Part shown: one piece after another, positions 1 to 55,452 of the stretch
Position numbering within the stretch: the stretch's first letter is position 1
Layout: each line of letters starts with the position of its first letter
From: Tissierellia bacterium
GTDB lineage: Bacteria; Bacillota; Clostridia; Tissierellales; Tepidimicrobiaceae
Assembly: GCA_012728075.1 (NCBI GenBank)
Contig: JAAYFV010000104.1
Location: 1 to 55,452 of the forward strand
Direction of reading: 5' to 3'
Length of the DNA: 55,452 nt
Notes under the pieces: generated by a model
Databases searched by the model: none
What the model was told of the DNA's origin: nothing
What the model saw: only the letters and a program-made list of their open reading frames with translations
Position numbers and translations under genes: made by a program

Positions 1-596
1 AGGAGTTATTTGCTTTTAATGATGAAAAGGTGGCTCGTACTATCTACTCTATGGATAAGCCTGTAATTTCCGCAGTAGGTCATGAAACAGATTTTACAAT
101 AGCAGATTTTGTTGCAGATTTAAGGGCACCTACACCCTCAGCTGCTGCAGAACTAGTTACTCCTGACTAGGACAAACTGATAGATGATTTAAAGGATAAA
201 TTTGATAGGCTAAATAGAGTATATCATTATAGACTAAAGGATTGTAGTATAAAATTAAAATACATAAAGAGAAGCTTAGATTATTACAATCCTATAAATC
301 AATCTAGGGAAAAAATTCAAGAACTAGATAACTTGTTTAGAAATTTAATTAATTTAATGGAAAGTAAAATTGATAGAAACAAGGACCATATAGAAAATCT
401 TAAAAGTAAGATTAATTATTTAAACCCAATATACTATCTAGATAAAGGATATGGTTTGTTATTGGATAAAGAAGGGAATAAAATTACTAGTATAGAAGAT
501 GTAAAAATATATGAAAATCTAGATTTAATAATTAAAGATGGTGTGTTAACGGTGGAAGTGGTTAAAATTAACAAAGGAGAGTTTTATCATGGATAA
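1..596 (+). pseudogene. xseA: Exodeoxyribonuclease VII large subunit, 3' part, interrupted by an in-frame TAG
   Basis: Exonuclease VII is a cytoplasmic nuclease of XseA and XseB that trims single-stranded DNA ends. The frame open at the left edge gives the hallmark XseA core motifs [17 protein letters not shown] and [12 protein letters not shown], then hits TAG at 168-170. The same frame continues without further stops from 171 to 596 and carries the normal helical region and the DKGYGLLL C-terminal motif. The gene is therefore a single-codon interruption of an otherwise intact frame. Its end overlaps xseB by 8 nt. The N-terminal OB-fold lies outside the window. A sequencing error, a recent null allele or readthrough would all look like this. 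Translation could restart at ATG 357 or nearby, but would give only a C-terminal piece. Confidence 0.85.
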
Positions 597-822
597 TTTT
601 GATATGAGTTATGAAGAGGCCATAAAAGAACTAGAAGATATTTTAGAGGCTTTGGAAAGGGAAGACATAACATTAGAGGATTCTTTAAAAAAGTTTAAAA
701 GAGGAGTAGCACTATATAATTATTGTAATGGAATATTAAAAGATATGGAAGGTGAAGTGAAGATATTACTTGAGGATGAAGAAGGGAATATGACTGAAGA
801 GGATTTTCAAATGGAGGTATAG
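589..822 (+). CDS. xseB: Exodeoxyribonuclease VII small subunit
   Basis: The 77-residue product has the family signature MSYEEAIKELEDILEALE followed by the LEDSLKKFKRGVALYNYC helix, the two-helix fold that coats the coiled-coil arms of XseA. Family members are usually 70-85 residues, so it is full length. It starts inside the end of xseA, with the Shine-Dalgarno AAAGGAGAG at 574-582, so its translation is probably coupled to xseA. Since xseA carries a TAG upstream, polarity or lack of a partner could make this subunit idle. ispA follows 4 nt later. Confidence 0.95.
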   Translation: MDNFDMSYEEAIKELEDILEALEREDITLEDSLKKFKRGVALYNYCNGILKDMEGEVKILLEDEEGNMTEEDFQMEV

Positions 823-826
823 TCTA

Positions 827-1696
827 ATGGCATTGGCTGAAAAAATCGAAGAATTTAGAAGTATAATCGATGATGAATTAAGAAAAATATTTTATAAAAA
901 AACTGGTTATCAAGAGATTATATTTGAATCCATCAATTATAGCTTATTTACAGGTGGTAAAAGGATAAGACCAATTATATTATTAAAAAGCTGCGAAATG
1001 TTTAGTGGGGATTATGAGGATGCCCTTCCTTTTTCACTAGCAATAGAAATGATACATACTTACTCTCTTATTCATGATGACCTTCCTTCTATGGACGATG
1101 ATGATTTTAGGAGAGGCAAGCCAACTAATCATAAAGTATATGGTGAAGCTATGGCAATTTTAACAGGTGATGGATTGTTAAACCTAGCTTTTGAGACTAT
1201 GATAGATTATACCTTAAAATACTCAAAGGATTTTGAAGATTATTCTAGATACACGTGGGCTATGAAGGAAATAGGAAATTACTCTGGAGTATATGGAATG
1301 ATAGGGGGACAAGTAGTGGACTTATTATCCAATGAAATGTCCATGGATGAAGATAGGCTTATGTTTATGTATAGATGTAAAACTGCTGCTTTAATTCAGG
1401 CCTCTACCGTAGCAGGAACTATATTAGGTGGTGGAAATGATGAGGATGTAGAAAATATGAGAAAATATGGATTATATTTGGGATTAGCCTATCAAATAAG
1501 GGATGATATATTGGATATTAAAGAGGATGATAAAATAGATAAATTAACTTATCTAAGCTACTATGATATAGAACATGCAGAAAAAAAAATACAGGATTTT
1601 AGTAAAAAAGCTATAGACATATTATATAAATTTGACGATAAGGATGTCCAATTTCTTGTAGATATGACAAAAGTTTTAACAAATAGAATGTATTGA
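827..1696 (+). CDS. ispA: Polyprenyl (farnesyl/geranylgeranyl) diphosphate synthase
   Basis: This trans-prenyltransferase condenses isopentenyl diphosphate with allylic diphosphates to supply undecaprenyl and quinone precursors. In the 289-residue protein GGKRIRP is at 43-49, the first Asp-rich motif HDDLPSMDDDDFRRG at about 83-97, KTAAL at 185-189, GGQVVDL at 160-166 and the second Asp-rich motif DDILD at 226-230. Unusually, the loop after the second motif is short: the conserved GK..GSD segment before the lysine-threonine-tyrosine element is missing, and DDKIDKLTYLSYYD stands in its place. The enzyme should still bind both magnesium-diphosphates. The start follows GGAGGT at 815-820. The OLE RNA promoter begins 7 nt after the stop. 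Confidence 0.93.
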   Translation: MALAEKIEEFRSIIDDELRKIFYKKTGYQEIIFESINYSLFTGGKRIRPIILLKSCEMFSGDYEDALPFSLAIEMIHTYSLIHDDLPSMDDDDFRRGKPTNHKVYGEAMAILTGDGLLNLAFETMIDYTLKYSKDFEDYSRYTWAMKEIGNYSGVYGMIGGQVVDLLSNEMSMDEDRLMFMYRCKTAALIQASTVAGTILGGGNDEDVENMRKYGLYLGLAYQIRDDILDIKEDDKIDKLTYLSYYDIEHAEKKIQDFSKKAIDILYKFDDKDVQFLVDMTKVLTNRMY

Positions 1697-1703
1697 ACTT
1701 ATA

Positions 1704-1732
1704 TTGAATATTTATAAATATTATGCTATAAT
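1704..1732 (+). promoter_or_regulatory. Promoter of the OLE RNA
   Basis: TTGAAT at 1704-1709 and TATAAT at 1727-1732 are separated by exactly 17 nt. An upstream TG at 1724-1725 gives an extended -10. Transcription should begin near 1739, just before the terminal stem of the structured RNA. This makes the RNA an independent transcription unit despite its place inside the ispA-tlyA gene string. Confidence 0.75.
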
Positions 1733-1738
1733 TAATAA

Positions 1739-2338
1739 AGCAAAGAGTGGCACAGTATTCTAGTCAACACAGCTAATCTCGAGGGCGGGGCTAAAAATCC
1801 GTCGAAGGGCATATCGATGAAGTTCCTTGCTACGGCTCGCGACGCCCAGTCGAGGGTCGTTCCAGGGAGTAAGAAAGATGGGGCGATCTGCAATGGCATG
1901 CAGGCGTTGACCCTACTTTCGTGGAGACTTGCCATTTGGGACATGGTAAGATAAACCTAAGCGTATATAATAGCTATGCTTAGAGTAGCCTGCCTTGAGT
2001 GATTTAGGCAGATGATAAGTTCAACTATTGTCGTAAAGGGCCCAAACGGCAATATGTTTTGTTATCGAAACCTAAATTGCAAAAGAGGCTAAGGATTAGA
2101 CTGGTTGTAGAGGAAAACTCCTAGACTGTTCAAGGTAGAGGTATATTGGGGATTACAGTGCGGACTAAGTGGTAATCCAGTTCTGTTGTTGGCGACACAA
2201 CAGTGATAAAATTAAAGGGAAACCGCTGTTATGGCGACATGCAGTTTTTATCAGGGAAATCCTGCTGGACCTTAAGCCGTAAGATTTACCCAATATACTG
2301 CCACTCATGAGCTGATAGCATAATGCTATCAGCTTTTT
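1739..2338 (+). ncRNA. ole: OLE RNA (ornate, large, extremophilic RNA)
   Basis: A 670-bp gap between ispA and the next gene is far richer in GC and in G/C runs than its surroundings and has no credible reading frame. It has its own promoter and a rho-independent terminator. The two ends pair: AGTGGCA at 1746-1752 with TGCCACT at 2299-2305, then GTAT at 1755-1758 with ATAC at 2295-2298, closing a roughly 560-nt domain. OLE RNA is known as a roughly 600-nt ribonucleoprotein RNA of anaerobic and alkaliphilic Firmicutes, encoded between ispA and tlyA-argR-recN and just upstream of oapA. Length, position and neighbour all fit. OLE-OapA complexes sit at the membrane and support growth under cold, alcohol and magnesium stress in the studied host. 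The identification rests on architecture and synteny, not on a covariance-model hit. Confidence 0.9.
2310..2338 (+). terminator. Rho-independent terminator of the OLE RNA
   Basis: AGCTGATAGCA at 2310-2320 pairs perfectly with TGCTATCAGCT at 2324-2334 around a TAA loop. A short T run follows. Incomplete termination here would let the same transcript feed oapA. Confidence 0.8.
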
Positions 2339-2366
2339 AATTATATTATGGAGGTACCAATATTAA

Positions 2367-2969
2367 ATGAATAAAAAAGAAGATAATAATTTTCTAGATA
2401 AATGTAATATGAAATGGGTTATTATGATAACTATTTGGACATTTATAATGGCTATAGTATTTAGCATAATCACAGAAGGTTTAGTAAAAAATCTAAATAT
2501 ATTTTTTGCATTTATAATACTTATAATTATAATAGCTATAGGAATTTTCTTTGATATTATTGGTATTGCAGTTACTACTGCCGAGGAAAAGCCTTTTCAT
2601 GCTATGGCCGCTAATAGGGTAGAGGAAGCTAGATATGCAATAAGGTTAGTAAAAAATGCAGGGCAAGTATCTAATTTTTGTAATGACGTTATTGGTGATA
2701 TTAGTGGCATAGTAAGTGGAGCGGTAGGTGCTAATATCATATATAAATTGATAAATATTTATGAGATTAAAAATGGGACAATATTAAGCATTATAATTAC
2801 ATCTTTAGTTGCTTCTTTAACTGTTGGAGGTAAAGCTTTAGGCAAATCCATCGCTATATTATATTCAGAAAAAATAATATTTGAAGCTGCAATAGTATTA
2901 AATTTTATAGAAAAGAAATTTAAAATAGATATATTACCTGATAAAAAGAACGATAAAGATAATAATTAA
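2367..2969 (+). CDS. oapA: OLE-associated membrane protein OapA
   Basis: The 200-residue integral membrane protein has about four hydrophobic segments (near residues 17-37, 41-67, 108-132 and 138-165). Its cytoplasmic stretch is conserved-looking and charged, with EEKPFHAMAANRVEEARYAI and a following RLVKNAGQVSNFCNDV segment. This resembles the DUF21-like OapA that binds OLE RNA and anchors it at the membrane. It lies 29 nt downstream of the OLE terminator, the hallmark arrangement. A GGAGGT at 2350-2355 precedes the ATG by 11 nt, somewhat long. The other known OLE partners, OapB and OapC, are not in this window. The family call leans on position and topology as well as sequence. Confidence 0.85.
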   Translation: MNKKEDNNFLDKCNMKWVIMITIWTFIMAIVFSIITEGLVKNLNIFFAFIILIIIIAIGIFFDIIGIAVTTAEEKPFHAMAANRVEEARYAIRLVKNAGQVSNFCNDVIGDISGIVSGAVGANIIYKLINIYEIKNGTILSIIITSLVASLTVGGKALGKSIAILYSEKIIFEAAIVLNFIEKKFKIDILPDKKNDKDNN

Positions 2970-3003
2970 ATAATGAAGGTAACTGATAATTAGGAGAGAT
3001 TAT

Positions 3004-3804
3004 ATGAGGAAAAAAAGAGCTGATGTTGTATTATATGAGAAAGGGTTGGTAGAATCCAGAGAAAAAGCTAAAAGGCTTATTATGGAGGGTACAGTATATG
3101 TGGGGGAAAAGAGAATTGATAAGCCTGGAGAAAAGATTCATATTGATGAACCTATTGAAATTAAAAAAAATCCATTACCTTATGTAAGTAGAGGTGGCTT
3201 AAAATTGGAGAAAGCAATCAAATCCTTTAATATAGATTTTAAGAATAAAAATACTATGGATATAGGCGCATCTACTGGTGGTTTTACAGATTGTATGTTA
3301 CAATATGGTGCAAAAAAAGTATATGCTTTAGATGTGGGTTATGGTCAATTAGATTGGAAACTAAGGAAGGATCCTAGGGTAATAATTAAAGAACGAACAA
3401 ATATTAGATATATTGTTAAAGAAGATATAGGAGAAACCTTTGATTTTATAACAATAGATGTATCTTTTATATCACTTAAATTGGTATTACCTGTAGCAAA
3501 GGAGTTGTTATCTGATGGAGGCGGCATAATAGCCTTAATAAAACCTCAATTTGAAGCAGGACGAGATAAGGTAGGTAAAAAGGGTATAGTTCGAGATAAA
3601 GAAACCCATATTGATGTTATAAAATCAATAAAACAATTTTGTGATTCAATTAATTTAAATTTGATAGGCTTGGATTATTCTCCAATAACAGGCACCACTG
3701 GTAATATTGAATTTTTATCTTATATTTCCAAGGATATGAATAAAAAAGCTATCCAAGACATTGAAATTATAAGTATTGTAGATGAAGCCCACAGTTTGTT
3801 ATAA
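3004..3804 (+). CDS. tlyA: TlyA family 16S/23S rRNA (cytidine-2'-O)-methyltransferase
   Basis: The 266-residue enzyme methylates ribose 2'-O of rRNA cytidines using S-adenosylmethionine. An S4 RNA-binding domain (about residues 4-52) precedes an FtsJ-like Rossmann methyltransferase domain with the SAM motif DIGASTGGFTD at 86-96 and the ALIKPQFEAGRDKVGKKG catalytic region containing the K of the K-D-K-E tetrad. The length is normal. GGAGAG lies just upstream of the ATG. tlyA-argR-recN is a widely conserved Firmicute string and here directly follows oapA. The dxs gene often found in this string is absent between ispA and tlyA. Confidence 0.95.
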   Translation: MRKKRADVVLYEKGLVESREKAKRLIMEGTVYVGEKRIDKPGEKIHIDEPIEIKKNPLPYVSRGGLKLEKAIKSFNIDFKNKNTMDIGASTGGFTDCMLQYGAKKVYALDVGYGQLDWKLRKDPRVIIKERTNIRYIVKEDIGETFDFITIDVSFISLKLVLPVAKELLSDGGGIIALIKPQFEAGRDKVGKKGIVRDKETHIDVIKSIKQFCDSINLNLIGLDYSPITGTTGNIEFLSYISKDMNKKAIQDIEIISIVDEAHSLL

Positions 3805-3840
3805 CAGTGTGATCCTATATACAGATTTCAGGAGGGAAAA

Positions 3841-4293
3841 ATGAATAAATATACAAGACAGAGGATTATATTAAATTTAATTAAAAAATATGAAATAGAA
3901 ACTCAAGAAGAATTATCGGGACATCTATCTAAACAGGGGATAGATATAACACAAGCCACTATTTCAAGGGATATAAAAGAGCTAAGGCTTGTTAAAGTAT
4001 TAACTCCATCGGGAAAATATAAATATGCGACTATGGATAATAGCTATGATGGTATTCATCAAAGGCTAAGTAATATATTTAAATCTTCTGTTTTGAGTGT
4101 TGAAGCAGCAGAAAACATTGTGGTTATAAAAACTTTGCCAGGTGCAGCCCAAGTATGTGCATCAGCTATTGATAATTTCAAGATAAATGGTGTTGTAGGG
4201 ACTATTGCAGGTGATGATACCATATTTGTTGCTATAGAGAGTGTGGATTTAATGGATTGTATTTTGACAAGCATTCAAAATTTTCTCAAATAA
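3841..4293 (+). CDS. argR: Arginine repressor
   Basis: This is an arginine-dependent hexameric transcription regulator of arginine metabolism. The winged-helix domain (1-70) contains TQATISRDIKEL at 37-48. The C-terminal oligomerisation and arginine-binding domain has TLPGAAQ at 98-104 and GTIAGDDT at 120-127, whose paired aspartates contact arginine. At 150 residues it is full length. A GGAGG at 3832-3836 sets the start. It is operonic with tlyA and recN, as in Bacillus, where its presence beside rRNA and repair genes is conserved but unexplained. Confidence 0.97.
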   Translation: MNKYTRQRIILNLIKKYEIETQEELSGHLSKQGIDITQATISRDIKELRLVKVLTPSGKYKYATMDNSYDGIHQRLSNIFKSSVLSVEAAENIVVIKTLPGAAQVCASAIDNFKINGVVGTIAGDDTIFVAIESVDLMDCILTSIQNFLK

Positions 4294-4309
4294 TTTGGGG
4301 GTATAAATT

Positions 4310-6007
4310 ATGATAGTTGAGTTAAACATTAATAACTTTGCTATTATAGATAGTTTAAAAATTAATTTTACTAAAGGTTTTAATGTTATTACTGGTGAAA
4401 CAGGGGCAGGGAAATCCATAATAGTTGAAGGAATTGGTATGATTTTAGGTAGTAGAGCTAGTAAGGATTTAGTGAAGTCAGGAAGAAATAAGGCCATATT
4501 AGAAGCGCTATTTTATTTAGAAAATCCAGATAAAATAAACAGAAAATTAGATGATTTTGGTATCGATAGAGATGGAGATAATTATCTATTAATCTCAAGA
4601 GAGATATATTCTAATGGCAGGAGTGTATCAAGGGTAAATGGTAGGACTATTACATTAACGATGTTAAATCAAATTACATCCACATTGGTTGATGTTCATG
4701 GGCAACATGAACATCAATCCCTATTGAATATAAACAATCATATTAAATTAATAGATTCTTTTGGAGACGAGATGTTAAAGAATTTATTGGTACAAGTTGA
4801 AAACAGATACGAAGAGCTAGTAGAAGAAAAGAAAAAAATAGAGGATTTATCTATAGATGCTTTAGAAAGAGATAGGGAAATTGATTTATTAAAGTATCAA
4901 TTAGAAGAGATTGATAACGCTAATTTAATAGATCTAGATGAAGAAGCAATAACAAAGGAATATTTAAAAATGAGCAATATTAAAAATATAGGATATAAAT
5001 TAGCTGAGATATCTAATATTTTAGATAATGATGTTTATGGTAGTGTATCTCTTTTAGATGGTATTAACAAATGTATTATAAGCTTGACAGATATTATGGA
5101 ATTCGATGATAAGATAAAGGAATACACTAAGACTATGGAAGATATAGGATTTGAATTACAGGATTTATCTAGGAATATAAGAAATTATTTAGAGAATATA
5201 TTTTTAGATGAGGAGAGATTAGAGTTTCTTGAAGAAAGATTAGATACAATAAATGGATTGAAGAAAAAATATGGGAATACTATAGAAGATATATTAAAAT
5301 ATAGAGAAAATATACACAATAGATTAGAAATACTTTTAAATAATGAAAAGGAAATAGAAAAATCCAATAAAAAAATACAAGCTATAGAAAAGGAATTGTT
5401 TGATTGTTGCACTAAGCTGACAAATATAAGGAAATCTATAAGTAAAGATATTGAAATTTTAATGACAAAAGAACTACATGAATTAAATATGCTAGAGGCG
5501 GTATTTAAAATAGATTTTGATAGATTAGATTATTTTTCTCCTAATGGGTGGGATCGAGTGGAATTTTTAATATCTACAAACAAAGGTGAGCCTTTGAAAC
5601 CCCTATCTAAAATTGTATCTGGGGGAGAAATGTCTAGAATAATGTTAGCATTTAAAACTATATTAGCTGATTATGATAGTATACCCTGTGTAATATTTGA
5701 TGAAATCGATAGTGGAATTAGTGGAAGAACTGCACAGATAGTAGGGGAGAAGATAAAGAAGATTTCTTTTAAACATCAGGTTATATGTGTGTCCCATTTG
5801 CCACAAATTGCTGCTTTAGCTGATACTCATTTTGTTATTGAAAAAGATTTTGTTGATAACAGCACTATAACAAAAGTTAGAAAACTTGATAATGAAGAGC
5901 GAATAGAGGAATTGTCAAGACTTTTAGGTGGAGTTGATTTGACTGATATTACTAAACTCCATGCAAAAGAGATGTTAGAGATGTCAAAGACATTGAAAAA
6001 AAATTAA
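4310..6007 (+). CDS. recN: DNA repair protein RecN
   Basis: This is an SMC-like ATPase of double-strand-break repair acting on the nucleoid. In the 565-residue protein the Walker A motif GETGAGKS is at 29-36 and a coiled-coil arm occupies about 150-370. The ABC signature VSGGEMSRIMLAFKTIL and Walker B CVIFDEIDSGISGRTA follow near residues 440-475, with the D-loop and H-switch region VSHLPQIAALAD after them. The length is normal. The ATG at 4310 follows GGGGG at 4296-4300. Unlike the lexA region, no LexA box is visible upstream of recN, so SOS control is not evident here. A strong terminator follows. Confidence 0.97.
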   Translation: MIVELNINNFAIIDSLKINFTKGFNVITGETGAGKSIIVEGIGMILGSRASKDLVKSGRNKAILEALFYLENPDKINRKLDDFGIDRDGDNYLLISREIYSNGRSVSRVNGRTITLTMLNQITSTLVDVHGQHEHQSLLNINNHIKLIDSFGDEMLKNLLVQVENRYEELVEEKKKIEDLSIDALERDREIDLLKYQLEEIDNANLIDLDEEAITKEYLKMSNIKNIGYKLAEISNILDNDVYGSVSLLDGINKCIISLTDIMEFDDKIKEYTKTMEDIGFELQDLSRNIRNYLENIFLDEERLEFLEERLDTINGLKKKYGNTIEDILKYRENIHNRLEILLNNEKEIEKSNKKIQAIEKELFDCCTKLTNIRKSISKDIEILMTKELHELNMLEAVFKIDFDRLDYFSPNGWDRVEFLISTNKGEPLKPLSKIVSGGEMSRIMLAFKTILADYDSIPCVIFDEIDSGISGRTAQIVGEKIKKISFKHQVICVSHLPQIAALADTHFVIEKDFVDNSTITKVRKLDNEERIEELSRLLGGVDLTDITKLHAKEMLEMSKTLKKN

Positions 6008-6020
6008 GTATTATTTAATA

Positions 6021-6054
6021 AAAACACTTTACGAGAGTAAAGTGTTTTTATTTG
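6021..6054 (+). terminator. Terminator after recN
   Basis: AAAACACTTTAC (6021-6032) and GTAAAGTGTTTT (6037-6048) form a perfect 12-bp stem with a GAGA loop and a T-rich tail. It ends the xseA-to-recN transcription unit. Confidence 0.9.
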
Positions 6055-6198
6055 TCAAAATATAACAAAAAACATTTAACTTAGCATTCCAATAAAAATT
6101 TAAAAGAATAAATATGATCAAAAAAGGCTAAATTATATTTACGTAATAAAATTTTAAGGAGGTGAATTAGTATAAGGGAAAAAGAGGAGTGATTGTAC

Positions 6199-7515
6199 TT
6201 GGATAGATATAGAGAAAATAGAAAAATATTTTCTTTATCTGTTATAGTATTGGCTTTTTTTTATGTAATTCAGTTTTTGATTGTATATTATTATCCTACT
6301 GAAATTAAAATTGCAAAAGGTGAAAATAGCAGCATAGAAGTACTATTTCCATTTTCTTTAAGTGCATTACACGATGAAGATACTATAGTACAATCGACTT
6401 ATAATGAGGGCTCTACTAATGGATTAAAAAAATCTTACAAAATAGCTGCTATCAATCCAGGAGAGGCAAAATTTCAGTTAAAACTATTAGGCTTGATACC
6501 AGTAAAAAGATTTGATATAAATGTTGTAGATAGGGATATTTTGATTCCTGGAGGAAATGCTGTAGGAGTGAGATTAAATACAAAAGGTGTGCTAGTAGTT
6601 GCTGTTACAGATGTTATTGGAATAGATGGTAAAAGATATAGTCCAGCTAAAGATGTAGGCATAAAAAATGGTGATAGTATATTGGAGTTAAATGATATAA
6701 AAATAAGAGATGCTGAACATTTAATAGAATTATTAAATCAAATAACAGAAGATAAAGTAAAAATCCTAATAGAGCGCAATAAAATTAAATATGAGACAGA
6801 AGTAATGCCTGTGAAGAGTATTCAAGATAATTGTTTCAGATTGGGAATTTGGGTACGAGATAAAACCGCTGGTATTGGAACCCTTACTTTTTATGATGAA
6901 AATAGTAAAATATTTGGAGCATTAGGACATGGAATAACCGATATGGATACGGGGAATCTATTAAATATAGAATATGGGAAAATAATGAATGCAAGAATAG
7001 CCAATATTGAACAAGGTAAAAAGGGAAGTCCCGGAGAGATTAAGGGAATGTTTTATGAAACAGAGAATGTATTGGGGGAAATAGTAAAAAATTCTCCTTT
7101 TGGTATATACGGGGTAATCAATGATAGCTTTATAAAAGCAAATAAGACAAAACCCATGCCTATAGGTTTTAAGGAAGAGGTAAAAGAAGGTAAAGCATAT
7201 ATATTGACTACCATTGACAATGATAAAGTTGAAAAATTTGAAGTAGAAATATTAAAAGTTTTAAACCAACAATATCCCAATCAAAAGAGTATGACCATTA
7301 AAGTAACAGATAAAAAGCTGTTACAAAAAACTGGAGGTATAGTTCAAGGTATGAGTGGTAGTCCTATTATTCAAGATGGAAAGATCATTGGAGCTATAAC
7401 CCATGTATTTGTCAATGATCCAACTAAAGGATATGGAATTTATATTGAATGGATGTTAGAACAGATAAAACCTGAATATCAATTAAATGGGAAATATGCA
7501 GAAATAAAAAATTGA
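6199..7515 (+). CDS. spoIVB: SpoIVB serine peptidase (sporulation sigma-K checkpoint signal)
   Basis: SpoIVB is secreted from the forespore into the intermembrane space, where its PDZ-regulated S55 peptidase activity triggers pro-sigma-K processing. The product has an N-terminal membrane anchor (about 12-32), a PDZ domain (about 115-205) and a C-terminal S55 domain. The catalytic histidine is in GALGHGITD and the serine in GIVQGMSGSPI. These are 142 residues apart, the same spacing as H236 and S378 in B. subtilis. I prefer TTG 6199, 9 nt after GAGGAG (6184-6189), giving 438 residues; TTG 6193 is too close. A stronger, unused-looking AAGGAGGTG lies at 6156-6164. spo0A follows, a very conserved pairing. 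Confidence 0.95.
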   Translation: MDRYRENRKIFSLSVIVLAFFYVIQFLIVYYYPTEIKIAKGENSSIEVLFPFSLSALHDEDTIVQSTYNEGSTNGLKKSYKIAAINPGEAKFQLKLLGLIPVKRFDINVVDRDILIPGGNAVGVRLNTKGVLVVAVTDVIGIDGKRYSPAKDVGIKNGDSILELNDIKIRDAEHLIELLNQITEDKVKILIERNKIKYETEVMPVKSIQDNCFRLGIWVRDKTAGIGTLTFYDENSKIFGALGHGITDMDTGNLLNIEYGKIMNARIANIEQGKKGSPGEIKGMFYETENVLGEIVKNSPFGIYGVINDSFIKANKTKPMPIGFKEEVKEGKAYILTTIDNDKVEKFEVEILKVLNQQYPNQKSMTIKVTDKKLLQKTGGIVQGMSGSPIIQDGKIIGAITHVFVNDPTKGYGIYIEWMLEQIKPEYQLNGKYAEIKN

Positions 7516-7538
7516 TAGGCTTTAAGCCTATTTTTTTT
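7515..7538 (+). terminator. Terminator after spoIVB
   Basis: ATAGGC (7515-7520) pairs with GCCTAT (7526-7531), extended by TT/AA in the loop, followed by eight Ts. It overlaps the last base of the stop codon. Confidence 0.85.
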
Positions 7539-7567
7539 ATATATAATAAAGATTTTTTATTAAATAG

Positions 7568-7595
7568 AAGGAAACCACAATTCCTTGTCGAATAG
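7568..7595 (+). promoter_or_regulatory. Candidate sigma-H promoter with Spo0A box upstream of spo0A
   Basis: TGTCGAA at 7586-7592 is a perfect match to the 0A box. AGGAAAC at 7569-7575 and CGAAT at 7589-7593, 13 nt apart, resemble the sigma-H elements AGGAWWT and RGAAT. The 0A box would overlap the -10, as expected for Spo0A autoregulation. The box is seen directly; the sigma-H call is inferred from consensus. Confidence 0.6.
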
Positions 7596-7644
7596 TTAAT
7601 TATAGAAATAATAAAAATTAGATTTTAACAGGGGGGTATCATAA

Positions 7645-8463
7645 TTGGAGAAGATTAAAATATTAATTGCAGATGATAATAGGGAATTTTGTGATATATT
7701 AAGCAAATTTTTATCTGCAGATGAAGATTTTGAGGTTGTTGGTATTGCGAAGGATGGCCTTGAAGCGTTGGATATGGTTTCTGAAATCAGACCTGATATA
7801 CTGATATTAGATATCATAATGCCACATTTAGATGGTTTAGGAGTTTTAGAGGGTATACATAATCTAAACTTAGATAAAAAACCTAAGATAGTTATACTTT
7901 CTGCAGTGGGTCAGGATCAGATTACTCAAAAAGCCATTCAGCTAGGAGCTGATTATTATGTAGTAAAACCCTTTGATTTTAAGGTGTTTATAAAAAGATT
8001 AAAACAAATAGCTGATTTGGAAAAAGGATCCCAAATTATTGCTAAAAATGAATACATTCAAATACCTACTACGAATACCCATAATGTTGTTACATCAAAA
8101 AATTTGGAGGCTAGGATTACTAATATAATCCATGAAATTGGGGTGCCAGCACATATTAAAGGATATCTATATTTAAGAGAAGCTATTGCTATGGTTGTTG
8201 AAGATATGGAGTTACTAGGAGCAGTTACCAAGGAACTATATCCAAGTATAGCTGAAAAGTATAATACAACATCAAGTAGAGTAGAAAGGGCTATTAGGCA
8301 TGCTATAGAAGTAGCGTGGACACGAGGGAAGATTGATACTATAGATAATATATTTGGATATACCGTAAATACTAATAAAGGGAAACCTACCAACTCAGAG
8401 TTCATTGCGATGGTTGCTGATAAATTAAGATTAGAAATGGAAATGACGGAAGGAAGCGTTTAA
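7645..8463 (+). CDS. spo0A: Sporulation master regulator Spo0A
   Basis: Spo0A is the response regulator whose phosphorylated form binds 0A boxes and commits the cell to sporulation. The receiver domain (1-120) has acidic residues D10/D11, the phospho-acceptor D56 in ILDIIMP, S86 and K108. The C-terminal DNA-binding domain keeps the family-specific [18 protein letters not shown] and [16 protein letters not shown] segments. It is full length at 272 residues. It starts at TTG 7645 after GGGGGG at 7631-7636. It is monocistronic, bounded by the spoIVB terminator and a downstream hairpin, and is probably autoregulated through the 0A box at 7586. Confidence 0.98.
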
Positions 8464-8469
8464 AAGATA

Positions 8470-8498
8470 ACCCCACAAGGAAAATGTCTTTGTGGGGT
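8470..8498. terminator. Hairpin after spo0A, probable weak terminator
   Basis: ACCCCACAA (8470-8478) pairs with TTGTGGGGT (8490-8498). No T run follows on either strand, so it may act as a pause or mRNA-end stabiliser rather than a full terminator. Confidence 0.5.
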
Positions 8499-8530
8499 AA
8501 AATATTGCTTATTTATGTATTTAATTATTA

Positions 8531-8539
8531 TGCTATAAT
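8531..8539 (+). promoter_or_regulatory. Extended -10 promoter upstream of steA
   Basis: TGCTATAAT is a perfect -10 (8534-8539) with the extended TGn element. It is the same nonamer as at the OLE promoter. No good -35 lies at the right distance. The start point would be near 8546. Confidence 0.55.
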
Positions 8540-8608
8540 AGTTTTAATGGGTGTTATTGTACTTATATTTGGAAAGAATATAAAGGTAGCTGAAATTGGA
8601 GGATATAA

Positions 8609-9730
8609 ATGAATATTAAAGGTAGATTAAAAAAGGATAAAAAAACTAAAAATTTAACAAAGAGGCTTAAACCAGGGGACATAGCATTGATTGCTCATAA
8701 GGATTTAGATGAAATAGCTGCATTATCTTTAGTAGAAAAAAAAGTAAAATGTGTAATAAATGTAGAGAAAACTATTAGTGGCAGATACCCTAATCAAGGT
8801 CCATCTATATTGCTTGATGCTAATATTCCAATATTCGAGACTTGTAATAAAGATATTTTTGATATAGTTCGAGAAGGAGATATTATTGAAATAGTAGATG
8901 AAACAATTTTTTATAAGGGAGAAAAAATTGGAGATTGTATTTTATTAGACGAAGAAAAAATAGAAGAACTATTAAGCATTGGATATGCTAATATAGAAAC
9001 GGAGTTAGAAAGGTTTATAGAGAATACTCTTGAATATGCTAAAAAAGAAAAGGGACTTGTAACAGGTAATATACCAATTCCCAAAACCAAGACAAAAATT
9101 AAGGGGAAACATGTGTTGGTAGTGGTTAGAGGTAAAGATTACAAGAGGGATCTTGAAGCTATAAGATCCTATATAAATGAAGTAAAACCGGTTTTAATTG
9201 GTGTGGATGGAGGTGGGGATGCGTTACTAGAATTTGGATATACTCCCAATATAGTTGTTGGAGATATGGATAGTATATCTGATAAATGTTTAAAGGATGC
9301 AAAAGAAATTGTAGTACATGCATATCCTGATGGTAGAGCTCCTGGGATGAAAAGGGTGGAGGATTTAGGATTGGAAGCTACTATTTTTCCAGCACCAGGA
9401 ACTAGTGAAGATATTGCTTTTTTATTAGCTTATGCAAATGGTGCAGATTTAATAGTAGCTGTAGGCAGCCATTCAAATATGATAGATTTTTTAGAAAAAG
9501 GTAGATTTGGAATGTCAAGCACCTTTTTAGTGAGATTAAAAGTAGGTTCAAAGCTGGTAGATGCTAAAGGTGTAAATAAATTGTATCAAAGCAGCTTTAA
9601 ATTAAAATATGTTATAGGGATTGCTATAGCAGCTTTAATCCCAATAATGACAATAACTTCCATGCATCCTTTGATGAGGGAACTTATGCTATTGTTTAAA
9701 ATTAGGATAAGGATGATGTTAGGTTTGTAA
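8609..9730 (+). CDS. steA: SteA-like putative cytokinetic ring / envelope protein
   Basis: The 373-residue protein has an N-terminal region with RLKPGDIALIAHKDLDE and a central thiamin-pyrophosphokinase-like fold holding GVDGGGDALLEFGY and VVGDMDSIS. A single C-terminal transmembrane helix (about 325-345) is followed by a basic tail. This matches the SteA family, linked in Corynebacterium to the division site and envelope integrity. The TPK-like fold probably has another function than thiamin. The start is set by GGAGG at 8598-8602. It opens an operon-like run with steB and two glycosyltransferases. Its biochemical role is unknown. Confidence 0.85.
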   Translation: MNIKGRLKKDKKTKNLTKRLKPGDIALIAHKDLDEIAALSLVEKKVKCVINVEKTISGRYPNQGPSILLDANIPIFETCNKDIFDIVREGDIIEIVDETIFYKGEKIGDCILLDEEKIEELLSIGYANIETELERFIENTLEYAKKEKGLVTGNIPIPKTKTKIKGKHVLVVVRGKDYKRDLEAIRSYINEVKPVLIGVDGGGDALLEFGYTPNIVVGDMDSISDKCLKDAKEIVVHAYPDGRAPGMKRVEDLGLEATIFPAPGTSEDIAFLLAYANGADLIVAVGSHSNMIDFLEKGRFGMSSTFLVRLKVGSKLVDAKGVNKLYQSSFKLKYVIGIAIAALIPIMTITSMHPLMRELMLLFKIRIRMMLGL

Positions 9731-9743
9731 AGGAGGAGTAGAT

Positions 9744-10640
9744 TTGATACCAAATATGAAATTTTATGTTATATCCATTGTAGCAATATTTGCAGCATTG
9801 GGCATAGGTATATATATAGGCTTTGCTTTAGATGCCCAGAGTTTTGTAGTAGATCAAAGAGAAGATATAGCAGCTAAATTAGAGGAAAGATTTGATTTTC
9901 TAAAAGGAGAAAATCAAGAACTAAAACAAGAATTGAAAGAGATGGAACTTCAAAATGATAATTTTAAGGAGTTTATAGATACTACTTATGAAGAAATAAT
10001 AAAAGGTAGATTGCTAGGTAAAAATGTTGCCATTATTGAAACAAAGGATGATTATATGTATTCAGGTGTAGGGCAAACATTAGAAGTTGCTGGTGCTCAA
10101 GTAAAAAATGTAACTACTATTACAGACAAAATGATGAATAAAGAAGTATTAGGAAATATATATGATGAATTAGAAATACAATATGAGAATACTAATTTGA
10201 TTACTGATACAGTAAAGTACATTACTACATCTATTATTAATGGAGAATCTTCAGAGTTAATAACTAGAATTATTGATGAAGGAATTATAGATATCGTAGG
10301 AAATATTGATGAACCTGTTGATTATATAATTATTGCTGGGGGTAGTATAAGTGAAGATAAGGATAGAATAAATTTAATTGATAAAACAATTATAGATGTT
10401 GCAAAAACCTTGGATAAATCCATTATTGGGATAGAAAAAGTTATTGTAAATTATTCTTATATAGATATGTATAAAAGTTTTAGAATAAGTACAATAGATA
10501 ATGTAGATACTTCTATAGGTAAAACTTCTCTTATATTGGCTATGGAAGGCAGACCAGGTCATTATGGTATTAAGCAAACAGCAGAACAGTTAGTTCCTAA
10601 TACAAAATCTACTATACAAGAATATACTAAGGAGAGATAA
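9744..10640 (+). CDS. steB: SteB/MctB-like membrane-anchored coiled-coil protein
   Basis: The 298-residue protein has an N-terminal transmembrane segment (about 6-28, rich in Ile/Ala/Gly), then a coiled coil (about 40-75) and a soluble extracytoplasmic domain. This is the layout of the DUF3186 family, variously named copper transporter MctB or SteB. Its place 14 nt after steA supports the SteB reading over copper transport; no obvious metal-binding Cys/Met/His cluster is seen. It starts at TTG 9744 after AAAGGAGGAG at 9729-9738. It probably acts at the membrane with SteA. Confidence 0.8.
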   Translation: MIPNMKFYVISIVAIFAALGIGIYIGFALDAQSFVVDQREDIAAKLEERFDFLKGENQELKQELKEMELQNDNFKEFIDTTYEEIIKGRLLGKNVAIIETKDDYMYSGVGQTLEVAGAQVKNVTTITDKMMNKEVLGNIYDELEIQYENTNLITDTVKYITTSIINGESSELITRIIDEGIIDIVGNIDEPVDYIIIAGGSISEDKDRINLIDKTIIDVAKTLDKSIIGIEKVIVNYSYIDMYKSFRISTIDNVDTSIGKTSLILAMEGRPGHYGIKQTAEQLVPNTKSTIQEYTKER

Positions 10641-10643
10641 TAT

Positions 10644-11321
10644 ATGAAAGACGGAAAGTTGTTAGCGGTAGTACCAGTACATAATGAAGAAGATAGTATA
10701 ACAGATACAGTTAATGGATTAAAAGAGATAGACTTAATAGACGAAATATTAATAGTCAATGATGGTTCTACAGATAATACTCAAAAAGTTATAGAAACAT
10801 TGGATGTTTCATATATTACTTTTGAGAAAAATATGGGAAAAGGGTATGCTATGAAAAAAGCAATAAAGGATATGGAATATGATTATATAGCATTTGTAGA
10901 TGGAGATTTAGGAAAAACTAGCAAGGAAATGGAAAAATTAATAATTCCAGTTGTTTCAAAGGAAGTGGATTTTACTATTGCAAAATTTCCAAAGGCTCCA
11001 ACAAAAGGTGGATTTGGGTTTGTAAAAGGTTTAGCTAAGAAAGGAGTTTATTTTTACACAAAAAAAGAAATAGATACTTCTTTATCTGGCCAACGAGTGT
11101 ATAGAAAAGAAGTAATGGAAGTTATGGACTATATTCCTAATAGGTATGGAATTGAAGTAGCTATGACAATACAAGCTTTAAATGGTAATTTTACTTTTAA
11201 AGAAGTACCAGTAAAGATGACACATAGGTATACGAATAGATCTATAAAAGGATTTATACACAGAGGTAAGCAATTTTTTGATATTTTAATAACTTTAATT
11301 ATTATAGGTTTTAGAAGGTGA
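10644..11321 (+). CDS. Glycosyltransferase family 2
   Basis: The 225-residue GT-A fold enzyme has the family-2 motifs VVPVHNEEDSI, VNDGSTDNT, MGKGYAMKKAI and the DxD-like FVDGDLG. The later SGQRVYRKEVM and RYGIEVAM segments are acceptor-side motifs typical of DolP-mannosyltransferase/UgtA-like enzymes. A hydrophobic C-terminus (ILITLIIIGFR) may dock on the membrane. It probably transfers a sugar from a nucleotide donor to a polyprenyl phosphate or glycan, but the substrate is unknown. It lies 3 nt after steB and 4 nt before the GT4 gene, so the four are likely co-translated. Confidence 0.9.
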   Translation: MKDGKLLAVVPVHNEEDSITDTVNGLKEIDLIDEILIVNDGSTDNTQKVIETLDVSYITFEKNMGKGYAMKKAIKDMEYDYIAFVDGDLGKTSKEMEKLIIPVVSKEVDFTIAKFPKAPTKGGFGFVKGLAKKGVYFYTKKEIDTSLSGQRVYRKEVMEVMDYIPNRYGIEVAMTIQALNGNFTFKEVPVKMTHRYTNRSIKGFIHRGKQFFDILITLIIIGFRR

Positions 11322-11325
11322 ATAT

Positions 11326-12141
11326 ATGGAATATATTAATATATTAAGTTTTTTAATGAGTTTAATATTATCTTATATTGCTGCTCCTATGATTATGGAT
11401 ATGTTATATAGAAGCAATACAGTTAGTTTAAATTATAATAAAGAAGAAATTCCTTTAGGTATGGGAATACTATTTGTTTTAATTCAGGTTATTAGTATGG
11501 GGTTTTTTATGATATTAAATTGGGTAGACTTAAATGTGGTAATGACCTATCTAATGGCTTTTGTTTTAATGGGCCTAGTAGGGCTTCTAGATGATTTAGT
11601 TGGTGAGAAAGATATTAAAGGATTCAAGGGCCATATTAAAGCTTTTTTTAAGGGGATAATGACTACTGGTTTATTAAAAGCAGGGATGGGATTTTTTATT
11701 GCTTTATTTTTATCCATAATTTTTTCTAAATATTTATTAGATATAGTATTAAACACTTTAGTTATTTCTTTATTTACTAATTTAATAAATCTATTTGATT
11801 TAAGACCTGGCAGATCTATAAAAGTGTTTTTATTAATGTCTATAATTATGTTATTGACAAGCGCTATAATTGAATATAATTTTATTTTATATTCAATTTA
11901 TGGTATATTATTTATATATTTTCCAATAGATTTAAAAGCTAAGGCTATGATGGGTGATGTAGGCTCTAATGCTATTGGTATTACTTTAGGGGTATATTGT
12001 ATACTTACCCAAACAATATTGGCAAGGCTTATATATCTATTAATTTTGGTGGTGGTGCATATATTGGCTGAAAAAATATCTTTTACAAAGATTATAGAGA
12101 ATAATAAGTTGTTAAATTTTTTGGATAATTTAGGAAGATAG
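11326..12141 (+). CDS. MraY/WecA-like polyprenyl-phosphate sugar-phosphate transferase (GT4)
   Basis: The 271-residue polytopic membrane protein has about nine hydrophobic segments. Motifs recall the MraY/WecA superfamily: GLLDDLVG, LINLFDLRPGR and AMMGDVGSNAIG, the last carrying the catalytic-type aspartate. It is shorter than MraY (about 320 residues) and the second motif reads FDLRPGR rather than the NxxDGxDG type, so it is a divergent branch. It likely places a sugar-1-phosphate on undecaprenyl phosphate, priming a lipid-linked glycan that the preceding GT2 could extend. This is not mraY itself, which would sit in the division cluster. Confidence 0.82.
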   Translation: MEYINILSFLMSLILSYIAAPMIMDMLYRSNTVSLNYNKEEIPLGMGILFVLIQVISMGFFMILNWVDLNVVMTYLMAFVLMGLVGLLDDLVGEKDIKGFKGHIKAFFKGIMTTGLLKAGMGFFIALFLSIIFSKYLLDIVLNTLVISLFTNLINLFDLRPGRSIKVFLLMSIIMLLTSAIIEYNFILYSIYGILFIYFPIDLKAKAMMGDVGSNAIGITLGVYCILTQTILARLIYLLILVVVHILAEKISFTKIIENNKLLNFLDNLGR

Positions 12142-12143
12142 GA

Positions 12144-13226
12144 GTGATATTTCTGTTAAGTTATAAAAAAGCCAGAGTAGTCAAAATAGAGGATGAAGAT
12201 GAACAAGTTTCATGGTTAAAAATAGATATAGATGGGGAGACAGGGAAAGCAATAAATTATAATGGTTTAACAGGTAAAGCTAAAATAGATGATATAATAA
12301 TTGTAAATACTACTGCTGTAGAGTTGTCTCTGGGAACTGGAGGGATTCATTTTGTACTGTTTAATTATAGTAATGAATCCAAAAAATTTCATAATAGGGG
12401 ACATATAATGAAATTACGTTATACCCCTATGCAGTTAAAATGTTTAGCTGCTGAAGAAGAGGAGAGTCCATACCATAGGGTGTTTAACGATTTTAAATCT
12501 CTAGACGGTCATATTTTTATTATAGGTTCTTTACACAGCATGTTAGCACCTATAGCAGCAATGCTTAAGTATCTAGATGAAAATATAAAAATCAACTATA
12601 TAATGACTGATGGAGGCGCTTTACCAATATTTTTTAGCAATACTGTGAGAACTCTAAAAGAAAAAAAACTTATAGAAAAGACAATTACGATAGGTCATGC
12701 ATTTGGTGGAGATTTGGAATGTACTAATATTTACAATGGTTTAATTGCAGCAAAGGAAATATTGGATGGAAATGTAACCATAATAACAATGGGACCAGGA
12801 ATTGTAGGTACAGGTACTAAATATGGGTTTAGCGGTATTGAACAGGGACAAATAATTGATGCTATCAATACTTTAGGAGGAGAAGCTATTATAGTACCTA
12901 GGATAAGTTTCCAGGATAAAAGGTCTAGACATAGAGGAATATCTCATCATACTAGGACAGTTTTATCTGAAATTGCAAAAACATCAGGGAAAGTGGTGAT
13001 TCCCATACTTGATAAACATAAGATGAATTTTATAGATGAGCAAATTACAAGTGAAGATCTTTATAAAAAACATATATTTGTTTATAAAAAAGGGGATAAA
13101 ATTATTGATGCTTTAGATAGATATGATTTGTCTGTAACTACTATGGGGCGAGGATATGAAGAAGATATAGATTATTTTTTAACTCTAGGTGCAGTAGGAG
13201 CTTATGTTTATGAGATATTTAAATAG
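12144..13226 (+). CDS. DUF3866 family protein
   Basis: The 360-residue soluble protein has no signal or membrane segment. It resembles the uncharacterised DUF3866 family, with LSLGTGGIHFVLFNY early, MKLRYTPMQ, a Gly-rich ITMGPGIVGTGT segment in the middle and a late SVTTMGRGYEEDIDYF. It starts at GTG 12144, two bases after the stop of the GT4 gene; an AGGAAG at 12132-12137 could serve as ribosome site, and CTG 12153 is an alternative start. It is co-operonic with the glycosyltransferases and nudF. No catalytic residues can be assigned, and no function is proposed. Confidence 0.8.
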   Translation: MIFLLSYKKARVVKIEDEDEQVSWLKIDIDGETGKAINYNGLTGKAKIDDIIIVNTTAVELSLGTGGIHFVLFNYSNESKKFHNRGHIMKLRYTPMQLKCLAAEEEESPYHRVFNDFKSLDGHIFIIGSLHSMLAPIAAMLKYLDENIKINYIMTDGGALPIFFSNTVRTLKEKKLIEKTITIGHAFGGDLECTNIYNGLIAAKEILDGNVTIITMGPGIVGTGTKYGFSGIEQGQIIDAINTLGGEAIIVPRISFQDKRSRHRGISHHTRTVLSEIAKTSGKVVIPILDKHKMNFIDEQITSEDLYKKHIFVYKKGDKIIDALDRYDLSVTTMGRGYEEDIDYFLTLGAVGAYVYEIFK

Positions 13227-13239
13227 GGAGGATTGTCAT

Positions 13240-13779
13240 ATGGATTATGAAGAGAAGACAATGAAATCGGAAAAAATTTATAAAGGGAAGATTGTTAATT
13301 TACGAATTGATACAGTTGAATTGCCAGATAAAAAGTACTCAAAAAGAGAGATAGTAGAACATCCAGGTTCAGTGGGTATTATTCCAATAACTAATGATGG
13401 ACGTATTATCTTGGTAAAACAGTATAGGAAACCTGTAGAGAAGAATTTGTTAGAGATACCTGCTGGAAAGATTGAAATAAATGAAGAACCAAAGGAAACT
13501 GCTTTAAGAGAGCTACATGAAGAAACAGGCTTTATAGCTAATAAATTAGAATATTTATTTGAGTTCTATACTTCTCCCGGGTTCTCTAATGAAAAAATGT
13601 ATCTGTTTGCAGCTAATGAATTAATAGAAGAAGAATCTGAGCCAGAAGGGGATGAATATATAGAAGTTTTAAAAATAAAGATTGAGGATTTGATAAATAT
13701 GGTAATAAGGGGGGAAATAATAGATAGTAAAACTATAATTGGGATATTATATGCTCAAAGTTATTTAATGCAAAAGTAA
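13240..13779 (+). CDS. nudF: ADP-ribose pyrophosphatase (NUDIX)
   Basis: The 179-residue NUDIX hydrolase splits ADP-ribose to AMP and ribose-5-phosphate. The Nudix box GKIEINEEPKETALRELHEE continues into TGF with all metal-binding glutamates. HPGSVGIIPI and VKQYRKPVEKNLLEIPAGK are the ADP-ribose pyrophosphatase hallmarks. The ATG at 13240 is chosen because GGGAGG at 13227-13232 is 7 nt away; an upstream in-frame ATG at 13204 lies inside DUF3866. In Firmicutes the gene typically precedes spoIIM and xerD, as here. Confidence 0.95.
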   Translation: MDYEEKTMKSEKIYKGKIVNLRIDTVELPDKKYSKREIVEHPGSVGIIPITNDGRIILVKQYRKPVEKNLLEIPAGKIEINEEPKETALRELHEETGFIANKLEYLFEFYTSPGFSNEKMYLFAANELIEEESEPEGDEYIEVLKIKIEDLINMVIRGEIIDSKTIIGILYAQSYLMQK

Positions 13780-13854
13780 GTGGTCGGTGATAAAACCTTC
13801 TTTATAAGCATATTATTTATAAAGGCTTGTATCAAAAGAAGGGAGGATTTATCA

Positions 13855-14490
13855 TTGATCCACAGGATTAAAAGGTGGTTATTTAAGGAATTTCAACAGA
13901 ATTTTGTTATTTATTTTGTTGTGATTATATTATTTGGAATTGGAATAATTGCAGGAGCTATAACCATAAAGATATTAAATCTAGAGCAAAGAAATGGTAT
14001 AATGGTATTTCTTAATATTTTCTTTAAGGCTATTGAACAAGGTAGTTTTGATAATTTAGCTATCTTTAAACAGTCATTAATTGATAATTTAAAAACTGTA
14101 GCATTAATCTATTTAACGGGATTGATTATAATAGGATTATGGATAATACCTGTTATAGTATTATTTAGAGGATTTGCTCTAGGTTTTACAGTAGGTTTTT
14201 TAGTAAATGAATATAGTTTTAAAGGATTTATTTTTTCATTACTAGGTATATTACCTCAAAACTTGATTATTATACCTGCTTTTATATTCATTTCAGCTAT
14301 AGGAATAGCTTTTTCTATAAAAAATGCAAAAAACAGAAAATTAAGATATATAAATAGTAATATTCATATGAATATTACAAATTATTCAATTCAAATATTA
14401 GTTGCTAGTGTTTTAATAGTTGTGGGTTGTTTTATAGAGGCCTATATTGCCCCAAAGTTTTTAGGTTTAATATGGGATTATTTTAATTAG
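13855..14490 (+). CDS. spoIIM: Stage II sporulation protein M
   Basis: SpoIIM is a polytopic membrane protein that, with SpoIID and SpoIIP, drives peptidoglycan remodelling during engulfment. The 211-residue product has five or six hydrophobic helices, the conserved NLKTVALIYLTGL core and the FRGFALGFTVGFL motif of the family. It starts at TTG 13855, 8 nt after GGGAGG (13841-13846). A longer frame beginning directly after nudF lacks a ribosome site. In many relatives spoIIM is the only sporulation gene between nudF and xerD, matching this order. Confidence 0.93.
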   Translation: MIHRIKRWLFKEFQQNFVIYFVVIILFGIGIIAGAITIKILNLEQRNGIMVFLNIFFKAIEQGSFDNLAIFKQSLIDNLKTVALIYLTGLIIIGLWIIPVIVLFRGFALGFTVGFLVNEYSFKGFIFSLLGILPQNLIIIPAFIFISAIGIAFSIKNAKNRKLRYINSNIHMNITNYSIQILVASVLIVVGCFIEAYIAPKFLGLIWDYFN

Positions 14491-14534
14491 ATAATATTAA
14501 AAAGTATAAGCTTTAAATGTAAAGGAGAAACATT

Positions 14535-15428
14535 ATGCTTGATGTTATTTTGGAGGATTACATAGAATATATAAGAAATGATAAAGGATTAAGTTCTAAT
14601 ACTTTAGATGCATATATAAGAGATTTAAAACAATTTAAGGAGTATTTGGATTCTAATAATTTTAAAAGCACTATAGATGTTAATAAAACCATAATTATTA
14701 CATATTTAATGGATTTACAAAGAAATGGAAAGGCTGCTTCTACCATCTCTAGAAATTTAGCATCTATTAGATGTTATTATCAATATTTACTAAATGAAAA
14801 TTTGATAAAAGAAGATCCAACATTAAATCTCCAATCTCCTAGGAGAGAAAAAAAGCTACCATGTGTATTGACTAAAGAAGAAGTAGATATATTGCTTTCT
14901 CAACCAAAACAAAATAACTTTAAAGGTGCTAGAGATAAAGCTATATTAGAATTGTTATATGCAACAGGCATTCGAGTATCGGAGATGGTAGCTCTTAATT
15001 TGGACAACCTAGATTTACAACTAGGGTATTTAAATTTAGAAGATATTGATGTCAATGGGAGAATTATCCCTATTGGTAAAGTAGCTTTAGATTGTATACA
15101 TATCTATATTGAAGAGTACAGAGGAGAAGTTGTAAAAGTAGATTCAGAAAAAGCATTGTTCGTAAATTACAATGGAAATAGATTAACTAGGCAAGGTTTT
15201 TGGAAAATTATAAAGGGGTATACTAAAAAGTGCAATATAGATAAAAAGATTACTCCTCATACTTTAAGACATTCGTTTGCAGTACATTTATTGCAAAATG
15301 GTGCTGATGTTAAAATGGTGCAAGAAATGCTAGGGCATTCTGATATTTCAACTACACATATGTATTTATTTGCAACAGAAAATAAAGAAATAAAGGATGT
15401 ATATGAAAAATCACATCCTAGAGCATAG
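14535..15428 (+). CDS. xerD: Tyrosine recombinase of the XerD type, atypical catalytic set
   Basis: The 297-residue protein has a SAM-like N-terminal DNA-binding domain (1-85) and a C-terminal catalytic domain. R147, H242 and R245 (HTLRH), H268 and Y277 are present. The beta-hairpin that normally carries the catalytic lysine (GKG.KER) reads EDIDVNGRIIPIG at about 169-181, with no lysine. The residues after the tyrosine (LFATEN) also differ from the usual THV. The position between spoIIM and the nucleoside phosphorylases is that of Firmicute xerD/ripX, which resolves chromosome dimers at dif. Whether it still recombines is uncertain. The start follows AAAGGAG at 14520-14526. Confidence 0.88.
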   Translation: MLDVILEDYIEYIRNDKGLSSNTLDAYIRDLKQFKEYLDSNNFKSTIDVNKTIIITYLMDLQRNGKAASTISRNLASIRCYYQYLLNENLIKEDPTLNLQSPRREKKLPCVLTKEEVDILLSQPKQNNFKGARDKAILELLYATGIRVSEMVALNLDNLDLQLGYLNLEDIDVNGRIIPIGKVALDCIHIYIEEYRGEVVKVDSEKALFVNYNGNRLTRQGFWKIIKGYTKKCNIDKKITPHTLRHSFAVHLLQNGADVKMVQEMLGHSDISTTHMYLFATENKEIKDVYEKSHPRA

Positions 15429-15439
15429 GAGGTAATAAA

Positions 15440-16258
15440 ATGGATTATATGAAAAGAATAAAAGAAAGTATAAATTATATTGAGAAAAAGTGCAATCAAA
15501 AACCCGAAATTGGACTAATATTAGGTTCAGGTTTAGGAGGCTTAGGAGACAAAATAGAATCTCCTACTATAATAGCTTATAATGAAATACCAAATTTCCC
15601 TGTTTCTACAGTAGAAGGACATAAGGGGCAGCTGATAATTGGAGAATTAGGTGGAAAAACTGTAATAGCCATGCAAGGCAGATTTCATTATTATGAAGGT
15701 TATCCATTAAAAGATGTGGTTTTTCCCGTTAGAGTTATGATGAGTTTAGGTATTGAAAATTTAATTGTTACTAATGCAGCAGGTGGTGTGGATAAAAACT
15801 TTTCACCTGGAGATTTAATGATTATTAAAGATCATATTAATTTTACAGGTAAAAATCCTTTAATAGGAAAAAATTTAGATGAATTAGGACCTAGATTTGT
15901 GGATATGACTAGAGCTTATGATAAGGAATTAATAGAGCTTGCTAAAAAAACAGGAGACAAATTAAATATTCCATTAAAGGAAGGAGTGTACATGTGGTTT
16001 ACTGGGCCTACGTATGAAACTCCTGCAGAGATAAAATTAGCAAGAATATTAGGAGCGTCTGCAGTAGGTATGTCTACAGTGCCAGAGGTAATTGTAGCTT
16101 CTCACCAAGGGGTAAAAGTATTAGGTATATCCTGTATAACTAATATGGCAGCAGGAATATTAGATAAACCTTTGAATCATGAAGAAGTTATTGAAACTTC
16201 TATGAAGGTTAAAGAAAAATTTGAAAAATTAGTAATAGGAATACTAACAAATATATAA
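15440..16258 (+). CDS. punA: Purine-nucleoside phosphorylase (inosine/guanosine type)
   Basis: It splits purine ribonucleosides and deoxyribonucleosides to base plus pentose-1-phosphate in the salvage pathway. The 272-residue length and the motifs GLILGSGLGG, VEGHKGQL, TNAAGGVD, FTGPTYETPAE and GMSTVPEVIVASHQG mark the trimeric PNP class rather than hexameric DeoD. The N-K/E pair for 6-oxopurines is in the SCITNMAAG region. AGGAGG at 15427-15432 sets the ATG. Paired with the pyrimidine enzyme 14 nt downstream, it forms a small salvage operon. Confidence 0.95.
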   Translation: MDYMKRIKESINYIEKKCNQKPEIGLILGSGLGGLGDKIESPTIIAYNEIPNFPVSTVEGHKGQLIIGELGGKTVIAMQGRFHYYEGYPLKDVVFPVRVMMSLGIENLIVTNAAGGVDKNFSPGDLMIIKDHINFTGKNPLIGKNLDELGPRFVDMTRAYDKELIELAKKTGDKLNIPLKEGVYMWFTGPTYETPAEIKLARILGASAVGMSTVPEVIVASHQGVKVLGISCITNMAAGILDKPLNHEEVIETSMKVKEKFEKLVIGILTNI

Positions 16259-16272
16259 TTGGAGTGGATATA

Positions 16273-17598
16273 ATGAGAATGTATGATATTATCAAGAAAA
16301 AAAGAGATGGTGGGGAATTATCCACTGATGAAATAAATTATTTTGTTGAAAATTATACTAATGGTAAAATACCTGATTATCAGATTTCAGCATTATTGAT
16401 GGCTATATATTTAAACAAGATGAATAAAAGGGAAACATTGGATTTAACAAAGGCTATGGTTTATTCTGGGGATATAGTAGATCTTTCTAAGATTAATGGA
16501 TTAAAGGTAGACAAACATTCTACTGGAGGGGTAGGGGATACTACAACCATTGTATTAGGACCAATGGTAGCTGCTTGTGGAGTACCTTTTGTAAAGATGT
16601 CTGGAAGAGGATTAGGACATACAGGAGGAACTTTAGACAAATTAGAATCTATAAAGGATTTTAGGGTGGAACTAAGTACAGAAGAATTTATTAATAATAC
16701 AAATGATATAAATATATCCATATGCAGTCAGACAGCTAATATAACACCAGCAGATAAAAAGCTTTATGCTTTAAGAGATGTGACTGCTACAGTAGAAAAT
16801 ATATCTTTGATTGCTAGTAGTATAATGAGCAAAAAATTAGCTATAGAATCTGATGCTATAATACTTGATGTAAAAGTAGGAAGTGGTGCATTTATGAAGA
16901 ATTTAGATGATGCAATAAATTTAGGCAAAGAGATGGTAGAAATTGGCACAGGTTATGGTAGAGAAACTATAGCATTAGTTACTAATATGGATGAACCCTT
17001 AGGTAATGCAATAGGAAATGCATTAGAGGTGAAAGAAGCTATAGATGTTCTAAAAGGAAATGGGCCAGATGATTTACATGAATTATGTATTAAATTAGGA
17101 TCTATATTGTTATTGTTAGCAAAAAGAGTTAAAAATGAAGATGAAGCTAAGTTTTTATTGGAAGAGACTATTCGTAATAGATCAGCTTATGAAAAATTTA
17201 TAGAGCTAGTAAAATATCAAGATGGAGATATTAATTATGTAAAAAATCCAGAACTACTGCCAAAGGCAAATTATATTATTGAGGTAAAAAGTAAAGATGA
17301 AGGCTATGTTAAAGCTTTAAATGCAGAAGAGATTGGTAAGTGTGCACTGGCTTTAGGGGCTGGACGAGAGACTATGGATTCAAAAATAGATTTATCTGCA
17401 GGTATTATTTTGAATAAAAAGGTGGATGATAAAGTAGAGATTGGAGACATATTAGCTTATATACATGCCAATAATATTGATAAAGCAAAAGAAGTTGAAA
17501 AAAAGATTAAGGAGATATTTATTATTGGGGATAAAAATAAAGAAAGTAAAAAACTGATATATGGCATAATAACTAAAGATGAAGTAGAAATATTTTAG
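16273..17598 (+). CDS. pdp: Pyrimidine-nucleoside phosphorylase
   Basis: This homodimeric enzyme phosphorolyses thymidine, deoxyuridine and uridine. The 441-residue protein begins MRMYDIIKKK, as in B. subtilis Pdp, and carries the phosphate-binding VDKHSTGGVGDTTT, the KMSGRGLGHTGGT active-site loop and the DVKVGSGAFMKN segment. ATG 16273 is preferred over an upstream GTG because GGAG at 16261-16264 is 8 nt away. Its product deoxyribose-1-phosphate would feed catabolism. A perfect terminator follows directly. Confidence 0.96.
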   Translation: MRMYDIIKKKRDGGELSTDEINYFVENYTNGKIPDYQISALLMAIYLNKMNKRETLDLTKAMVYSGDIVDLSKINGLKVDKHSTGGVGDTTTIVLGPMVAACGVPFVKMSGRGLGHTGGTLDKLESIKDFRVELSTEEFINNTNDINISICSQTANITPADKKLYALRDVTATVENISLIASSIMSKKLAIESDAIILDVKVGSGAFMKNLDDAINLGKEMVEIGTGYGRETIALVTNMDEPLGNAIGNALEVKEAIDVLKGNGPDDLHELCIKLGSILLLLAKRVKNEDEAKFLLEETIRNRSAYEKFIELVKYQDGDINYVKNPELLPKANYIIEVKSKDEGYVKALNAEEIGKCALALGAGRETMDSKIDLSAGIILNKKVDDKVEIGDILAYIHANNIDKAKEVEKKIKEIFIIGDKNKESKKLIYGIITKDEVEIF

Positions 17599-17600
17599 CA

Positions 17601-17636
17601 AAACTGCCTTGTACATGAAGCTACAAGGCAGTTTTT
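17601..17636 (+). terminator. Terminator after pdp
   Basis: AAACTGCCTTGTA (17601-17613) pairs perfectly with TACAAGGCAGTTT (17622-17634), and the T run continues to 17636. Confidence 0.92.
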
Positions 17637-17737
17637 ATAATTATATTGATGGTATATTATCCCATGTTTATGATAGATTGTATAAGTAGTTTTTAAATGG
17701 AGAATATAAAAGTAAATAAATAATGGGAGGTAATAAT

Positions 17738-18889
17738 ATGAATAAAAGATTCATATTGACTACTCTTTGTATAATAATTTTATTTACAACAACCATTTAT
17801 GCAGCAGATAATTTGGAAATAAATGCAAAATCAGCCATATTAATGGATTATAATACTGGTGAAATAATTTATGAAAAAAAATCCCATGATAGGCTACCTC
17901 CAGCAAGTATTAGTAAGATCATGACTCTTTTATTGGGAATGGAGGCTTTAGAAAGTGGAAAGATTAGTTTAGATGATGAGGTTAGAATTAGTAGCCATGC
18001 TTCAAGAATGGGAGGAAGTCAATTATGGTTAGAAGAAGGAGAAATACAAACTGTAGAGGATTTATTTAAAGCTATTTGTTTAAGATCAGCTAATGATGCT
18101 TCAGTAGCTTTGGCAGAATATATAGCAGGTAGTGAGATGACATTTGTGAAGATGATGAATGATAAAGCTAAAGAACTAGGGATGGATAATAGTAATTTTA
18201 CCAACGCAACTGGACTTCCCCATGAAGATAACTATGTGTCAGCTTATGATGTAGCTAAAATGTCTCGGGAACTTCTTAAACATAAAAAAATACACGATTG
18301 GTTAACCACATATATGGATGAAATAAAGGTAGGGAAAAAAAAAGATAAGATACAAAGTTTAGTTAATACCAATAGACTGATAATTGATTATGAAGGAACT
18401 ACAGGAATAAAAACTGGTTCTACAAATGAAGCTGGTTTTTGTTTATCCGCTTCAGCAAAACGGGGAAATTTACAGTTAATAGCAGTTGTAATGGGTTGTG
18501 AAACTTCAAAGATAAGGTTTGAAGAAAGCATTAGATTACTAGATTATGGATTTGCTAATTATGATTCTATACCTATAGGCAAAAAAAATGAAGTAATGGC
18601 AAAAGTTTTAGTCCATAAAGGAAAAGATGAATACATTGAGGCAGTATTAGAAAAAGATGGATATATACTTGTTCCTAAAGGCAAAGATACCAATATATCT
18701 AAAGAGATAATTTTACCTGAATTTATAGAAAGCCCTGTGGAACAAGGGGAAGAAATTGGCTATTTAATTGTTAATTTAGATGGTAAAGAAGTAGATAAAA
18801 TTAGATTAATTACAAAACATTCTATTGAAAAGGCAAATTTAACAGAAATGTTTAAAAAAGTATTAAAGAGTTTACTCATCAATAAATAG
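17738..18889 (+). CDS. dacF: D-alanyl-D-alanine carboxypeptidase, DacF-like
   Basis: This penicillin-binding peptidase trims the terminal D-alanine of peptidoglycan stems. A signal peptide (about 1-22, ending IYAAD) precedes the S11 domain with S57-x-x-K60, S116-A-N118 and K224-T-G226. A C-terminal beta domain and an amphipathic KVLKSLL tail give peripheral membrane anchoring. DacF acts in the forespore in Bacillus, and a sporulation role is plausible here, though no confident sigma-F/G promoter is visible. ATG 17738 follows GGAGGT at 17726-17731. Confidence 0.92.
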   Translation: MNKRFILTTLCIIILFTTTIYAADNLEINAKSAILMDYNTGEIIYEKKSHDRLPPASISKIMTLLLGMEALESGKISLDDEVRISSHASRMGGSQLWLEEGEIQTVEDLFKAICLRSANDASVALAEYIAGSEMTFVKMMNDKAKELGMDNSNFTNATGLPHEDNYVSAYDVAKMSRELLKHKKIHDWLTTYMDEIKVGKKKDKIQSLVNTNRLIIDYEGTTGIKTGSTNEAGFCLSASAKRGNLQLIAVVMGCETSKIRFEESIRLLDYGFANYDSIPIGKKNEVMAKVLVHKGKDEYIEAVLEKDGYILVPKGKDTNISKEIILPEFIESPVEQGEEIGYLIVNLDGKEVDKIRLITKHSIEKANLTEMFKKVLKSLLINK

Positions 18890-18938
18890 TATAAATATAT
18901 GTTTGTTTTTTTTGTAAAAACATTATAAAATAGAATAT

Positions 18939-18971
18939 GACTTAAAAAACCTCGGCTATTAAGTCGAGGTT
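18939..18971. repeat. Overlapping alternative hairpins upstream of the site-2 protease gene
   Basis: GACTTAA (18939-18945) can pair with TTAAGTC (18959-18965), while AACCTCG (18948-18954) can pair with CGAGGTT (18965-18971). The stems interleave and exclude each other. On the - strand the second is followed by a T run, so it would terminate leftward rather than rightward transcripts. Confidence 0.5.
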
Positions 18972-18999
18972 ATATCAATTATTAGAAAGAGGGCAATAT

Positions 19000-19593
19000 A
19001 TGAAGCTTGATATTTTATTAAATATACCTGGATTGCTTATTGCTATAATTATTCATGAATATTCCCATGGACTTATGGCTTATTTATTAGGAGATAATAC
19101 TGCAAAAGAATCTGGAAGGTTAACTTTGAATCCTCTTAAGCATTTAGATCCAATTGGATTTATTTTCTTATTATTGTTTAGATTTGGATGGGCCAAGCCA
19201 GTGCCTATAAATCCTAATAATTTTAAAAAACGAAAGAGGGATACTCTATTGGTATCTTTAGCAGGTCCTTTTTCCAATTTTTTGTTAGCTGTAATAGTAG
19301 GGTTTATAATATCTACTGGTATAATAACCAATAATATTGTATTAAATATCTTAGTTATAATGTTATGGTATAATATAATGTTAGGGATATTTAATCTTTT
19401 ACCTTTTCCCCCTTTAGATGGTTCAAAGATATTGGCTAGTTTGCTACCAAACAAATATGAATATAAATTTTATAAATATGAAAGATATTTACAATTGGTA
19501 TTAATACTGTTAATAGCTACGAATACTATAGATAAAATACTTGGACCATTTATAGATTTTAGTTTAAATTTATTGATTAAAATTATTAGTTGA
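19000..19593 (+). CDS. Site-2 protease family (M50) membrane metalloprotease
   Basis: The 197-residue polytopic protein has the zinc motif HEYSH at 19-23 in the first helix. The third-ligand segment LLPFPPLDGSKIL is in a later helix (about 138-150), with the Asp as zinc ligand. This is the short, PDZ-less S2P group found next to scpA in many Firmicutes. The substrate is unknown, with regulated intramembrane proteolysis as the general role. A GAAAGAGGG at 18985-18993 precedes the ATG. It lies 16 nt before scpA and is probably co-transcribed with it. Confidence 0.92.
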   Translation: MKLDILLNIPGLLIAIIIHEYSHGLMAYLLGDNTAKESGRLTLNPLKHLDPIGFIFLLLFRFGWAKPVPINPNNFKKRKRDTLLVSLAGPFSNFLLAVIVGFIISTGIITNNIVLNILVIMLWYNIMLGIFNLLPFPPLDGSKILASLLPNKYEYKFYKYERYLQLVLILLIATNTIDKILGPFIDFSLNLLIKIIS

Positions 19594-19609
19594 TATAGGA
19601 GTTTTTTAT

Positions 19610-20344
19610 ATGGAATATAAAATTGTGCTAGAGTCCTTTGAAGGTCCTATGGATCTATTGTTACATCTAATAGATGAAGCAGAAATTGATATATATGATA
19701 TTCCCATAAATGAAATAACAGAACAATATATAGATTATATTACTAAGATGGAAGAGATGGATCTAGAAGTTACTAGTGAATTTTTAGTAATGGCTTCCAC
19801 TTTACTTGAAATAAAATCCAAAATGTTATTGCCTCAGGTAGACAAGAATGATGGAGAACAATTGGAGATGGAAGAAGCTGATCCTAGATTGGAATTGGTA
19901 AAAAGATTAGTGGAATACAAAAAGTTTAAATATGTTTCAAGGGAGTTAAGAAATTATGAAGAAATACAAAAGAAAGTTTTTTACAAGCCAAAGGAAGATT
20001 TATCTATTTTTACCAAAGAAGAAGAAGAGCTTGAGCAAATAGATATAGATGAACTGGTAAAAGCTTTTAATAATATACTTGCTAAGAGTAAAGGCAAAGA
20101 ACCTTTAATGGACATAGATAAAATACAGAGGGAAGAATATACCTTAGATGAATGCATGGAAAAGATAAAAAGAAAATTAAAATACAATGGGAAAATAGAT
20201 TTCCAACATTTATTTGATAATGAATGTAGTAGACAAGAGATAGTGGTTACATTTTTGTCTTTACTTGAATTGATTAGGATGAGATATGTTGTTGTATATC
20301 AAGAGGAAAACTTTTCAGATATTATAATAAAAATAAGGAAGTAA
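19610..20344 (+). CDS. scpA: Segregation and condensation protein A
   Basis: ScpA is the kleisin of the SMC-ScpAB complex that compacts and segregates the chromosome. The 244-residue protein has the N-terminal FEGPMDLLLHLIDEAEIDIYD signature (first 20 residues of that helix bind the SMC neck), a long acidic middle and the C-terminal winged helix with VVTFLSLLELIRM. The start at ATG 19610 follows AGGAG at 19597-19601. scpB follows after 14 nt. Confidence 0.96.
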   Translation: MEYKIVLESFEGPMDLLLHLIDEAEIDIYDIPINEITEQYIDYITKMEEMDLEVTSEFLVMASTLLEIKSKMLLPQVDKNDGEQLEMEEADPRLELVKRLVEYKKFKYVSRELRNYEEIQKKVFYKPKEDLSIFTKEEEELEQIDIDELVKAFNNILAKSKGKEPLMDIDKIQREEYTLDECMEKIKRKLKYNGKIDFQHLFDNECSRQEIVVTFLSLLELIRMRYVVVYQEENFSDIIIKIRK

Positions 20345-20358
20345 GAGGTGTTGGATAG

Positions 20359-20907
20359 GTGGATGAAAGAGAGATAAAAGCAATAATAGAAGCCTTGTTA
20401 TTTGTTTGGGGGGATCCTCTATCTTTAAATGATATATCTAAGATAATAGAAGTAGAAGAAGAAAAAGTAAAAAAAATATTAAAAAATATGATAGACGAAT
20501 TTGATTTTAATAGAAGAGGATTAAAAATAATATGTTTAAACGATAATTATCAACTATGTACTAGACCTGAACATCATCAATGGATTAATAAATTGACCCA
20601 AGAAAAGGATATTAAAAGCCTTTCAACTGCAGCGTTAGAAACCTTATCTATCATCGCTTACAAACAACCTATAACTAAGAACGAAATTGAAAATATAAGA
20701 GGAGTTAGATGTGACAAAGCTTTGGATACTTTACAAAAAAAAGGATTAATAGAGGAAAAAGGAAGGCTTGAAAGAACTGGCCGTCCCATAATATATGGCA
20801 CTACAACTGAGTTTTTAAGGTATTTTGGGTTAGAAACTTTAGAAGATTTACCCACACTAAAGGATTTCAAAATAGAAGAAAGTGATATTGAAATAAAAGA
20901 AGAATAA
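20359..20907 (+). CDS. scpB: Segregation and condensation protein B
   Basis: ScpB dimers bind the ScpA linker in the SMC complex. The 182-residue protein consists of two winged-helix domains with IEALLFVWGDPLS at the N-terminus, and AALETLSIIAYKQPITKNEI and the IRGVRCDKALDTLQKKG signature in the second domain. GTG 20359 is the start, with AAGAGGTG at 20343-20350 as ribosome site. The stop codon lies inside the terminator stem. Confidence 0.96.
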   Translation: MDEREIKAIIEALLFVWGDPLSLNDISKIIEVEEEKVKKILKNMIDEFDFNRRGLKIICLNDNYQLCTRPEHHQWINKLTQEKDIKSLSTAALETLSIIAYKQPITKNEIENIRGVRCDKALDTLQKKGLIEEKGRLERTGRPIIYGTTTEFLRYFGLETLEDLPTLKDFKIEESDIEIKEE

Positions 20908-20936
20908 TACTTTTAAAAGTATTATTCTTCTTTTAT
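20899..20936 (+). terminator. Terminator overlapping the end of scpB
   Basis: GAAGAATAATACTTTT (20899-20914) is mirrored perfectly by AAAAGTATTATTCTTC (20915-20930), with a TTTTATTT tail. The scpB stop codon at 20905-20907 is inside the left arm. Confidence 0.85.
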
Positions 20937-20983
20937 TTGGAAAGATATAGGTGTAGGGTAATTTTGTATATTGGGGTGTACAT

Positions 20984-21571
20984 ATGAAGTACTTATTAAT
21001 TCTATTATCTTTAATATTTTTGTTCCTCTGGGTTTTAATATTATTACCAGTTAAATTCAATTTAAAATTTATATATAAAGCTAATGTGATAGAGTTTAAT
21101 ATATCTATATCTTATTTGTTTGGACTTTTTAGTCCTGAGATATATCCTTTCAATAAAAACAGCAATAATCAAAAAAAGTATAGTTTTAAACAACTTTATT
21201 CAAGGGAGTTATTTAATTATATATGGGATAAGAGTAAATTTCAACAATTGATATGGAAGACTAGGATTGGGTCTAAGGATGCTTTTTTGACAGCAATAAT
21301 GTACGGAAGCATGTGGAATATGAAAAGTATTATTGTCAGCATTATACTTGCAAGTAAGGAAATAGATAAATTGGATCTTGATATAATATCTGTGTTTAAT
21401 GAAGAAATATTAGATATTTTATTTAACTGTATAATTAAAATAAGAATGGTTTATATTATAAATATATGGATTAGATTAATGAAAATGCGTAAAGGTGGTG
21501 GTAAGAATGTCAGAACATCCGATAGAAGGGCTTATGCATACAACCATGAACAGTTTAAAGGAAATGGTTGA
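20984..21571 (+). CDS. ytfI: DUF2953 domain protein (YtfI-like)
   Basis: The 195-residue protein has one N-terminal membrane segment (about 2-23, ending in ILLPVKF) followed by a mixed domain and a basic C-terminus ending RTSDRRAYAYNHEQ. DUF2953 proteins of spore formers precede ytfJ and are of unknown function; some are expressed in the mother cell or forespore. The last 65 nt overlap the start of ytfJ in another frame. The ATG at 20984 follows a modest GGGGTG at 20972-20977. Confidence 0.8.
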   Translation: MKYLLILLSLIFLFLWVLILLPVKFNLKFIYKANVIEFNISISYLFGLFSPEIYPFNKNSNNQKKYSFKQLYSRELFNYIWDKSKFQQLIWKTRIGSKDAFLTAIMYGSMWNMKSIIVSIILASKEIDKLDLDIISVFNEEILDILFNCIIKIRMVYIINIWIRLMKMRKGGGKNVRTSDRRAYAYNHEQFKGNG

Positions 21572-21935
21572 TGTAAATACTATTATTGGAGATCCAGTAC
21601 AATCTCCAGATGGTTTGATAATCATTCCTGTTTCAAAAATTTGTTTTGGTTTTGCTTCAGGTGGTACGGAGTTTAAAAAAACTTTTAGTAGTAAAGATAT
21701 TAATCTACCTGATGAAAAATTACCTTTTGGAGGAGGTAGTGGTGCAGGTGTTTCGGTACAACCTGTAGGTTTTATTGTTGTAGGGCAAGAACAAATCAAG
21801 TTATTAACTGTAGATGAGGGGAATACAGCATTAAGCAGTTTGTTCGATTTTATGGGCAAAATAGCAGATAATATTCAAGATGCTATTACAAAAAAAGAAA
21901 ATTTTAGTGACGAAAAACCTATGGATACTGTATAA
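21507..21935 (+). CDS. ytfJ: GerW-family sporulation protein YtfJ
   Basis: The 142-residue product begins MSEHPIEGLMHTTMNSLKEM and carries the family core VNTIIGDPV, ISVSK-like IIIPVSKICFGFASGG and a glycine-rich GGGSGAGVSVQPVGFIVV. GerW/YtfJ is a forespore product needed for normal germination in Bacillus. ATG 21507 is chosen because homologs begin at this methionine and AAAGGTGG precedes it. It overlaps DUF2953 by 65 nt, implying translational coupling. Confidence 0.95.
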   Translation: MSEHPIEGLMHTTMNSLKEMVDVNTIIGDPVQSPDGLIIIPVSKICFGFASGGTEFKKTFSSKDINLPDEKLPFGGGSGAGVSVQPVGFIVVGQEQIKLLTVDEGNTALSSLFDFMGKIADNIQDAITKKENFSDEKPMDTV

Positions 21936-21937
21936 GA

Positions 21938-21970
21938 AATAGAAGCAGAATATTTCTGCTTCTATTAATT
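21938..21970 (+). terminator. Terminator after ytfJ
   Basis: AATAGAAGCAGAA (21938-21950) pairs perfectly with TTCTGCTTCTATT (21954-21966) around a TAT loop. The trailing T tract is short. Confidence 0.75.
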
Positions 21971-22020
21971 TAAACTAAATAAAGTTTAAGAAAAAGGTTT
22001 TGAAGAAAGGAGAGTTTAAT

Positions 22021-23112
22021 TTGAAAAAAGGTATCTTGTTATTATTATTTGTTAGTATTTTATTTACTAGTAATTATTCATATGGGGAAAAGCCATCTGT
22101 TATTGCACAAAGTGCTATATTAGTGGATATGGAATCGGGAAGAGTATTATTTGAATTAAACCCCTATAATAAATTGCCTATGGCTAGTACTACCAAGATA
22201 ATGACAGGATTGATAGCTTTAAAAGAAGGAAATGTGGAAGATAAAGTTGAAATAAAAAGTACTTGTGTAGGTATAGAAGGCTCTAGTATATATCTTTATG
22301 ATGGAGAGATTATAAGTTTAGAAGATTTACTATATGGATTAATGTTAAGGTCTGGAAACGATGCTGCAGTTGCTATAGCAGATTATATTGGGAATAGTAC
22401 TGATGAGTTTGTATTTATGATGAATGAAAAAGCTAAACAAATTGGTGCAAAGGATACTAATTTTGTAAATCCCCATGGGCTTCATGATGATAATCATTAT
22501 ACAACAGCTTATGATCTTGCACTGATTACTCGAGAAGCAATGGATATAAAAAAATTTGCAGAAATTGTAGAATCAAAGATGTGGAAAGCTCATAGAGAAA
22601 AAAACAATTTATTTTACAATAAAAACAATACCCTTTGGGAATATGAAGGAGGAAATGGGGTAAAGATTGGGTATACTATGAAAGCAGGAAGATGTTTAGT
22701 GTCTAGTGCAACACGTGGAGGACGGACACTTATTGCCATAGTACTTAACGATAGGAATTGGTTTGAGGATTGTTATAGTTTATTGGATTATGGTTTTAAA
22801 GAGTTTAAAAATTATGTAATATGGGATGCTGGCCAATATCTAATGGAGGTTCCTGTAATCAATGGGAAAAAAGATAGTGTGCCAGTAGTGGTGGAAAAAC
22901 TATTTACCTACCCCTTAAAAGAAGAGGAACTAAAAAATATAAAAATCTATATTGATATGCCTGATGAAATAGTTGCTCCAGTGGAAAAGGGTCATATCAT
23001 AGGTAAAGTTAAGGTTTATTTAGATGGGGTATTCTTTCATGAAGAAAACATTGTTTCAAAGGAAAGTATAGCAAAATTAGGATATCTTGAAAAGATGATA
23101 AAAAACAAATAA
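22021..23112 (+). CDS. dacB: D-alanyl-D-alanine carboxypeptidase, DacB-like sporulation type
   Basis: This is a second S11 carboxypeptidase in the window, acting on peptidoglycan, probably spore cortex. The signal peptide covers about 1-22. S56-x-x-K59 and S111-G-N113 are present; the third motif reads KIG instead of KTG (in GVKIGYTMKAG), a substitution that may alter substrate binding. TTG 22021 is preferred, since AAAGGAG at 22006-22012 is 8 nt away and it puts the signal peptide at the start. In Bacillus dacB is followed by spmA-spmB and rluB; here a flavoprotein pair fills that place. Confidence 0.9.
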   Translation: MKKGILLLLFVSILFTSNYSYGEKPSVIAQSAILVDMESGRVLFELNPYNKLPMASTTKIMTGLIALKEGNVEDKVEIKSTCVGIEGSSIYLYDGEIISLEDLLYGLMLRSGNDAAVAIADYIGNSTDEFVFMMNEKAKQIGAKDTNFVNPHGLHDDNHYTTAYDLALITREAMDIKKFAEIVESKMWKAHREKNNLFYNKNNTLWEYEGGNGVKIGYTMKAGRCLVSSATRGGRTLIAIVLNDRNWFEDCYSLLDYGFKEFKNYVIWDAGQYLMEVPVINGKKDSVPVVVEKLFTYPLKEEELKNIKIYIDMPDEIVAPVEKGHIIGKVKVYLDGVFFHEENIVSKESIAKLGYLEKMIKNK

Positions 23113-23150
23113 TAAATTTTGAAATTAGTATTTATGAATATATTAACTTT

Positions 23151-23168
23151 AGCCTTCGGGCTTTTTTT
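23151..23168 (+). terminator. Terminator after dacB
   Basis: A short AGCC/GGCT stem with a stable TTCG tetraloop (23151-23162) is followed by seven Ts. Confidence 0.75.
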
Positions 23169-23232
23169 ATTTGTCACCAATAATACTTATTTAAATATGC
23201 TGTATATATAAGGAGCTTTTAAGGGGTGATGA

Positions 23233-24171
23233 ATGTTGAAACTTTATAAGTGTATAGATTCTGGGAGTGAATACTGTACTTGTAGTTTATCTGATACAAA
23301 AGACTGTATTTCTTGTTCCCATTTAAGAGGAGATGATCTTTGTGATTGTACATGGAATGGAGTTTGTATTCTATATGAATATATTATGAAAAATGGTAGT
23401 CAAAACAATTATAGGAGAGATTATAAGGGACAAATAGTAGATAAAAAATTTATAAGCAATGAACTATATTTGTTAAAAATTAAATTGGATAATAAATTAA
23501 TAAGAAAGCTAGATACTATAGGTTCTTATGTATTTATTAGAAAAGATTGCAATAGTCCTTATTATAATACTCCCATGTCTATATTTGATCTAGATGAGCA
23601 CCATATTTATATTGTATATCAAGAAATAGGACCTAAAACCAAAAAAATTAATAAAGGGGATACTCTAATAATAAAAGGGCCTTATTGGGGGGGACTTATT
23701 GGCACAAGTGACTTATCAAAAAAAGAAAATTGTTCTATAGTTATTGTGGCTAGAGGAATTGGTCAATCATCTATTTTATTACCTATAAAAAAATTATATC
23801 TTAAGGGAAATAATATAGTATTGTTTTTAGATCAGGGAAAAACTAGTTCTCTGTATTGTCTTGATTTTATGAAAGGTGTTAATATAAAAACAATATTAAT
23901 AGATTCACTAAGTAATGAAGGTGAGAAAACTTTAAAAAATTATATAAAGGGAAATCCAGTAGATGTGTTGATTAGTGCTGGAGCTGATATGGTTCATAGA
24001 CAAATGAAAACCATCATAGAAACAATTGATAAATCTATCGAATGGTTTGTATCTAATAATAGTATAATTTGTTGTGGTGAAGGGGTATGTGGAGCCTGTT
24101 TAAAGAAAATTGAGAATGGAGATAGGATCAAATTATGTAAAACTATAATTGATCCTAGGAATATCTATTAG
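23233..24171 (+). CDS. PyrK/ferredoxin-reductase-like FAD/NAD-binding iron-sulfur subunit
   Basis: The 312-residue protein resembles the electron-transfer subunit of dihydroorotate dehydrogenase and sulfide dehydrogenase. Residues 1-50 hold eight cysteines (C7, 15, 17, 25, 28, 37, 39, 45), an extra module not typical of PyrK. An FAD-binding beta-barrel (about 65-155) and NAD-binding domain with IVIVARGIGQSS follow. A PyrK-like 2Fe-2S motif CCGEGVCGACLKK with a late C in IKLCKT ends it. It lies 11 nt before an FAD oxidoreductase, which is probably its partner. No pyrimidine genes are nearby, so a DHODH role is unlikely. The substrate is unknown. Confidence 0.75.
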   Translation: MLKLYKCIDSGSEYCTCSLSDTKDCISCSHLRGDDLCDCTWNGVCILYEYIMKNGSQNNYRRDYKGQIVDKKFISNELYLLKIKLDNKLIRKLDTIGSYVFIRKDCNSPYYNTPMSIFDLDEHHIYIVYQEIGPKTKKINKGDTLIIKGPYWGGLIGTSDLSKKENCSIVIVARGIGQSSILLPIKKLYLKGNNIVLFLDQGKTSSLYCLDFMKGVNIKTILIDSLSNEGEKTLKNYIKGNPVDVLISAGADMVHRQMKTIIETIDKSIEWFVSNNSIICCGEGVCGACLKKIENGDRIKLCKTIIDPRNIY

Positions 24172-24182
24172 GAGGTGTTTTG

Positions 24183-25460
24183 ATGAATAGAATAGTGGTT
24201 ATTGGAGGAGGTTGGGCTGGTTGTGCAGCAAGTATAGCAGCTATAAAATTGGGAATTGAGGTAGTCCTTATTGAAAAAACCGATATGCTATTAGGTTTAG
24301 GTAATGTAGGAGGAATAATGAGGAATAACGGCCGTTTTACTGCAGCAGAGGAAAATATTTTATTAGGAAGAGGAGAATTATTTAATATAACGGATAAATT
24401 TTCATTGCATAAGAATATAGATTTTCCTGGACACAAACATGCATACCTATACGATGTAACTAAAATTGAACCTGCAGTTAGGGAATTACTATTATCATTA
24501 GGTGTTATACTAAAATTACAAAAACGTGCAGTAGATGTAGTTAAGGAAGATGGTTATATACGAGCTATTATTTTAAACGATGGAGAAACCATCTATGGTG
24601 ATGTATTTGTTGAAACAACAGGATCTACTGGTCCTATGGGGAATTGTTTAAAGTATGGTAACGGATGTGCTATGTGTATTTTAAGATGCCCTACCTTTGG
24701 ACCAAGGGTTAGTATTAGCCAAAAAGCAGGGGTTACAGATATAGTAGGAATGAAAAAAGATGGCTCCTATGGTGCTTTTAGCGGATCTTGTAAATTAAAT
24801 AAGGATTCCCTAAGCAATGAGGTAATAAATGAACTAGAAAAGGAAGGAGTTGTTTTATTGCCAGTTCCAAAGGATGATATTCAGCGGGATAAACTTTCAA
24901 AAAAAGTTTGCCAACAGTATGCAATAGACGAATATGCAGAAAATATAATATTATTGGATACTGGTCATGCTAAAATGATGACATCTTTTTATCCCTTAGA
25001 AAAATTAAGAAAAATAAAGGGATTAGAAAATGCTCGTTATGAAGATCCTTATTCAGGGGGTATAGGAAATTCCGTAAGGTATTTATCAATTGCGCCAAGG
25101 GAAGATACCATGAAGGTTAAAGGAATAAAGAATTTATTTTGTGCAGGTGAAAAATCTGGATTGTTTGTTGGACATACAGAAGCGATTGTAACAGGTACAT
25201 TGGCAGGATATAATAGTGTTAGACATGTATATGGTAAAGAGCTTTTAAAGCTTCCTACAGATTTAGCTATTGGAGATTTAATTAGTTATACCAATAAAAA
25301 AATGAATACAGAAGAAGGGTTGAAAGATAGATATACTTTTGCTGGTAGTACCTATTTTAATAGAATGTTAGATAAAGGGTTATACTCTACTGATTTACAT
25401 GAGATAAAAAATAGAGTTGAAGATTTAAATTTATTAAATATATATAATAAAATAGAATAG
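24183..25460 (+). CDS. FAD-dependent oxidoreductase with four-cysteine motif
   Basis: The 425-residue flavoprotein begins with the Rossmann motif VVIGGGWAGCAAS and resembles the GidA/TrmFO-like FAD group, with FCAGEKSGLFVGHTEAIVTG near the C-terminus. In the middle is a C-x6-C-x2-C-x3-C-P cluster (CLKYGNGCAMCILRCP, about 157-172) that could hold an iron-sulfur cluster or form redox disulfides. ATG 24183 follows AGGAGGTG at 24170-24177. Together with the upstream iron-sulfur NAD reductase it looks like a two-subunit NAD(P)H-dependent enzyme. The substrate cannot be deduced, and TrmFO activity is not claimed. Confidence 0.78.
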   Translation: MNRIVVIGGGWAGCAASIAAIKLGIEVVLIEKTDMLLGLGNVGGIMRNNGRFTAAEENILLGRGELFNITDKFSLHKNIDFPGHKHAYLYDVTKIEPAVRELLLSLGVILKLQKRAVDVVKEDGYIRAIILNDGETIYGDVFVETTGSTGPMGNCLKYGNGCAMCILRCPTFGPRVSISQKAGVTDIVGMKKDGSYGAFSGSCKLNKDSLSNEVINELEKEGVVLLPVPKDDIQRDKLSKKVCQQYAIDEYAENIILLDTGHAKMMTSFYPLEKLRKIKGLENARYEDPYSGGIGNSVRYLSIAPREDTMKVKGIKNLFCAGEKSGLFVGHTEAIVTGTLAGYNSVRHVYGKELLKLPTDLAIGDLISYTNKKMNTEEGLKDRYTFAGSTYFNRMLDKGLYSTDLHEIKNRVEDLNLLNIYNKIE

Positions 25461-25527
25461 GATTTTACAAATAGCAAAAAAAAAAGATAATATATATGTG
25501 TACCTTGATATTGAGAGGATGAGATAA

Positions 25528-26235
25528 ATGAGATTACAAAAATATATGGCCAAATGTGGTATAGCATCAAGAAGGAAATCGGAAGAAATTATCCTTGAGG
25601 GTAGAGTAAAGGTTAATGATATAGTTGTTAAAGAATTGGGAATGACTATTAATCCAAAAAAGGATATAGTGAAAGTTGATAATGAAATAATCAAATTAGA
25701 GGAAAATAAAATATATATTATGTTGAACAAACCTAAAGGATATGTTACCACGGTTAAAGATAAACATAGTGAAAAGATTGTTTTAGATTTAATCAATGGA
25801 GTCAAAGAAAGGATTTATCCAGTAGGTAGATTGGATGTGGATACTACTGGATTGCTTCTTTTGACTAACGATGGGGATCTGGCTTATAAATTAACCCACC
25901 CAAGCTATGAAATACCTAAAAAATATATTGCTTTAGTGAAGGGTATCCCTAATAATAAAAAACTATATAAATTTAGAAAAGGGTTAAAAATCGACGGTAG
26001 GATGACAGCAGAAGCCTATATAAAAATACTAAAAAGAAATAGGGATACTTCATTGTTGGAAATATCTATACATGAGGGAAGGAACAGACAAGTAAGAAAG
26101 ATGTGTAAATATATTGGCCATCCTGTTATCCAGTTAGAGAGAGTGGCTATTGGAAAGTTAGAATTAGGAAATTTAGGAATTGGTGAATGGAGATATTTAA
26201 CTTCTAAAGAAATTGAATATCTAAAAAAACTTTAG
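25528..26235 (+). CDS. rluB: 23S rRNA pseudouridine synthase RluB-type
   Basis: The 235-residue RsuA/RluB-family enzyme isomerises a uridine in 23S rRNA. An S4 domain (about 1-58) with RLQKYMAKCGIASRRKSEE leads to the catalytic domain with D103 in GRLDVDTTGLLLLTNDGDLA. Later HEGRNRQVRKMC is the classic family signature. The length is normal. It lies downstream of the dacB region as in Bacillus, which supports rluB over rsuA. A terminator begins within its stop codon. Confidence 0.92.
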   Translation: MRLQKYMAKCGIASRRKSEEIILEGRVKVNDIVVKELGMTINPKKDIVKVDNEIIKLEENKIYIMLNKPKGYVTTVKDKHSEKIVLDLINGVKERIYPVGRLDVDTTGLLLLTNDGDLAYKLTHPSYEIPKKYIALVKGIPNNKKLYKFRKGLKIDGRMTAEAYIKILKRNRDTSLLEISIHEGRNRQVRKMCKYIGHPVIQLERVAIGKLELGNLGIGEWRYLTSKEIEYLKKL

Positions 26236-26270
26236 CATTGTAGCAATATACAGTACTACAATGCTTTTCA
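26234..26270 (+). terminator. Terminator after rluB
   Basis: AGCATTGTAG (26234-26243) pairs with CTACAATGCT (26256-26265), followed by a T-rich tail. Confidence 0.8.
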
Positions 26271-26335
26271 TTTAACCTTTATTTTTAACAAGATATCTAT
26301 TATAATTGATTTAGGATTAAAAGTTGGAGGATATT

Positions 26336-26755
26336 ATGATGATAACTATTAGAGAAATAGATGATAAAGATTATAAAAGGGTAAATCGAATTTTAATGGA
26401 AGAACAGATAAAAGAAGGCATCTCTCAAGGGCTTATTTATATATTAATAGAGGAAGATGAATATGCTGGTATAGGGAAAATAGATATAGAAAATGGATAT
26501 GGAGTATTAAAATATATTTTTGTAAGGGAAAAATATAGAGGGTTTAATTATGGGGAAGCTCTATTAAGGGCTATGTTGTTTAAGTTGAATGTAATGGATA
26601 TAAATGTAGTTTTTTATAGAGAATATAACAAATATCTGATTAATAAAGGGTTTGAATTAAATAAAAAAAATTTAATAGTACACTATTCTCTTAGTTTGAG
26701 TATAAATAGTTTTTTTAAAGATTGTTGTTTATGTGGTGATAATGATGAGATTTAA
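26336..26755 (+). CDS. GNAT family N-acetyltransferase
   Basis: The small 139-residue protein has a GNAT fold: an early ITIREIDDKDYKRVNRIL segment and the acetyl-CoA-binding region YIFVREKYRGFNYGEALLRAM, corresponding to motif A (R/QxxGxG/A, here RGFNYGE). The C-terminus is Cys-rich (CCLCGD). The substrate is unknown. GGAGG at 26326-26330 serves ATG 26336 or 26339. Its end overlaps the start of mnmM, so the two are translationally coupled, but a functional link is not evident. Confidence 0.75.
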   Translation: MMITIREIDDKDYKRVNRILMEEQIKEGISQGLIYILIEEDEYAGIGKIDIENGYGVLKYIFVREKYRGFNYGEALLRAMLFKLNVMDINVVFYREYNKYLINKGFELNKKNLIVHYSLSLSINSFFKDCCLCGDNDEI

Positions 26756-27317
26756 GCATTTTATTAATCCAGTTGAGACGGTGAAAAAAATAATGAATTA
26801 TTATATTAAAGATGGGCATATTGCACTAGATTGTACTGTTGGAAATGGCAAAGATACTTTAAATTTAGTTAGGTTAGTTAGTGAAAAAGGGAAGGTTTAC
26901 GGATTTGATATTCAAGAAAAAGCAATTATTAATACAGAAAAGAAGTTACAAAAACTAAATTTAGATAAAAATGTTATTTTAATAAATGATGGTCATGAAA
27001 ACATAGATAAATACATATATGAAAATATAGATTTTATTGTATATAATTTAGGCTATTTACCTGGTGGAGACAAAAATATCAAGACAAAAGCTTTAACCAC
27101 TGTTAAAAGCATAAAAAAGGCTTTGTCGCTTTTAAATAATAATGGGTTGTTGCTTATTACCTGTTATATTGGACATGATGGGGGTAAAGAAGAGCAGGAG
27201 GCAGTAGAAAACTTTTTAGAATCTTTGGATCAAAGAAGGTATAATGTTTTGAAATTTAAATTTATAAATCAGAGGAATAATCCGCCAATACTATATGGCG
27301 TAGAAAAAATAAATTAA
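26742..27317 (+). CDS. mnmM: tRNA (mnm5s2U34) methyltransferase MnmM / YtqB-like
   Basis: The 191-residue class I SAM methyltransferase has the motif I sequence ALDCTVGNGKDT, the acidic VYGFDIQ strand and the family signature YNLGYLPGGDKNIKT. It ends with FKFINQRNNPPILYGVEK, as in YtqB. YtqB has been recognised as MnmM, which completes mnm5s2U at the tRNA wobble position in Gram-positive bacteria. The start is placed at ATG 26742, with 26745 equally possible; it overlaps the GNAT gene by 14 nt. Confidence 0.88.
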   Translation: MMRFKHFINPVETVKKIMNYYIKDGHIALDCTVGNGKDTLNLVRLVSEKGKVYGFDIQEKAIINTEKKLQKLNLDKNVILINDGHENIDKYIYENIDFIVYNLGYLPGGDKNIKTKALTTVKSIKKALSLLNNNGLLLITCYIGHDGGKEEQEAVENFLESLDQRRYNVLKFKFINQRNNPPILYGVEKIN

Positions 27318-27331
27318 CAGGAGGGATAATA

Positions 27332-28729
27332 ATGGCAGGTGTAAAAATTACAGATACTACTCTAAGGGATGCCCATCAATCCTTGATAGCTACAAGAATG
27401 AAAACAGATGACATGTTACCCATTGCTGATAAATTAGATAAAGTGGGTTTTCATTCATTAGAAGTGTGGGGTGGTGCTACTTTTGATGCTTGTTTAAGAT
27501 TTTTAAAGGAAGATCCATGGGAAAGATTGAGGATGTTAAGAAAGTCCTTTAAAAATACAAAGTTACAGATGTTACTTAGAGGGCAAAATTTATTGGGGTA
27601 TAAACACTATCCTGATGATGTAGTAGAGGAGTTTGTAAAAAAATCTATAGAAAATGGAATAGATATAATTAGAATATTTGATGCTTTAAACGATCCTAGG
27701 AATATTAAAAAATCTATAGAAGCTACTAAGGAATATGGTGGTCATGCTCAAGCAGCAATATCTTATACAACAAGTCCAGTTCACAATAATGAGTATTATA
27801 TAAATTTAGCAATAGAGATGGAAGAAATGGGTGCTGATTCCATATGTATAAAGGATATGTCTGGAATTTTATTACCCTATGAAGCAGAAAAATTAGTTAA
27901 AGGGCTTAAAGAGAATATTAAAATTCCAATTCAAATTCATTCTCACTTTACTAGTGGAATTGCAAACCAAACCTATATGAAAGGTATAGAAGCAGGTGCA
28001 GATATAATAGACACAGCAATGTCACCTTTGGCTATGGGAACTAGCCAACCTGCCACTGAATCCATGATAGCTTCTTTACAGGGTTCTCCATATTATCCAG
28101 ATATAGATATGGACTTGTTGCTAGAAGTAACTGATTATTTTAAAGATTTAAGGGATAAATATTTAGATAAAGGATTACTTAATACCAAGGTATTAAATGT
28201 AGACGTTAGAACTTTAAAATATCAAGTACCAGGAGGTATGTTGTCAAATCTAGTTTCTCAATTGAATACTCAAGGAAAATTGGATAAATTTGATGAAGTA
28301 TTAGAAGAGGTACCAAGAGTAAGGGAGGATTTAGGGTATCCGCCTTTAGTTACTCCCATGAGTCAAATGGTAGGAACTACTGCAGTATTTAATGTATTAT
28401 TAGGAGAAAGATACAAGATGGTTCCTAAAGAAACTAAAAACTATGTAAAAGGTTTATATGGCAAACCAACGGTACCTATAAAAGAAGATATAAAACAAAA
28501 GATAATCGGAGATGAAGAAGTATATACAGGGAGGCCAGCAGATTTATTAGAACCAGAATTAGATAAATTGAAAGATGAAATTAAAGAATATATGGAACAG
28601 GAGGAAGATGTATTAACTTATGCTTTATTTCCTCAAGTTGCTATTGAATTTTTTGAGTATAGACAAGCAAAAAAATATAAAATAGACAATAATATATTAA
28701 ATGATGAATTTAAAACTTATCCAATATAA
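27332..28729 (+). CDS. oadA: Biotin-dependent carboxyltransferase subunit (oxaloacetate decarboxylase alpha / pyruvate carboxylase B), no biotinyl domain
   Basis: The 465-residue protein is a TIM-barrel carboxyltransferase plus PYC_OADA domain. DTTLRDAHQSL, GGATFDACLRFL and the metal/lysine segments CIKDMSG and IQIHSHFTSG are all present. It stops at about residue 465 without the alanine/proline linker and the MKM biotin site that longer OadA proteins carry. It would need a separate biotin carrier, and none is encoded nearby. The position just before korDABC suggests linking pyruvate or oxaloacetate with 2-oxoacid metabolism. Ribosome site AGGAGGG at 27320-27326. Confidence 0.9.
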   Translation: MAGVKITDTTLRDAHQSLIATRMKTDDMLPIADKLDKVGFHSLEVWGGATFDACLRFLKEDPWERLRMLRKSFKNTKLQMLLRGQNLLGYKHYPDDVVEEFVKKSIENGIDIIRIFDALNDPRNIKKSIEATKEYGGHAQAAISYTTSPVHNNEYYINLAIEMEEMGADSICIKDMSGILLPYEAEKLVKGLKENIKIPIQIHSHFTSGIANQTYMKGIEAGADIIDTAMSPLAMGTSQPATESMIASLQGSPYYPDIDMDLLLEVTDYFKDLRDKYLDKGLLNTKVLNVDVRTLKYQVPGGMLSNLVSQLNTQGKLDKFDEVLEEVPRVREDLGYPPLVTPMSQMVGTTAVFNVLLGERYKMVPKETKNYVKGLYGKPTVPIKEDIKQKIIGDEEVYTGRPADLLEPELDKLKDEIKEYMEQEEDVLTYALFPQVAIEFFEYRQAKKYKIDNNILNDEFKTYPI

Positions 28730-28734
28730 GATTT

Positions 28735-28762
28735 AAAACAAGCCTTTTGGCTTGTTTTTTTT
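28735..28762 (+). terminator. Terminator after oadA
   Basis: AAACAAGCC (28736-28744) pairs with GGCTTGTTT (28749-28757) with a TTTT loop and a run of Ts. It separates oadA from the kor operon. Confidence 0.9.
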
Positions 28763-28768
28763 ATAACT

Positions 28769-28831
28769 AATGAAACAAAACTTGCAGATTTAATGGAATT
28801 GCAAAAAAAATGAAATAAATCTTGCATATTT
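28769..28831 (+). promoter_or_regulatory. Two 23-bp direct repeats at the kor promoter
   Basis: A 23-bp element at 28769-28791 recurs at 28809-28831 with 20 of 23 bases identical, exactly 40 bp apart (near four helical turns). Both contain TGAAA and CTTGCA. The second copy covers the -35 hexamer. This spacing suggests an operator for a regulator binding one helix face; the RpiR-type protein at the operon end is the natural candidate. Confidence 0.6.
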
Positions 28832-28850
28832 CGAATAACTTTGTTATTAT
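28822..28850 (+). promoter_or_regulatory. Promoter of the korDABC operon
   Basis: TTGCAT (28822-28827) and TATTAT (28845-28850) are 17 nt apart, about 40 nt upstream of the first start codon. Confidence 0.6.
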
Positions 28851-28887
28851 TAAAGTAGGAAATATCATAAATAAAGGGGGAAGTACC

Positions 28888-29088
28888 TTGTTGGAAAATA
28901 CGAAACTAAAGCTAGTTGTAGAAAAAGAATTTTGCAAAGGCTGTGGTATATGTGTTGCATTTTGTCCAAAAGATGTTTTAATTTTAGAAAAAGGCAAAGT
29001 GAAGGTGGAAAACTTGGATGCCTGTATTCAGTGCGGTCAATGTGAATTAAGGTGTCCTGATTATGCTATTTATTTAGGAGGTAATTAA
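28888..29088 (+). CDS. korD: 2-oxoacid:ferredoxin oxidoreductase, ferredoxin-like delta subunit
   Basis: The 66-residue 2[4Fe-4S] ferredoxin has CKGCGICVAFCP and CIQCGQCELRCP, each a full CxxCxxCxxxCP motif. It passes electrons from the thiamin-diphosphate site to free ferredoxin. TTG 28888 is chosen because AAAGGGGGA at 28874-28882 lies 5-7 nt upstream; a longer frame starts inside the promoter and is rejected. It is followed after 1 nt by korA. Confidence 0.93.
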   Translation: MLENTKLKLVVEKEFCKGCGICVAFCPKDVLILEKGKVKVENLDACIQCGQCELRCPDYAIYLGGN

Positions 29089-29089
29089 C

Positions 29090-30226
29090 ATGGCAGAGAA
29101 AATAGTAAAATTAATGCAAGGCAATGAGGCCTGCGTAGAAGGGGCAATTGCTGCAGGTATGAGGTTTTATGCTGGTTATCCTATAACACCTTCAACAGAA
29201 ATTGCAGAATTATCAGCAGAAAAATTACCAAGAATAGGTGGTAAGTTTATTCAAATGGAGGATGAAATTGCAAGTATTAGTGCAATTATTGGTGCCTCAT
29301 TAACAGGTAAAAAATCTATGACAGCTACTAGTGGTCCAGGATTTTCTTTGAAACAAGAAGGTATAGGATATGCAGTTGCTGCAGAAGTACCTTGTGTTAT
29401 TGTTAATGTACAAAGGGGTGGGCCTAGTACTGGATTGCCTACATCACCAGCACAAGGGGATATAATGCAAGCTAGATGGGGGACCCATGGGGATCATTCA
29501 ATTATTGCCTTATATCCTTCTACAGTAAGGGAAATATATGATACTACGATAAAAGCGTTTAATTTATCAGAAAAATATAGAACACCAGTTATATTATTAA
29601 TGGATGAAGTTATAGGTCATATGAGAGAAAAAATCGAAATACCAGATCCAGATGAAATAAAGATTATCAATAGGAAAAAACCAAATGTTAAACCTGATGA
29701 ATATCTTCCATATAAAATTGAAGAAAATGATATGATACCTGCAATGGCAAACTTTGGCGAGGGGTATAGATATCATGTTACTGGCCTAATCCATGATGAA
29801 ACAGGTTTTCCAACAAGCAATCATCGTATAGCAGAGAATTTGGTAAATAGATTGGTTAACAAAATAAAGGATAATGCAGATGATATAGTGGAATATGAAG
29901 AGTATCTAATGGAGGATGCGGAGCAAATAATTGTCGCTTATGGTGCAACGGCTAGATCAGCAAAATCAGCAATAAATCAGCTAAGAGAAGAGGGAGTAAA
30001 AATTGGATTGTTTAGACCTATTACCATATGGCCAATGGCAGAAAAACAATTAAAAATCATAGCTAAGAAGGTAAATAGAATTACTGTAGTAGAGATGAAT
30101 ATGGGTCAATATTTTAATGAAGTGGATAGAGTTGCGGGAAAATATACTAAAGTAGACAAATATAGTAGGGTACATGGGGAATTAATTACTCCAGAAGAAA
30201 TTGTCTCTTTTATTAAGGAGGGTTAA
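29090..30226 (+). CDS. korA: 2-oxoacid (2-oxoglutarate):ferredoxin oxidoreductase alpha subunit
   Basis: The 378-residue alpha subunit of the CoA-dependent 2-oxoacid dehydrogenase carries the YPITPSTEIAE substrate/pyrimidine-domain motif, ATSGPGFSLKQEG and VNVQRGGPSTGLPT. It lacks the fused gamma domain, which is a separate gene. Kor and Vor enzymes (2-oxoglutarate versus branched-chain oxoacids) are hard to separate by sequence, so the substrate is open. Ferredoxin-dependent oxidation fits an anaerobe. GGAGG at 29080-29084 sets the ATG. Confidence 0.93.
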   Translation: MAEKIVKLMQGNEACVEGAIAAGMRFYAGYPITPSTEIAELSAEKLPRIGGKFIQMEDEIASISAIIGASLTGKKSMTATSGPGFSLKQEGIGYAVAAEVPCVIVNVQRGGPSTGLPTSPAQGDIMQARWGTHGDHSIIALYPSTVREIYDTTIKAFNLSEKYRTPVILLMDEVIGHMREKIEIPDPDEIKIINRKKPNVKPDEYLPYKIEENDMIPAMANFGEGYRYHVTGLIHDETGFPTSNHRIAENLVNRLVNKIKDNADDIVEYEEYLMEDAEQIIVAYGATARSAKSAINQLREEGVKIGLFRPITIWPMAEKQLKIIAKKVNRITVVEMNMGQYFNEVDRVAGKYTKVDKYSRVHGELITPEEIVSFIKEG

Positions 30227-30228
30227 AA

Positions 30229-31038
30229 TTGCCAAGTAAATTAGTAGATAAATATTTTAGAACTGATAGTTTACCTCATATTTGGTGTCCTGGATGTGGC
30301 AATGGTATAGTTACTAGGGCTATTGTAAAAGCTATAGATAATTTAAATTTAAATCAAGAGGATGTATGTATAGTATCAGGTATAGGTTGTTCATCAAGAG
30401 CATCTGGTTATTTAGACTTCAATACTATACATACAACTCATGGGAGAGCCTTGGCTTTTGCGACTGGTATTAAATTTGCAAATCCTAATTTGCACGTAAT
30501 AGTAATAACAGGTGATGGAGATTGTGCTGCTATTGGAGGCAATCATCTAATACATGCTGCGAGAAGAAATATTGATTTAACTACTATAGTTTTTAATAAT
30601 AATATATATGGAATGACAGGAGGACAATATTCTCCAACTACACCTACAGGGGATAAAGGAACTACTGCTCCCTATGGAAATATAGATGCTAATTTTGATC
30701 TGTGTGAGCTAGCTAAGGCATCTGGAGCTACTTATGTAAGTAGATCTACAGTATATGGTGCTAATATGATAATAAAACAAGTAGAAGAGGGCATTAAGAA
30801 TAAAGGGTTTTCCTTTATTGAAACTATAACCATATGTCCTACTTATTATGGTAGGAAAAACAAAAAAGGTGATGCTGTTGATATGATGAATTATCTAAAG
30901 GAAAATACTGTTAATAAAATTGCTTATGAAAAGTTATCTGAGGAAAAACGTAAGGATAAAATTATAGTAGGTGAAATATATAAAGGCCAAAGGCCAGAGT
31001 ACGTTGAAGAATATGAAAAAATTATAGAATCGTTTTAA
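30229..31038 (+). CDS. korB: 2-oxoacid (2-oxoglutarate):ferredoxin oxidoreductase beta subunit
   Basis: The 269-residue thiamin-diphosphate subunit has IWCPGCGNG at the N-terminus, VSGIGCSSR, and the GDGDCAAIGGNHLIHAARRN diphosphate-Mg motif followed by NNNIYGMTGGQ. The C-terminal ETITICPT region completes the family pattern. TTG 30229 is the start, with AAGGAGGG at 30215-30222 as ribosome site, 2 nt after korA. It forms the catalytic core with KorA. Confidence 0.94.
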   Translation: MPSKLVDKYFRTDSLPHIWCPGCGNGIVTRAIVKAIDNLNLNQEDVCIVSGIGCSSRASGYLDFNTIHTTHGRALAFATGIKFANPNLHVIVITGDGDCAAIGGNHLIHAARRNIDLTTIVFNNNIYGMTGGQYSPTTPTGDKGTTAPYGNIDANFDLCELAKASGATYVSRSTVYGANMIIKQVEEGIKNKGFSFIETITICPTYYGRKNKKGDAVDMMNYLKENTVNKIAYEKLSEEKRKDKIIVGEIYKGQRPEYVEEYEKIIESF

Positions 31039-31052
31039 AGGAGAGATAAAAC

Positions 31053-31616
31053 ATGATGCGTCAAGAATTGAGATTAAGTGGTTCAGGAGGTCAAGGGCTT
31101 ATTTTAGCGGGAATTATATTAGCAGAGGCAGCTTTACATGATGGTAAAAATGTCGTCCAATCCCAATCTTATGGTCCAGAGGCTAGGGGTGGAGCAAGTA
31201 AGGCAGAAGTGATTATAAGTGACGAAATTATAAATTATCCTAAGGTAAATAAATGCGATATACTACTGTGTTTAACAAAAAAAGCTTATGATAAATATAT
31301 AGATTCTTTAAAACCAGGTGGCATGTTGATATTGGATAGTACAGTAACTGATAGACCAGAACGAGATGATATAAAAATATATTCTATCCCAATATTAGAG
31401 ACTGCATCAAAGGAAATAGGGAAACCTATGGTGGCCAATATAATTGCACTAGGCAGTATATATGAGTTAACTAAAATAGTCAATAAAGAGTCTTTAGAAA
31501 AAGCTGTATTAAATAGAGTGCCCCAAGGAACAGAAGAATTGAACAAAAAAGCATTAGAAGAAGGATTCAATTTGATATTAAAACATGAGGAAAGTACCTA
31601 TGGGGAAGTATGTTGA
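31053..31616 (+). CDS. korC: 2-oxoacid (2-oxoglutarate):ferredoxin oxidoreductase gamma subunit
   Basis: The 187-residue gamma subunit has the SGSGGQGLILAGIILAEAA motif and QSQSYGPEARGGASKAEV typical of 2-oxoacid:acceptor oxidoreductase gamma chains, which help bind CoA. The end overlaps the next gene. Gene order delta-alpha-beta-gamma is standard for Kor/Vor operons. A GGAGAG at 31040-31045 precedes the ATG. Confidence 0.94.
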   Translation: MMRQELRLSGSGGQGLILAGIILAEAALHDGKNVVQSQSYGPEARGGASKAEVIISDEIINYPKVNKCDILLCLTKKAYDKYIDSLKPGGMLILDSTVTDRPERDDIKIYSIPILETASKEIGKPMVANIIALGSIYELTKIVNKESLEKAVLNRVPQGTEELNKKALEEGFNLILKHEESTYGEVC

Positions 31617-32475
31617 TCTTATTAAAGTAATACAAAATAATTATAATTCTCTAAGTAAGGGGCAAAAATTAATAGCTGAATATATAATGGATAATTATGA
31701 TAAAGCTGCCTTTATGACGGCTGCAACTCTTGGTGAAACCGTAGGTGTTAGTGAATCAACAGTAGTTCGTTTTGCTAATACTTTAGGATATGATGGTTAT
31801 AGAGAACTTCAAAAAGAACTACAAGAACTGATTAAGAATAAACTAACTACAGTACAAAGAATTTCTTTAAGTAAAGATTTTTCAGATTATGAAAATGCAC
31901 TTAAACAAGTAGTTAAAAAAGATATGGATAATATTGAAAAAACTTTAAATGAATTAGATTATCAAGCATTTCAACGAGGGGTTGAAATTACTTTAAAAGC
32001 TGATAACGTATATATTTTAGGTCTTAGAAGTTCTTCATTTTTAGCAGGATATTTAGGTTTTTACTTAAATTTTTTATTGGATAATGTCAAAATTATTTCT
32101 TTTGGAGCTAACGATGTGTTTGAACAGTTACTAAAAGCAACTGAGGATGATGTCATTATTGGTATAAGTTACCCTAGATACTCTAAGAGAACTTTGGAGG
32201 CTTTAGATTATGGTAAAGAAAAAGGTTGTAGTATTATAGGTATAACTGATAGTTTAGTTTCACCTGCAGCTCAATATGCAGATGTAACCTTAATTGCTAG
32301 CAGTAGTATGTTATCTTTTGTAGATTCTTTAGTAGCGCCTATGAGCTTAATAAATGCTTTTATTGTCGCCCTTGGCATGGAAAAGAAAGATGATATAACT
32401 ACCTATTTTGAGGATTTAGAAAAGATTTGGAAAAAACATAGTGTGTATGATACCAATAATAAAAATAAAAGTTAA
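31600..32475 (+). CDS. RpiR/MurR family transcriptional regulator
   Basis: The 291-residue protein has an N-terminal HTH_6 domain (about 1-77) with SLSKGQKLIAEYI and GVSESTVVRFANTLGYDGY. A C-terminal SIS sugar-phosphate-binding domain (about 115-250) contains VYILGLRSSSF and GISYPRYSKRTLEAL. ATG 31600 is preferred because GAGGAAAG at 31586-31593 is 6 nt away; ATG 31585 overlaps further into korC. Being last in the kor operon, it may report a phosphosugar or other metabolite and control the operon through the direct repeats at 28769-28831, which is an inference. Confidence 0.88.
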   Translation: MGKYVDLIKVIQNNYNSLSKGQKLIAEYIMDNYDKAAFMTAATLGETVGVSESTVVRFANTLGYDGYRELQKELQELIKNKLTTVQRISLSKDFSDYENALKQVVKKDMDNIEKTLNELDYQAFQRGVEITLKADNVYILGLRSSSFLAGYLGFYLNFLLDNVKIISFGANDVFEQLLKATEDDVIIGISYPRYSKRTLEALDYGKEKGCSIIGITDSLVSPAAQYADVTLIASSSMLSFVDSLVAPMSLINAFIVALGMEKKDDITTYFEDLEKIWKKHSVYDTNNKNKS

Positions 32476-32508
32476 AACTAAATTGCCGTAGGCAATTTAG
32501 TTTTCTTT
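32474..32508 (+). terminator. Terminator after the kor-rpiR operon
   Basis: AAAACTAAATTGCC (32474-32487) pairs perfectly with GGCAATTTAGTTTT (32491-32504) around GTA, with a T-rich tail. Confidence 0.92.
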
Positions 32509-32564
32509 ATATACTCATAAAAAATATTATCATAAATGATAAACTAACAAACAATATATAATTC

Positions 32565-32573
32565 TGCTATAAT
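32565..32573 (+). promoter_or_regulatory. Extended -10 promoter upstream of the histidine phosphatase gene
   Basis: TGCTATAAT, the same extended -10 nonamer as at 1724-1732 and 8531-8539. A recognisable -35 is lacking. Confidence 0.55.
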
Positions 32574-32616
32574 ATTAAATGACATTACACAAAATAGATA
32601 AACGGAGGAAAATAAA

Positions 32617-33246
32617 ATGAAAAAAATTTATCTAGTACGACATGGTGAATCACAATGGAATATAGTAAAGAAAATACAAGGACAAAAAGACATCCCCCTT
32701 ACGAATAGGGGGATAAAGCAGGCCCATTTAATTGGAAATAGATTAGTTGGAGAAAAAATAGATAGGATATATTCAAGTGATCTTGAAAGAGCCTATATTA
32801 CTGCTAAAATAATAGGCGATAAAATGGGATTAAAGGCAGTTCCCATGAAGGAATTTAGGGAAATAGCTTTTGGAATTTGGGAGGGTTTAACTGACGATGA
32901 AATGGTAGAAAATTTTCATCGGGAGATGGAAATTTGGAGAAGTAATCCAGAAAAACTTAATATAGAAGGTGCAGAAACTTTAGAAATACTACAAATTAGG
33001 GCTATGAAAGGTATTGAGAAGATTATCCAAGAAAATAAAGATGATCATAATTTACTTGTGGTGTCTCATAATGCAACTATAAAAACAATTATATTAGGGC
33101 TATTGGGTATGGATTTAACCCATTTTAAAAATTTAACAATAGGAAATGTAGGGTTAACCATCATTGAGTTTAGAGAATATAATCCAGTACTTAAAGTATT
33201 AAACGATACATGCCATTTAAAGGAGTGTTTAAAAAATGTCAGATAA
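32617..33246 (+). CDS. Histidine phosphatase family protein
   Basis: The 209-residue phosphoglycerate-mutase-like phosphatase has the RHGESQW motif (phospho-histidine H9), SSDLERAYITA, REIAFGIWEG and the second histidine in VVSHNATIK. It resembles GpmB/PhoE/CobC-type phosphatases of broad specificity. The substrate cannot be assigned, and no cobalamin genes are nearby. CGGAGG at 32602-32607 is the ribosome site. It overlaps the next gene by 11 nt. Confidence 0.9.
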   Translation: MKKIYLVRHGESQWNIVKKIQGQKDIPLTNRGIKQAHLIGNRLVGEKIDRIYSSDLERAYITAKIIGDKMGLKAVPMKEFREIAFGIWEGLTDDEMVENFHREMEIWRSNPEKLNIEGAETLEILQIRAMKGIEKIIQENKDDHNLLVVSHNATIKTIILGLLGMDLTHFKNLTIGNVGLTIIEFREYNPVLKVLNDTCHLKECLKNVR

Positions 33247-34459
33247 GATTGGCGTAATCGGTGGAGGCCCAGCAGGTATAATAGCTGCTGGATTTGCTAG
33301 TTCTAGAGGAAAAGATGTAATCTTGATTGAAAAGAATAATAAAATAGGGAAAAAGTTATTTATTACTGGTAAAGGTAGATGTAATATTACCAATGCTTCT
33401 TCAATAGAAAACTTTTTTAATAATATTGTTACTAATGGGGATTTCTTATATAGTGGATTTTATTCCTTTACAAATGAAAGCATAATGAGTTTATTAAGAT
33501 CATATGGTTTAAGTATGAAGGTGGAGAGAGGTAATAGAGTTTTTCCTTTTACAGATAAATCTAGTGATGTTATCAAGGTCTTTGAAAAATTTTTAGCAGA
33601 TAAAAATGTTAATATATTATTAAATAGAAATGTAGAAGATGTAAACAAAGACAATGAGAGTTTTATTGTAAAGCTACAAGATGGAAATGTTTTAAGATTT
33701 AAAAAATTAATATTAGCAACAGGTGGGAAATCCTATCCTTTAACTGGTTCTACTGGAGATGGTTATAAATTTGCTCAAAAATTTGGTCACAAAATAGTAC
33801 CTTTAAAACCGTCTTTAGTACCTATAGAAATTGAGGAACCTTGGATAAAAGATTTACAAGGCTTGTCTTTAAAAAATATTTTATTAACTTCTTATATTGG
33901 GCACAATAAAATTCATGAAGAGTTTGGAGAGATGGTATTTACTCATTATGGGATTTCTGGTCCTGTAGCTTTAACTATGAGCAATTATATAAATAAATAC
34001 GAAGATAAAAATATAAAATTTTCTATAGATTTAAAGCCAGCTTTATCAATAGAAAAATTAGATGCAAGGATATTAAGGGATTTTGAGGTATATAAGAACA
34101 AACAAATAAAAAATGGATTATATGACTTACTGCCAAAAAAACTAATACCAGTAGTAATAAGAAAAGCGAAGATAGATGAGGAAAAAATTATTAATCAAAT
34201 TACTAAAAGTGAAAGAATAAGGTTGGTAAATACAATAAAAGATTTATCTTTGACTTTTAAGAAATTCCGCCCTATAGAAGAAGCTATAGTTACTTCTGGA
34301 GGTGTGTCTACAAAAGAAATAGACCCATCTACTATGGAATCAAAACTAGTTCCAGGATTATATTTTGCTGGTGAAATTATTGATGTAGATGCATTAACAG
34401 GTGGTTATAATCTACAAATCGCCTATTCAACTGGGTATTTAGCAGGTATTAATGTTTAA
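33236..34459 (+). CDS. NAD(P)/FAD-dependent oxidoreductase, HI0933/YhiN/BaiN family
   Basis: The 407-residue flavoprotein has GGGPAGIIAAGFA and IEKNNKIGKKLFITGKGRCN, the hallmark of the HI0933 group. LATGGKSYPLTGSTGDGY and the C-terminal FAGEIIDVDALTGGYNLQIA follow. One gut relative (BaiN) acts on bile-acid intermediates, but most members, including this one in a core context, have unknown substrates. A start-masking inverted repeat begins 6 nt after its stop. Confidence 0.88.
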   Translation: MSDKIGVIGGGPAGIIAAGFASSRGKDVILIEKNNKIGKKLFITGKGRCNITNASSIENFFNNIVTNGDFLYSGFYSFTNESIMSLLRSYGLSMKVERGNRVFPFTDKSSDVIKVFEKFLADKNVNILLNRNVEDVNKDNESFIVKLQDGNVLRFKKLILATGGKSYPLTGSTGDGYKFAQKFGHKIVPLKPSLVPIEIEEPWIKDLQGLSLKNILLTSYIGHNKIHEEFGEMVFTHYGISGPVALTMSNYINKYEDKNIKFSIDLKPALSIEKLDARILRDFEVYKNKQIKNGLYDLLPKKLIPVVIRKAKIDEEKIINQITKSERIRLVNTIKDLSLTFKKFRPIEEAIVTSGGVSTKEIDPSTMESKLVPGLYFAGEIIDVDALTGGYNLQIAYSTGYLAGINV

Positions 34460-34464
34460 AAATA

Positions 34465-34542
34465 ATTTCATAACAATCTCATTATTTGTTAATAATAAGC
34501 ATAGATTATTATTAACAATAAATCAGGAGGTTGTTATGAAAT
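34465..34542 (+). promoter_or_regulatory. Nested inverted repeat masking the ribosome site and start codon of the next gene
   Basis: In RNA, 34465-34480 can pair with 34527-34542 in a 16-bp stem with a single G-U, covering GAGG of the Shine-Dalgarno (34526-34530) and the ATG at 34536. Inside it, TTGTTAATAATAA (34486-34498) pairs perfectly with TTATTATTAACAA (34506-34518) around a 7-nt loop. This is the geometry of a translation-blocking switch or thermosensor. The pairing is read directly; the regulatory role is inferred. No known riboswitch class is recognised. Confidence 0.7.
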
Positions 34543-34979
34543 CCCTGTTTAATAAAGTTGAAAAATTAATATTTTTATTGTTTTTATCGTGCTTTATATT
34601 ATTATTGACTGTTCAATTTTTAAGTTATAGTAGTGACTATGATCATTATACTTATAATATGATAAGAAATAATAAGCTATTGACTCTTAATGATGAAAAA
34701 ATAAATGAAAAAGGTATAATTGTATTGAAAAACATGACTCAAAATCATGAGGATATAAAGATTCTATTAAATGGAGAACCTATTGGTGAATTTTATAATG
34801 ATGAAGTAAAAATTTATGTACGTAATAATGATATAATAGAAATTGACGGAACAAAATATGATGATCAATTAAAAGTGAAAGTAATTGGTGTAAGTAAAAA
34901 TGTTGAAACACCTAAATTAGATACAACTGTAATTACTTTTCAAAGCATAGAAATATTAAGTAGAGTTAAGTTAAAATAA
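34536..34979 (+). CDS. Membrane-anchored protein of unknown function
   Basis: The 147-residue protein is not recognised. It has one N-terminal membrane anchor (about 12-34, Leu/Phe/Ile rich) and an extracytoplasmic domain of alternating charged and beta-prone stretches, with no cysteines after the anchor, containing IKILLNGEPIGEF and VKIYVRNNDIIEID. The start at ATG 34536 is fixed by CAGGAGG at 34524-34530. Both elements are buried in a predicted hairpin. It lies between the BaiN-like gene and aroH, and transcription from upstream is likely since no promoter is clear. Confidence 0.75.
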   Translation: MKSLFNKVEKLIFLLFLSCFILLLTVQFLSYSSDYDHYTYNMIRNNKLLTLNDEKINEKGIIVLKNMTQNHEDIKILLNGEPIGEFYNDEVKIYVRNNDIIEIDGTKYDDQLKVKVIGVSKNVETPKLDTTVITFQSIEILSRVKLK

Positions 34980-35029
34980 CTTGTTTGATTGAAGTTTTTA
35001 ATATATAATTATTAGAGGAAGTGATAAAA

Positions 35030-35392
35030 TTGCATATAGTTTCAATAAGAGGGGCTATAACAGTTGAGGAAAATAAAAAAGATAAAATATTAGAGGCTAC
35101 TCAAGAATTACTTATAGACATAGAAGAAAAAAACAATTTGAATATAGATAATGTAATCTGTATACTGTTTTCATCGACGAAAGATTTAGATGCTGAATAC
35201 CCTGCTAAGGCCGCAAGATTGTTGGGATATACTCAATGTGGTTTGATGTGTTTCAATGAGATGGAAGTGTCCAATAGCTTAGAGAAGTGTATTAGGGTTA
35301 TGATATTTTATCAAGGTGGTTTAAAACAAAAAGATGTGAACCACGTATATCTTAAAGGGGCGAAAACATTGAGACCTGATTTAAGTAAATAA
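35030..35392 (+). CDS. aroH: Chorismate mutase, AroH type
   Basis: It converts chorismate to prephenate on the way to phenylalanine and tyrosine. The 120-residue protein is of the trimeric AroH pseudo-alpha-beta-barrel class: SIRGAITVEENKKDKI at the N-terminus, FSSTKDLDAEYPAKAAR with the active-site arginine, and the CIRVMIFYQG strand. TTG 35030 lies 9 nt after GAGGAA at 35015-35020; GTG 35021 overlaps that site. It is monofunctional and separate from other aromatic genes, next to cmk as in several clostridia. Confidence 0.92.
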   Translation: MHIVSIRGAITVEENKKDKILEATQELLIDIEEKNNLNIDNVICILFSSTKDLDAEYPAKAARLLGYTQCGLMCFNEMEVSNSLEKCIRVMIFYQGGLKQKDVNHVYLKGAKTLRPDLSK

Positions 35393-35402
35393 AACAACAA
35401 TG

Positions 35403-35424
35403 CCACCAATAGGTGGTTATTATT
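35403..35424 (+). terminator. Small hairpin between aroH and cmk
   Basis: CCACC (35403-35407) pairs with GGTGG (35412-35416) around AATA, followed by TTATTATTTT. It is a weak terminator or attenuator. Confidence 0.45.
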
Positions 35425-35441
35425 TTGTAAGGAGGATAATA

Positions 35442-36101
35442 ATGATAGAAAGATTAGTCGTTGCTATAGACGGCCCTGCAGGAGCAGGCAAAAGTACTAT
35501 ATCTAAAAAAATTGCAAATGTTTTAAAATTAGAATATATCGATACTGGTGCTATGTATAGGGCATTAACACTAAAGGTTTTAGAAGAGGGTATAGATATT
35601 AATGATGTGGATAAAATTTTGGATATTTTAGCAAAAACATCTATAACATTTAATGATAACCATATTTATTTAGATGGGATAAGGGTTGATAAAGAGATTA
35701 GAGAAAATAGGATAAATCTGCATGTGTCAGATATAGCAAAAATTAAAGAAGTACGTAGAGAAATGGTAAAAATACAACGAAAATTATCTCATGTATCTAA
35801 TGTAATCATGGATGGTAGGGATATTGGAACAGTGGTATTGCCCAATGCTAATTTTAAATTTTTTATTACTGCTTCTGTAGAGGAAAGAGCCAATAGAAGG
35901 TATAAAGAACTTTTGTCAAAAGGAGAAAAAAACGTAAATTATGAACAAATTCTTAAAGAAATAAAAGAAAGGGACAGGATAGATAGTACTAGGGAGTTTG
36001 CTCCTCTTAAAAAAGCAAAGGATGCCTATGAAATTGATACAACTAATATGACTATTTGTGAGGTTGTTAATAAAATAATAAATATAATTGAAGGGAGGTA
36101 A
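35442..36101 (+). CDS. cmk: Cytidylate kinase
   Basis: It phosphorylates CMP and dCMP. The 219-residue protein has the P-loop IDGPAGAGKSTISKKIA, EYIDTGAMYRALT, MDGRDIGTVVLPNA and the C-terminal RDRIDSTREFAPLKKA lid motif. ATG 35442 follows AAGGAGGA at 35429-35436. The cmk-plsC-ispH order is a conserved Clostridia string linking nucleotide, lipid and isoprenoid supply. Confidence 0.96.
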   Translation: MIERLVVAIDGPAGAGKSTISKKIANVLKLEYIDTGAMYRALTLKVLEEGIDINDVDKILDILAKTSITFNDNHIYLDGIRVDKEIRENRINLHVSDIAKIKEVRREMVKIQRKLSHVSNVIMDGRDIGTVVLPNANFKFFITASVEERANRRYKELLSKGEKNVNYEQILKEIKERDRIDSTREFAPLKKAKDAYEIDTTNMTICEVVNKIINIIEGR

Positions 36102-36105
36102 CTAA

Positions 36106-36690
36106 TTGTATTTCTATCGTGTTGCAAGAGTTATTGCAAATATAGTTTTTAGGATAATTTTTAGGATAGAAGTCAATGGTAAGGAAAATGTTCCGAAAGA
36201 GGGACCTATAGTTCTTTGTTCTAATCATAAAAGCAATCTAGATCCTATTATATTGGGGATAGTTTTTCCTAGACCAATTATATTTATGGCAAAAAAGGAA
36301 TTATTTGAAAATAAATTTATCGCAAAATTGATAACAGCTTTAGGTGCATTTCCAGTTGATAGAAAAGGTTCAGACATAGGTGCAATAAAAAAATCCTTTA
36401 GAGTATTAAAACAGGGACAAGTGCTGGGAATATTTCCAGAAGGCACTAGGGTACAGGAGATGGATTTAGATAATACTAAACCTGGTATAGCTCTTATCAG
36501 TATAAAGAGCAAATCACCAGTAATTCCCGTATTTATTGACTCTGAATATAAATTATTTAGTAAAATAGTAATAAATATAGGAGAACCTATATATTTTGAT
36601 GAATATTATGACCAACAGCTTGAAGCAGAAGATTATTTGGAAATAAGTAAAGATATTATGAAGACCATATATTCACTAAAAAAATCGTAG
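36106..36690 (+). CDS. plsC: 1-acyl-sn-glycerol-3-phosphate acyltransferase
   Basis: The 194-residue membrane-associated enzyme makes phosphatidic acid. It has the catalytic NHKSNLDP (HX4D), FMAKKELFE, the FPVDRKGSD segment and FPEGTR. A hydrophobic N-terminal helix (about 5-21) gives membrane association. TTG 36106 is the start, after GGGAGG at 36093-36098. It lies between cmk and ispH with short gaps, so one transcript is likely. Confidence 0.94.
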   Translation: MYFYRVARVIANIVFRIIFRIEVNGKENVPKEGPIVLCSNHKSNLDPIILGIVFPRPIIFMAKKELFENKFIAKLITALGAFPVDRKGSDIGAIKKSFRVLKQGQVLGIFPEGTRVQEMDLDNTKPGIALISIKSKSPVIPVFIDSEYKLFSKIVINIGEPIYFDEYYDQQLEAEDYLEISKDIMKTIYSLKKS

Positions 36691-36701
36691 GAGGGAAAGA
36701 T

Positions 36702-38666
36702 GTGAAATTATATATTGCAGAACACGCTGGATTTTGTTTTGGAGTGAAGCGTGCAGTTGATATTGCAACTGATATAGTGAATAACCGAGGGGATACTAAT
36801 GTTTATTCATTAGGGCCATTGGTCCATAATCCTCAAGTGGTTGAAAATTTTAGTAGTAAGGGTTTAAAAGTAATAGATAATACTGATAATTTAAAAGAGG
36901 GAAAAGTTATTATTAGATCTCATGGAGTTTCCTATATAGTAGAAAAGAAAATAGAAGAATCTAAATTAAAGTTAATAGATTGTACATGTCCTTATGTAAA
37001 AGCTATTCATAAAAGGGTAAAAAAGTATTATGATGATGGTTATAAAGTAATAATAATTGGAGATAAGAATCATCCTGAAGTAATTGGAATTAATGGATGG
37101 TGTAATAATGATGGTATAATAGTAAATACTAAAAAGGAAGCAGAAATTCTTCCAGAATACGATAAAATATGTGTAGTGTCACAAACTACAAATACTTTAG
37201 ATAAATTTGATAAAATTTCTAGTATAATAAAAGATAAAGGGAAAGATGTTAAAATATTTAATACTATTTGCAATGCTACTAACTTAAGACAAACAGCAGC
37301 TGAAAAATTGGCAAAAAAAGTAGATGCAATGATAGTTATAGGAGGGTATCATAGCTCTAATACTAACAAATTAGTGGAAATAAGTAAAAAATATTGCAAT
37401 AATGTATATCATATCGAAATATCTGAAGATTTACCTTTACAAGAGCTATCTAAATTTAATACAATAGGAATAACTGCAGGTGCTTCTACACCTGATTGGA
37501 TAATTAAGGAGGTTGTTGATATTATGAATAATAATAATGAAAATAATGAGATAATGGAGGCGATAGAAAGTTCCCTTGTAAATATCCATAGAGGGGATAT
37601 AGTTAAAGGTAAAGTAATATATGTAACAGATGAAGAAGTTATGGTAAATATAAATTATAAATCAGACGGTATAATTGAAAAAGAAGAATTGTCTAACGAT
37701 CCTAATGTAAAACCTAAAGATCTTTTTAAAGAAGGGGATGAAATAGAAGTATACGTGGTTAGATTAGATGATGGAGAAGGAAATGTGGTATTGTCTACTA
37801 GGAGACTAGAAACCATAAGGGGTTGGGATAGATTAGAAGAAAGTTTTGAAAAACAAGAAGAAGTAGAATGCAAGGTATTAACTGATGTTAAAGGTGGATT
37901 ATCGGTAACAATTAATGGTGTTAGAGCTTTTATGCCAGCTTCTCAAATATCCGTAGATTATGTTGAAGATTTAAGTGCATATAATGGAAAAACTTTAAAA
38001 GCAAAGATTATAGATTTTGATAGGAATAAAAAAAGGGTAATTCTTTCTAGTAGAGTAATTGAAGAGGAAAAGTTGGAAAAGAAGAGAGAAGAATTATGGA
38101 ATAGTCTTGAAATTGGGAAAATAATAGAAGGGAAAGTTGCAAGATTAACAGATTTTGGAGCTTTTGTAGATTTAGGTGGTTTAGATGGTTTAATCCATAT
38201 TTCTGATTTGTCTTGGTTTAGAATTGAACATCCATCTGAAGTTGTAAATGTTGGAGAAACAGTTGAAGTTCAAATTTTAGATTTTGATAAAGAACGGAAT
38301 AGAATATCTTTAGGTTTAAAACAAACACTACCACAGCCATGGGATGTGTTTATTGAAAATAGAAAGGTTGGAGATATTGTAGAAGGTAAGGTAGTGAATA
38401 TATTAGATTTTGGAGCTTTCGTTAGATTAGAAGAAGGTGTTGATGGATTAGTTCATGTATCTCAAATAGCTAAGGAACATGTGGACAAACCTTCAGATAG
38501 ATTAGAAGTTGGTCAAAAAGTTAAAGTAAAAATTATTGATATTAATCCAAAAAATGAAAGAATAAGTTTGAGTATAAAAGAAGTAGAAGAATCTGAGGAA
38601 GATATTGAAGAATTAGAAAACAAAGATTTAGATGTAAAAATTGAAGATATTATTAAGAATAAATAG
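36702..38666 (+). CDS. ispH: HMBPP reductase fused to S1 RNA-binding domains
   Basis: The 654-residue fusion makes IPP and DMAPP in the last MEP-pathway step. Its IspH half (about 1-275) has iron-sulfur cysteines in AGFCFGVKRAV, DCTCPYVKA and FNTICNATN plus RSHGVS and DKNHPEV. Four S1 domains follow (about 297-370, 390-455, 472-540, 555-625), the last two with the canonical DFGAFV motif and GLIHISDLS / GLVHVSQIA. This IspH-RpsA arrangement is known from Clostridia, where it stands in for ribosomal protein S1. It starts at GTG 36702, after AGGAGGG at 36689-36695. Confidence 0.95.
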   Translation: MKLYIAEHAGFCFGVKRAVDIATDIVNNRGDTNVYSLGPLVHNPQVVENFSSKGLKVIDNTDNLKEGKVIIRSHGVSYIVEKKIEESKLKLIDCTCPYVKAIHKRVKKYYDDGYKVIIIGDKNHPEVIGINGWCNNDGIIVNTKKEAEILPEYDKICVVSQTTNTLDKFDKISSIIKDKGKDVKIFNTICNATNLRQTAAEKLAKKVDAMIVIGGYHSSNTNKLVEISKKYCNNVYHIEISEDLPLQELSKFNTIGITAGASTPDWIIKEVVDIMNNNNENNEIMEAIESSLVNIHRGDIVKGKVIYVTDEEVMVNINYKSDGIIEKEELSNDPNVKPKDLFKEGDEIEVYVVRLDDGEGNVVLSTRRLETIRGWDRLEESFEKQEEVECKVLTDVKGGLSVTINGVRAFMPASQISVDYVEDLSAYNGKTLKAKIIDFDRNKKRVILSSRVIEEEKLEKKREELWNSLEIGKIIEGKVARLTDFGAFVDLGGLDGLIHISDLSWFRIEHPSEVVNVGETVEVQILDFDKERNRISLGLKQTLPQPWDVFIENRKVGDIVEGKVVNILDFGAFVRLEEGVDGLVHVSQIAKEHVDKPSDRLEVGQKVKVKIIDINPKNERISLSIKEVEESEEDIEELENKDLDVKIEDIIKNK

Positions 38667-38674
38667 CAATGCAA

Positions 38675-38730
38675 AGGTTTTGGTGTATTTTGCTTATTTT
38701 AGTGTACAGAAATCAAATACATCAAAACCT
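38675..38730 (+). repeat. 16-bp inverted repeat downstream of ispH-rpsA
   Basis: AGGTTTTGGTGTATTT (38675-38690) pairs with AAATACATCAAAACCT (38715-38730) with one G-U, around a 24-nt loop. It precedes the T-tailed terminator and may stabilise the 3' end of the transcript. Confidence 0.7.
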
Positions 38731-38742
38731 ATTATATATTAC

Positions 38743-38769
38743 TTCTGTGGTTTTCCACAGAAATTTTTT
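38743..38769 (+). terminator. Terminator after ispH-rpsA
   Basis: TTCTGTGG (38743-38750) pairs with CCACAGAA (38755-38762) with a TTTT loop, followed by six Ts at 38764-38769. Confidence 0.9.
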
Positions 38770-38804
38770 AATAGCATATAATAATATTTCTTTAGGGGGC
38801 CTAT

Positions 38805-39581
38805 ATGGATAAGTATGAAATTTTTAAAAAAAATATTAATAAATTGATCAATATAGACATTAACTATTATAAGGAAAAACAGATGAAAAGAAGGATTATT
38901 TCATTAATGAATAGGAACGGTTTTAATGATTTTGATGAATATTTTTCAGCATTAAAATCAAACAAGGATTTATTAGACCAGTTTATCAATTATTTAACGA
39001 TAAATGTCTCCGAATTTTATAGGAATCCAGCTCAATGGCATATATTAGAAAAGGAAATATTGCCTAAGTTGATAGAGGATACAGGGAAGCCTTTAAAAGT
39101 ATGGAGTTCTGCTTGTTCAACTGGAGAAGAGCCTTATTCTCTAGTGATGTTATTATCTAAGTTTTTTGATTTAAAAGATATTAAAGTTTTGGCTTCTGAT
39201 ATAGATGATGGAGCAATAGAAAAAGCCAATTTAGGAATATATAGTGAGAAGTCTTTAGTTAATTTACCTGATGAATTTAAAGTAAAGTATTTTGATAAAT
39301 TAGGAAGTTCCTTTAAAATAAAAGAAATCATAAAAAACCAAGTAATTTTTAAAAAAATTGATTTATTAAAGGATCCTTTTCCAGTTAATATGGATTTAAT
39401 CACTTGTAGAAATGTTATGATATATTTTACAGATGAAGCTAAGGATTTGCTGTATAAAAAGTTTCATAAAAGTTTAAGTGATGATGGTATATTGTTTGTA
39501 GGGAGTACTGAGCAAATAATATTACCTGAAAGATATAATTTTAGGTCTGTTAGAACTTTTTTTTATAAAAAAATTAATTAG
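38805..39581 (+). CDS. cheR: CheR-type protein-glutamate O-methyltransferase
   Basis: The 258-residue SAM methyltransferase has the N-terminal helical domain with VSEFYRNPAQW, motif I VWSSACSTGEEPYSL, LASDIDDGAIEKA and ITCRNVMIYF. It methylates chemoreceptor glutamates in classical systems. No chemotaxis genes are next to it, so it could be an orphan acting on a distant receptor array or another target. The ribosome site is GGGGG at 38797-38801. It lies alone between the ispH terminator and the M42 genes. Confidence 0.92.
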   Translation: MDKYEIFKKNINKLINIDINYYKEKQMKRRIISLMNRNGFNDFDEYFSALKSNKDLLDQFINYLTINVSEFYRNPAQWHILEKEILPKLIEDTGKPLKVWSSACSTGEEPYSLVMLLSKFFDLKDIKVLASDIDDGAIEKANLGIYSEKSLVNLPDEFKVKYFDKLGSSFKIKEIIKNQVIFKKIDLLKDPFPVNMDLITCRNVMIYFTDEAKDLLYKKFHKSLSDDGILFVGSTEQIILPERYNFRSVRTFFYKKIN

Positions 39582-39641
39582 TAGATATAAATATTTAATA
39601 TAATTGTCATACAATTTTTAATTGTACAAGGGGGGATTAGA

Positions 39642-40697
39642 TTGGATATTAAAGAATTATTAGAAGCTTTGTGTAATACTAATAGTATATCTGGAGATGA
39701 ATATAGACTAGAGGGAATTATTATGCCAGTTTTTAAGGAGTTTACAGATGATATTGTGGTTGATAAATTAGGCAATATTATAGCTTTAAAAAAGGGATAT
39801 AATAATAAAGGAAATATAAAAGTAATGTTAGCAGCACATATGGATGAAATAGGATTAATGGTAAAACATATAGAAGAAAATGGATTTATTAGATTTACAA
39901 GTATTGGTGGTATAGATCCAAGAACAATTTTAGGACAAGAAGTAATAGTTCATGGTAAGGAAAACCTTTTTGGAGTAATAGGTTCAAAACCTCCTCATCT
40001 TCAAGAAAAAGATGAGATTGATAGAGCTATTAAAATAGAAGATATGACGATAGATGTAGGATTTACTAAAGAACAATTGATGAATTTAATTAGTATAGGA
40101 GATACTATATCTATAAGAAGGGATTTTAAAACTTTGCAAGGAAATAGAATAACGGCAAGAGCTTTAGATGATAAAGCAGGAGTTGCAGCTATGTATGAAT
40201 GTATCAAGGAATTATCAAGATTACAGCATGAACCAGACGTTTACTTTGTGTCTACTGTACAAGAGGAAGTAGGGGTACGAGGGGCTTTTACAAGTGCCTA
40301 TGGTATAAACCCCCATATAGGAATAGCTATTGATGTAGGTTTTGGTGCTACACCAGAGTTATCTAAAACTGATACTTTAGAAATGGGAAAAGGTCCAGGG
40401 ATAACTATAGGAGGAAATATACATCCAGGATTAAGAAAAAAACTAGTTGATGTTGCTAAAGATTATAATATTCCTTTTCAATATGAAATCGCCCCAGGTC
40501 CAACTGGAACCGATGGTAGAGCTATTCAAATTACAAGGGAAGGTATACCTACCCTTTGTTTGTCTATACCATTGAGATATATGCATACATCCGTTGAAGT
40601 TGTAGATATATTGGATATAAAAAATACCGCAAAATTATTGGCGTTTTTCATAACAACTATCACAAATACAAATTTGGAGGGGTTATTATGTTATTAA
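39642..40697 (+). CDS. M42 family aminopeptidase (first of three)
   Basis: The 351-residue TET-like cytoplasmic metallo-aminopeptidase has metal ligands in AAHMDEIGLM, RALDDKAG, VQEEVGVRG, IAIDVGFG and RYMHTSVE. The insertion segment contains KPPHLQEKDE. These enzymes form large dodecameric shells that degrade peptides released by proteasomes or other proteases. TTG 39642 follows AAGGGGGG at 39628-39635. Its end overlaps the second copy by 10 nt, so the three are translationally coupled. Confidence 0.93.
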   Translation: MDIKELLEALCNTNSISGDEYRLEGIIMPVFKEFTDDIVVDKLGNIIALKKGYNNKGNIKVMLAAHMDEIGLMVKHIEENGFIRFTSIGGIDPRTILGQEVIVHGKENLFGVIGSKPPHLQEKDEIDRAIKIEDMTIDVGFTKEQLMNLISIGDTISIRRDFKTLQGNRITARALDDKAGVAAMYECIKELSRLQHEPDVYFVSTVQEEVGVRGAFTSAYGINPHIGIAIDVGFGATPELSKTDTLEMGKGPGITIGGNIHPGLRKKLVDVAKDYNIPFQYEIAPGPTGTDGRAIQITREGIPTLCLSIPLRYMHTSVEVVDILDIKNTAKLLAFFITTITNTNLEGLLCY

Positions 40698-41707
40698 AAA
40701 AACTAACAGAAGCCTCGGGGGTATCTGGGAATGAAAAAGAAGTAAGAAATATTATATTAGATGAAATACAGGATTTTGTTGATGATATAAAAGTAGATAG
40801 ATTAGGCAATATTATTGCTTATAAAAAAGGAAAAGATAATCCCAAGAAATTGATGATAACAGCTCATATGGATGAAGTAGGATTGATGATCACGGATATA
40901 GATGATATGGGTTTGTTAAAATTTACCACTGTAGGTGGTATTGATAAGAGAATATTAGTGTCTAAACCAGTACTTATAGGTGATAATAAAGTATTAGGCG
41001 TTATAGGTGCAAAACCTATCCATCTTCAAAAAAGGGAAGAATGGCAAAATGCATTGGAAATTGAACAACTATATATAGATATAGGTGTGAATAATAAAAC
41101 GGAAGGGGAAAAATTAGTCTCTATAGGAGATTATGTAATATTTAATAGCCAATATGTAGAATTTGGTGATAAACTTGTAAAAGCTAAAGCTTTGGACAAC
41201 CGGGTGGGTTGTAGTCTATTGATTGAATTAATCAAAGAAATTGAAGATATTGGTTTTTATGGTGTATTTACTGTTATGGAAGAGGTAGGGTTAGTAGGAG
41301 CTGGACCTGTTGCATATACTGTAGAACCAGATTTGAGTATAATACTTGAAGGAACCCTTTGTTATGATATTCCTAAACTTGATTCTCATTTAATACCAAC
41401 CCATTTGAATAAAGGGCCTGCTATTTCATTGATGGATCGAACAACCTTATTTGATATGGAATTTAGGAAACGAATCACTAAAATAGCTGAAGAAAATCAT
41501 ATACCTTATCAATACAGAAAATCGTCAATGGGAGGAAATGATTCTGGTAAAATACATACTACTAAAGAAGGCTCTGTGACTGCGACTATATCTGTACCTT
41601 GTAGAAATATTCATTCACCAACTTCAGTCATGAGTAAACAAGATTATGAAAACACCTATAAATTATTAAAAACTATATTATTAGAATATGAAAAGGGGGA
41701 ACTTTAA
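40688..41707 (+). CDS. M42 family aminopeptidase (second of three, divergent ligand)
   Basis: The 339-residue paralog has metal-site motifs TAHMDEVGLM, KALDNRVG, VMEEVGLVG and RNIHSPTSV. The ligand segment that reads IDVG or IDVT in its neighbours is ILEGTLCYD here, with Glu in place of Asp. This substitution occurs in part of the M42 family and can still bind metal, but probably shifts specificity. It keeps the KPIHLQKREE insertion element. GGAGGGG at 40677-40683 precedes the ATG. Confidence 0.92.
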   Translation: MLLKKLTEASGVSGNEKEVRNIILDEIQDFVDDIKVDRLGNIIAYKKGKDNPKKLMITAHMDEVGLMITDIDDMGLLKFTTVGGIDKRILVSKPVLIGDNKVLGVIGAKPIHLQKREEWQNALEIEQLYIDIGVNNKTEGEKLVSIGDYVIFNSQYVEFGDKLVKAKALDNRVGCSLLIELIKEIEDIGFYGVFTVMEEVGLVGAGPVAYTVEPDLSIILEGTLCYDIPKLDSHLIPTHLNKGPAISLMDRTTLFDMEFRKRITKIAEENHIPYQYRKSSMGGNDSGKIHTTKEGSVTATISVPCRNIHSPTSVMSKQDYENTYKLLKTILLEYEKGEL

Positions 41708-41708
41708 T

Positions 41709-42707
41709 ATGAAATTCAATAGTCAGCTCATGGAAGAATTAGTCACTACTTATGGACCTTCAGGCAATGAAGATAATATTAGAATCTACATCAAAGAACA
41801 GATAGAGGACTATGTTGATAAGATAGAGGTAGATAGCTTAGGAAATTTAATTGCAAGGAAAAAAGGTAATGGTAAAAAAATAATGATAGCAGCCCATATG
41901 GATCAAATTGGACTTATGATTACGGATATTGATAAAGATGGATTTTTAAGGTTTACAAATGTTGGTGGCATATCTCCATATATTTTGATGAGCCAAAAGG
42001 TAATTTTTGAAAATGGAAGGGTAGGAGTAGTTTATGTGGAACCAATAGAAGATATTTCTAAGCTAAAATTATCTAATATGTTTATAGATATAGGTGTTAA
42101 TAACAAAGAAGAAGCTGAAAACTTAGTTAATATAGGAGATATATGTATATATAAACCAGATTATAGTGAAAATGACAATGTTATACATACGAGATATTTA
42201 GACGATAGGGTTGGCTGTTATGTTGCTATAGAGGCTATTAAAGGGATAAAAAACCCTAAAAACGACTTATACTTTGTGTTTACTGTGCAGGAAGAAGTGG
42301 GATTAAGGGGTGCAAAAACCTCTGCTTTTAAGGTTGAGCCAGATATTGGAATAGCTATAGATGTTACTGGTAGCGGAGATACACCTAAAGCTAAAACTTT
42401 TGCAGTTGGTTTAAATGAAGGCACTGCTATAAAAATAAAAGATAATTCCATAATAACTCATCCAAAACTTAGAGAACATATGGTTAATATAGCTAGAAAT
42501 AATGATATACCTTATCAAATGGAAGTGCTAGAACATGGTGGCACAGATTCAGGGGCTATTCACTTGACCAAAGAAGGTGTACCTACTGGGGCCATATCTA
42601 TACCCACAAGATATGTGCATTCAACCATTGAAACTGCTTCAAAGAAAGATATTTTGGATTCGGTAAAATTACTCATAAAATTATTAGAAAGTGATATTCA
42701 ATTATAG
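41709..42707 (+). CDS. M42 family aminopeptidase (third of three)
   Basis: The 332-residue paralog has AAHMDQIGLM, RYLDDRVG, VQEEVGLRG, IDVTGSGDTP and RYVHSTIE, so all five metal ligands are present. The HL element in the insertion loop of the other two copies is missing (EPIEDISKL instead). ATG 41709 is preferred, with AAAAGGGGGAAC at 41692-41703 as ribosome site, one base after the stop of copy two. Sequence divergence shows an old triplication, compatible with mixed TET particles of different specificity. Confidence 0.92.
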   Translation: MKFNSQLMEELVTTYGPSGNEDNIRIYIKEQIEDYVDKIEVDSLGNLIARKKGNGKKIMIAAHMDQIGLMITDIDKDGFLRFTNVGGISPYILMSQKVIFENGRVGVVYVEPIEDISKLKLSNMFIDIGVNNKEEAENLVNIGDICIYKPDYSENDNVIHTRYLDDRVGCYVAIEAIKGIKNPKNDLYFVFTVQEEVGLRGAKTSAFKVEPDIGIAIDVTGSGDTPKAKTFAVGLNEGTAIKIKDNSIITHPKLREHMVNIARNNDIPYQMEVLEHGGTDSGAIHLTKEGVPTGAISIPTRYVHSTIETASKKDILDSVKLLIKLLESDIQL

Positions 42708-42711
42708 TCAA

Positions 42712-42747
42712 AAAAGGGCTGATATTTAAAAAATATCAGCCCTTTTG
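42712..42747 (+). terminator. Terminator after the M42 operon
   Basis: AAAAGGGCTGATATTT (42712-42727) pairs perfectly with AAATATCAGCCCTTTT (42731-42746). It is a 16-bp stem and one of the strongest in the window. Confidence 0.92.
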
Positions 42748-42883
42748 TTAGATAAGTATTACTATATGATGATAATTAATATATTTTATCAATATTTGCT
42801 AATTAAAAATCTAGTTTAGATAAAGGAATTTTAAAGTCATTAAAGAATATTAATAATATAGCCATTAAAAAGGGGGTTAAATT

Positions 42884-43483
42884 ATGTTAGAAGTAGATAA
42901 ACAATATAGTATATCTGAAGTAGCTGAAATTACAAGCTACCCTCCTCATGTGCTTAGATATTACGAAAAAGAGTTTGAATTAGAGATACCAAGAAATGAA
43001 TCTAATCATAGGTATTATACTTATAAAGAAATTGAATTATTTCAGTATATCAAATCCTTACAAGAACAAGGGTTTAGTAATAAACAAATCAAGTTGATAA
43101 TGAATTCACCAGAACTATTGATAACTTCCAATGAAGAAGTAGTTTTAACTAATATTAGTTCTCAGGATAAGATAGATTCTATTCAATTAGCTAAAGATAT
43201 TAGTTCAAACCTGTATATAGAAATATTTGATGAACTAACTAGAATACTTAATGAAAACACTGAACATAGTGTGGAAAAAATTGAAGCATTAAAAGAGGAA
43301 ATAATAAATTTAAGAAAGGAGTTAAATAGTAAAGAAAGAGATGTCTTAATATGCGAAAATGCAAAATTGAAGATGAAAATAAAGGAAAAATCTTATCAGG
43401 TAGCAGAATTAAAAGATAAAATAAAGAGGATGGAAAATAACGAAAGTTTTATTCGTAGAATATTCAAAACAAATAAAGGATAA
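42884..43483 (+). CDS. MerR family transcriptional regulator with coiled-coil tail
   Basis: The 199-residue protein has an N-terminal MerR winged helix (about 5-72) with YSISEVAEI, HVLRYYEKEF, NHRYYTYKEIE and QGFSNKQIKLIM. A low-complexity Glu/Lys coiled coil (about 125-190) replaces the usual ligand-binding domain. This resembles RacA-type or YfmP-like MerR proteins that bind DNA without a small molecule. RacA-like anchoring in sporulation is possible but unproven. AAGGGGG at 42871-42877 precedes the ATG. It stands alone. Confidence 0.82.
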   Translation: MLEVDKQYSISEVAEITSYPPHVLRYYEKEFELEIPRNESNHRYYTYKEIELFQYIKSLQEQGFSNKQIKLIMNSPELLITSNEEVVLTNISSQDKIDSIQLAKDISSNLYIEIFDELTRILNENTEHSVEKIEALKEEIINLRKELNSKERDVLICENAKLKMKIKEKSYQVAELKDKIKRMENNESFIRRIFKTNKG

Positions 43484-43498
43484 ATGAAAAAAATAAGT

Positions 43499-43583
43499 AT
43501 AATACTTGCAAATTTTATACTAAAACTCCACAAAGAGCGATTAATATATCAAAAATATGCAATAAAAATAATAATACTTGCAA
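43499..43583 (+). repeat. 13-bp direct repeats upstream of the four-cysteine protein gene
   Basis: ATAATACTTGCAA occurs at 43499-43511 and again at 43571-43583, 72 bp apart. The second copy includes the -35 hexamer TTGCAA, so the element could be an operator. Confidence 0.6.
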
Positions 43584-43606
43584 TCTCTTTGATTTAGTAG
43601 TATAAT
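43578..43606 (+). promoter_or_regulatory. Promoter of the 48-residue protein gene
   Basis: TTGCAA (43578-43583) and TATAAT (43601-43606) are exactly 17 nt apart, with the start codon 34 nt further on. Confidence 0.7.
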
Positions 43607-43639
43607 TTTTGTTAAATAGATACAAAGGGGTAGATAAAT

Positions 43640-43786
43640 ATGAAAAAATCTATTGGTGCTATTAAAGAGAAGAAAAGGGGAAAATATAAAAGGTGTGGAG
43701 CTATAACATGTATAAATAACATTCAAGGATTGTGTAGTTTTGAGATATGTGAACTTTATGAAAATGTACTTATTCAAGAAGATTAG
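43640..43786 (+). CDS. 48-residue four-cysteine protein of unknown function
   Basis: ATG 43640 follows AAAGGGG at 43624-43630 and a strong promoter, and a terminator lies 29 nt after the stop. The product is basic at the N-terminus (KEKKRGKYKR) and then has four cysteines in a C-x4-C-x7-C-x4-C pattern (C19, C24, C32, C37), ending with an acidic QED. The spacing suits a small zinc- or iron-binding knuckle. It has a complete gene architecture of its own, so it is very likely real even though it is short. The family is not recognised. Confidence 0.75.
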   Translation: MKKSIGAIKEKKRGKYKRCGAITCINNIQGLCSFEICELYENVLIQED

Positions 43787-43814
43787 TAGTTTAATTTAGT
43801 TAAAATATTGTAAG

Positions 43815-43848
43815 AAAATAGCCTATTTATCTATTGGGCTATTTTTTT
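43815..43848 (+). terminator. Terminator after the four-cysteine protein gene
   Basis: AAAATAGCC (43815-43823) pairs with GGCTATTTT (43837-43845), and the T run continues. The 154 bp between it and miaB hold only AT-rich DNA with a TATAAT at 43965-43970. Confidence 0.85.
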
Positions 43849-44002
43849 GTTAAAAATTATTGTTTTTTGCAAGAGTAGACTTCTAGTAATTATACATATA
43901 TAATAGATACTACTATTTACTTAATCTTTTTAATTTGCATGGTTCTTTTTTTTTAGATTTTTGTTATAATGATTATAACTAGTTTTTTAGGAGGATTTAC
44001 AA

Positions 44003-45334
44003 ATGAAGAAAAATAAACAAAAATACTATCACATAATAACCTATGGTTGTCAAATGAATGAACATGATTCTGAAAAAATATCCTGGTTACTGGAAGATTT
44101 AGGATATGTTTGGACAGATACAAAAGAAGATAGTGATTTTATTGTATATAATACATGTCTTGTTAGGGAAAACGCTGAACTAAAGGTTTATGGTCAATTA
44201 GGAGCCTTAAAAGGATTAAAAAGACAGAATCCAGATTTGATAATTGCCCTTTGCGGTTGTATGATGCAAAGGGAGGAGATAAGAGAAATTATATTATCTA
44301 AGTATAAACATGTGGATATAATATTTGGAACAAACAATATCCATAAGTTACCTCAGCTAATCCATAGATATGAGCAAACAGGAGATACAATAGTTGATAT
44401 AATAGAAGATAGCCGAGAGATTGTTGAAGATATTAATGCTAATCGCATGTATTCTTATAAAGCTTTTGTTAACATAATGTATGGGTGTAATAATTTTTGT
44501 ACCTATTGTATAGTTCCCTATACAAGGGGACGAGAAAAAAGCAGGGAGCCTAAAAATATAATAAATGAAATCAAAGAGTTGACAAGTAAAGGATATAAAG
44601 AGATAACCTTATTAGGACAAAATGTAAATTCCTATGGTAAAACTTTAAATTATAATTATTCTTTTGCTAAATTATTAAGAGAAATAAATAAAATAGAAGG
44701 GTTAGAAAGAATAAGATTTATGACTTCACACCCTAAAGATTTATCAGATGAATTAATAGAGGCAATGGCTAGTTTAGATAAGGTATGTGAGCATTTACAT
44801 CTACCTGTACAGTCTGGTAGCAATAAAATACTAAAAGCAATGAATAGGAAGTATACTAGAGAAGAATATTTGCTACTTATAGATAAAATTAGGAAAGCTA
44901 TCCCTAACATTGCCATATCAACAGATATTATAGTTGGATTTCCAGGGGAAAGGGAGGAAGATTTTGAAGAAACATTGGATTTAGTTAAGGAAGTTAGATA
45001 TGATTCAGCCTTTACCTTTTTATATTCTATTAGGGAAGGAACTATTGCTGCTAATATGGAAAATCAAGTACCAGATGAAATTAAACATAATAGATTTCAA
45101 AAATTGTTAGACACACTATATCCAATTTTTTATGAGAAAAATCTTAATTACGAGAATAAAATTGTAGAAGTACTAGTAGAAGAAGTTAGCAAAAATGATC
45201 CAAATATGCTGACTGGTAGGACTAGAACAGGTAAATTAATCCATTTTAAAGGCAATAGAGAATTAATAGGGCAGTTGGTAGATGTAAGAATAGACAAGAT
45301 AAAAACTTTTACATTAGAGGGTTATTTAGTTTAA
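44003..45334 (+). CDS. miaB: tRNA-2-methylthio-N6-dimethylallyladenosine synthase
   Basis: This radical-SAM enzyme adds the methylthio group to i6A37 of tRNAs. The 443-residue protein has the N-terminal UPF0004 domain with [12 protein letters not shown] and the auxiliary-cluster cysteines, the radical-SAM motif [20 protein letters not shown], and a C-terminal TRAM domain (about 378-441). AGGAGG at 43990-43995 sets the ATG. It heads the miaB-mutS-mutL-miaA-hfq string, so both i6A37 enzymes, MiaA and MiaB, are encoded in one locus. Confidence 0.97.
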
Positions 45335-45350
45335 TATGGAGGTTATAACA

Positions 45351-47966
45351 TTGGAAAATTTAACACCAATGATGAAACAATATATAACAATTAAAGAAAA
45401 GTATCCTGATACAATTCTTTTTTTTAGACTTGGAGATTTTTATGAGATGTTTTTTGATGATGCCATTGTGGCTTCTAAAGAATTAGAAATAGCATTAACT
45501 CAAAGGGATTGTGGTGGAGATAAAAAAGCACCTATGTGTGGTATCCCCCACCATGTATCTGACTCCTATATATCGAAGTTAGTAGAAAAAGGATATAAAG
45601 TTGCTATATGTGAACAATTAGAAGATCCGTCTGTAGCAAAAGGATTAGTAAAAAGAGATGTTATTAGAATAGTAACCCCTGGAACTATATCAGATTTAAA
45701 CGTATTAGATGAAAAATCTAACAACTATTTGGTTTCTATTTATCTAGATAATATAGGAGTGGGCATATCTTATGTAGATACTACTACTGGAGAAATGTAT
45801 ACAACGGAATATATTGGAAATGAGGAAAGCTCTTATACATTTGTGCTAGATGAGTTAGGTAAGATATCTCCATCAGAGATGATAGCTAATAAAATTTTTA
45901 TGAAAAACAAGAAAATTACAAAGTTTATAGAAAACAGATTAAATCCTTTCATAAATTTATATGATGATAAATTTATTGCTCAAAAGGATTGGATAGAGCT
46001 TATTTTGTCTCATTTTAAGATTAATAATTTGAATACAATTGGAATAAAAAACAAAGTATACTCTATTATATCTACTGGGATATTAATAGATTACTTGTAT
46101 AATACTCAAAAAGATTCTCTTGAACATATTATTCAGCTGAATTATTACGAACCAGAAGAATATATGATATTAGATATAAATACTCGTACTAATTTAGAAA
46201 TTCATGAAACTATTATGAGTAGGGAGAAGAAGGGTTCATTAATAGGAGTTTTAGATAAAACTTCAACTGCTATGGGAGGAAGACTTTTAAAGAAATGGTT
46301 AGAACAGCCTTTGATAAATATAAAGGAAATAAAAAAAAGGCAGGATATTGTGGAACATTTTGTAAATGATATTATATTAATGGATCAGGTAAGAGTTTGT
46401 TTAAATTATATATATGATTTGGAGCGTTTAGTTGGAAAGATATCTTATGGAAATTGTAATGCTAGAGATTTAGTATCTCTAAAAAGTTCTATAGGAAAGA
46501 TACCTGAGTTAAAAAAGCTACTATTAGAATCTAAACAAAAAAATTTTAGAGAAATAGGTATGGCCATAGATCCCATGAAGGATATTTATGATTTAATTAA
46601 TAAATCTATTGTAGATAATCCTCCAATATCTATAAAAGAAGGGGGATTAATAAAAGAGGGTTATAACCCAGAACTTGATGAATTAAAGAAAGCAAGTACC
46701 AATGGAAAGCAATGGCTTGCAAAACTGGAAAGAAAAGAAAAAGAAACAACTGGAATAAAAAATTTAAAAATTGGTTTTAATAAAAAAACCGGTTATTTCT
46801 TTGAGGTAACCAACTCAAATTTGAACTTAGTTCCAAAGCATTTTATTAGAAGGCAAACTTTAACCAATTCTGAAAGATTTATTACAGATGAATTAAAAGA
46901 TATAGAAGATAAAATTGTTGGTGCAGAGGACAAGATGGTAGAAATAGAGTATAGGATATTCCAAGAAATAAGGGAGAGAGTAAAATCAGATACTTATAGA
47001 ATACAAAAGGCTAGTAAATTAATTTCTCAAATTGATGTATTAAATTCTTTTGCGCAAGTTGCATATGAGAATGATTATATAAGACCACAGATAAATGATG
47101 AAGGGATAATCCATATAGTAGGAGGAAGACATCCAGTGGTGGAAACCACCATTGAAAATGAAATGTTTGTTCCTAATGATACCTATTTGGATATGAATGC
47201 CAATAGAATACAGATAATAACAGGCCCTAATATGGCTGGGAAATCTACTTATATGAGACAAGTAGCAATTATTGCTTTAATGGCTCAGACAGGTTCCTTT
47301 GTGCCTGCAAAGGCTGCTAATATGGGAATTGTAGATAGAATATTTACTCGAATAGGTGCTTCAGATAATTTATCCCAAGGGGAAAGTACTTTTATGGTAG
47401 AGATGAACGAGGTTTCTAATATTATCAAGAATGCAACAAAAAATAGTTTAATAATATTAGATGAGGTAGGTAGGGGTACTAGTACTTATGACGGTTTAAG
47501 TATTGCTTGGGCAATTGTTGAGTATATTGCAAATAATATAAAAGCTAAAACTTTGTTTGCAACACATTATCATGAGCTAACGGAATTAGAAAAAGAGATT
47601 AAGGGAATAAAAAATCTAACTATATTAGTTGAAGAAAGAGGAGAAGAAATAATATTTCTTAGAAAGATTGTTGAAGGTGCTACTAATAGGAGCTATGGAA
47701 TAGAAGTAGCTAAACTAGCTGGAATTAACGATGCAATAATTGACCGAGCTAATGAGGTATTACATCAAATTGAAAATAGTCATAATTTTTCTATGCATAA
47801 AAAAGAAAAAAATTCTAATAAACAAATGAATATTAAAGATTATCAAAAAGATTATTTTATTGATAGGATAAATAAAATTGATGTATCAAAAATAACTCCA
47901 ATAGAAGCTATTAATATATTATATGAATTAACCGAGGAAGCTAAGAGACTAAAGGAGAAGGCATAA
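45351..47966 (+). CDS. mutS: DNA mismatch repair protein MutS
   Basis: MutS recognises mismatches. The 871-residue protein has the mismatch-binding phenylalanine motif GDFYEMFFDDA, connector, core and clamp domains, and the ATPase with Walker A TGPNMAGKSTYMRQ and signature/Walker B region SLIILDEVGRGTSTYDGLS. A helix-turn-helix dimer motif follows. TTG 45351 is preferred because GGAGGT at 45338-45343 is 7 nt upstream; the ATG at 45336 lies in front of that site. It is co-operonic with mutL. Confidence 0.97.
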   Translation: MENLTPMMKQYITIKEKYPDTILFFRLGDFYEMFFDDAIVASKELEIALTQRDCGGDKKAPMCGIPHHVSDSYISKLVEKGYKVAICEQLEDPSVAKGLVKRDVIRIVTPGTISDLNVLDEKSNNYLVSIYLDNIGVGISYVDTTTGEMYTTEYIGNEESSYTFVLDELGKISPSEMIANKIFMKNKKITKFIENRLNPFINLYDDKFIAQKDWIELILSHFKINNLNTIGIKNKVYSIISTGILIDYLYNTQKDSLEHIIQLNYYEPEEYMILDINTRTNLEIHETIMSREKKGSLIGVLDKTSTAMGGRLLKKWLEQPLINIKEIKKRQDIVEHFVNDIILMDQVRVCLNYIYDLERLVGKISYGNCNARDLVSLKSSIGKIPELKKLLLESKQKNFREIGMAIDPMKDIYDLINKSIVDNPPISIKEGGLIKEGYNPELDELKKASTNGKQWLAKLERKEKETTGIKNLKIGFNKKTGYFFEVTNSNLNLVPKHFIRRQTLTNSERFITDELKDIEDKIVGAEDKMVEIEYRIFQEIRERVKSDTYRIQKASKLISQIDVLNSFAQVAYENDYIRPQINDEGIIHIVGGRHPVVETTIENEMFVPNDTYLDMNANRIQIITGPNMAGKSTYMRQVAIIALMAQTGSFVPAKAANMGIVDRIFTRIGASDNLSQGESTFMVEMNEVSNIIKNATKNSLIILDEVGRGTSTYDGLSIAWAIVEYIANNIKAKTLFATHYHELTELEKEIKGIKNLTILVEERGEEIIFLRKIVEGATNRSYGIEVAKLAGINDAIIDRANEVLHQIENSHNFSMHKKEKNSNKQMNIKDYQKDYFIDRINKIDVSKITPIEAINILYELTEEAKRLKEKA

Positions 47967-47967
47967 G

Positions 47968-49848
47968 ATGAGAAAAATTAAAATATTAGATGAAAAAACA
48001 ATTCAAAAGATTGCCGCTGGTGAAATAATAGATAGACCATCTTCTGTGGTTAAGGAATTAGTAGAAAACTCTTTAGATGCAAATTCTTCAAATATTACTG
48101 TAGAAATAAAACAAGGAGGTAAATCATATATTAGAATTACAGATGATGGTGATGGAATCTTAGAAGATGATTTAGAGATTGCATTTAAACGTCATTCTAC
48201 TAGTAAATTATCAAATGCAGACGATCTTTATCGAATTATGTCTTTTGGATTTAGAGGGGAAGCTTTATCTAGCATATCTACAGTATCTAAGGTTGAAGTA
48301 TTGACTAAAACAGATAAAGATGAATTTGGAATTCAAGCTTTTGTAGAAGAAGGAAATATAATTGATAAAAAACCTGTAGGATGCCCTAAAGGGACAACTA
48401 TGATTATCAGAGATCTATTTTATAATCTTCCTGTAAGAAGAAAATTTTTAAAGTCTGATATATCAGAGGCTAACCATGTAAATGATATAATATATAAATT
48501 AGCTTTGGGTAATCCTGGTATAGCTATAAAATATATTAGAGATAATAAGATTATATTTCAAACTGGGGATAATAATGATATATTTACAAACATATATACC
48601 TTATTGGGAAAAGATTTCAGCGACAATTTGTTAACAATAGAGTATGAAGATGGGGATTTTAGGATTTATGGTTATATATCTAACAATACTTTTTACAGAA
48701 ATAATAGGAGACATCAATATATATATGTCAATAATAGATATATTGATAATAATCATATTTCAAATTTGATAGAAAGTAAATATAGAACTATAATACCAAT
48801 TAATAAGTTTCCAGTGTTTATATTATTCATTGATATAGATCCATCTTTTATTGATGTAAATATCCATCCTACTAAACAACAAATAAAATTTGTAAATCAA
48901 AATAAATTAGATGAAAGATTAGATTATATTATTGATTCTCAGCTTAGAAAAAATCTATCTATTCCAAAAGCATTTTTTGGAGCAAAAGAAGTAAATAATA
49001 ATAAAAAGCAAATTCCATTATTATATGAGGAAATTATACCAAAAAAAGATGAAAACTATGAGCCTAATATAATCAATTTAAATGAAGATGAGCTCCATGA
49101 TAGAATTGATGAAAAAATTAGAAACTTAAATAATAAAGATAAGATAGCAGAATCCCCATTAAATTATGGACCAGAGTATATTAATATAAACAATATAGAT
49201 GAAAAACAGATAGTAGATTATGAATCACAAGATGGTAAAAAAAATATAAATAAGTTAAAGGATGTTTTAAAAAGATCAAGACCTATAGGCATACTTTTTT
49301 CTACTTATATATTATTAGAAGATATTTTACTTGATAATCTATTAATTATAGATCAACATGCTGCTCATGAAAGAATTATGTTTGAAAAATATAAAAGTGA
49401 ATATGAAAGGGAAGAAGTGGCCATTCAACATCTATTAACTCCTGAAGTCCTAGAGTTAACTAATACGGAAATTGAAATAGTTAAGGATAATATAGAATTA
49501 TTTAATAGACTGGGTTTTATTGTAGAGGAGTTTGGAACTAATAGTGTTATTATTAGAGGTGTACCTATGTTGTTTGGTAAGCCTCAAACTAAGCGTTTGT
49601 TTTTAGAATTAATAGATTCTATAAATCATGATATTAAGAGTAGTTATGAAGTTAGATTAGATAAAATAATGAAAATAGCTTGTACTGAAGCTATTAAAAG
49701 TGGTGACAAGATTAAGGATATTGAAATAAATAGTTTGATAAGACAATTAGGAAATACAGCTAATCCCTATACTTGTCCCCATGGACGCCCAACAATTATA
49801 CAGATATCAAGAAAAAATTTAGAAAAAGAATTTAAAAGAATCATGTAA
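47968..49848 (+). CDS. mutL: DNA mismatch repair protein MutL
   Basis: MutL couples MutS to strand removal. The 626-residue protein has the GHKL ATPase with VVKELVENSLDA, ITDDGDGI and GFRGEALSSIS, then a transducer domain with VDVNIHPTKQQIKF, a linker and the dimerisation/endonuclease domain. The latter carries the DQHAAHERIMFEKY metal motif, ACTEAIKSGD and CPHGRP, so this is the nicking type found in bacteria without MutH. It lies 1 nt after mutS, after AGGAGAAGG at 47954-47962. Confidence 0.97.
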   Translation: MRKIKILDEKTIQKIAAGEIIDRPSSVVKELVENSLDANSSNITVEIKQGGKSYIRITDDGDGILEDDLEIAFKRHSTSKLSNADDLYRIMSFGFRGEALSSISTVSKVEVLTKTDKDEFGIQAFVEEGNIIDKKPVGCPKGTTMIIRDLFYNLPVRRKFLKSDISEANHVNDIIYKLALGNPGIAIKYIRDNKIIFQTGDNNDIFTNIYTLLGKDFSDNLLTIEYEDGDFRIYGYISNNTFYRNNRRHQYIYVNNRYIDNNHISNLIESKYRTIIPINKFPVFILFIDIDPSFIDVNIHPTKQQIKFVNQNKLDERLDYIIDSQLRKNLSIPKAFFGAKEVNNNKKQIPLLYEEIIPKKDENYEPNIINLNEDELHDRIDEKIRNLNNKDKIAESPLNYGPEYININNIDEKQIVDYESQDGKKNINKLKDVLKRSRPIGILFSTYILLEDILLDNLLIIDQHAAHERIMFEKYKSEYEREEVAIQHLLTPEVLELTNTEIEIVKDNIELFNRLGFIVEEFGTNSVIIRGVPMLFGKPQTKRLFLELIDSINHDIKSSYEVRLDKIMKIACTEAIKSGDKIKDIEINSLIRQLGNTANPYTCPHGRPTIIQISRKNLEKEFKRIM

Positions 49849-49859
49849 AGGATGATATA

Positions 49860-50807
49860 ATGGGAAAAAAAGATAATTTAATAGTGTTGTTAGGGCCAAC
49901 TGCAGTTGGTAAAACAGATATATCTATACAGTTAGCTAATAGAATAAAAGGTGAAATTATTTCCGCTGATTCAATGCAAATATATAAATATATGGACATT
50001 GGAACAGCTAAGATTACTAAAGATGAGATGGATAATATACCCCACTATTTAATAGATATTGTGTATCCAGATGAGGAGTTTACAGTTGCAGATTTTAAAA
50101 AAACAGCTTGTGATTATATAAAAAGGATTAACAATAAAGGTAATATTCCAATGCTAGTGGGAGGGACAGGGCTATATATTAATTCTATAGTATATGAATT
50201 AAAATTTACTCAAGTAAAACCAAATGAAGAACTTAGAGAAAAATATTATAATATAGCAGATAAATATGGCAATCAATACTTATATGAAGAATTAATGAAA
50301 GTAGACCCTATTTCGGCAAGACGTATTAATATTAATGATACAAAAAGAATAATTAGAGCTTTAGAAGTATTACATGAGACTGGTAAGCCTATGTCCTATT
50401 ATAATAAGAATTTTAGAAAGGAAACAGATAAGTATAACTTAGTAATGATTGGGTTTACTATGGATAGAGCTAAACTATACTCTAGAATAAATAAAAGGGT
50501 TGATATTATGATAGATGAAGGTTTAGTAGATGAAGTAAAAATGCTAATGGATATGGGATATACAAAGGATCTAACCTCTATGCAGGCAATTGGTTATAAA
50601 GAAATTATTAATTACTTGGAAGGAAATATGGATTTATATGAAACCATAGAAGTACTAAAAAGAAATACTAGAAGATTTGCCAAAAGACAATTGACCTGGT
50701 TTAAAAGGGACGATAGAATAAAGTGGATTAATGTGGATAAGTTTGATTCTATAGATGCTATTAGCAAGTATTTAGCTGATTATATTTTAAAATTATTACA
50801 AATATAA
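49860..50807 (+). CDS. miaA: tRNA dimethylallyltransferase
   Basis: MiaA isopentenylates A37 of UNN-reading tRNAs, the substrate for MiaB. The 315-residue protein has the P-loop [46 protein letters not shown] and [10 protein letters not shown]. The start follows AAAGGATG at 49847-49854. It lies upstream of hfq as in many bacteria. It uses DMAPP, tying it to IspA and IspH in the same window. Confidence 0.97.
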
Positions 50808-50824
50808 CTGAAGGAGGATGTAAT

Positions 50825-51061
50825 ATGAAAGGAAATATCAATTTACAAGATGTTTTTTTGAATAAGGCAAGAAAAGAAAATTCAAGTCTTACTGTGTACT
50901 TAATAAATGGATACCAAATAAGGGGAATAGTGAAGGGATTTGACAATTATACTATTATTTTAGAAACTGAAGGAAAGCAACAACTAATTTATAAACATGC
51001 AATATCTACTATTATTCCAAGTCAATATATAGATTTGAGTAACAAATCTATAGAAGAATAG
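50825..51061 (+). CDS. hfq: RNA chaperone Hfq
   Basis: The 78-residue Sm-like protein forms hexamers that bind sRNA and mRNA. Sm1 lies at about 10-48 with [23 protein letters not shown] and FDNYTIILE; Sm2 follows with IYKHAIST, the usual YKHAI motif. The C-terminal tail is short and acidic, as in Firmicutes. GAAGGAGGA at 50810-50818 precedes the ATG. Its presence makes Hfq-dependent regulation possible here. Confidence 0.95.
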
Positions 51062-51079
51062 ATTAAATTACTCGGATGT

Positions 51080-51096
51080 CTCTGATTATATCAGAG
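51080..51096 (+). promoter_or_regulatory. Hairpin between hfq and ynbB
   Basis: CTCTGAT (51080-51086) pairs with ATCAGAG (51090-51096). It is followed by GCTTTAGCGTTTTT, so it may partly terminate or attenuate transcription into ynbB. Confidence 0.45.
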
Positions 51097-51129
51097 GCTT
51101 TAGCGTTTTTACTAGAGAGGTGGTTTAAC

Positions 51130-52434
51130 ATGGACAAGGATACGATAAATATATTATGTAAAGAATATAATATAAATCCAAAGGTTATAGATTACGTTAA
51201 TAGAAAAGAAGAATTGATAAAAGATAAATTTCATAAAATCCAGGAAATTAAAGAATATAATCAATTAAAAGTAATTTATAGCATGCAAAAATCAAGACTT
51301 AGTTCCACAGATTTTAATTGGACTACAGGATATGGGTATGGAGATATAGGAAGAGATAAAGTGGAAGAGATTTATTCCTATGTATTTAATACTGAGAACG
51401 CTCTAGTAAGGCCTACAATAGTTTCGGGGACTCATGCTATTACTTTAACATTATCGGGGCTCTTAAGACCTGGTGACGAGTTTATTTCTATAACTGGGAG
51501 TCCATATGATACTTTGCAAAAAGTTATAGGAGTAAAAGGGGATATACAAGGGACCTTATTGGAATATGGGATAAAATATAGAGAAATCCCTTTAAATAAT
51601 GGAAAGATAGATATAGAAAAGGTTATTAACAGTATCACAGAAAAAACTAAACTTTTATTGATTCAAAGATCTACAGGATATAGCGATAGAAAAGCCATAT
51701 CTATTGATGAAATGGAAATTGCAATAAATAAAATAAAACAACACAACAAGGATATTATTATAATGGTAGATAATTGTTATGGAGAATTTGTTGAAAAATT
51801 AGAGCCTGGTGATGTAGGGGCAGATATAATTGCAGGTTCCCTGATAAAAAACCCTGGAGGAGGTTTAGCTTTAACTGGTGGATATATAGTAGGGAAAACC
51901 AATTTAGTTGAACAAGTTGCAAATAGGAGTACAGCACCTGGATTAGGAAAGGATTGTGGACTAACTTTTGGAACTACTAGAACAACATTACAGGGACTTT
52001 TTTTAGCGCCTCATATAGTAGCAGAGGCAATTAAAGGAGCTCTATTAGTTGGAATAGTTTATAAAGAATTAGGATTTGAAGTAATACCAGATGTAGAAGA
52101 TGATAGAAGTGATATAATACAAGCTATAAAATTTAATTCTCCTGATAGAGTGATAGAATTCTGCAAAGGTATTCAGGAGGCTTCAGCGGTTGATTCTTTT
52201 GTCACACCAATACCTTGGGATATGCCTGGATATGAAGAAAAAGTAATAATGGCAGCTGGAGGTTTTGTAGATGGTTCATCTATTGAGTTAAGTGCTGATG
52301 GTCCTATGAGAGAACCTTATTTTGCATATTATCAAGGCGGTTTAACGTATGAACATTGTAAACTTGGAGTTCTGGTATCTTTAAACAATCTATTAAATAA
52401 CAGTTTAATTGACAAAAAGAAGCTAGTTTATTAA
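51130..52434 (+). CDS. ynbB: Methionine gamma-lyase family PLP enzyme (YnbB, aluminium resistance family)
   Basis: The 434-residue protein is a fold-type I pyridoxal-phosphate enzyme of the cystathionine beta-lyase/methionine gamma-lyase superfamily in the DUF/aluminium-resistance branch. It has the FNWTTGYGYGDIGRDK N-terminal motif, RPTIVSGTHAI, MVDNCYGEF and the Schiff-base lysine in AGSLIKNPGGG. ATG 51130 follows GAGAGGTGG at 51115-51123; a frame extending further upstream would lie in the hairpin. In Bacillus ynbB also follows hfq. The true substrate is not established. Confidence 0.9.
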   Translation: MDKDTINILCKEYNINPKVIDYVNRKEELIKDKFHKIQEIKEYNQLKVIYSMQKSRLSSTDFNWTTGYGYGDIGRDKVEEIYSYVFNTENALVRPTIVSGTHAITLTLSGLLRPGDEFISITGSPYDTLQKVIGVKGDIQGTLLEYGIKYREIPLNNGKIDIEKVINSITEKTKLLLIQRSTGYSDRKAISIDEMEIAINKIKQHNKDIIIMVDNCYGEFVEKLEPGDVGADIIAGSLIKNPGGGLALTGGYIVGKTNLVEQVANRSTAPGLGKDCGLTFGTTRTTLQGLFLAPHIVAEAIKGALLVGIVYKELGFEVIPDVEDDRSDIIQAIKFNSPDRVIEFCKGIQEASAVDSFVTPIPWDMPGYEEKVIMAAGGFVDGSSIELSADGPMREPYFAYYQGGLTYEHCKLGVLVSLNNLLNNSLIDKKKLVY

Positions 52435-52449
52435 TTCTAGCTTCTTTTT
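52414..52449. terminator. Bidirectional terminator between ynbB and lexA
   Basis: AAAAAGAAGCTAG (52414-52426) pairs with CTAGCTTCTTTTT (52437-52449). The A and T runs on the two sides let it serve both converging transcripts. It overlaps the end of ynbB. Confidence 0.88.
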
Positions 52450-52464
52450 GTTTTAATAGATTAT

Positions 52465-53082
52465 TTAAATTTTTCTATAGAGTCCAATTACTTTTCCCAA
52501 AATTATAACATAATTTGTTAATATAGGTTCCATGGAAGTATTTTCTGGTTGAAGACGAATATGATCTTTTTCTTTATAAAAAGTTTTTACAGTAGCTTCA
52601 TCTTCAATTAATGCTACTACTATATCTCCATTATTAGCATCATTTTGTTGTTTTACTAAAACAAAATCATCGCTGTATATTCCTGCATCAATCATGCTGT
52701 CACCTTCTACTTTTAGCATGAACAGAGAACCTCTTTCTGCTATTTCAATAGGAACGGGGAAAGTATCCTCAATATGTTCAATTGCCAAAATTGGTTGACC
52801 AGCGGTTACTTTACCTATAATAGGGATATCAACTGTTTTTTTAGGTGTAAACAGAGAATCATCATCTTTGTTTAATATTTCAATAGCCCTAGGCTTAGTA
52901 GGATCTTTTCTAATATATTCTTTATTCTCTAGTATTTCCAAGTGCCTATGAACCGTTGAAGTTGACTTTAAGTTTACACCTTTACAAATTTCCCTTACTG
53001 ATGGAGGATAGCCTTGTCTTTGGATATGGTTTTTAATGAAATGTAGTATTTCTATTTGCTTTTGACTTAAATCTTCGTACAT
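52465..53082 (-). CDS. lexA: LexA repressor
   Basis: LexA is the SOS repressor, cleaved when RecA is activated. The 205-residue protein has an N-terminal winged helix (1-70) with GYPPSVREI and [13 protein letters not shown], the cleavage bond A94-G95 in VTAGQPI, catalytic S129 (GDSMID) and K166 (ATVKTF). ATG 53082 follows GAGGTG on the - strand; a GTG 9 nt earlier is less likely. A promoter at 53217-53189 with an overlapping LexA box indicates autorepression. It diverges from the YneA-like gene as in Bacillus. Confidence 0.97.
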
Positions 53083-53188
53083 AAAAAACACCTCACAATT
53101 AAAGATAATATTTTGGACACGTATTACATATAATTAAATATGGACAAATTATCATGTTGCTGAAATATATTCATTCTAAGTTTAACTT

Positions 53189-53217
53189 ATTATAACATAT
53201 AGATTTAAAATAATCAA
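53189..53217 (-). promoter_or_regulatory. lexA promoter
   Basis: On the - strand TTGATT (53217-53212) and TATAAT (53194-53189) are 17 nt apart. The LexA box at 53215-53228 overlaps the -35. The leader to the ATG is about 100 nt. Confidence 0.7.
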
Positions 53218-53228
53218 ACGTGGGTTCG
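53215..53228. promoter_or_regulatory. LexA (SOS) box 1, at the lexA promoter
   Basis: CAAACGTGGGTTCG reads CGAACCCACGTTTG on the - strand, matching the Gram-positive SOS box GAAC-N4-GTTY with flanking C/G. Confidence 0.8.
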
Positions 53229-53246
53229 TATTTTTAACAAAAACTA

Positions 53247-53275
53247 TTGACAAAGAACTAATGTTTCGGTAAAAT
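53247..53275 (+). promoter_or_regulatory. Promoter of the YneA-like gene
   Basis: A perfect TTGACA (53247-53252) and TAAAAT (53270-53275) are 17 nt apart. LexA box 2 fills the spacer and box 3 lies just after the start point, so repression by LexA should be tight. Confidence 0.8.
53254..53268. promoter_or_regulatory. LexA (SOS) box 2, in the yneA promoter spacer
   Basis: AGAACTAATGTTTCG contains GAAC-TAAT-GTTT, the SOS-box core, between the -35 and -10 of the divergent promoter. Confidence 0.8.
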
Positions 53276-53283
53276 GTATATAA

Positions 53284-53298
53284 CGAACAAACGTTTAG
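53284..53298. promoter_or_regulatory. LexA (SOS) box 3, downstream of the yneA start point
   Basis: CGAACAAACGTTTAG contains GAAC-AAAC-GTTT. It is centred about 10 nt after the predicted transcription start. Confidence 0.8.
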
Positions 53299-53325
53299 AA
53301 CTTATGTATGGTATGAGGTGATATT

Positions 53326-53646
53326 ATGATTAATAAGATAAGTAGAAAAAAATATAGAATAGTTAATAAATTTAGATTTTTTACCTTTATATTATTTCTA
53401 ATAATTTTAATTGTATGCATACTCGTAATATTTACTAGTAATAGAGCATATAGCTCTATATATGAAGAAAAATACATAGAAGTAGAAGTGGAACAAGGTG
53501 ATACTTTGTGGTGCATAGCAAAAAAATATATGCCAAAGGGTTATGATGTAAGAAAGATGGTATTTGAATTAAGGGAGTTTAATAATATGCAAGATGTGAG
53601 AATTTATCCAGGAGATATTATAAGGATTCCAGATAAGTATAATTAG
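53326..53646 (+). CDS. yneA: YneA-like SOS cell-division inhibitor (membrane anchor plus LysM)
   Basis: The 106-residue protein has a basic N-terminus, one transmembrane helix (about 19-41) and an extracytoplasmic LysM domain (about 55-102) with VEQGDTLWCIAKKY and IYPGDIIRIP. In Bacillus, YneA is encoded divergently from lexA, induced by DNA damage, and blocks division at the septum. The same layout, TTGACA promoter and two overlapping LexA boxes occur here. AGGTGAT at 53316-53322 is a short but workable ribosome site. No yneB or ynzC homolog follows. Confidence 0.88.
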   Translation: MINKISRKKYRIVNKFRFFTFILFLIILIVCILVIFTSNRAYSSIYEEKYIEVEVEQGDTLWCIAKKYMPKGYDVRKMVFELREFNNMQDVRIYPGDIIRIPDKYN

Positions 53647-53690
53647 ATGATAAATAGAGATGGGACTAGTCCCATCTCTATTTATCATCT
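53645..53690. repeat. 46-bp perfect palindrome at the ends of convergent genes
   Basis: Positions 53645-53667 are the exact reverse complement of 53668-53690, with no central spacer (centre ACTAGT). The left arm holds the last bases of the yneA stop codon, and the right arm holds the last codons and stop of the recombinase. In RNA from either strand it folds into a stem of more than 20 bp. No T run follows on either strand, so it is an unusual bidirectional terminator at best. Confidence 0.9.
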
Positions 53691-54652
53691 TTAAGGTTAA
53701 TATTGCCTAAAGGATTACTTTTGATAGCTTGTCTAAGTCTTTCATCGTCAATATGAGTATATATTTGGGTAGTAGATACATTTTCATGGCCTAGTATTTC
53801 TTGTAATGCCCTAATATCAACATTCCCATGCTTGTACATTAATGTAGCTGCAGTATGTCTTAATTTATGGGTAGAGTAAATTTGAGTGTCAAATCCTGCT
53901 CTTTCTAAATATTTATCTATCATATGTTGGATAGCTCTATTGCTCATTCTACGTTTTCGTTTACTTAAAAAGAGTGCATCTTTATCTATAGCATCATTAG
54001 GTCTGACTTTAATATAATCGTGGATTGCTTTAACACACGCGTCATTCAAATATATGGTTCTTTCTTTAGCACCTTTACCTATAACGGTTAAAGTATCCTT
54101 TTTTATTCGATTCATATCAATACTTGATAATTCAGATAAACGTAAGCCACAGTTGAGAAAAAGCATAACAATAGCATAATCTCGTTTTCTAAAAAAATCA
54201 TTTTTATTTTCAAGAATAGTATTTAACAAAACTTTACATTCATCAAGAGTGAGGTATACAGGATGCCTATTGTCTGTTTTTGGAAACTCTAAGTTAATAG
54301 CAGGGTTTTTATCGATTAAGTCCACTTTAGAGTGGAGGTAATCAAAAAAGGATTTTAAACTAGCAACTTTTCTGGATTTAGTATAATTATTATTTCCAAG
54401 CTGTTTATCAGAAAAGGATATAAAAGCATGTAGGTCCTGTAGGTTAATTTTTTTTATTGTGCCTAAATCTATATCACTAATATCTATTTGATCAAAAGGG
54501 GTATCTTCTTTAACTAATTTATATCTAAATTTTATAAATCTAAAAAAAGTACGTAGGTCATAAAAATACTCTTTAGTAGTATTAGGAGAAGTGCCTTTAA
54601 TAGTTTCCATATAGTTTAAATAATCTTCCAATATAATAGGTATTTCGTTCAA
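53678..54652 (-). CDS. xerC: Tyrosine recombinase, XerC-like
   Basis: The 324-residue protein has a SAM-like core-binding domain (about 1-115) and a catalytic domain with the full set: R171 in CGLRLSEL, K193 in VIGKGAKERTIYL, H262 and R265 in HKLRH, H289 in LGHENVSTT and Y298 in QIYTHID. It probably partners the atypical XerD at 14535 at dif, or acts alone. TTG 54652 is preferred because AGAGGG on the - strand is 6 nt upstream; ATG 54685 lies in a hairpin without a ribosome site. Neighbours are core genes, so a prophage origin is unlikely. Confidence 0.88.
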   Translation of the reverse strand: MNEIPIILEDYLNYMETIKGTSPNTTKEYFYDLRTFFRFIKFRYKLVKEDTPFDQIDISDIDLGTIKKINLQDLHAFISFSDKQLGNNNYTKSRKVASLKSFFDYLHSKVDLIDKNPAINLEFPKTDNRHPVYLTLDECKVLLNTILENKNDFFRKRDYAIVMLFLNCGLRLSELSSIDMNRIKKDTLTVIGKGAKERTIYLNDACVKAIHDYIKVRPNDAIDKDALFLSKRKRRMSNRAIQHMIDKYLERAGFDTQIYSTHKLRHTAATLMYKHGNVDIRALQEILGHENVSTTQIYTHIDDERLRQAIKSNPLGNINLKDDK

Positions 54653-54676
54653 TTTTATCCCTCTTTCTATTATTTT

Positions 54677-54722
54677 TCCTATCATTAGTCACAAAATATC
54701 TATTATGTGACTAATGATAGGA
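54677..54722 (-). repeat. 17-bp inverted repeat in the recombinase leader
   Basis: Positions 54677-54693 (containing CCTATCATTAGTCACA) are the exact reverse complement of 54706-54722 around a 12-nt loop. It sits just upstream of the recombinase start. Confidence 0.85.
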
Positions 54723-54748
54723 TTCTATATAAGTCATAAGAATCCTAT
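54717..54748 (-). repeat. 10-bp inverted repeat sharing an arm with the 17-bp repeat
   Basis: ATAGGATTCT (54717-54726) pairs with AGAATCCTAT (54739-54748). Its left arm overlaps the neighbouring repeat by 6 bp, so the two hairpins compete, as in an attenuator. Confidence 0.75.
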
Positions 54749-55201
54749 TTAAATATAATACAATTTAAGTATATTTAAAATGACTAAAATTTATTTGGTT
54801 TAACAAAACTTCTATTTTGTTTACACGATGATCCTGTTTATTTACAGGAGGATCATGAAGTTCCTATATTGAATTTTATAATTTAAAATCTGTCAACTAT
54901 TTTTTTAAAAAAAGCTTTTATTTTGGCCCATAAACAGATTTAATAAGCTATCTCATACAACCCTATGAGTAACAGAAAGCTAAACACAAGCCCTTTTAAG
55001 GCCTTATAATGCCTACTTATTGTTTTGAATATTTATTAAACTTAAATTTGTTCGAGAAAGTCAAATTTGATATTTTAATAATTTAAAATATCATTATAAA
55101 ATAATAGCAAATGATTATATTCGTATATTGTATATAATATATGATTTTATTAATATATTATTAAGTTTATACTATTAAATTAAATATTTATACTGTTTGT
55201 T
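54749..55201. other. 453-bp stretch without a gene
   Basis: Very AT-rich DNA with no credible coding frame on either strand. It holds a bulged hairpin at 54828-54856 that encloses an AGGAGG and an ATG starting a five-codon frame, a 6-bp stem at 54952-54969 within a slightly GC-richer patch (about 54925-55015), and an 11-bp inverted repeat at 55068-55093. No known riboswitch or RNA class is recognised. Confidence 0.6.
55068..55093. repeat. 11-bp inverted repeat in the AT-rich gap
   Basis: TGATATTTTAA (55068-55078) pairs perfectly with TTAAAATATCA (55083-55093) with a TAAT loop. All but two pairs are A-T, so it is weak as RNA but could be a protein site. Confidence 0.7.
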
Positions 55202-55452
55202 TTATATTTTATAAATACTGTAATTTAAAAAGCTATAATAATTGACATGATATTTACTTAATAGATATTCTCCATTAATCAATTCACCATGACAATCTGA
55301 GCCACCTGTAATTATTAATTTATGAAGTTTAGCAACATTTATTAGATATTTAACATCTTTTGAATTATGTTTAGAATGAATAGCTTCAATACCATCTATT
55401 CCAATATTTATACAGTACTCTATTATCCTACGATCTTCTAGTATTCCAGGAT
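55202..55452 (-). CDS. PHP-domain phosphoesterase, C-terminal part (cut by window edge)
   Basis: On the - strand a frame open at the window edge encodes 82 residues ending at TAA (55204-55202). It contains PGILEDRRIIEYC, GIDGIEAIHSKHNSKD, LIITGGSDCHGE: the metal-binding end of the PHP domain, with SD.HG typical of RNase AM/TrpH-like phosphoesterases. These hydrolyse 3',5'-bisphosphates or 5' ends of oligonucleotides. The N-terminal metal ligands are outside the window, so the substrate and integrity are unknown. Confidence 0.85.
   Translation of the reverse strand, partial: PGILEDRRIIEYCINIGIDGIEAIHSKHNSKDVKYLINVAKLHKLIITGGSDCHGELINGEYLLSKYHVNYYSFLNYSIYKI

Follow-up and report, generated by a model that had tools for sequence, protein, structure and literature searches.

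The window analysed here, a 55,452-nucleotide stretch of a Tissierellia bacterium genome, carries the features of interest near its start, all on the forward strand. The gene ispA, encoding farnesyl diphosphate synthase, occupies positions 827–1696 (NF045485, 279.2 bits against a cut-off of 275) and is followed by a promoter (1704–1732), OLE RNA (1739–2308), a hairpin with a T tract (2309–2340), oapA (2367–2969), tlyA (3004–3804; TIGR00478, 281.6 bits) and argR (3841–4293; TIGR01529, 146.3 bits). The NCBIfam matches confirm both flanking genes, and with them the placement between ispA and tlyA that had been proposed from the sequence. This is very probably the ole-oapA locus of a bacterium akin to the Tissierellaceae, in which an OLE RNA stands next to the gene for its membrane partner. 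The RNA family and the locus are already known; what is added here is a conserved hairpin at the 3' end of the RNA and a gap where dxs and dxr would be expected. PMC12265935, citing unpublished data, connects the argR product to the OLE complex. At the contig start, an xseA fragment (3–593) holds an in-frame TAG at 168–170, a position at which two relatives carry a sense codon, possibly through pseudogene formation, strain mixture or sequencing error.

OLE RNA accounts for the entire GC-rich non-coding stretch of about 600 nt, which has 45% G+C compared to 29% for the window. A covariance search matched positions 1–616 of the Rfam OLE model RF01071 to window positions 1731–2320 (487.3 bits, E 5.3e-140, gathering score 50), and this is the sole Rfam match over a gathering score within the window. 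A profile match covers 1736–2319, while the promoter suggests a start at about 1739. OLE is present in a single copy in the window genome (2.38 Mb in 229 contigs, 98.55% complete). A genome search found none in 14 control genomes. Among 100 relatives, 59 carry OLE over the cut-off and 41 gave no match; six of the latter belong to the window's own family (G003, G005, G006, G009, G013 and G016) and represent either real losses or gaps in draft assemblies. The comparative set consists of 131 loci (the window, 50 and 80 others, some being the same place fetched twice), of which 130 matched OLE. The alignment, promoter, hairpin and tree counts given below use 114 distinct loci out of 123 near full length.

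The original prediction had the two ends of the RNA pairing between 1746–1758 and 2295–2305. The outer six pairs, which form P1 (1746–1751 with 2300–2305), hold: 659 of 684 alignment cells (96%) are paired, with A-U/G-C and U-A/C-G exchanges and changes on both sides. The inner portion (1754–1758 with 2295–2299) is not supported: it pairs in 462 of 569 cells with no compensating change; its changes are one-sided because the 5' strand is almost invariant, with three of 114 sequences differing at one position. The 3' strands of the fold run from 2289 to 2305, with P1 at 2300–2305 and, at 2289–2299, the partner of 2140–2150 in a long helix. This helix is paired in 1213 of 1253 cells (97%), shows many types of compensatory, two-sided change and is the same as that in the Rfam model.

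The loops that build the published OLE dimer are kept in sequence and near invariant. The cryo-EM structures (PMC12286853, PMC12265935) place the dimer contacts in L4, L5/L6 and L9. The A-rich L4 loop region (1787–1800) has letter conservation of 0.99–1.00 across the 114 sequences. In the published dimer, the loop of P5 (GCCCA, 1840–1852; 0.97–1.00) forms a kissing contact with that of P6. The P6 loop itself (CAATGGCATG, 1888–1903), in which GGC faces the P5-loop GCC, is conserved at 1.00 except for T1894, at 0.61. Its GGCATG is kept in the window. The L9 palindrome GGGCCC (2038–2043), whose kissing contact in the published dimer is symmetric, has a core GGCC conserved at 0.93–0.96.

Comparison with known OLE RNAs, whose hosts include Halalkalibacterium halodurans, C. 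acetobutylicum and C. botulinum, shows both likeness and difference. The window RNA shares the whole RF01071 model, the dimer loops, P1, the long helix, a promoter of its own and the gene neighbours; it differs in a shortened stem at model positions ~204–237 and in its conserved 3' hairpin terminator, which the informative portion of the Rfam model does not reach. A letter search for CCTCCT found no counterpart in the window OLE of the CCUCCU in P6 of the H. halodurans RNA, which passages of PMC12054373 describe as a perfect anti-Shine-Dalgarno mimic. The published short variants 1 and 2 have a shortened P7–P9 or lack P7/P8, and the OapB site is missing from them. In the window OLE, one stem is short (model ~204–237), but the GGCGAC loops and a long L9 arm are present.

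Candidates for split or miniature OLE RNAs were found among the relatives, with partial matches of 434 and 246 nt in G017 and short ones in G014, G018 and G019, and were taken as assembly breaks. Each of the two pieces in G017 (L032 and L033) borders a run of 30 Ns, and 61 identical bases are common to both; the piece in G019 (L036) shares these 61 bases too and stops at the end of its contig. The G014 contig (L034) starts inside OLE, and in G018 (L035) the 5' end, near the contig end, is unlike OLE and partly repeats the genome's own OLE. The strong conservation of OLE is perhaps why assemblies break within it, and the breaks mimic short variants. L032 also carries a Moco riboswitch (RF01055, 8344–8463) upstream of a putative molybdate or tungstate transport gene set.

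Transcription of the RNA would depend on an extended −10 promoter of the sigma-A type, TTGAAT-17-TATAAT with TGC before the −10 box, which is present at 1704–1732 as originally proposed. Promoter-strength matches in the AT-rich region 1–8500 are at chance level (62 found, 52.8 expected, sd 7.7). A single match is therefore not above chance in the window, and the promoter call rests on conservation in relatives. When the 64 nt around the start of OLE were scanned for their best hexamer pair, it had at least 9 of 12 consensus letters in 93.9% of the 114 distinct loci, compared to 11.6% of random windows from the same loci. The spacer is 17 nt in 99 loci and TGn is present in 105; in 78, the first base of the −10 box falls in the same stretch of six positions. 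In PMC9723947, the ole gene of H. halodurans is reported to lie inside a large operon yet to have its own promoter.

The 200-residue product of the gene at 2367–2969, between the terminator and tlyA, had been predicted to be OapA, and its neighbourhood in other genomes bears this out. An alignment search with OapA only found relatives encoded in at least 560 candidates among genome contigs. In 79 of the best 80 loci, OLE sequence lies upstream, two of these matches being partial (L073 and L084); in the remaining locus (L083), the contig starts inside oapA. The named matches nearest to the window organism among these best 80 come from Tissierella, Schnuerera and Anaerosalibacter, and identity to the 32 aligned OapA sequences of named loci, drawn from the same 80, is 42–72%. 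Conserved blocks surround F104-C105-N106-D107 and T152-V153..K156..K160. The oapA match at 2422–2988 of L091, on a Dethiosulfatibacter metagenome contig, holds a stop codon, so this locus was left out of the second OapA alignment.

OapA has no match in NCBIfam and none over a cut-off in Pfam. Scores against Pfam CNNM are 17.8 and 19.2 bits, under the cut-off of 28.4, and there is no CBS match; a weak CNNM sequence match is already described for OapA in PMC11332333. The AlphaFold2 model (pLDDT 85.9) aligns with the CNNM domain of MtCorB over 129 residues (Z 13.8, 2.4 Å, 16% identity) and with 7cff, the transmembrane domain of CorC (Z 12.1), with unrelated entries starting at Z 8.0, although a Z near 13 in helical bundles can by itself mean a common arrangement. 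Foldseek places the MtCorB chains first (E 0.008–0.1), with no PDB match at E 0.001 and a best value of 0.0083, while PDB sequence searches with OapA alone and with a profile returned nothing up to E 1. The predicted fold is of the CNNM transmembrane domain type. Like known OapA, the protein sits just after OLE and combines long membrane helices and a weak CNNM match with a CNNM-like predicted fold. The modelled transmembrane fold is likewise shared with the CNNM/CorC/MpfA Mg2+ transporters, but OapA differs from these in having only 200 residues, no CBS match and a score below the Pfam cut-off.

As expected for OLE, the genome also encodes the other known partners, oapB and oapC, elsewhere, along with bS21. 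OapB was located by gene order, between ORFs that we take to be adk and infA, and matches PDB entry 7k9b, 'OLE-associated protein B' (E 5.9e-14). It has no match in Pfam, and its NCBIfam score is under the cut-off; Pfam KOW matches at two places in the genome, in ORFs of 105 and 187 aa, are not OapB. OapC is an 84-residue YbxF homologue (PF01248, 57.5 bits, over the cut-off) between neighbours presumed to be rpoC and rpsL; its best PDB match is YbxF (4lck), and its NCBIfam score of 86.2 bits is below the cut-off of 113. The genome has one bS21 gene (83.2 bits), which is followed by a 147-residue ORF resembling YqeY. A genome-wide search found no CNNM match over the Pfam cut-off that could represent MpfA, and oapA itself is the sole CNNM-like place. 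The absence of MpfA from a genome with OLE is in line with the published anticorrelation.

A working model brings these components together; its dimer, membrane anchoring and stress role are drawn from published work on other species. The RNA would be transcribed from its own strong promoter at 1704–1732 and would end at the hairpin terminator at 2309–2340, while oapA may be expressed by readthrough or from transcripts started further upstream. After folding, the RNA would dimerise through the L4, L5/L6 and L9 contacts, and OapA would anchor it in the membrane within a particle that carries OapB, OapC and bS21. In the window organism, which has no detectable MpfA-type Mg2+ exporter, the particle would be bound to the membrane, serve in the stress response and also keep Mg2+ under control, as in H. 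halodurans.

The hairpin at the end of the RNA is the first addition to this picture. A terminator had been predicted after OLE, and 12 pairs followed by a T tract do stand there (2309–2335); the correction is that the hairpin is of conserved sequence. On the basis of the stem GCTGATAGC/GCTATCAGC (2311–2333) and the T tract, we read it as an intrinsic terminator that would end OLE RNA. A sequence-blind scan detected a terminator-like hairpin no further than 75 nt from OLE in 58 of the 114 loci, compared to 31 of 1073 random windows, and 54 of these 58 have the same stem or a close form. With L085, missed by the scan, the stem is present in 55 of the 114 distinct loci and missing from 59. Since the 55 were selected at a threshold of at least 13 of 18 consensus letters, the blind scan is the fair check on their likeness. 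Among the 55 stems, 38 are exact, five have GCTGGTAGC (a G-U pair), three have a compensated last pair and nine are other forms. Loops range from 2 to 16 nt. The distance from the hairpin to P1 is 7–9 nt in 36 of the 55, and that to the OapA match ranges from −2 to 433. In its exact form the pattern has a single occurrence in the window, and 47 of 166 loci, some of these loci being duplicates, hold it one time each; the hairpin pattern was also found in 15 stretches of viral contigs. The hairpin is confined to one part of the OLE tree, requiring four changes compared to at least 30 in 200 shuffles, and among the 114 it is missing from the Bacillus-like loci, Clostridium L134 and the Thermosediminibacter-type L101 and L105.

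Other hairpins of the same genomes provide a control. Of 102 intergenic terminator-like hairpins at the ispDF loci of 15 genomes, with sharing defined as at least 16 of 18 letters, 76 are common to no other genome, 26 to between one and four, and none to more. The OLE hairpin reaches at least 16 of 18 letters in 14 of 14 genomes (the G023 locus not included). The scan for the OLE hairpins, which scored them against their own consensus, was looser than that for the controls. When a cruder control also counted hairpins lying in reading frames, another genome held a match of 16–18 letters for 29 of 144.

Three explanations of this conservation can be considered. One, to which we give an even chance, is an ordinary terminator kept by common descent, whose letters have no role of their own. 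Its position, its T tract and its clade-wise distribution all agree with this. Two observations run against it: the OLE bodies of the 55 carriers are only 75% identical at the median pairwise comparison and as little as 64%, and most other terminator-like hairpins have drifted, as the 76 of 102 common to no other genome illustrate.

In a second explanation, possible if rather doubtful, the hairpin is both a terminator and a lineage-specific module of OLE in the Tissierellales and Alkaliphilus-type Clostridia, its stem being read by a protein or guarding the 3' end. Conservation is concentrated in the stem, with stem columns at 0.87–1.00, the linker at 0.35–0.58 and the loop at 0.47–0.64. The recurrence of one stem in the blind scan, the short spacing to P1, gain and loss that track the OLE tree, and the reach of the OLE hairpin into 14 of 14 genomes, where controls reach at most four others, argue in the same direction. 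Against it, the T tract is that of an ordinary terminator, more than half of the OLE loci (59 of 114) do without the hairpin, L005 has no stem although the surrounding relatives carry it, and the hairpin has no known binding partner. The clade may simply have inherited the hairpin, and the control is unclean, given the 26 of 102 hairpins shared by at least one other genome, the 29 of 144 in the first control and the looser consensus scoring of the OLE hairpins.

Conserved terminator stems are typical of attenuators, and the hairpin does stand between OLE and oapA, but a third explanation, in which a conserved OLE segment pairs with a stem strand and lets transcription into oapA, is very unlikely: for neither strand of the stem does any OLE segment offer more consistent pairing than it does for shuffled versions.

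The main texts of PMC11332333, PMC9723947, PMC12054373 and PMC12265935 do not contain the word 'terminator', and the 'terminator' passages seen in PMC10898510 concern the ykoY riboswitch and references. These texts give a weak indication that the conserved hairpin is not yet in print.

The second addition concerns the neighbours of oapA. Downstream of oapA, dxs is present in 80 of the 131 loci, always within 1.5 kb and on the same strand; tlyA directly follows oapA in 47, and four loci are cut. The window belongs to the second type, with 2970–3003 as the gap where dxs would lie. The original prediction that dxs is missing from the locus extends to the whole genome, in which it is also undetected. 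The best DXP-synthase-domain matches there reach only 53, 48 and 33 bits and fall in what we take to be split transketolase-like and dehydrogenase-like genes. Among 31 genomes, a real dxs (over 420 bits and beside OLE) is found only in G025, G027 and G030, and none is found in 20 genomes of the window's family. The ole-oapA unit thus persists in OLE-bearing genomes in which its usual neighbour dxs is undetected.

The gap extends to the next enzyme gene considered, dxr, which is found in only the same three (G025, G027 and G030) of 19 genomes, while ispF is present in all 19. Both dxs and dxr are undetected in 16 of these 19 ispF-keeping genomes of the window's order (the window genome and relatives, with loci L062, L063 and L152–L166), in a search that covered the first type of Dxr. 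OLE is present in 15 of the 16; G009 gave no match. Furthermore, ispG was found in 10 of 10 genomes and HMG-CoA reductase in one of 10, and an ispD-like gene lies beside ispF in all 15 loci read. No new gene replacing dxs and dxr was seen beside ispDF in these 15 loci. In G000 (the window genome) and G001, there is no gene between cdsA and rseP, the interval in which dxr would be expected. PMC10663253 reports 181 species that lack only Dxs and states that virtually every organism using the pathway retains Dxr I/II.

Taken together, these two additions lead to a tentative proposal, which we hold to be possible but doubtful: that OLE in the Tissierellales and Alkaliphilus-type Clostridia carries an extra sequence-specific 3' hairpin serving as both a terminator and a module of the particle, and that OLE and OapA work in cells without dxs (and dxr), so that a direct link between OLE and the Dxs enzyme could not be general. 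OLE, from a well-studied family, is one of the largest RNAs in bacteria with a still unsettled biochemical role, and the near-invariant 3' hairpin would offer a defined, swappable target in the search for a further partner or function. PMC10898510 raises a possible functional relation between OLE and Dxs, and a clade that keeps ole-oapA without dxs would provide a natural test of it.
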